Source of the DNA: a virus
Length of the DNA: 28,410 nt
IMG/VR virus record: IMGVR_UViG_3300032288_000639
Location: 1 to 28,410 of that record
Strand: one strand, 5' to 3'
Part shown: positions 1 to 28,410 of the stretch, piece after piece
Layout: each line of letters opens with the position of its first letter
How positions within the stretch are numbered: position 1 is the first letter of the stretch
Notes under the pieces: model-generated
Told to the model about the DNA's origin: nothing
Databases searched by the model: none
The model's input: the letters and a program-made list of their open reading frames with translations, nothing else
Translations under genes and position numbers: made by a program

Positions 1-46
1 CGTTCTCTTTAGTATAGTTTGCTAATGAACTTACTGAAAATGCCAT
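1..46 (-). CDS. Major capsid protein, N-terminal start only (partial)
   Basis: An ATG at 46 opens a reading frame that runs off the window edge, giving only about 15 residues beginning MAFSVSSLANYTKEN. I infer a major capsid protein because the gene directly follows, in transcription order, an XkdF-like protease and a scaffold-like protein, the usual order protease, scaffold, capsid. The short N-terminus also resembles capsid starts I know from Bacteroidota phages, but 15 residues prove nothing. The spacing to the preceding gene is 11 bp, so it is probably co-transcribed. Confidence 0.55.
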   Translation of the reverse strand, partial: MAFSVSSLANYTKEN

Positions 47-57
47 TGTTTATAAAT

Positions 58-663
58 TTATTTGTTTAAAATTGCGTTTCTATATTTCTCAATTCTTTCG
101 TACTTGCTATCATTAGTAGTTACGTAAGATTGAAATGCGTTTGCTGCTTTTTGAGTTGGCTCGGCAGTTGGAGTGTTTGAAAGTGCTTCTACTAATTCAG
201 CTACTTGTGCAAAACCTTGTTTAACCTTGCTTTCTAATTGAGCAATCTTTTCTTCTAATTCCATTTTTTTCTTCTCGTAATCGTCTTTTAACTCTTGAAT
301 CATTGCAGTTGTATCTTGTGCAGGTGCCACAGGAGCAGCAGGTGCAACAGGCTCTTCTACAATTACGTCTTCTTTAGGAGAAGAAATTTCTACGATAGCA
401 CCTAATTCATCAATCGTAATAGATGTACCATCCATTAATTGATGCTCGCCCATAGGAGCAGGAGTGCCATCAGCTAATTCTACCATACCACCTAGTTCTA
501 AAGCAGATATCATAACTTTCGTTCCATCTACTAAAGAATATTCAGCCATTTCTACCTTTGTTACTTCAGGTGCTACTTCAGCAACAGGTGCAACAGGCTC
601 AACAACTTGTGGCATATCTTCAAATAACGCTCTTATTTGATTTAATGCTTCTTTTGGATTCAT
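58..663 (-). CDS. Probable capsid scaffold or capsid-assembly protein
   Basis: A 201-residue acidic protein with three visible parts. Residues 20-35 and 105-115 are Pro/Ala/Val-rich linkers. Between them (about 37-95) sits an imperfect internal duplication built on DGT motifs (LVDGTKVMI, LADGTPAPMGEH, LMDGTSITI), which looks like repeated beta-hairpins. Residues about 120-165 form a Lys/Glu heptad-like coiled coil. The C-terminus is basic and polar. Coiled-coil content and position between the XkdF-like protease and the capsid start fit a scaffold that is removed during head maturation, but a decoration role for the DGT part is possible. The assignment comes mainly from context. Confidence 0.6.
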   Translation of the reverse strand: MNPKEALNQIRALFEDMPQVVEPVAPVAEVAPEVTKVEMAEYSLVDGTKVMISALELGGMVELADGTPAPMGEHQLMDGTSITIDELGAIVEISSPKEDVIVEEPVAPAAPVAPAQDTTAMIQELKDDYEKKKMELEEKIAQLESKVKQGFAQVAELVEALSNTPTAEPTQKAANAFQSYVTTNDSKYERIEKYRNAILNK

Positions 664-706
664 TTTTCTTTTTATTTAAATGTTTATAATTTATAGAATT
701 TATCAC

Positions 707-1300
707 TTAACATATAACAGAATCTAATATGTTCTTTATTTTCTGCATTTTAATCTCTTCATTTGTTAGCTTAGGAGTGTAATTAAATATGCCCTCAATA
801 GAAAATCCATTAATTAAACCCTCTTTAACTTTCGCCCATACTTCGTCGTTTTCTACTAACATAGAAACAAACCAACTACCATTAGGAGCATCTTCAAATC
901 CTTTCATTGGCATAATACCTCTAGACTTATCACTAATAAAGCTTTCAAACATTGTAACCCCTGTTTCTATTTGATTAGGGTCGTGCATTAGGTTTACATT
1001 ATTTTGGTAACCTTTCTTAAAATATTTCTGTACAATCTTCGTAATAGTCTCTTTAGAAAAAGCCACATAATAGTCCCCAAAATTAGTATCACTCCTAAAA
1101 ATAGGGGTGTCAGCCAACATAGCGCACCCACTAATAATTCGTTTATCTTCACTAACAATTTGAAATTTTTGTTCATTTTTAAATGCATTCCAATTCTTTT
1201 GAATAGCGGGTCTATCGACTAAAGAAACGAATTGCACCTCTGCATCATCGTTTAAGTCATCCGATATTTCTAACATATATAAAGGTAATTCCATACTCAT
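707..1300 (-). CDS. XkdF-like phage serine protease (putative prohead protease)
   Basis: 197 residues. The N-terminal segment (about 10-35, EISDD...VQFVSLVDRPAI) is the typical opening of XkdF-like proteins, which are placed among head maturation proteases. A histidine in NLMHD (about residue 105) and a serine in GFSIEG (about residue 167) are candidate catalytic residues, as in herpes/HK97-type prohead proteases. It lies directly upstream of the scaffold-like and capsid genes, the expected place for an enzyme that trims scaffold and capsid subunits. The C-terminus (LTNEEIKMQKIKNILDSVIC) may be a self-cleavage tail; that is inference. Confidence 0.7.
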   Translation of the reverse strand: MSMELPLYMLEISDDLNDDAEVQFVSLVDRPAIQKNWNAFKNEQKFQIVSEDKRIISGCAMLADTPIFRSDTNFGDYYVAFSKETITKIVQKYFKKGYQNNVNLMHDPNQIETGVTMFESFISDKSRGIMPMKGFEDAPNGSWFVSMLVENDEVWAKVKEGLINGFSIEGIFNYTPKLTNEEIKMQKIKNILDSVIC

Positions 1301-1320
1301 AAATAGTGTTTTTTAAAATA

Positions 1321-3132
1321 TTAACTAAATCTTGCTCTTTGTCTAATTGCAGCAATTCTTTGTTGATTGCTAGTTACATCGCTTTCAATTACATATGCTC
1401 TAACTGCTTGATTGCCAATATCGTTTATTGATTGTTGACTTATATTAGTTGTTTGCGCTCTTGGTAATTGCGGAACCATTGGTGGTTGTGTTGAAATAGA
1501 TGGCATTCCACCACCTGTTGAGCCACTACCTGTTGAACCACCACCTGAAGCTGCTGAATTAATTTGTTGAATACCTTGTGCAGATGCAGCAATAACAGAT
1601 GCAATAGATAATGCACCTCCTATCCTAGAAGGTATATAAGCAGGGTTAGGAATACTAGGTGCTAAAAAAAGTGGTATGCTATTCATTTGTGTAATAATCT
1701 TAGCAATAGCAGCACCCTTTTCAATTAATAATCCAGCAATAGCCACTGTTTTACTTTTTCCTGCTATCTGTCCTAATAAATTACCTGCTTGTTCTGCAAA
1801 TCCAATATATTGTAATGTTAATTGCCTTTTAGCTTCTTCTTCTGCTTTTTTACTTGCAGTAATTTCCTTGTCAATATCCTGTTCTTGCTTTGCATATTTT
1901 GCAATAATATCTATTCTTTCTTTTTGACTTAAATCTAAATTAGATAATTCAATTTCTTTTTGTTGTGCAATATAAGCTTCTTTATTTGCAAGTCTTTGTT
2001 GGTCTTCTTCAAAGTCAAAATCTAATAAATCATTTTTATAATCTAAATCTGTAATTAAATTTTGTATTTCCTGAAATTCTAATTCTCTTTTTTTAGTAGC
2101 ATTCTCTTCGGCAATTTGTAATAAGCGTTGTTGTAGTTGAGTATCAAAGTCTTCATAAGCCTTTGCATCTGCTTTAGCTTTTTCAAGTCTTGCCTTTTCT
2201 TCGTCATCTAATTTTTTTCTATCTTCTGCCTCTTGTTCGGCTTTTTTCTTTTTTCTATCTGCCTCTTGATTATCTAAAACTTTTATTTCAGTATTTAAAT
2301 CAGCAATAGCCTGTAACTCTTCTGCAGTTGCACCTTTTATTAAACTTAATTGTTTTTGAATCCTGTCTCTCTTCGCCTCGTATATTTCTTTTTCTTTACC
2401 ATTTTGTGATTCTAATTCTTTTATAATTCTATCTGCAGACTTTATATATGCATTAGTTGCTTGTGTTAATGCATCTGCATTTCTTTTAGCCTCACTTGTT
2501 ACCCCTATAAAATCCGTAAATCCTTGAATAACATTTTTTACTTTACTTGCAAATTCTACAAGTGATGGGAAAAGGTTAGTAATTACTTCTTTTACTTTAT
2601 CAAAATTAGCTATTAACAAACCTAATCCAACTGCTAATGCACCTACTCCTGTTGCAATAATTGCGCCTCTTAGTGTACTAAATGCAGATACAACTTGTGT
2701 TCTAATTACTGCACCTAATTGCTTAAACGAATCAACACTTTCCCCTACTGCTTGTAATCCCTGCGAAAGTGCCATAGCAGATTGCACCTTTAACAAAGTC
2801 TTTTGTACGTCTTCCGATTCTTTACCGAATAAAGCCATTGCTCCCTGTACTGCACCAAATCCACCTGCTACTCCTGATAGGGATGCAGTTAATGCTTTAA
2901 ACTTAGCATCAGGATTAAATGCGTCAACTAAATCTTTTGCATCGCCTATTCTATCCCTTAGTTCTGCAGCTTTTTTTGCTGCGTTTACTGCCTCTACTGA
3001 AGTAGCACCAAACTTGTCCGATAACGCAATTACTTCGGCTTGTGCTTCCCTCATTTGTTTTTTAAGCGACCCAATAGAACTATCAGCACCCGAAGTGTTG
3101 ACGTTAATATTTAAATTTAAATTCTCTGCCAT
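1321..3132 (-). CDS. Tail tape measure protein
   Basis: 603 residues with the composition of a tape measure. The N-terminal helical region (about 1-80) is Ala/Lys/Glu-rich. Gly/Ala-rich hydrophobic stretches lie at about 85-110 and 150-180 (GVGALAVGLGLLIANF). A long charged coiled coil spans about 210-430, and a hydrophobic segment at about 440-520 precedes a Gly/Ser low-complexity run (SAASGGGSTGSGSTGGG). Tape measures set tail length at roughly 1.5 angstrom per residue, so this one would imply a tail of about 90 nm or a little less. Its start overlaps the stop of the upstream tail gene by one base. It supports a long non-contractile tail; no sheath gene is visible nearby. Confidence 0.8.
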   Translation of the reverse strand: MAENLNLNINVNTSGADSSIGSLKKQMREAQAEVIALSDKFGATSVEAVNAAKKAAELRDRIGDAKDLVDAFNPDAKFKALTASLSGVAGGFGAVQGAMALFGKESEDVQKTLLKVQSAMALSQGLQAVGESVDSFKQLGAVIRTQVVSAFSTLRGAIIATGVGALAVGLGLLIANFDKVKEVITNLFPSLVEFASKVKNVIQGFTDFIGVTSEAKRNADALTQATNAYIKSADRIIKELESQNGKEKEIYEAKRDRIQKQLSLIKGATAEELQAIADLNTEIKVLDNQEADRKKKKAEQEAEDRKKLDDEEKARLEKAKADAKAYEDFDTQLQQRLLQIAEENATKKRELEFQEIQNLITDLDYKNDLLDFDFEEDQQRLANKEAYIAQQKEIELSNLDLSQKERIDIIAKYAKQEQDIDKEITASKKAEEEAKRQLTLQYIGFAEQAGNLLGQIAGKSKTVAIAGLLIEKGAAIAKIITQMNSIPLFLAPSIPNPAYIPSRIGGALSIASVIAASAQGIQQINSAASGGGSTGSGSTGGGMPSISTQPPMVPQLPRAQTTNISQQSINDIGNQAVRAYVIESDVTSNQQRIAAIRQRARFS

Positions 3133-5153
3133 TAGTATGTTGTTTCAATTACTTTTAATAAACTTATTTTGGTCGTGTTGTACTCCATAGGATTAAAATT
3201 CTCAACCTTATTTAATCTAAATAGAACTCCGTCAATCCATATATACTTGCTAAAATCTAGATTATTTATATCTGTCGTATTTAATAAAGCAGAGCAAGTT
3301 AATAGTTTACTATCCTTGCTAGTTATTTCTGCCATATATTGACTATGATAGGCATTAAATAAATTTGTAGTTGGATAGGTATTTGCAGTAAATTGTAATT
3401 CATATGGCGCACCAAAGTTAATATCATTCGTAGGTGTATAAGGGTCGTTAAGATGCCCCCCATAACCATAAGTCGTAATAGTGTCAACTACTGATACTCC
3501 ATTTAATATATTATAACTCGTTCTACCTGTAATCTTTTTAGCTTGCATAATCCTAATAACACTATCCATTGAATTTTCTTTTGTGTTATTATCTGACACT
3601 TTATAAATAGCAGGATATATCTTATCTGTACCGACTTTTTGATACAATACACTTGCTGCAAATATTACATTAAGACTATCTGTTTCTTTGCTAAAATCAA
3701 ACTCTGTATCATATATTCTGTCGCCATAGCCTTCGTTATATTTTTTATTATAGTTCTCATTATAAAAGTCATTATCTTGCTTAAACTTATAATTAAAATA
3801 TCTTGCATTTAATTCACTCATAGGCTTAATGCTTAAAGGCTTAGACCTATCTATTTTATTAGACCAATCTAGTGCGTTTGCATAAGTATTAGGATAGAAG
3901 TTAATGTAAGGCTTAATAATTATCTTTTTGTCATCCCAAGTATCTTCATAAACATATAAGTTAAACATTTTAACTATGCTTAAAAAGAAATCTTTTTGAA
4001 ATATCCCTCTTGGGATTGTGTCATTAATAACTAATCCATCATTATAATTAACAGGAACAGGAACAAACGAATCTGAAAAAAATGATACTTGCGCCTCTGT
4101 TAATGTAATAGGTGGGTCATCTCTGTTTGGTGCAGTATTTGTAAATCTAAATACTATTGCATCCCCTGTGTTTACTAATAATATAAACTCTTCATCTATT
4201 CCAAATGCTCCTACAAAATTAGAACTATAAACAATAGTGCTATTTTTATAAATATTAAATGTTCCGCTTGTAGAATCCCCGCCAAAAGTATATTGCATCT
4301 TTAGGTTTATAGAAGTAGCACCTGAATATGTAAATGTAGTTCCACCTGCACTTACAACTAATCCTGAACCCGTAACACTATCAAATCCTACTGCACTCGT
4401 TCCTAATATTTCTAAATTAGTTGTTCTTATAGCTACATTTAAATTACCTGTTATTTTAGTTAATACTTTTTGATTATGCGGAATAATTAACCTGTTAAAT
4501 AATTCTTGGTCGCCCGATAACAAATCTAATGTATAACTATAATCTGTACCTGCAAATATCTTTTGCAAATACTCTTTGACATATAAAGCAGGTCTATATG
4601 CACTTACTTGAAAGTTTACCTTGTCCGTGCTTACATTACCATAATCTATTAATGGATAATAGTAGCCTGACCCTGCAATAGTATCCCAACTAGCCTTAAT
4701 ATTAGCTACATTATAATCGTGATTATATGCACTAAAATCTAAATCTTCTAATCTTTTATTGCCTAGTGCGGTTATAAAACCACCTAGTTCTCCAAATACA
4801 GAACATTGATATTCTATTGTTTTGTTATCAACTACAATTTCTAGTATTCTTAATGTTCCCTTAAATATCTGTATCTTATCAATAAAGATTCTACATTGAG
4901 CCGACTTTGATGCGTTAAAGTTATAATTAACATTAGGCAAGGTATTGTCAGTAAAATTTGAATTACCTAAATCAAATACAAAGCCAAATATCTTATTGTT
5001 TATTGCAGTACCCGAAATATTAATGGTCTTAGAATAAGATGTATTCCTACTTCCAAAGTCATTAATGTCATCGATAGCATAGTTAAACTCTGTACTTATA
5101 TCTTGAAATAAGTCTAATTTATAATCTTCAACATATATTTCTGTACTAATCAT
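3132..5153 (-). CDS. Large tail or baseplate structural protein
   Basis: 673 residues, Asn/Tyr/Ser/Thr-rich and beta-like throughout, without a signal peptide or membrane segment. The opening (MISTEIYVEDYKLDLF) followed by SYSKTINI resembles proteins found beside tape measure genes in Bacteroidota phages. I know no enzymatic motif in it. Its place between another beta-rich tail protein and the tape measure, with one-base overlaps on both sides, indicates tight co-expression with tail genes. A distal-tail or tail-hub role is the best guess. A portal was considered for size reasons, but the predicted fold (little helix) does not suit one. Confidence 0.6.
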   Translation of the reverse strand: MISTEIYVEDYKLDLFQDISTEFNYAIDDINDFGSRNTSYSKTINISGTAINNKIFGFVFDLGNSNFTDNTLPNVNYNFNASKSAQCRIFIDKIQIFKGTLRILEIVVDNKTIEYQCSVFGELGGFITALGNKRLEDLDFSAYNHDYNVANIKASWDTIAGSGYYYPLIDYGNVSTDKVNFQVSAYRPALYVKEYLQKIFAGTDYSYTLDLLSGDQELFNRLIIPHNQKVLTKITGNLNVAIRTTNLEILGTSAVGFDSVTGSGLVVSAGGTTFTYSGATSINLKMQYTFGGDSTSGTFNIYKNSTIVYSSNFVGAFGIDEEFILLVNTGDAIVFRFTNTAPNRDDPPITLTEAQVSFFSDSFVPVPVNYNDGLVINDTIPRGIFQKDFFLSIVKMFNLYVYEDTWDDKKIIIKPYINFYPNTYANALDWSNKIDRSKPLSIKPMSELNARYFNYKFKQDNDFYNENYNKKYNEGYGDRIYDTEFDFSKETDSLNVIFAASVLYQKVGTDKIYPAIYKVSDNNTKENSMDSVIRIMQAKKITGRTSYNILNGVSVVDTITTYGYGGHLNDPYTPTNDINFGAPYELQFTANTYPTTNLFNAYHSQYMAEITSKDSKLLTCSALLNTTDINNLDFSKYIWIDGVLFRLNKVENFNPMEYNTTKISLLKVIETTY

Positions 5154-6379
5154 TATCTAAATTGACTTGTTATATATTTACCAACCTCAATATCTATTTC
5201 AAAGTTAAATAGCTTGTCCGAACTTTCTAACTTATACTCGTAATTAGTGCTACTTATTGTAACAGGGAAATATGCACCTTGTACTTCCATATAGGTAATA
5301 GTACTTGCAAATAGCTGCGCTAACCATTCGTAATCTTGTTGACTTACCCAATCTGATATAAGATGAAACTTATCCTTATGCTGAATAGCATAGTTTAGAG
5401 TCGTCTCATTATACTTATTGTATGAATCAATATTACTCATTGTATTGCCTGATAACTGCCAATCATTGCGCCTATATGATGCCCTCTGTACCTCTGTCGA
5501 CCTCTTGTTGACTAGTGCAAATTTCATTGTATCCCAACCGCCTAATCTGTTTAAAAAATGTAAGTTATACTGCTTGTATTTAGGGTAGCACTTTTGTTTA
5601 AATTGTAGCTTCCTAGATATTGCAACCCCTCTCTTTAAGTAAACATTATATCCATAGGTATTCTCTGTAATTAAAGTTCTACCTGCAAAAGTATTAATAT
5701 GTCCCGCTTGACAATTAAATAAATTCATTTCTCCTAAAAATGTAATGCCTCCACTAGCAGTATCTATAATTGTACCCGACTCATTAATGACTTCTATCCA
5801 AGCAGAATATGCTCCTGCCGTAACCTTAAAATATGTTGCATAAAAATTATCGCCATATTCTATTGTTATATTCTCTGTATCCCTTTCCGTTAACCAATCA
5901 TCTGTAAAGTTTTCGATTAATAGGTTGTCATAATAATCAGATAGTACTAATGGAGTATTGTTATTAACGAATAGAATATCTGCAAATAATGGTGGGTAAT
6001 AGTTATATGCACTTAATGCACCCGATACTAGGTTTGTTATAGTTACTAAATTACCACCACTAACATACTCTTCCCCTACTTGTATTGTAGAATTAACTTT
6101 TATCTTGTCATTAGATGCTACTAAAATAGAACTACCCGATGGCTCAAAATAATTAGTTACATATGCCCTAACCATAGGAGATGCGTTAAATACTCCATAG
6201 CTACCTTCCGCAGATGGCGAAGGATAAATCTTTGTTCTGCTTACTTGTGAACCATTAACGAACACATCATAAACGAACTTAAATGCAGTTTGACCTACAT
6301 TAGTTGAACTAGAAACGTACCATAAGTCATCGTGCATACTTGAATAAGGTGCAGGACTACTTTGAATTGTTATTGCCAT
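5153..6379 (-). CDS. Tail structural protein (beta-rich)
   Basis: 408 residues, strongly beta-like, rich in Tyr, Asn, Thr and Ser. The C-terminal third (about 300-405) has alternating hydrophobic strands and ends EIDIEVGKYITSQFR. No catalytic motif is visible. Its stop overlaps the next gene by one base, and its start overlaps the preceding gene by 23 bp. Similar proteins pair with the large downstream tail protein in Bacteroidota phages, as far as I recall. A major tail tube or distal tail component is plausible; the sequence alone does not decide. Confidence 0.55.
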   Translation of the reverse strand: MAITIQSSPAPYSSMHDDLWYVSSSTNVGQTAFKFVYDVFVNGSQVSRTKIYPSPSAEGSYGVFNASPMVRAYVTNYFEPSGSSILVASNDKIKVNSTIQVGEEYVSGGNLVTITNLVSGALSAYNYYPPLFADILFVNNNTPLVLSDYYDNLLIENFTDDWLTERDTENITIEYGDNFYATYFKVTAGAYSAWIEVINESGTIIDTASGGITFLGEMNLFNCQAGHINTFAGRTLITENTYGYNVYLKRGVAISRKLQFKQKCYPKYKQYNLHFLNRLGGWDTMKFALVNKRSTEVQRASYRRNDWQLSGNTMSNIDSYNKYNETTLNYAIQHKDKFHLISDWVSQQDYEWLAQLFASTITYMEVQGAYFPVTISSTNYEYKLESSDKLFNFEIDIEVGKYITSQFR

Positions 6380-7025
6380 TTGTTATTTCTTTACCGATTT
6401 GTCTAATTTTAATTTGTATATCTTTACCTAGTGCAGCCTCCATTACCTCGTAAAAGTTCTTTCCAAAGGTAGCCTTTTCTGCATTATCAAAATAATGTGT
6501 TGACCTTATACCCTTTCTATGTATTGACCTAGCTATAACATAAGCTAAAGACTTTTTAGCATCTACTGCCTTGCCTTCAACACCTAGCTTTCTGTAAGGC
6601 TTTACAGATACTGCCTTTAGTTTATTATAACCTAGCCATTTTTCTACTGACGAAATAGGTATGCTTTTTTTAGCAGGGTTAAACTTGTATGGAGTCTTTG
6701 AGTCTGCCTTTATATTTTTTGTACCCTTTACACCTTTGTTTACAAAATCCCAATACTTAGAAGCTACTTGACTTTTAGGGTAACCAATTGATAATGTATA
6801 GCTTGTACCAAATTTAGTTACAAACATTTTTATATCATTAATTGCACCCGAAGCTATCGAATTGTTTGCTCGTAAGTTCTTTTGAGCCTGTAATATAAAC
6901 TCTGCTCCAAAATCCCTAAGCAACCTTTCTGCAACAGGTAGGTCATTAGGCTTCATAGGTTGTTCGCCTATTGTATTTAGGAATCCTTCGCCTATTGCCA
7001 ATGCTTGTGCTTTTGTTATGCTCAT
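6357..7025 (-). CDS. Putative tail completion or head-tail joining protein (HK97 gp10-like in character)
   Basis: 222 residues with a mixed, basic composition. A central beta-like region (about 60-100, MFVTKFGTSYTLSIGYPKS) is followed by a motif YWDFVNKGVKG and later RSIHRKGIRSTHYFDNA (about 165-182). A Lys-rich helix before a late RKGI...THYFDNA block is reminiscent of minor virion proteins of the HK97 gp10 type. The gene begins 87 bp after the tail-chaperone frame closes, behind a hairpin, and runs into the next tail gene with a 23-bp overlap. The assignment is by general character and position only. Confidence 0.45.
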   Translation of the reverse strand: MSITKAQALAIGEGFLNTIGEQPMKPNDLPVAERLLRDFGAEFILQAQKNLRANNSIASGAINDIKMFVTKFGTSYTLSIGYPKSQVASKYWDFVNKGVKGTKNIKADSKTPYKFNPAKKSIPISSVEKWLGYNKLKAVSVKPYRKLGVEGKAVDAKKSLAYVIARSIHRKGIRSTHYFDNAEKATFGKNFYEVMEAALGKDIQIKIRQIGKEITNGNNNSK

Positions 7026-7059
7026 ACCAATAAATAGTGTTATAACATAAAAATAACTA

Positions 7060-7083
7060 TCCCCACCTTTTTAGGGATGGGGA
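7060..7083 (-). terminator. GC-rich hairpin with U-rich tail, possible terminator or attenuator
   Basis: On the minus strand a stem of TCCCCA/TGGGGA plus two further C-G pairs across a one-base bulge closes a short A-rich loop, followed within a few bases by TTATTTTTATG. This G/C cluster stands out in very AT-rich DNA. It sits in the 87-bp gap after the tail-chaperone extension stops and before the 222-residue gene, so it may set the ratio of upstream to downstream transcripts. Confidence 0.5.
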
Positions 7084-7112
7084 AGTAAACCAAAATCCAA
7101 CTATGAAAATCT

Positions 7113-7383
7113 TTATCTAACCTTTTTAATCTGCTCGTTGTCGTAATCCGTTTTAGCTTTTAGATAGGATAGTATGTTTAAACACTCTATTGTGCTTAGT
7201 TCATACGCTTCGCTAACTCTACAATTTTCGTATTCGGCAATAAGTTTGGTGCTATATTGCCATCCAAAATATTCAATAAACTTTGAACCACCTCTTTCGC
7301 TTGTTCCTGACTCATTCCCGCTTGCTGCATCTTGTTCGCCAAATAACCCTGTGAAACTTCTATCCAATTTCTGTATACTTGAT
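7113..7383 (-). CDS. Tail assembly chaperone extension (T-like), reached by -1 frameshift
   Basis: This frame has no good ATG of its own; the first possible start is a TTG at 7367. It is open, without a stop, back through the U9 tract at 7384-7392 in the gene above it, from which it lies in the -1 frame. A slip there would give about 161 residues of the upstream protein followed by about 90 residues from this frame, 251 in all. The first part is a Gly/Ser/Glu-rich linker (DAASGNESGTSERGGS). The second part (FIEYFGWQYSTKLIAEYE, then ECLNILSYLKAKTDYDNEQ) is a compact helical domain like T-domains of G/GT chaperones. Ordinary independent translation from TTG is the alternative. Confidence 0.6.
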
Positions 7384-7867
7384 AAAAAAAAACCAACGAG
7401 TGATATACGTCTACAAATCTTGCTTCTAACATATCGTCTGCATAGTCTTTATGCTTACTTGCATCGTATGGCTTATTAACCCAAAATCCTAACTTGCGCT
7501 CCTGAGGAATTATCATAGTAGCTGCTAACTTATGTAGGTTACCATATAGGTCTTCGCTAAATACTTTACTTTCAATATACCTTGCAAATGGCATCCTACT
7601 CACATCATAATTAATCTTGTATCTTTTGCTTTTAGAAATAGGTATATACTTAACCGCTTTGCCATTTATAGGCTCATTAAGGAATAATATTGTTTCTTTT
7701 AACTCTGCATACTTATTTAATGGTAGGCTATCTATTTGCATCTCTGTCATATTATTGACTATTGCAATTAGCTTTACATCTGTATCTAAGTCAGTATCGT
7801 TTTTGTCTTTTGTCTTTATGACATTATAAATCTGTTGATATTGCCATACGTTTATTTTGTCCCACAT
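7196..7867 (-). CDS. Tail assembly chaperone, G-like
   Basis: 223 residues, mostly helical in appearance, with an N-terminal WDKINVWQYQQIYNV segment, typical for chaperones that hold the tape measure before tail assembly. The slippery T9 run falls at codons 159-162, so about 62 residues of the C-terminus would be replaced when ribosomes shift. Position upstream of the tail genes agrees with the lambda G/GT arrangement, although other short tail genes separate it from the tape measure. The start ATG at 7867 lies inside the end of a tiny upstream ORF. No enzymatic motif is seen. Confidence 0.6.
   Translation of the reverse strand: MWDKINVWQYQQIYNVIKTKDKNDTDLDTDVKLIAIVNNMTEMQIDSLPLNKYAELKETILFLNEPINGKAVKYIPISKSKRYKINYDVSRMPFARYIESKVFSEDLYGNLHKLAATMIIPQERKLGFWVNKPYDASKHKDYADDMLEARFVDVYHSLVFFYQVYRNWIEVSQGYLANKMQQAGMSQEQAKEVVQSLLNILDGNIAPNLLPNTKIVELAKRMN
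7385..7391 (-). promoter_or_regulatory. Candidate -1 ribosomal slippery heptamer (U UUU UUU)
   Basis: On the minus strand the chaperone gene reads GTT TTT TTT TAT across a run of nine T. The heptamer T TTT TTT is in the proper phase for -1 slippage, and the next codon in the new frame is TTA. The new frame stays open to the stop at 7113. A T9 run can also cause RNA polymerase slippage, which would give the same fused product by another route. Confidence 0.55.
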
Positions 7868-7965
7868 AGCTCCTTGATTTTAGATAAAGATACTGCAATT
7901 ATATATACAAAACAAGCTAATGGTATTGAAATAATAAAGAACTTAATAAGTTGTAGTATTTTCAT
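7852..7965 (-). CDS. Possible 37-residue single-pass membrane peptide
   Basis: Starts at ATG 7965 inside the 3' end of the 57-residue upstream ORF and ends 16 bases inside the chaperone gene. The peptide MKILQLIKFFIISIPLACFV... has one hydrophobic span (about residues 8-28) with a basic end. Overlaps with both neighbours suit the compact style of this genome. It is short enough to be chance in AT-rich DNA, and nothing points to a function. Confidence 0.35.
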   Translation of the reverse strand: MKILQLIKFFIISIPLACFVYIIAVSLSKIKELCGTK

Positions 7966-8116
7966 ATGTATTTTTTAAAAGGTCTTTTTTAAGGATTTTA
8001 ATTGCTAATTCTTTTAGTGCTAATTCTTTTTCTAGTTTAGCTATCTTTTCGATTAGACATTCATTTTCAAGTCTTATTAGATATTCCTGACTGATTGTAT
8101 AGTTATTTTTTGTCAT
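7943..8116 (-). CDS. Small coiled-coil protein, 57 residues
   Basis: ATG at 8116, TAA at 7943. The middle of the protein (LENECLIEKIAKLEKELALKE) is a clean Leu/Ile heptad pattern, so a short coiled coil is likely. It begins 17 bp after (below) a strong hairpin with a T-rich tail. The function is unknown. The regular heptads make it more convincing than a random small ORF, and it fills part of the roughly 390-bp stretch between the chaperone gene and the 63-residue gene. Confidence 0.5.
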   Translation of the reverse strand: MTKNNYTISQEYLIRLENECLIEKIAKLEKELALKELAIKILKKDLLKNTYENTTTY

Positions 8117-8132
8117 AAGTTTAGTTTAAAAA

Positions 8133-8189
8133 CCACCCTAAGTTCCCCAAATCACTATCTTGTTATTAATATATAATTTCTTAGGGTGG
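8133..8189 (-). terminator. 10-bp inverted repeat followed by T-run, likely intrinsic terminator
   Basis: CCACCCTAAG at 8133-8142 and its exact reverse complement at 8180-8189 form a perfect 10-bp stem around a 37-base AT-rich loop. Read on the minus strand the stem is followed at once by TTTTTAAA. The loop is long for a classical terminator, so an mRNA stabiliser or processing site is also possible. It lies between the tiny membrane ORF and the 57-residue coiled-coil gene. Confidence 0.5.
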
Positions 8190-8197
8190 CTATATTC

Positions 8198-8281
8198 TTA
8201 AATGTTTTGATAGATTGCTACTATTGTGAAGGCTAATATTAATATTAATACTGCCTGAATGTTATACTGCTTCTGTTTCAT
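8198..8281 (-). CDS. Possible 27-residue membrane peptide
   Basis: The ATG at 8281 lies within the last codons of the 63-residue gene, and the frame closes at 8198. The peptide MKQKQYNIQAVLILILAFTI continues VAIYQNI and is a basic N-terminus plus one hydrophobic helix. Phages often carry such tiny membrane peptides, but a run of hydrophobic codons is easy to meet by chance in AT-rich DNA, so this is a weak call. Confidence 0.3.
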   Translation of the reverse strand: MKQKQYNIQAVLILILAFTIVAIYQNI

Positions 8282-8453
8282 ATTGGTTTATTAATTTATT
8301 TTGTAATTGTTCTAATACTTGCTTGTCGTTTGAATAGATTTCTATTAGATTATCATTTTCAAAACTTTCTAATAACTTGTCTATTTGTCTTATTCTTGTA
8401 AATATAGAGTCTAATAATAATGTTTGCTCTTGGGTTGTTAATTCTAGTTTCAT
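8262..8453 (-). CDS. Small helical protein of unknown function, 63 residues
   Basis: Begins MKLELTTQEQTLLLDSIFTRI, followed by two amphipathic helices rich in Leu, Gln and Glu. No motif for an enzyme, membrane segment or metal site. It follows the 86-residue gene by a 5-bp gap and so belongs to the operon starting at the promoter region near 8745. Similar short helical proteins occur in many phage accessory operons. Confidence 0.6.
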   Translation of the reverse strand: MKLELTTQEQTLLLDSIFTRIRQIDKLLESFENDNLIEIYSNDKQVLEQLQNKLINQYETEAV

Positions 8454-8458
8454 AGTGA

Positions 8459-8719
8459 TTAGTTAAGGTTTGTTAAAATATAAATGCCGTCTTTAATCTT
8501 CTTTTCTGTATCTGTTTTCTTTTCGCCTAAAAATTGATTTAGGTATGTAGTTGTAGTTCTAGAGTAATTCCAATACTTAGAATCTAGGTATGTGATGCCG
8601 TTCTCTAATTTCGCAATGATACTTTCGTATGATTGTAAAAAAACTGCGCTATCTGTTTCGATAGTAAATTGATTGGGTACTGCGTTACCCCTACTGCTTT
8701 TTAGGTTTGTGATTTTCAT
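8459..8719 (-). CDS. Conserved small phage protein, 86 residues
   Basis: Opens MKITNLKSSRGNAVPNQFTI and has KYWNYSRTTTTYLNQFLGE in the middle and IKDGIYILTNLN at the end. I recall this arrangement (SSRGNAVPNQF, YWxYSxTT, FLGE, Y.L..LN) as a family widespread in Bacteroidota phages; the function is not known to me. It is the first gene after an intergenic region carrying a TATATTTG -7 box, so it likely heads the late tail operon or a small operon in front of it. Confidence 0.65.
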   Translation of the reverse strand: MKITNLKSSRGNAVPNQFTIETDSAVFLQSYESIIAKLENGITYLDSKYWNYSRTTTTYLNQFLGEKKTDTEKKIKDGIYILTNLN

Positions 8720-8740
8720 TGTTATTTTTTTTGGTTAGCA

Positions 8741-8748
8741 CAAATATA
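8741..8748 (-). promoter_or_regulatory. Promoter -7 box TATATTTG upstream of 8719 gene
   Basis: On the minus strand TATATTTG matches the Bacteroidota sigma -7 consensus TAnnTTTG exactly, about 22 bases before the ATG at 8719. A TTG lies about 25 bases further upstream, wider than the usual spacing to the -33 element, so that part is uncertain. The 111-bp gap between the terminase gene and 8719 holds this box plus a block shared with the region near 22990. Confidence 0.55.
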
Positions 8749-8792
8749 CGCAGAGTTATCCTATATATCCTAACAATATACTAACTATTTTT

Positions 8793-8831
8793 AAACAATT
8801 TGATAAGTGGTAAATAAGAAGGATAAGCGGT
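8793..8831 (-). repeat. 39-bp intergenic repeat, copy A
   Basis: Matches 22971-23009 at 34 of 39 positions with no gap, sharing the ends AAACAAT and AAGGATAAGCGGT (plus strand). It lies immediately downstream of the terminase coding end and 45-90 bases upstream of the -7 box at 8741. A TTATCC/GGATAA motif occurs in both orientations around it (GTTATCCT at 8755 and GGATAAGCGG at 8821). The shared position relative to a promoter points to a regulatory element. Confidence 0.6.
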
Positions 8832-9991
8832 TATGCAAGGCTATATCTGCCTGAACCACGCTTAGAATTATAACTTGACCACGCTAATGCTAATGCCATA
8901 ACGCAGTCATCGTGGAATCCGCTAGGTGCGGAATAACGAACTCCTGTACTTGTGAAGATATACTCAAAGATATTTAATTCATCAACAATAACCCCATCAG
9001 GATATTTAATTAACTTTTGTTGTATCGCTGCAGATAAGCCTTCCATTAATTGTTGCTTACTAGAACTCGTAAACCTTAAACCCTCAATCATCATTCCGCT
9101 TCTTTGCAAGTCCTCTAATACAGGGTCGCCTACTCCTGTACTATCAATTAAAGTATGTGCTTTAGGCAGACGCTTAATGTTTTCCTTAGTATTATGCCAA
9201 TCCATTTGAAACCTATCAAAGTAACAAACTTGCCCTAAATCATCTAATCCAACAATAACTGTCCAATCGACAGACTTAGCAATATCTATTCCGAATGATA
9301 CAGGCGGTCTTCCGCTTATTGGTGCAATACATTTTCTAATAAACTCGTTGCCGAAAGGGTTTGCGCTATTCTCTGCAGGGTTTGCCATATACTCCTGCTC
9401 AAATACGATATGTGGTAATTGAAACTTAGCTGCATCAACTTCTTCGGCAGGTATTGTAGGGTTGTCGTATGTAGTAAACTTATAGCTTTCCCAATCCTTC
9501 TCCCCTCCTTTCATATATAGGCTATAAAAGTAGTTAGTACCCTTAGGAGTCGACAAGAATATTGCTCCCCCCTGATAGTCCGTAAGGGTAGGTCTTATAG
9601 AATTAAGCCACCCCTTCTCTAGGTCAGGAATAAATGATGCCTCATCTATAATAACCTTATGGAATTTTAAACCTCTAAAAGAATCAAGCCTTGTTCCTGT
9701 AAAGAACCTAATTTTTCCCCCTGTTCTAAATTCTATTATTAAATCCGACTTATTAGTCTTATAGCATCCGCTTGGTAAATGCTGAAGTAATTCCTCAAAG
9801 AATACTTTTGACAATAAATAGGTAGGTGTAACATAGGCAACAGACTTGCCCTGTAACGCTTCTTTAATTGCTATTACTTGCGACACTAAAGACTTACCCC
9901 ATCGTCTGCCGCACATTAAAACAATAAACCTGCTAGTCGATTCTAGTATAGGTAATTGCGTCTTATGTGGTTGGGGAAGTATTATTTCCAT
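8831..9991 (-). CDS. terL: Terminase large subunit
   Basis: 386 residues, the ATP-driven DNA packaging motor and headful or cos nuclease. The Walker A-like P-loop GRRWGKS is at residues 28-34, Walker B VIIDEAS at about 113, and the coupling motif STPKG at about 147. The RNase-H-like nuclease follows with GIDIAKSVD (about 236), IDSTGVGD (about 282) and HDDCVMALALA near the C-terminus. All key acidic residues are present, so it should be active. It overlaps the small subunit gene by 29 bp. The length is slightly short for the family but complete in both domains. Confidence 0.93.
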   Translation of the reverse strand: MEIILPQPHKTQLPILESTSRFIVLMCGRRWGKSLVSQVIAIKEALQGKSVAYVTPTYLLSKVFFEELLQHLPSGCYKTNKSDLIIEFRTGGKIRFFTGTRLDSFRGLKFHKVIIDEASFIPDLEKGWLNSIRPTLTDYQGGAIFLSTPKGTNYFYSLYMKGGEKDWESYKFTTYDNPTIPAEEVDAAKFQLPHIVFEQEYMANPAENSANPFGNEFIRKCIAPISGRPPVSFGIDIAKSVDWTVIVGLDDLGQVCYFDRFQMDWHNTKENIKRLPKAHTLIDSTGVGDPVLEDLQRSGMMIEGLRFTSSSKQQLMEGLSAAIQQKLIKYPDGVIVDELNIFEYIFTSTGVRYSAPSGFHDDCVMALALAWSSYNSKRGSGRYSLA

Positions 9992-10340
9992 AAGGCATAA
10001 ACTTAACTGTTATTGTGTTATCACTCGTAATGTCAATTTCAGCCTGTTCCTTGGGCTTTCCATAGACTCTAGTTAATAAGGTCTCAATAGAATATAAACT
10101 GCCCTTAACTAGGCTCTTATTCATAGCATTAGCTATTGTCTTTTCTAGTATGGTTGCATCAGGATTATCATAGACCGATTTAAGTTCTTCGCTATTCATT
10201 GACATCATAGCCTGTATCGTATCGTTAATTTCACTTAGCCTGTATCCTTGCGCCTTTAATGCAGTAACATACTTTCTAGGCCTTCCATTAGGATTGCCTG
10301 ACTGACCCTTTACGAAAGGTATTAAATGCTCTTTTCCCAT
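9963..10340 (-). CDS. Terminase small subunit (DUF5681-type)
   Basis: 125 residues. The N-terminal signature FVKGQSGNPNGRPRKYV (about 9-25) is the DUF5681 motif common in proteins encoded just before large terminases. The rest is helical with a short acidic tail. It overlaps the large subunit start by 29 bp, so the two are translationally coupled. The probable role is recognition of the packaging site on phage DNA. A regulatory DNA-binding role is less likely given its neighbour. Confidence 0.8.
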   Translation of the reverse strand: MGKEHLIPFVKGQSGNPNGRPRKYVTALKAQGYRLSEINDTIQAMMSMNSEELKSVYDNPDATILEKTIANAMNKSLVKGSLYSIETLLTRVYGKPKEQAEIDITSDNTITVKFMPYGNNTSPTT

Positions 10341-10344
10341 TCTG

Positions 10345-11001
10345 TTATTGTTCTGTTAATGATTGATTATATTTGTGTCTAATCTTAATCTGCTCCTTAG
10401 ACTCCCAAGCCTTTTTGTATTCCATATCTTCAAACAACTTGCTAAACCCTGTTATGTGTTTTAGTCTAAGTATCTCTTCCGTTTCCATTCCTAGTTCGTT
10501 ACATATCTCTGCATCCGACCAACCATTCTCTAGCATTTGAAACACCATATTTGACATACCTGTTACGCTATGCTTACCTCTTGCTCTATTGTGTCTAACT
10601 GTACTTGCCATCCTGTCGTTAATGTCCTTCTCAATAACTACAATAGGCAGACAACCATTATTTCTATCTAGGATGTCCTTATTTGATTTGCAGGTAAAGT
10701 ATCTATGAAAGCCATCGACAATAATGTACTTGTCTAGTATTTCGTCATAGATTGTAACTACAGGCTGCGTATAGCCATCGTGCTTAATAGAAGTATAAAG
10801 CAAACCCATTTCAATCTTTGCTACTGAATTAGGATTGTAATCGTTTGCCTGTACCTTGTTAATATCAACCCATCGAACTAGGTCAATAGGCTGCGTATTT
10901 ACAGGACTTAACTCTTTATGTATAAATTCTCTTAGGTCATAGATAAATTTCATTTTATCCTCTGCATTATTAAATGCCTCTTTTAGTTGTTCGTATATCA
11001 T
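10345..11001 (-). CDS. ParB/sulfiredoxin-fold protein, IbrB-like
   Basis: 218 residues. The N-terminal half has a ParB-like core with VDINKVQANDYNPN (about 46-59) and the box DGFHRYFTCKS (about 117), the GxHR-type nucleotide-binding motif. The C-terminal part (about 150-190, SNMVFQMLENGWSDAEICNELGM) reads as a helix-turn-helix. It overlaps the preceding PAPS-reductase-like gene by 4 bp. ParB-fold plus PAPS-reductase-fold is the arrangement of the E. coli IbrB/IbrA prophage-gene activators, so regulation or a joint nucleotide-dependent reaction is likely. It is not a partition protein in this setting. Confidence 0.75.
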   Translation of the reverse strand: MIYEQLKEAFNNAEDKMKFIYDLREFIHKELSPVNTQPIDLVRWVDINKVQANDYNPNSVAKIEMGLLYTSIKHDGYTQPVVTIYDEILDKYIIVDGFHRYFTCKSNKDILDRNNGCLPIVVIEKDINDRMASTVRHNRARGKHSVTGMSNMVFQMLENGWSDAEICNELGMETEEILRLKHITGFSKLFEDMEYKKAWESKEQIKIRHKYNQSLTEQ

Positions 11002-12152
11002 ATATATTTATTTTTAAGCATATGTCTTGATACCTTCCCCTTCTTGTATTTTCTCCAAGTGTCTACCTCTGGCCCACGCTCCCAATTACCAAGCTTGACA
11101 AAACCAAAGTCGTTAATAACAATTGACTGCACACATATCTTGTATAGCTTATCAATGTTTTTCATTGTACCATACTTTGCATCTAACTTCTCGAACTTCT
11201 TTTTAAAGATAGGTATTGATGATTCGGGTAATAGCTTCTCGGTTAGGAAGTCTCTGTACTCTTTCCAATCCTTAAACATATATGGTAACTCTTTTACAAA
11301 AAAGTCGTCTTCACCGAATTTACTTGCCGTTGATACCCCTTGCAATCTTTCGGTTAGTTTGTTATATGTATTCCCCTCAATTTCTTGTAGAAAGAATAAT
11401 TGCTTAATAGCGGTTTCGTGATGCAGGTTACTTACACGCATATCTTGTATGGCATAACCATACTGATACATATAATCATAAACCTTGCAATACTGCCAAC
11501 TATGTTCGTGTATCGCTTTCCATACGTCTGTATAACTCCAATCGTATAATGGATAAAAAGTATAATGTTCGTCTGCTTTGTTTAGGGTCTTGCCCCAAGT
11601 AATATCTTTATATGTTACCCCATTAGTTAAAGCCATTGCTCGTGTTGGACTTTCCTCTGCTCTAACACCGGCTAGGTATGCTGACTTTTGTTTCGGGAAT
11701 TGATGCTTAAAGAAATTAGGGAAGAACTTATAGAACTCATCTAAGTGCGAAGAATTCTTGCTTGTCGCAAATGTATTCTCTTTAATAGAAATAGGGTCTT
11801 TTTCACGCATCCATTTTTGTCCTTCCCCCCAAGCCTCTAAGCAATCTGTACTTGTTGATGTTGAGTTTGTAATCTTAAAAGGTGCTTGTATCCAATAAGG
11901 TTCTACGTCTTCTCTGTACATTACGTCTTTTACATAGTCGATTGTAAACTGCCACTCTGCCTCTTGGTCAACAAACATAACCTTTTGAGGCAGCCTGTTT
12001 CTTTCTTTAGCTACTTGCAATGTAAGATTTAGAACACAAGTGCTATCTTTCCCACCACTAAAACCAACAACGACATTATCAAATTCATCAAATATCCTGT
12101 TAATCCTAGCTATGGCTTCTTGTAATACACTTGCATCTTTATAGAATTTCAT
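10998..12152 (-). CDS. PAPS-reductase-family protein, IbrA-like
   Basis: 384 residues. The PP-loop SGGKDS is at 32-37 within VVVGFSGGKDSTCVLNLTLQ, so it should bind ATP or an adenylated nucleotide and form adenylate intermediates. VDQEAEWQFTIDYV (about 61-74) continues the adenine-nucleotide alpha-hydrolase fold. The long C-terminal extension with many aromatics (YDWSYTDVWKAIHEH) is like the extra domain of IbrA-type proteins. True sulfate-assimilation enzymes are shorter and end in a Cys motif that I do not see. It is coupled to the IbrB-like gene by a 4-bp overlap and to the GNAT gene by another. Confidence 0.8.
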   Translation of the reverse strand: MKFYKDASVLQEAIARINRIFDEFDNVVVGFSGGKDSTCVLNLTLQVAKERNRLPQKVMFVDQEAEWQFTIDYVKDVMYREDVEPYWIQAPFKITNSTSTSTDCLEAWGEGQKWMREKDPISIKENTFATSKNSSHLDEFYKFFPNFFKHQFPKQKSAYLAGVRAEESPTRAMALTNGVTYKDITWGKTLNKADEHYTFYPLYDWSYTDVWKAIHEHSWQYCKVYDYMYQYGYAIQDMRVSNLHHETAIKQLFFLQEIEGNTYNKLTERLQGVSTASKFGEDDFFVKELPYMFKDWKEYRDFLTEKLLPESSIPIFKKKFEKLDAKYGTMKNIDKLYKICVQSIVINDFGFVKLGNWERGPEVDTWRKYKKGKVSRHMLKNKYI

Positions 12153-12520
12153 ATTGTTAATTTAATATTTGTACATATTTTATATTCTCTTTCGATTATT
12201 GCGCCTCGTTTTAAATACTCTTTAATTGACATTTTAGTACAAGCTGCAACAACCTCTGTACAACCATTAACTTTTGCCTTCCATATACTAAAGTCCAATA
12301 ACTCTTTAAAGTAACCATTACCCCTATATTCTTTAAATATGTAATGATTGTTAAACTTAGCCTTCTTGCCGTAATATTGAATACTTGTAAAACCTATTAA
12401 CTTATTATCTATGAAACCTCCATAATATTCTGCATTACTAGAATAACCTGCCATACCTTCCTGTTTCGTTTGAGCAATATATGGTTGTATTAATTCTAAA
12501 TTTATTGCAGATATTATCAT
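12149..12520 (-). CDS. GNAT-fold acetyltransferase-like protein
   Basis: 123 residues, compact. A beta-rich middle (YYGGFIDNKLIGFTSIQYYG) leads to the acetyl-CoA loop EYRGNGYFKELLDF (about 65-78), which carries the R-G-N-G pyrophosphate-binding pattern, followed by the helix and VAACTKMSIKEYLKRGA, a classical late GNAT segment. It starts exactly where the methyltransferase gene ends (4-bp overlap). The substrate is unknown. Being between a DNA methyltransferase and a PAPS-reductase-like gene makes nucleic acid or nucleotide modification plausible; a GNAT-fold DNA modifier is known in Mom of phage Mu, but I see no direct Mom signature. Confidence 0.7.
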   Translation of the reverse strand: MIISAINLELIQPYIAQTKQEGMAGYSSNAEYYGGFIDNKLIGFTSIQYYGKKAKFNNHYIFKEYRGNGYFKELLDFSIWKAKVNGCTEVVAACTKMSIKEYLKRGAIIEREYKICTNIKLTI

Positions 12521-13140
12521 TTTGATAATTTATGTATGGTAGTTTTTAATCTTGTAATGTTTAATTCGTTACCATAAAAATTCATCCCAACAGATTTAGC
12601 CATTTCTGCAGTCATTCCAAGTCCACAACAAGGGTCTAATACTATTCCATCTTTTACAATGAATGGTTCTACTGCATCTATAACACACTTTAACCCTGTT
12701 CTTCCTGTAATTTTATTGATTATAGTATTAATATCCCCATTCCAATTATAGTCTTTAGTTTTAAAAAAATGTAATTGATGTGGTAACATTTTACTTCCTG
12801 ATTTATAGGTAATTTGCGCAACACCTAAATGGTCTAAATTATGATTTATTCCTATTGAAATTAAATCCTTTTCCCATTTAATCCCATATTCAATTAATAC
12901 TATTCCTGAAGTATGCTTTGCTGCTAAATTAAATATTTGATTTAAAAAAGATATGTAATCAATATTTACAGGCTCAATATTATTATGTCTTTTATTAATT
13001 GTTTGCCAATAGGTAATATTGCCCTGACCCCAAGGTGGGTCGGAATAAAAAATATTTGCTTTTTTGCCTTGCATAAGATTATCTATGCCTAACATTACAT
13101 TTTGATTTTGTACTCTATGATTATTAATACTTGTTATCAT
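12517..13140 (-). CDS. DNA methyltransferase, N6-adenine or N4-cytosine type
   Basis: 207 residues. The catalytic motif IV DPPW is at 34-37 and the S-adenosylmethionine motif I DPCCGLGMTAEMA at about 169, followed by GNELN. Catalytic motif before the cofactor motif is the beta-class order. It is short and without an obvious target-recognition domain, so specificity may come from a partner. No restriction endonuclease gene is adjacent, so self-protection or regulation is more likely than a full restriction system. It overlaps both neighbours (17 bp and 4 bp). Confidence 0.8.
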   Translation of the reverse strand: MITSINNHRVQNQNVMLGIDNLMQGKKANIFYSDPPWGQGNITYWQTINKRHNNIEPVNIDYISFLNQIFNLAAKHTSGIVLIEYGIKWEKDLISIGINHNLDHLGVAQITYKSGSKMLPHQLHFFKTKDYNWNGDINTIINKITGRTGLKCVIDAVEPFIVKDGIVLDPCCGLGMTAEMAKSVGMNFYGNELNITRLKTTIHKLSK

Positions 13141-13420
13141 ATGTATTTGTTTTTAATGCTCTATTAATTAAAATAGGTTGTTCGCCAACCTTTTCCATAG
13201 TCCAATACTTATATTCCCCGAAATAAAAGTAATTAAAATGTGTACTAAAAAACCTTTCTTTAACTAAATTTTGTTTCATATGCGCTACAAACCTATTGTA
13301 CTCTTCCTTATCTAGGCTTCTATTAAATAAACAATACTCGTGCGGTGTCGTCTTTGCATATGTTTTAGCGAATATCCATTCGTTATTGTTTATGAATTGT
13401 TGGATTTCTGTATCTATCAT
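13124..13420 (-). CDS. Small protein of unknown function beside methyltransferase, 98 residues
   Basis: Contains NNEWIFAKTYAKTTPHEYCLF near the N-terminus (about 11-31), then a helical part and FNYFYFGEYKYWTMEKVGEQ (about 62-81). I recall short proteins with this KTYAKTxPHEYxL and YKYWTM pattern next to methyltransferases in mobile elements, but I know no biochemical role. The conserved His, aromatic and acidic residues suggest an enzyme or a nucleic acid-binding domain. It sits between the ParB-like gene (4-bp overlap) and the methyltransferase gene (17-bp overlap), consistent with a shared function. Confidence 0.6.
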   Translation of the reverse strand: MIDTEIQQFINNNEWIFAKTYAKTTPHEYCLFNRSLDKEEYNRFVAHMKQNLVKERFFSTHFNYFYFGEYKYWTMEKVGEQPILINRALKTNTYDNKY

Positions 13421-13998
13421 ATTGTTACTTTAAACTCATTGCCACAAGCAGGACAAATTACGTCTGCGTGTTTTGATTCTTGTATAAACTTATCTGCAAG
13501 TTCTTGCGCCTTCTTTAATATATCGTTATCGGTTACGTCTTTATGATTTGTTTGTGGTTCTAAAACAGGTTGATAGTCAGGCACTTCCCATTGAATTACG
13601 TCCCACTCTTTTAGTGATGCGCTATCCCAAGCGTTTGCTAATGTATCCCAATCAAACTCCCCTGCGTTTGTATTGTCTTTAATCATAAATTCATCTTGTT
13701 GCTCTTTAGACCAACCCGATGTGTATATTACAGGAATTTCTTTATAACCAAGTTCTTTAGCAGCCTTATACCTCATATTGCCTCCAAGTATAATCCCTTC
13801 TTCATTTACAACAATAGGTCTTGCATTTAACATTTCAGGAAATTCTGTTAAACTTTTAACAAGCTTTTTAAACTTAGCATCTTTTATTAATCTTGGATTG
13901 CTAGGATGAGGCTTAATGTCATTAACCTTAACGACCTTGACCTCTGTAGTTGCGTTCTTTTCTGTCATTTTTATTGTATGATTTTTTTGCTTTGCCAT
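13417..13998 (-). CDS. ParB-like nuclease-domain protein
   Basis: I take ATG 13998 as start (MAKQKNHTIKM); a GTG at 14034 would add 12 residues. The ParB-like core shows VNDIKPHPSNPRLIKD and later the box GGNMRYKAAKELGY. The C-terminal tail holds a single CPACGNEF knuckle, too little for a full zinc site alone but possible in a dimer. In many phages such a ParB domain is fused in front of a methyltransferase; here the methyltransferase is a separate gene with a 98-residue gene between. Likely DNA binding or a partner of that enzyme. Confidence 0.72.
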   Translation of the reverse strand: MAKQKNHTIKMTEKNATTEVKVVKVNDIKPHPSNPRLIKDAKFKKLVKSLTEFPEMLNARPIVVNEEGIILGGNMRYKAAKELGYKEIPVIYTSGWSKEQQDEFMIKDNTNAGEFDWDTLANAWDSASLKEWDVIQWEVPDYQPVLEPQTNHKDVTDNDILKKAQELADKFIQESKHADVICPACGNEFKVTI

Positions 13999-14036
13999 TC
14001 TTTCTTTTACCAAAGTTAACCTTTTTTGAATCACTT

Positions 14037-14294
14037 TTAACTTTTGCCATTTAATTTCTCTTTATGTTTGCTTTTTAAATATTCCATATGTGTCTTAGTG
14101 TCCCCCATAACAACGTGGCATTGCCTACATAATGCCATAAGATTTTCTATTGTATCTGCATTTTTATTACCGCCCATACCCCTCGCTTCTATGTGATGTA
14201 TATCTACTGCTTTTGCTCCGCAGGATTCACAAGGTATAAAATCTTCTATTCCATATTCAAAATAATCTAGGTATAATTTAGTGTGTTTCTTCAT
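14037..14294 (-). CDS. HNH endonuclease
   Basis: 85 residues with a complete HNH/zinc-ribbon core: CESCGAK (about 23-29), DIHHIEARGMGG (about 31-42), a later Asn, and LCRQCH (about 54-59). The HH pair and the two CxxC motifs are the zinc and metal-binding sites. Small HNH proteins near terminase genes often assist DNA packaging or cut DNA in maturation. Here it is several genes away from the terminase. A free-standing homing role is possible but less likely given the short, domain-only length. Confidence 0.85.
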   Translation of the reverse strand: MKKHTKLYLDYFEYGIEDFIPCESCGAKAVDIHHIEARGMGGNKNADTIENLMALCRQCHVVMGDTKTHMEYLKSKHKEKLNGKS

Positions 14295-14460
14295 TAAACA
14301 TTATTAAGTTCAAAGATACGAATATAAATCCTATGTTTAAACTTTTATGTAATTTTTTAAATTCATCTACTGAAAATCCTATTGAAATACCTAATTGAAT
14401 TGTTTCAGTTAATACCCCTAGTGATATTCTAAACCTACCAAATTGCAAATAGTATTCCAT
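14278..14460 (-). CDS. Small protein of unknown function, 60 residues
   Basis: Hydrophobic and beta-like (GRFRISLGVLTETIQLGISIGF, then IGFIFVSLNLI). Its start ATG overlaps the stop of the 175-residue gene in TAATG, the coupled style common here, which supports it. Its end overlaps the HNH start by 17 bp. A sequence TATCTTTG inside its 3' end on the coding strand could be a -7 box for the HNH gene. Confidence 0.5.
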   Translation of the reverse strand: MEYYLQFGRFRISLGVLTETIQLGISIGFSVDEFKKLHKSLNIGFIFVSLNLIMFNEETH

Positions 14461-14987
14461 TATTTTTTATCTATTTGCTTCAGTTTATTTATTGCCCATT
14501 CAATACCTGATGTGCCACCCCAAGCATCCCACATTAAACCACCGCAGCCTTCACTATATGGTACGTCTTTGCTTTGTTGATGTCTTTTAAATGATGCCAT
14601 CCTTGCTATCGTATCCCTAGATATGTTTTCTCTTTTAGCTAATTGATTTGCCCTAGCCTTTCCTACTGCAGTTCCGCAACCACCCCAACCATTTTCATCT
14701 GCCCATTTCAATGCACGTTTAGCATTATTAGAAGCAGATTCAGGATAGTCATTATAAGTTTCTGCAAGTTCTTGACTAACAGGAACACAATTTGGTGCAC
14801 CATCAGGTTTTAACCCAATAGGTTCGTAACCTTCCCAACAAGGATTCGGCTCTATATCTAATGCAGCCTTAGGCAATAAACCTGATTTAATAGCTGACCA
14901 TACTTTTTCAGCCTTTTCTTGTGTGTCATAAATACAACTTCCTGTACCTATTCTATACTTTCCGTTGCTACATTTACTTATTGGCAT
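14460..14987 (-). CDS. Cys-rich phage protein with a ParA-like structural repeat region, function unknown
   Basis: 175 residues in two parts. The N-terminal part (MPISKCSNGKYRIGTG..., NPCWEGYEPIGLKPDGAPNCV) carries several cysteines and looks like a small disulfide- or zinc-linked domain; despite the label I used, I see no ParA motif. The C-terminal part (about 85-170) has NDYPESASNNAKRALKW, GTAVGKARANQLAKRE and GLMWDAWGGTSGIEWA, a pattern I recall in phage head-associated proteins, sometimes fused to proteases. A virion or maturation role is possible. It overlaps the glycosyltransferase gene by 14 bp. Confidence 0.5.
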   Translation of the reverse strand: MPISKCSNGKYRIGTGSCIYDTQEKAEKVWSAIKSGLLPKAALDIEPNPCWEGYEPIGLKPDGAPNCVPVSQELAETYNDYPESASNNAKRALKWADENGWGGCGTAVGKARANQLAKRENISRDTIARMASFKRHQQSKDVPYSEGCGGLMWDAWGGTSGIEWAINKLKQIDKK

Positions 14988-15978
14988 AACCTATTAATTT
15001 ATTATATATAGCAAATCTTTTGTTATTTATGATGTGTAGGTTAAAATTTGTATTGCAATAGTCAAATAGCTTTTGACCATACTCTGTCCTTGCAGCCTCG
15101 TCAAATGTTAATAGCTTAATCCATTTATACCAATCTTGTTGGTTGTTTACATAGCATACAGGCATATCTTTATAAGGATGCACGTTGCTAACTATTGCAG
15201 GATTTTTCTTTGCAGCAGTCTCTAATACCTTTAAATTAGACTTCATTGCTCCAAACTTATTTTCGACTAAAGGGATAATGCTAATGTCAGAATCTGCGTA
15301 TGCACCCATATATTTGCTTACTTCCGAATAGTCGTAGATAGTCGGGTTAAGTTTTAAGCCATTGGTAAATACTCCAATCATTCTATCCCAAAGATGCTTT
15401 TCGCCTAGATTATACCCTGCTATAATTGTTCTAACAGGAAAATTAATTTTCTTCATTGGGTTGCGCAGGATGTCAATATCAGGAACGTGAGTGCCTGACC
15501 CTGCCCAAAACAACCTTACTAAATCCGATTCTAATTTATTGTCCTGAAATTGTTCTTCTCCGTATGGCAAAGCGTTTGGCAATATTTCTACATTAGGATT
15601 GTACTTGTATATTTCTTCGGCTAACCTTTCGTGTGTACAGGTACAAAGGTCTGCAACTCGCATATACTCTATAATAATATCTGTAATATTGCTTTCTTTA
15701 TATCTCTGCGCTAAAATGTGCGAAGGCGGCAAATACCAATAATCGTCATTATCAACAATTAATTTAAAGTTATATTTAATTTTCATTTCGACTAATAGCT
15801 TTGCATCTGTTGAAGCTAAAAATCTGTTAAATATTACTATGTCATAGTTATTGTCAAATACTACTTCATTAATTGTATCTGTAATTAAGCAGTAGTCTTT
15901 TTGCATATTAACTAATGGCATCATAATTCTATGATAACCGACACCACTAAACTTACTTGTTATTGCTAGTATTCTCAT
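14974..15978 (-). CDS. Glycosyltransferase, GT-B fold type (family 4-like)
   Basis: 334 residues. The N-terminal Rossmann half opens MRILAITSKFSGVGYHRI, a GG/GVGYHR-type nucleotide-sugar-acceptor start. The C-terminal half has VRLFWAGSGTH, then PVRTIIAGY and PLVENKFGAMKSNLKVLETAA (about 237-257), the region where GT4 enzymes hold the E(x7)E donor-binding site. It would move a sugar from a nucleotide sugar to a glycan or protein. It follows a family 2-like transferase (4-bp overlap), so the two probably act in sequence on one glycan, either the host surface or the virion. No membrane segment. Confidence 0.78.
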   Translation of the reverse strand: MRILAITSKFSGVGYHRIMMPLVNMQKDYCLITDTINEVVFDNNYDIVIFNRFLASTDAKLLVEMKIKYNFKLIVDNDDYWYLPPSHILAQRYKESNITDIIIEYMRVADLCTCTHERLAEEIYKYNPNVEILPNALPYGEEQFQDNKLESDLVRLFWAGSGTHVPDIDILRNPMKKINFPVRTIIAGYNLGEKHLWDRMIGVFTNGLKLNPTIYDYSEVSKYMGAYADSDISIIPLVENKFGAMKSNLKVLETAAKKNPAIVSNVHPYKDMPVCYVNNQQDWYKWIKLLTFDEAARTEYGQKLFDYCNTNFNLHIINNKRFAIYNKLIGYANK

Positions 15979-22163: not shown

Positions 22164-22406
22164 TTATTGATAATCGTTAAATTCGAAATACTCTCTTTGG
22201 TCGTCTAATCTTACAAATTTTGTATGCTTGATTGTACTTTTAGGTTGTTCTAATAATTCGGGACAATGTTTTAGCTTGTATTCTTTTAACTCTTTCCAAG
22301 CCTTTTGCATATTATTGTAATGCCTATCCCTACTAAATTCATTACTTTTATTGTAATTCCATTTAGCGGTTGTATAATCTAATTGTAGCTTTTCTAGTTG
22401 TGTCAT
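22164..22406 (-). CDS. Small protein of unknown function, 80 residues
   Basis: Helical N-terminal half (LEKLQLDYTTAKWNYNKSNEF), then WKELKEYKLKHCPELLEQPKS, and a short polar end. No motif is recognised. Its start overlaps the stop of the 45-residue ORF in TAATG, which supports translational coupling. Confidence 0.55.
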   Translation of the reverse strand: MTQLEKLQLDYTTAKWNYNKSNEFSRDRHYNNMQKAWKELKEYKLKHCPELLEQPKSTIKHTKFVRLDDQREYFEFNDYQ

Positions 22407-22543
22407 TATAATTCGTTTAATGATTTTGCGTAATCAATTACTGCTTTAATGGTAATTGCAACTGCGTTTTGTTTGTCTTCGAATCCCTCGTATTGATTAA
22501 TTAAGGAATTGATAAAGAATTGGAATTTTTCGGTTTGTGTCAT
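22406..22543 (-). CDS. Small helical peptide, 45 residues
   Basis: ATG 22543, TAA at 22406. MTQTEKFQFFINSLINQYEG then FEDKQNAVAITIKAVIDYAKSLNEL, two amphipathic helices. The overlap TAATG with the next gene supports it as a real part of the operon. Function unknown. Confidence 0.5.
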   Translation of the reverse strand: MTQTEKFQFFINSLINQYEGFEDKQNAVAITIKAVIDYAKSLNEL

Positions 22544-22553
22544 TTGTTTATTT

Positions 22554-22889
22554 TTAAAAGTTAAAGTCGTAAAATTTATATGGAGTATCCCTCATTACCC
22601 ATCTGCCTTTCCCCCAACCTTGATTTGATAATCTAATTGTATCTATTGGGTTTTGTTCGTTTGAAGTATATTCGTATTCTTGATTGTGATTATCTGCGTA
22701 ATGTCCGCAAAATCCCCCTGCGTAAAATTCGCTAGGTTGCTTAATTGGTTTTGTATCTAATGCTCTAACTTCTATCTTTGTTTTGCTAACCTGCCTTACT
22801 ACTTCGTAGGCTTGTACGTCTGTGTACATTCTATAACTAATGTACTTTTTTACAGGAAATTCAATTTGTGCGTTTGTTTGATTTTTCAT
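22554..22889 (-). CDS. Conserved phage protein of unknown function, 111 residues
   Basis: First gene behind the promoter region at 22920. MKNQTNAQIEFPVKKYISYR, a beta-like QAYEVVRQVSKTKIEVRALD (about 27-46), then EFYAGGFCGHYADNH (about 54-68) and a late GWGKGRWVMRDTPYKF. The YAGGF.GH.A and GKGRW motifs with an aromatic end are a form I recall in many phages; no biochemical role is known to me. Confidence 0.62.
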   Translation of the reverse strand: MKNQTNAQIEFPVKKYISYRMYTDVQAYEVVRQVSKTKIEVRALDTKPIKQPSEFYAGGFCGHYADNHNQEYEYTSNEQNPIDTIRLSNQGWGKGRWVMRDTPYKFYDFNF

Positions 22890-22919
22890 TGTTATAATTT
22901 TTGGTTTTTAATTATAACA

Positions 22920-22927
22920 CGAATATA
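22920..22927 (-). promoter_or_regulatory. Candidate promoter -7 box TATATTCG for the early operon
   Basis: TATATTCG differs from TAnnTTTG by one base and sits 31 bases before the ATG at 22889. The whole 172-bp intergenic region (22890-23061) holds this box, a repeat shared with 8793-8831 and a 36-bp palindrome, so it looks like a control region for the recombination and replication operon. Confidence 0.5.
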
Positions 22928-22970
22928 CAACATATAAACAGGTTATCCTAATATTAAGGGATAAATCTTC

Positions 22971-23009
22971 AAACAATATTATAAATGGTAATTAGGAAGG
23001 ATAAGCGGT
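22971..23009 (-). repeat. 39-bp intergenic repeat, copy B
   Basis: Ungapped match of 34 of 39 bases to 8793-8831. It lies 44-89 bases upstream of the -7 box at 22920, the same distance range as copy A from its -7 box. As in copy A, TTATCC-type motifs occur at both sides (GTTATCCT at 22942 and GGATAAGCGG at 23000). Confidence 0.6.
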
Positions 23010-23012
23010 AAA

Positions 23013-23048
23013 TTGTCCGAAAAATTGTCCGGACAAAAAATCGGACAA
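23013..23048. promoter_or_regulatory. 36-bp four-box palindrome (nested TTGTCC boxes), operator or bidirectional terminator
   Basis: The plus strand reads TTGTCCGA-AAAA-TTGTCC, then GGACAA-AAAA-TCGGACAA. The left 18 bases are the reverse complement of the right 18 in all box positions, the four-base A spacers aside. This gives two direct and two inverted copies of TTGTCC, each about 12 bases apart. It ends 13 bases below the HExxH gene stop. On the minus strand a stem followed by T runs would also suit termination. Confidence 0.6.
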
Positions 23049-23061
23049 GACAAAAAATTAG

Positions 23062-23331
23062 TTATTTGCTGCCGTCCTGTAATGGCAAGTGCTTACTATT
23101 ATCAACTTGCCTGTAACCTAAAGACCATAGCATTTTTGTAAGAGTAACACTTTTTTCTATGATTTGCTCTTCGCTATCTTCAGGATTTAACAAATGAAAA
23201 ATCTCGTGTATAATAATTTCCATTTTCTTGCGACCCTTTAATCTAGGGTCAATGTATATAATGCCATCGCTTTCGGCAATGCCGTGCGCCTGTTCTCTGC
23301 CAAGTTTTTTATATACTATTTTTATTTTCAC
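23062..23331 (-). CDS. Small HExxH metalloprotease-like protein
   Basis: 89 residues. IIHEIFHLLNPEDSEE (about 40-55) contains the zinc motif HEIFH, followed by acidic residues and a second helix with EKSVTLTKMLWSLGY; the zinc third ligand could be Glu or His there. The N-terminal part is beta-like (MKIKIVYKKLGREQAHGIAE, then GIIYIDPRLKG). Family size is minimal, similar to the catalytic core of ImmA/IrrE- or SprT-type proteases. The target might be a host or phage regulator, but this cannot be seen from the sequence. Confidence 0.65.
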   Translation of the reverse strand: MKIKIVYKKLGREQAHGIAESDGIIYIDPRLKGRKKMEIIIHEIFHLLNPEDSEEQIIEKSVTLTKMLWSLGYRQVDNSKHLPLQDGSK

Positions 23332-23513
23332 GCTTTCATTAATAATTCATCAGGTCTGTCCATTTCTAATAATTCAACCTTTTGACCGCCTCTAATCTGT
23401 GCTAAGATTCTTCTATACTCTGCTTCAATAGAATGTATTTCCTGCAGCTTGTTATTAAAATAATTCTCTTGCTCTAATAGTGTCCACTTGTTAAAACCTT
23501 TTGGCATTTTCAT
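23328..23513 (-). CDS. Small helical protein, 61 residues
   Basis: MKMPKGFNKWTLLEQENYFN then LQEIHSIEAEYRRILAQIRGG, a coiled-coil-like helix, with an acidic end MDRPDELLMKA. No recognised motif. It overlaps the HExxH gene by 4 bp and the 67-residue gene by 23 bp. Confidence 0.58.
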   Translation of the reverse strand: MKMPKGFNKWTLLEQENYFNNKLQEIHSIEAEYRRILAQIRGGQKVELLEMDRPDELLMKA

Positions 23514-23694
23514 TTTGTTTAGTTTTTATAATTTTCTTTAAATAAATAGCTAAATCTAGTGCTTCTTCATATGCGTGTTGTAACCAATCTTGCTCACTTA
23601 AATCAGTCCTATCCATTGTAGTTCCATATTCTTTTAACCCTTTATCTTCTCTTATTAAAAGGTCATCTATAATTGAATATAATATCCTGCTCAT
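23491..23694 (-). CDS. Small MazG-like helical protein, 67 residues
   Basis: KEYGTTMDRTDLSEQDWLQH (about 21-40) then AYEEALDLAIYLKKII (about 41-56). The EEALDLAIYLKK helix and the DRTDL..QDWLQHAYEEA arrangement fit small phage proteins related to MazG-type nucleotide pyrophosphohydrolases, though it has only part of the full helix bundle. Overlaps the exonuclease stop by one base. Confidence 0.62.
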   Translation of the reverse strand: MSRILYSIIDDLLIREDKGLKEYGTTMDRTDLSEQDWLQHAYEEALDLAIYLKKIIKTKQNENAKRF

Positions 23695-24428
23695 TATTTG
23701 TCAGTTTTAGAATGGTATTTATTACAAGTATTGCATTTGTATTGTATCCTAGTTAAGCCTGTCGCAGTAATTACCTTATTGTTTCTTATTAGGTCATCGC
23801 TTCCACATTCAGGACAACTGCCTCTATCGTGTCCAAATGCTACTCCATAATGTGTTTTAGGTTCTATATGCAAAGATAAAGCCTTGTGAACTTGCTCCAA
23901 TAATATTACATCTTTTTTGCAGTATTTAATCATCTTCTCCATTGCAACCTTATCCTTTTTTAAAAGAATGTCCTTCCATAAAGAATACTCTGTTTTAATC
24001 TTTTGCCCTAACCCTAGATAATCTGCAATATAATTAAGCCTGTTTGAATTAAACCTAAACTTTTGCCTAGCTACTTTTAATGTATCAATCGTTAAATACT
24101 TTGGGAACATATCTATTTTATGAAACAGGCATCTAGTTCTAATCCAAGCTAAATCAAATTTGTCGCCATTATGCCCTACTAGTTCCGTTGCAGTATTTGC
24201 TACTTCTATAAACTTTTGTAGCATTGCTTTGTCATTCTGCTTTGCATCCCATTGTAAAGCGTAAACTTCTTTTTCTTCTTCCCACTTATAACATATACAG
24301 ATGATTGCCCTCTCTTGTATAATGTTTGAATAGTCTATATTTTTTTTGTATCCTGCTTCCCAAAATAAACCGATATTAGGACTTGTCTCAATGTCAAAGA
24401 AAAGCCTTCTGCGTTTTGTTTTTAGCAT
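23694..24428 (-). CDS. DnaQ-like 3'-5' exonuclease with zinc ribbon
   Basis: 244 residues. The three DEDDy motifs are present: Exo I FFDIETSP (Asp12, Glu14), Exo II VGHNGDKFDLAWI (about 88-100), and Exo III YCKKDVILLEQV (Tyr at about 168, Asp at about 172). The C-terminal part (about 205-240) carries CPECGSDDL and CNTCNK, a four-Cys zinc ribbon. So it is likely an active exonuclease with a nucleic acid-binding tail, of the RNase H-like 'ribonuclease H_2' kind. It may serve DNA recombination with ERF or proofreading. One-base overlaps with both neighbours. Confidence 0.82.
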   Translation of the reverse strand: MLKTKRRRLFFDIETSPNIGLFWEAGYKKNIDYSNIIQERAIICICYKWEEEKEVYALQWDAKQNDKAMLQKFIEVANTATELVGHNGDKFDLAWIRTRCLFHKIDMFPKYLTIDTLKVARQKFRFNSNRLNYIADYLGLGQKIKTEYSLWKDILLKKDKVAMEKMIKYCKKDVILLEQVHKALSLHIEPKTHYGVAFGHDRGSCPECGSDDLIRNNKVITATGLTRIQYKCNTCNKYHSKTDK

Positions 24429-24886
24429 TATATTTGTTTGTAGTTAGTAATTCCATTTGTTTTAGTTGCTTTTAAAATCTGTTTTCTATGTCTGACTGAA
24501 TAAGAAACGTGCACCCAATCAGGATTATTGTCATTACCGAATTCCCATATTAATTGGTCAAATGGTAACTTATCTTTTATATAGTTAAATATATCTGCAT
24601 TACTAACTCCATAACTTGTACCATCCATATCTATATCAATAGCTTGTCCTAATGAGTGCTGCGATGTATTAGACCCACCTATTTTGGCATTTAATTCCTT
24701 TGACCTATACCCACTTGAAATTAAGATAGGTGTCCTAAAATTGGCTCTAATAGGCTCAAATATGTTTTCTGCTAATAGCTTTAAATTAGCTATATGTTCA
24801 GGTGGTGGCATATTAGGTATGCCATTACGTTTTGCCGATTCGCTACGAATTAACTCTGCTAGCGTAAGATGTTCAGAAATGACCAT
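24428..24886 (-). CDS. Endolysin, M15-type D-Ala-D-Ala carboxypeptidase-like
   Basis: 152 residues. The catalytic zinc motif SQHSLGQAIDID gives His77 and Asp84, the late DWVHVSYS gives His126, and Glu115 is the likely catalytic base: the M15A layout. The first part (HLTLAELIRSE) is the usual N-terminal start of these enzymes. It would cut peptide bridges of the host peptidoglycan at lysis. No signal peptide, so export depends on the holin. It overlaps the lipoprotein gene by 28 bp. Confidence 0.88.
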   Translation of the reverse strand: MVISEHLTLAELIRSESAKRNGIPNMPPPEHIANLKLLAENIFEPIRANFRTPILISSGYRSKELNAKIGGSNTSQHSLGQAIDIDMDGTSYGVSNADIFNYIKDKLPFDQLIWEFGNDNNPDWVHVSYSVRHRKQILKATKTNGITNYKQI

Positions 24887-25371
24887 AAAAATCTTTTAAT
24901 TAATATGAATCCAATTAAAATGCCTAATAATCCCCAAAATCGACCCCTCCACTTTTTGCTAGTGTTTATACTATCTTGCAAAGAAGTCTTGTAAAAACGC
25001 ACGGAATCAATCATTATGCCTAATCTTCTAGTGTCTACAATATAACCTGTATGAATTTGATGCACTTTAATAGTCTTTACTATTGTCTTAGGTGCTTCTT
25101 TAATGGTAATATACTCGGTGCCGTTAATTGTAATTGTATCTCTTTGATAGTTAGTAATGGTATCAACAAGTAATGTAGTGTCATTTTTAGTAATTATTGT
25201 TGTATCATTAGCACAAGGTCTTGTTTTCTCTAATTCTCTAAATACCCTTTCGCTACTTTGTACATCATTTAATACCCTGCGTTCTGCCTTCATTATTGGG
25301 TTACAAGACGAAATAAGTAATATGATTAAACATATTAAATAAATAATAAATATCTTACTTTTGTTTCCCAT
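24859..25371 (-). CDS. Unimolecular-spanin-like lipoprotein
   Basis: 170 residues. The N-terminus is a lipoprotein signal (KIFIIYLICLIILLISSC) with lipobox I-S-S-C, the modified Cys at 23. Then about 115 residues of Thr/Ile-rich, beta-like periplasmic sequence, and a C-terminal membrane helix at about 144-163 (FWGLLGILIGFILIKRFLW). An outer-membrane lipid anchor plus inner-membrane helix in one protein is the plan of a u-spanin, which joins the membranes at lysis. It stands between the holin-like gene and the endolysin, the expected place. No Rz/Rz1-type pair was seen. Confidence 0.68.
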   Translation of the reverse strand: MGNKSKIFIIYLICLIILLISSCNPIMKAERRVLNDVQSSERVFRELEKTRPCANDTTIITKNDTTLLVDTITNYQRDTITINGTEYITIKEAPKTIVKTIKVHQIHTGYIVDTRRLGIMIDSVRFYKTSLQDSINTSKKWRGRFWGLLGILIGFILIKRFLWSFLNILR

Positions 25372-25552
25372 ATCTAGTATCGTGTGGATTTAGATAGTTA
25401 ACAATTATAGGCAGGACTGATATAACTCCTGCGCTAATACATTCTTCTAATGTAATTAAATAAATATTTCCTTTAGAAATTATCATTGTAATAACTGCAG
25501 AAATAAATACTTTTATCCAACTACCATATAAACTATTTAGGAATTTCATCAT
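25355..25552 (-). CDS. Holin-like small membrane protein
   Basis: About 65 residues from ATG 25552 or 25549 (MKFLNSLYGSWIKVF); farther upstream starts would enter the previous gene. Two hydrophobic helices (about 12-27 and 36-53, SWIKVFISAVITMIISKG and GVISVLPIIVNYLN) and the terminal NPHDTRYGKQK. The FLNSLYGSWxKVF... and NPxDxRYGK pattern is one I recall as typical of holins in Bacteroidota phages. It overlaps both neighbours by about 20 bp, in the lysis operon just before the spanin gene. Confidence 0.68.
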   Translation of the reverse strand: MMKFLNSLYGSWIKVFISAVITMIISKGNIYLITLEECISAGVISVLPIIVNYLNPHDTRYGKQK

Positions 25553-25724
25553 CTTTAAACTTTTTAGTTGCATTGTAATAATAACGAATAGCAAAAATAC
25601 CTGAAACAATAGCAGTCAAACCTGCTACCAAAGTTACAAAAGGTTGTACCTGTGTTAGTGTTAAAGAAGCTGCAGTTAGACTGATGCCTGTATTAACTAA
25701 TGCTTGACTGCTATCTTGTGTCAT
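25533..25724 (-). CDS. Small membrane protein, possible second holin or antiholin
   Basis: 63 residues with an N-terminal polar start (MTQDSSQALVNTGISLTAASL) and one strong transmembrane helix at about 27-47 (PFVTLVAGLTAIVSGIFAI), ending in a charged tail RYYYNATKKFKDDEIPK. Could be a holin, an antiholin or another small lysis protein. It begins in the stop region of the 51-residue ORF (TAGATGA) and overlaps the holin-like gene. Confidence 0.58.
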   Translation of the reverse strand: MTQDSSQALVNTGISLTAASLTLTQVQPFVTLVAGLTAIVSGIFAIRYYYNATKKFKDDEIPK

Positions 25725-25880
25725 CTAATCTTCTTTTACTTCTGTTTGTAATTCTTGTTGTGGATTTTGCTCCTGCGCTAATTTACCCAAGAACTGCAAT
25801 AATGGTAAGCCATAAGCAGTTGGGATTGTGTTAATAAATTGCTCTAATTCTTTAACTTGTTGCTCGTTTAATGTAATCAT
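25725..25880 (-). CDS. Small helical protein, 51 residues
   Basis: ATG 25880, TAG 25725, coupled to the next gene by TAGATG. MITLNEQQVKELEQFINTIP then LPLLQFLGKLAQEQNPQQEL is an amphipathic two-helix form with a Gln/Glu-rich end. It is the first gene after the -7 box at 25899. Its use of TAG as a stop speaks against TAG recoding here. Confidence 0.55.
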   Translation of the reverse strand: MITLNEQQVKELEQFINTIPTAYGLPLLQFLGKLAQEQNPQQELQTEVKED

Positions 25881-25898
25881 ATTATTTTATTTTATTCA

Positions 25899-25906
25899 CA
25901 AATATA
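25899..25906 (-). promoter_or_regulatory. Promoter -7 box TATATTTG upstream of the lysis operon
   Basis: TATATTTG on the minus strand, exact to TAnnTTTG, 19 bases before the ATG at 25880, in a 54-bp gap with strong AT bias. No clear -33 TTTG can be seen. It would drive the 51-residue gene and the lysis genes. Confidence 0.5.
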
Positions 25907-25934
25907 CTTATTATCTAAATATGTTTATAATTTT

Positions 25935-26267
25935 TTAAGGATTCGTAAAAGGTAAAGGCAAAGAAATTATCGGTGGATTAACTTGATTCTCTATTTGAGC
26001 ATCTAAATTAAGGTCAATTTCTGCAACAGGAAGCAAATTATCTAACCATCCACAAACTTGTTCGTAGGTTAATTGGTCATAAGGAGTAAAATCTTCGCCA
26101 CTTGGTAAAGGGCAACTTGCAGTTCCATACCATCTTGCGTTATAAATCTTACCTTCAATTTCTACGTTGTATAGCCTGTCGGCGTGAATTGTTACAACAA
26201 CATCCTGTAAATTATCTTCAACTGGCTTACAATCCATTTCAGTTATTACCCAATACTTATTACTCAT
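25935..26267 (-). CDS. Tail-fibre-associated small protein (DUF7936-like)
   Basis: 110 residues. NLQDVVVTIHADRLYNVEIE, then KIYNARWYGTASCPLP, and FTPYDQLTYEQVCGWLDNLL: the order VVV.IH, Y.A..YGT..., P..Y..LT..QV..W is one I recall for small proteins next to phage tail fibre genes. A fibre assembly or capping role is an inference. It follows the homing endonuclease by 10 bp. Confidence 0.55.
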   Translation of the reverse strand: MSNKYWVITEMDCKPVEDNLQDVVVTIHADRLYNVEIEGKIYNARWYGTASCPLPSGEDFTPYDQLTYEQVCGWLDNLLPVAEIDLNLDAQIENQVNPPIISLPLPFTNP

Positions 26268-26277
26268 ATTATTTATT

Positions 26278-26979
26278 TTATTTATTTACATACTCCCATT
26301 TATAACCATAACTTTGATTGGTTTTGCCTTTTATATGGTAACAAATGTTTGCTTGATTAAATCCTAATTCTCTTTGTACTTGTCTTGCTGAATCCCATAT
26401 TTTTAAAATAGTTCCATCAATAGTTTTTTGATATAATGGATTTTTACGAGCATTACGCATATTAATCTTAGACTGTTCACTATGCTTGAAGTTTTTTAAT
26501 CTTTCCGCATTTATTATACAAGCTAATTTAAACTTTTCGCTATTTTTTAGACTATTTGATAGTTTAATTTTAGATTCTTCTTTATGCTTTCTTCCTGTAT
26601 GCCTTTCAGATATTCTTTTTCTATCTTCTTCAGTAAATATTCTTTTTTTATTTGATTGAGCAATTTTGCTTCTATGCTCTATTGATATTACTGCATTTTT
26701 AGTACCATCTCCACCATCAGTCATATTTACTAAACAACCATTATTTAAATCCTTGCGTCCATATAATGATATAAATTCTTTTTCTTTTAGCTTAGCATCA
26801 TCCCAAGACATATTATCAAATAGTATTTCTATTTCATAATCTGTATTTTTTGTAATATGTTTCCAATGTTTATTTCTACTTCTAATATCTTTTGCTCTAT
26901 AATAAGTAGAATCTGAACCTATGCCAATATAAAATGGCTCATTCTTGTCTAACCTTATATGTCTATAAACGTATGCCAT
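26278..26979 (-). CDS. GIY-YIG homing endonuclease (free-standing)
   Basis: 233 residues in three parts. The N-terminal GIY-YIG core (YVYRHIRLDKNEPFYIGIG, about 3-21) is followed by helices with NALKE-like EKEFISLYGRKDL (about 67-79) and TDGGDGT. NUMOD3-type repeats with HTGRKHKEESKIKLSNS (about 126-142) come next. A NUMOD1-like DNA-binding end is DGTILKIWDSARQVQRELGF. This is a selfish gene inserted right after the tail fibre gene. The close gaps (15 bp and 10 bp) on both sides suggest insertion into an existing operon. A TAAATTTG box lies just before its ATG. Confidence 0.85.
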   Translation of the reverse strand: MAYVYRHIRLDKNEPFYIGIGSDSTYYRAKDIRSRNKHWKHITKNTDYEIEILFDNMSWDDAKLKEKEFISLYGRKDLNNGCLVNMTDGGDGTKNAVISIEHRSKIAQSNKKRIFTEEDRKRISERHTGRKHKEESKIKLSNSLKNSEKFKLACIINAERLKNFKHSEQSKINMRNARKNPLYQKTIDGTILKIWDSARQVQRELGFNQANICYHIKGKTNQSYGYKWEYVNK

Positions 26980-26994
26980 AGTACAAATTTACCA

Positions 26995-28410
26995 TTATTT
27001 AGCCATAATCATTGCTTTTAATTCTTCTATTTGTGCTTGTTGTTCTTCTATTTTAGACATACACTCTTGTAATACTTTAATGGTAGCGTGATGCAAGTCA
27101 GCAGTATAAATTGCTTTTAATGGTTCATCATCACTTACAATTTCGTTTCCATCTTCATCTAATTTTGGCTTATTATCCCATCCATCAATATCAACAAATT
27201 CTGGTGCTACTGATTCAACTTGTTGAGCAATTACACCAATATTGTAATCATCGTGTGTTTGGTCTTTGTATTTAAATTTAACAATCTCAATAGCTTTAAA
27301 CTTATCCCAATAAGATTCTAAAGGAATAATATCTTTTTTAGTTCTTTCATCTGATAGATTTGTATCATTTGCTTGATAATTAGAAATACCACCATTTGAT
27401 TTTACTCCAAATCTTATAGTAGTTGAATCTAGTCCGTAGAACATCCAATTGTCACTGTTATTTGGACTTGCACCCGGATAATGAACAATAATACCATAAG
27501 GTTCAGAAGATGCTACATTTGAAAAATAAGTAGTCCAATTACCAGATGTATTTACTCTCATTTCGTGATAACCAGCAGAACTTGCATAGTTGCCACTTGA
27601 AGACATTTTAGTAAAACCACCCGATGTGATTCTCATTCGTTCGTTATCGTTAGTATAGAATAACATATCAGCATTTAGCTGATTAACAATGAAAAAATTT
27701 CCATTTGCACCTCCATATCCAAAATAACCCATATCGCCTGAACCATTTGCAAATTGAATATAGTTTCTACCTGCAGCAATAGATGTTTGTAAACGAAGGT
27801 TTTGTCCACCTGAAGCAGAACTTTGTAAATGCAATAAAGAACTTGGACTACTCGTTCCGATTCCAACTGAGCCACCATTTTCGCACATTAAAACATTATA
27901 ACTAAAGTTGTTTGTTCTAAATATAGCTTGTCCATTATTAGCTTCTACTCTAAAACCAAAAGCACCCGTTCCTCCTCCGCCTTTTATTGTTAATATATCT
28001 GCTGATAATGTTCCGTTGTTAGCATTAAATAAAGAACTACCTCCAGCAGTTACACTACTTGAGAATGTAGCAGCACCAGTAGAAGCAATTCTAAATCTTT
28101 CAGTAATTGTAGCTGTTGAGCCAGATGTACCTATTGGAGCATTTGAGAAAATTAACTCTCCATTATAATTATATAAACGACCTATACCCTCTACTGAATT
28201 AATATATTTAAGAAGATTACTCGCATCGTAATATCCATTTGAAATTAAACCTATACTTGTTGCATTTGACTGACCAAACAATGTACCTCCTTGACCACTT
28301 GCTCCAATATAAAGACTTACAAAAGCACCACCGCTTGTAATAATTGGACTAAATCCAACTCCTATGTTATTACTAAACGTAGCACTTGTACCACTTAAAG
28401 CACCAGTAAG
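26995..28410 (-). CDS. Tail fibre with C-terminal S74 chaperone (partial, N-terminus outside the window)
   Basis: The frame is open to the window edge, so the first visible residues (LTGALSGTSATFS...) are internal. The visible part is Gly/Ser/Asn-rich and repetitive (ATFSSSVTAGGSSLF and similar), a typical beta-helical or triple-spiral shaft. The last about 115 residues are the S74 intramolecular chaperone: LSDERTKKDIIPLES with the Ser/Lys dyad, FKYKD, NIGVIAQQVE, and a terminal coiled coil EEQQAQIEELKAMIMAK. After trimerisation the chaperone cuts itself off. This protein most likely sets host recognition. Confidence 0.88.
   Translation of the reverse strand, partial: LTGALSGTSATFSNNIGVGFSPIITSGGAFVSLYIGASGQGGTLFGQSNATSIGLISNGYYDASNLLKYINSVEGIGRLYNYNGELIFSNAPIGTSGSTATITERFRIASTGAATFSSSVTAGGSSLFNANNGTLSADILTIKGGGGTGAFGFRVEANNGQAIFRTNNFSYNVLMCENGGSVGIGTSSPSSLLHLQSSASGGQNLRLQTSIAAGRNYIQFANGSGDMGYFGYGGANGNFFIVNQLNADMLFYTNDNERMRITSGGFTKMSSSGNYASSAGYHEMRVNTSGNWTTYFSNVASSEPYGIIVHYPGASPNNSDNWMFYGLDSTTIRFGVKSNGGISNYQANDTNLSDERTKKDIIPLESYWDKFKAIEIVKFKYKDQTHDDYNIGVIAQQVESVAPEFVDIDGWDNKPKLDEDGNEIVSDDEPLKAIYTADLHHATIKVLQECMSKIEEQQAQIEELKAMIMAK

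Follow-up and report, generated by a model that had tools for sequence, protein, structure and literature searches.

What is the function of six genes that lie in an unbroken run ahead of the terminase genes of a virus? This question is raised by a stretch of 28,410 nucleotides (the window), positions 1 to 28,410 of IMG/VR record IMGVR_UViG_3300032288_000639. A first-pass annotation had recognised there a cluster of ParB-like, 98-residue, DPPW methyltransferase, GNAT, IbrA and IbrB genes, joined by short overlaps, and had suggested that the set may make an unusual DNA modification. We confirmed the order and coordinates of the six open reading frames, all on the minus strand; in the direction of transcription they continue into the two terminase genes:

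13417..14034, minus strand: ParB1, ParB/Srx-fold protein, 205 aa, GTG start (ParB_N, 1.9e-6)
13124..13420, minus strand: p98, 98 aa, of a family without a name (no Pfam, PHROGs or NCBIfam model)
12517..13140, minus strand: compact beta-class amino-methyltransferase-like protein, 207 aa, tailoring slot 1 (N6_N4_Mtase, 3.1e-5)
12149..12520, minus strand: GNAT acyltransferase-like protein, 123 aa, tailoring slot 2 (Acetyltransf_1, 6.6e-6)
10998..12152, minus strand: IbrA, PP-loop ATP pyrophosphatase of PAPS-reductase/CysD fold with DUF3440, 384 aa, core (PAPS_reduct, 1.5e-16)
10345..11001, minus strand: IbrB, ParB/Srx domain and helix-turn-helix-like C-terminal part, 218 aa, core (phrog_2159, 1.5e-73)
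9963..10340, minus strand: TerS candidate (terminase small subunit), preceding TerL (DUF5681, 1.5e-9)
8831..9991, minus strand: TerL (terminase large subunit), anchor of the slot (Terminase_6N, 8.7e-9)

The overlaps within the set measure 4, 17, 4, 4 and 4 bases in order, followed by a gap of 4 bases between IbrB and TerS and an overlap of 29 bases between TerS and TerL, and the TerS candidate lies in one transcription unit with the six genes. TerL also matches Terminase_6C (1.7e-5, Pfam) and phrog_2 (3.8e-43). The motifs SGGKDS, GVRAEESPTR, DGFHR, DPPW, DPCCGLGMT and GNELNITR are intact in the window proteins.

Is this arrangement peculiar to one virus? We compared 58 non-redundant viral loci for which both flanks are available: IbrB comes directly after IbrA in 55, a ParB-fold protein stands alongside IbrA in 56, and at least one tailoring gene is present in 55. 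Chance clustering was ruled out: dozens of diverged viral contigs repeat the gene order, and phages that have the same terminase but no IbrA lack the set at this position. Judged by gene order, the six genes form a recurring module. Open-licence PMC papers yielded no earlier description of the module, no nucleoside analysis of an IbrA-bearing phage and nothing linking IbrAB with DNA modification (the 2013 survey of Iyer et al. lies outside this scope), and the module appears to be of a type so far undescribed.

The place of the module in the genome gives the decisive evidence on its function. As a control, we took phages without IbrA that share two terminase families (TerL c8 and the unrelated c4) with IbrA-bearing phages, and defined the slot as the interval from ParB to terminase. 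Known DNA-modification genes occupy 28 of the 36 IbrA-less slots and none of the 27 IbrA-bearing ones, as raw counts that ignore shared ancestry. With kinship likewise ignored, the figures are 18/23 against 0/8 for TerL c8 (p=1.6e-4) and 10/13 against 0/19 for TerL c4 (p=4e-6). The genes that fill IbrA-less slots include Tet/JBP, amino acid:DNA transferase, TAGT, Mom, C5-methyltransferase and 7-deazaguanine genes, with match strengths of 9e-75 for PF00145, 2e-43 for Mom PF25680, 4e-29 for Tet_JBP, 1.6e-18 for ADDT, 6e-17 for TAGT, 2e-24 for PTPS/QueD, 2e-42 for the DpdA-like phrog_887 and 3e-67 for phrog_842. For example, Mom lies in the slot at loci L280 and L361, and 7-deazaguanine genes with a ParB partner do so at L233 and L254. 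Tailoring families are rare in IbrA-less slots, and 8 of the 36 hold no recognised modification gene. The HMMs for known genes were made from few sequences, and divergent members may escape them. Known modification genes (Tet_JBP, ADDT, TAGT, DpdA, Que and others) are found in none of the 58 IbrA loci, and those five kinds in none of the window proteins tested. This comparison supports the view that the module occupies the ParB-terminase modification slot in place of known base-modification pathways. Such evidence from slot and neighbours indicates the class of a pathway, not its substrate.

Cultured actinophages, mycobacteriophages in particular, have the same layout. In Bclasvirinae and relatives, in the few cases available, a homologous ParB (gp1) is followed by a pathway and then by the terminase. 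The slot contains TGT/QueC/D/E/FolE in Ares, Tet_JBP/ADDT/P-loop kinase in Hangman, Tet_JBP/TAGT/PIG-L in Rich, IbrA/IbrB in Athena and a deazaguanine set in Gordonia phage Sour. Ares stands in here for Rosebush, a phage of the same genus, in whose DNA dPreQ0 was measured at ~28% of G (PMC6884629).

Which of the six genes are specific to the module? ParB1, initially listed as a member of the set, is indeed present in it and in 56 of the 58 module loci, but it also occurs in 30 of the 36 IbrA-less slots and was therefore ruled out as a module-specific part. Its neighbourhoods mark it as a general partner of the modification slot, adjoining many different DNA-modification pathways. It has a C-terminal CPxC motif and matches phrog_620 (1.3e-30) as well as phrog_498 (7.8e-29), a ParB-methyltransferase fusion whose N-terminal part is the region matched. 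By contrast, p98 is found in 42 of the 58 module loci (it is missing in 16) and in none of the 36 IbrA-less controls, and searches started from p98 return IbrA as a neighbour. By this distribution, the set-specific core is p98-IbrA-IbrB. The p98 family comprises 72 distinct domains, 19 of them within longer, fused proteins, with near-invariant P, H, Y, W and N residues. Its predicted structure is confident (pLDDT 86), and comparison with the PDB gave no clear match with Foldseek (best E 0.53) and a best VIA-align Z of 4.4 (Ku), within background; the model resembles one viral predicted structure, that of the unnamed protein A0A516LRX9 (TM 0.81-0.85), from which no function follows.

By profile match, the window IbrA and IbrB are members of phrog_2302 (4.2e-83) and phrog_2159, respectively. 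IbrA also matches DUF3440 (6.3e-6, Pfam), its nearest solved sequence is CysD 1zun, and its SGGKDS motif is invariant in the alignment; IbrB carries DGFHR and matches ParB_N (7.5e-4, Pfam). In a scan of a genome collection, the IbrA clade of the window was rare in cellular genomes.

The remaining genes vary. The window methyltransferase scores 24.5 bits against N6_N4_Mtase, just under the 26.7-bit Pfam cut-off, and has DPPW at residue 34, DPCCGLGMT at 169 and GNELN at 190. Motif IV (DPPW) thus precedes motif I (DPxCGxG), as in beta-class PF01555, an order kept in the family alignment. The protein has no separate target-recognition domain, and by motif order it is of the beta-class N6-adenine/N4-cytosine type, predicted to methylate DNA. 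In the near-identical phage L004, a 192-aa glycosyltransferase stands in its place, a clean swap. The window GNAT matches phrog_1249 (7.4e-9, PHROGs) and, among Pfam models, ordinary GNAT models only, not Mom (PF25680). Across the loci, the tailoring kinds are methyltransferase, glycosyltransferase (GT), GNAT, AdoMet-decarboxylase-like and 2OG-oxygenase-like, and their combination changes at least 35 times on the IbrA tree (59 rows). One family (c7) has an invariant HxD...H and a predicted double-stranded beta-helix structure nearest to 2OG hydroxylases; its association with GT (8/9) fails after tree correction. SpeD and GT never occur together (0/10 against 32/48, p=1e-4), and because the tree pairwise test offers only 3 independent contrasts, we make no claim of exclusion. 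The comparison supports a fixed core (IbrA, IbrB, p98 and the shared ParB1) combined with one to three exchangeable tailoring enzymes.

Taken together, slot replacement, actinophage synteny and swappable tailoring enzymes make it quite likely that the module is a dedicated phage DNA-modification locus, and at the genomic level they largely bear out the suggestion of an unusual DNA modification. Since known pathways are replaced in the slot, the module most probably acts on phage DNA before packaging.

Could the locus instead join unrelated neighbours, namely an ordinary orphan DNA methyltransferase accompanied by a ParB protein, and an IbrA-IbrB pair with a separate job? ParB-methyltransferase fusions are common (phrog_498) and ParB1 often occurs without IbrA, but p98 keeps to loci with IbrA, tailoring families are rare in IbrA-less slots, and the methyltransferase is exchanged for glycosyltransferases and other enzymes while IbrA and p98 remain; this explanation is unlikely. 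Somewhat less likely still is a regulatory module in which IbrA and IbrB are co-activators of prophage gene expression. E. coli IbrAB, of the same families and adjacency (DUF3440/phrog_2302, ParB/phrog_2159), has been named for that role, which it exerts on the eib genes of prophages (Sandt et al. 2002, as cited in PMC10434257), and IbrB combines a ParB domain with a helix-turn-helix-like part. However, the alternatives found in the viral slot are enzymes, not regulators, and the IbrA PP-loop is intact. The distant IbrAB pair on enterobacterial plasmids shares only ~29% identity and has no companions, the plasmid copy read having neither p98 nor tailoring genes beside it. DNA modification could itself alter expression, and the two readings are not exclusive. 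We consider it just as improbable that the target is a protein or RNA of packaging or the virion. Proteins are possible substrates for GNAT, GT, methyltransferase and oxygenase enzymes alike, and the genes share a unit with the terminase, yet in the slot the module is mutually exclusive with DNA-acting pathways (Tet/JBP, ADDT, Mom, C5-MTase, DpdA), across two terminase families and actinophages.

The fold of IbrA invites two further explanations. Dnd/Ssp (DndC/SspD) and BrxP likewise pair a PP-loop enzyme of PAPS-reductase fold with a ParB-superfamily protein, and IbrA weakly matches DndC profiles (7.8e-11 in PADLOC; in NCBIfam 31.7 bits, where the cut-off is 290 bits). DndC, however, depends on cysteines for its cluster and for relaying sulfur (PMC10853773), and no conserved Cys column exists among 26 aligned IbrA sequences (best column 11/26), which disfavours DndC-type phosphorothioation. 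In this 28-kb fragment, neither DndD/DndE nor SspB/SspC was recognised among the neighbours tested (Pfam) or the six module proteins (PADLOC), and tailoring enzymes stand in their stead. A DndC/SspD-type sulfurtransferase is thus very improbable, and the first-pass caution about phosphorothioation was well placed. The usual annotation, a CysH with which the phage would increase sulfate assimilation, agrees with the Pfam PAPS_reduct match, but scores fall far under the cut-offs (19 against 165.1 bits for TIGR00434, 25.1 against 154 for PRK02090), the catalytic Cys is not conserved, and IbrA nearly always lies beside IbrB and modification genes; we give this explanation hardly any credence.

How does a DNA-modification module of this kind compare with known systems? 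The Tet/JBP-ADDT-kinase and Tet/JBP-TAGT thymine/cytosine hypermodification loci use the same slot and likewise combine a core handle with variable decoration, but they are founded by a Tet/JBP oxygenase and IbrA loci have none of those genes. In L233, L254, Ares and Sour, the 7-deazaguanine pathway (FolE/QueD/QueE/QueC/DpdA) fills this slot next to the ParB partner, and its QueC is a PP-loop enzyme like IbrA; its base, however, is premade and exchanged by DpdA, and such genes are missing from IbrA loci. Mom is a GNAT-fold enzyme of the same slot, but the window GNAT falls outside its family and the neighbourhood also differs. The CmoA-CmoX-CmoY carboxymethylcytosine pathway shares handle-then-decorate chemistry and a ParBc neighbour, with different founding enzymes, a C5 carboxymethyltransferase and an AMP-forming ligase (PMC12783734).

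A mechanism can be proposed for the module. Carbonyl or acid groups are what other PP-loop enzymes activate, and IbrA may similarly spend ATP on adenylating, and so activating, a group of a DNA base, a detailed chemistry that, taken alone, we regard as doubtful. IbrB and p98 would join IbrA in placing a chemical handle on the base, which the tailoring enzymes would methylate and acylate in the window, and glycosylate, hydroxylate or possibly aminopropylate in relatives; ParB1 probably recruits the enzymes to DNA. With the genes and the terminase in one transcription unit, modification would come late, on progeny DNA not yet packaged, and would shield it from host restriction; the module probably hides phage DNA from bacterial defences. 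We tentatively propose, as a serious possibility though not the favoured expectation, that the IbrA/IbrB/p98 handle is a novel nucleobase modification on which sugar, acyl, methyl and aminopropyl decorations are exchanged by single-gene swaps, giving a combinatorial DNA coating that would extend over phages from several bacterial phyla and possibly to haloarchaeal elements.

If the module is a DNA-modification system, it is a widespread one, and its core would have to be recognised in proteins whose present labels are PAPS reductase, auxiliary sulfur gene, expression co-activator or possible virulence factor. Because many phages place a base-modification pathway in the interval from a ParB-fold gene to the terminase, genes of no known function there become modification candidates, and new DNA modifications matter for restriction escape, phage therapy and enzyme tools. 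Modified DNA is predicted in dozens of cultured phages, which makes the proposal testable now; the predicted carriers are Mycobacterium Pipefishvirus, Microbacterium Rogerhendrixvirus, the Flavobacterium FCL-2 and 6H groups and Streptococcus Moineauvirus. Cultured phages with IbrA include Mycobacterium phage Athena (a Pipefishvirus), Microbacterium phage Hendrix, Flavobacterium phage FCL-2 and Streptococcus phage CHPC1062. Many cultured phages (Flavobacterium, Streptococcus) have IbrA-IbrB with no tailoring genes recognised in this analysis. A tblastn search of cultured phages with the methyltransferase and p98 gave no or weak matches, and HMMs later detected these genes in Leaf and Hendrix, which carry GT, GNAT, p98-methyltransferase and IbrA. 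The gene sets of Hendrix and Rasputia begin with IbrB.

The module in the window is a single unit of closely overlapping genes that runs directly into the terminase genes, in this order:

Minus strand: ParB1 (the ParB-fold first gene), p98 (an unnamed 98-residue family), DPPW methyltransferase, GNAT, IbrA, IbrB, TerS, TerL

All gene assignments that the first-pass annotation had made within the module were borne out by profile searches, in which p98 matched no named family, and the catalytic motifs of the module enzymes in this 28.4-kb virus record are intact. An IbrA protein search returned 43 viral loci and an IbrA profile search another 80, some on the same contigs as the 43; the shared plan of these neighbourhoods is ParB1, p98, one to three enzymes of ~120-275 residues, IbrA, IbrB, TerS and TerL. 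Among the 58 loci left once near copies and incomplete flanks were dropped, IbrB is found in 55, ParB1 in 56 and p98 in 42, and 55 have one or more genes of modification type. The IbrA gene set is a module. Elsewhere in the window, a small HNH endonuclease gene (14037-14294) ends 2 bases ahead of the ParB1 gene, and typical phage genes encode an ERF recombinase (21477-22022), an endolysin-like M15 peptidase (24428-24886) and an S74 chaperone-bearing protein (26995-28281). The stretch 14974-17065, upstream of the module, contains a hexapeptide acyltransferase gene (PF00132, 8e-21) and two glycosyltransferase-like ORFs; these genes could supply sugars for, or be part of, a surface or DNA decoration pathway.

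The contents of the slot between ParB1 and the terminase genes were compared in control loci gathered by terminase, not by IbrA. The window's own terminase falls in TerL family c8, which gave 31 non-redundant loci with enough upstream sequence (8 with IbrA, 23 IbrA-less); the unrelated family c4 gave 32 (19 and 13). Between ParB1 and TerS, IbrA-less loci hold C5-cytosine methylase, Mom, Tet/JBP with amino acid:DNA transferase, TET-associated glycosyltransferase, a relative of glucosyl-HMC glucosyltransferase, or the 7-deazaguanine pathway with a DpdA-like transglycosylase. By HMMs each built on few sequences, such known DNA-modification genes occupy the slot in 18 of 23 IbrA-less c8 loci versus 0 of 8 with IbrA (p=1.6e-4, kinship ignored), and in c4 in 10 of 13 versus 0 of 19 (p=4e-6, kinship again ignored); the replacement is repeated with two unrelated terminases. 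These genes are found in 0 of the 58 IbrA loci, and p98 in 0 of 36 IbrA-less loci, counts that likewise ignore kinship. One of the 28 IbrA-less positives (L249) owes its place in the count to another PP-loop protein, of putative role; this 281-aa protein (phrog_424) has several cysteines, adjoins ParB1 in the slot before TerS, and is a candidate for a second, unexplained modification. Away from the terminase slot, Fusobacterium phage phiFN37 (L052) departs from mutual exclusion: it has IbrA-IbrB and, a few kb off, ParB and a DpdA-like queuine transglycosylase.

Judged by gene order, the actinophage Athena (Pipefishvirus) and its relatives represent an independent case of slot replacement. Athena has ParB, two small genes, IbrA, IbrB and terminase, and relatives with related terminases begin with a homologous ParB; ahead of the terminase lie 7-deazaguanine genes in Ares (Rosebushvirus) and Gordonia Sour, Tet/JBP-ADDT-kinase in Hangman and Tet/JBP-TAGT-PIG-L in Rich. 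In Rosebush DNA, dPreQ0 was measured at ~28% of guanines (PMC6884629). Microbacterium phages Hendrix and Leaf carry a glycosyltransferase, a GNAT, a p98-bearing methyltransferase and IbrA at one genome end, with IbrB as Hendrix gene 1; the opposite genome end of their sister Rasputia shows IbrB, a pair of ParB1-type genes and the terminase.

The tailoring enzymes beside this core fall into at least six classes: DPPW and other methyltransferases, glycosyltransferases, GNATs, AdoMet decarboxylase-like and cytidylyltransferase-like proteins, and family c7. Family c7 has a predicted structure (pLDDT 93.5) of the double-stranded beta-helix type, closest to proline and aspartyl hydroxylases, and an invariant HxD...H, and so is a probable Fe(II)/2-oxoglutarate oxygenase. 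In the near-identical phage L004, a 192-residue glycosyltransferase (phrog_854) stands in place of the window's methyltransferase gene (between 13154 and 12520), with 90-94% DNA identity on either flank. On the IbrA tree (59 rows), the enzyme-class combination changes at least 35 times, glycosyltransferase presence 15 times and methyltransferase presence 18 times; the adjoining terminase family changes at least 3-4 times, which indicates that the module transfers between phage backbones. Locus L260 has a 267-aa ORF of repeated cupin-like appearance, a possible further enzyme class, between ParB1 and IbrA instead of the usual tailoring genes. Five loci, mostly with c4 terminases (L022, L026, L028, L029, L133), carry an inverted pair adjoining IbrB, an AIG2-like gamma-glutamylcyclotransferase (~150 aa) and a 340-370 aa ORF.

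PP-loop enzymes convert ATP to AMP and pyrophosphate, usually adenylating a carbonyl or acid group that a nucleophile then attacks (TilS, NadE, QueC and others). Given this chemistry, CysD as the closest solved relative of the IbrA profile, and no conserved cysteine in an alignment of 26 IbrA sequences, we infer that a base, or its precursor, is activated in an adenylation-type step; the missing cysteine speaks against IbrA itself carrying sulfur as DndC or CysH do. IbrB, of the ParB/Srx nucleotide-binding fold, and p98 would be partners of IbrA, and decoration would follow activation, with methyl and acyl groups expected in the window and a sugar in L004. ParB1 probably serves many such modification pathways as a shared DNA-targeting partner; the CmoX pathway, too, is reported to have ParBc neighbours whose role is unexplained (PMC12783734). 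Many cultured IbrA phages have no tailoring genes of a recognised kind, so IbrAB there may act alone or with genes not recognised here.

Phage DNA hypermodification, the functional class to which the module probably belongs, is already known; the open-licence PMC literature searched holds no description of its core enzymes within that class. Membership tests spoke against Dnd/Ssp, on the lack of conserved cysteines in IbrA, and rejected the Mom, Tet/JBP and deazaguanine families for the module, and CysH for IbrA. The families to which the module does belong are those of IbrA/IbrB, and the one role ascribed to them is co-activating prophage genes. The enterobacterial plasmid IbrA/IbrB are distant (29%), and the single copy examined stands alone. 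By transfer of the name from E. coli, a possible part in virulence has been discussed for phage IbrA/IbrB (PMC4541368); their gene neighbourhood points elsewhere. A haloarchaeal plasmid of Actinarchaeum halophilum (L364) encodes IbrA (41%), an IbrB-type gene and a DPPW methyltransferase relative, and has a second PAPS-reductase-family gene besides IbrA.
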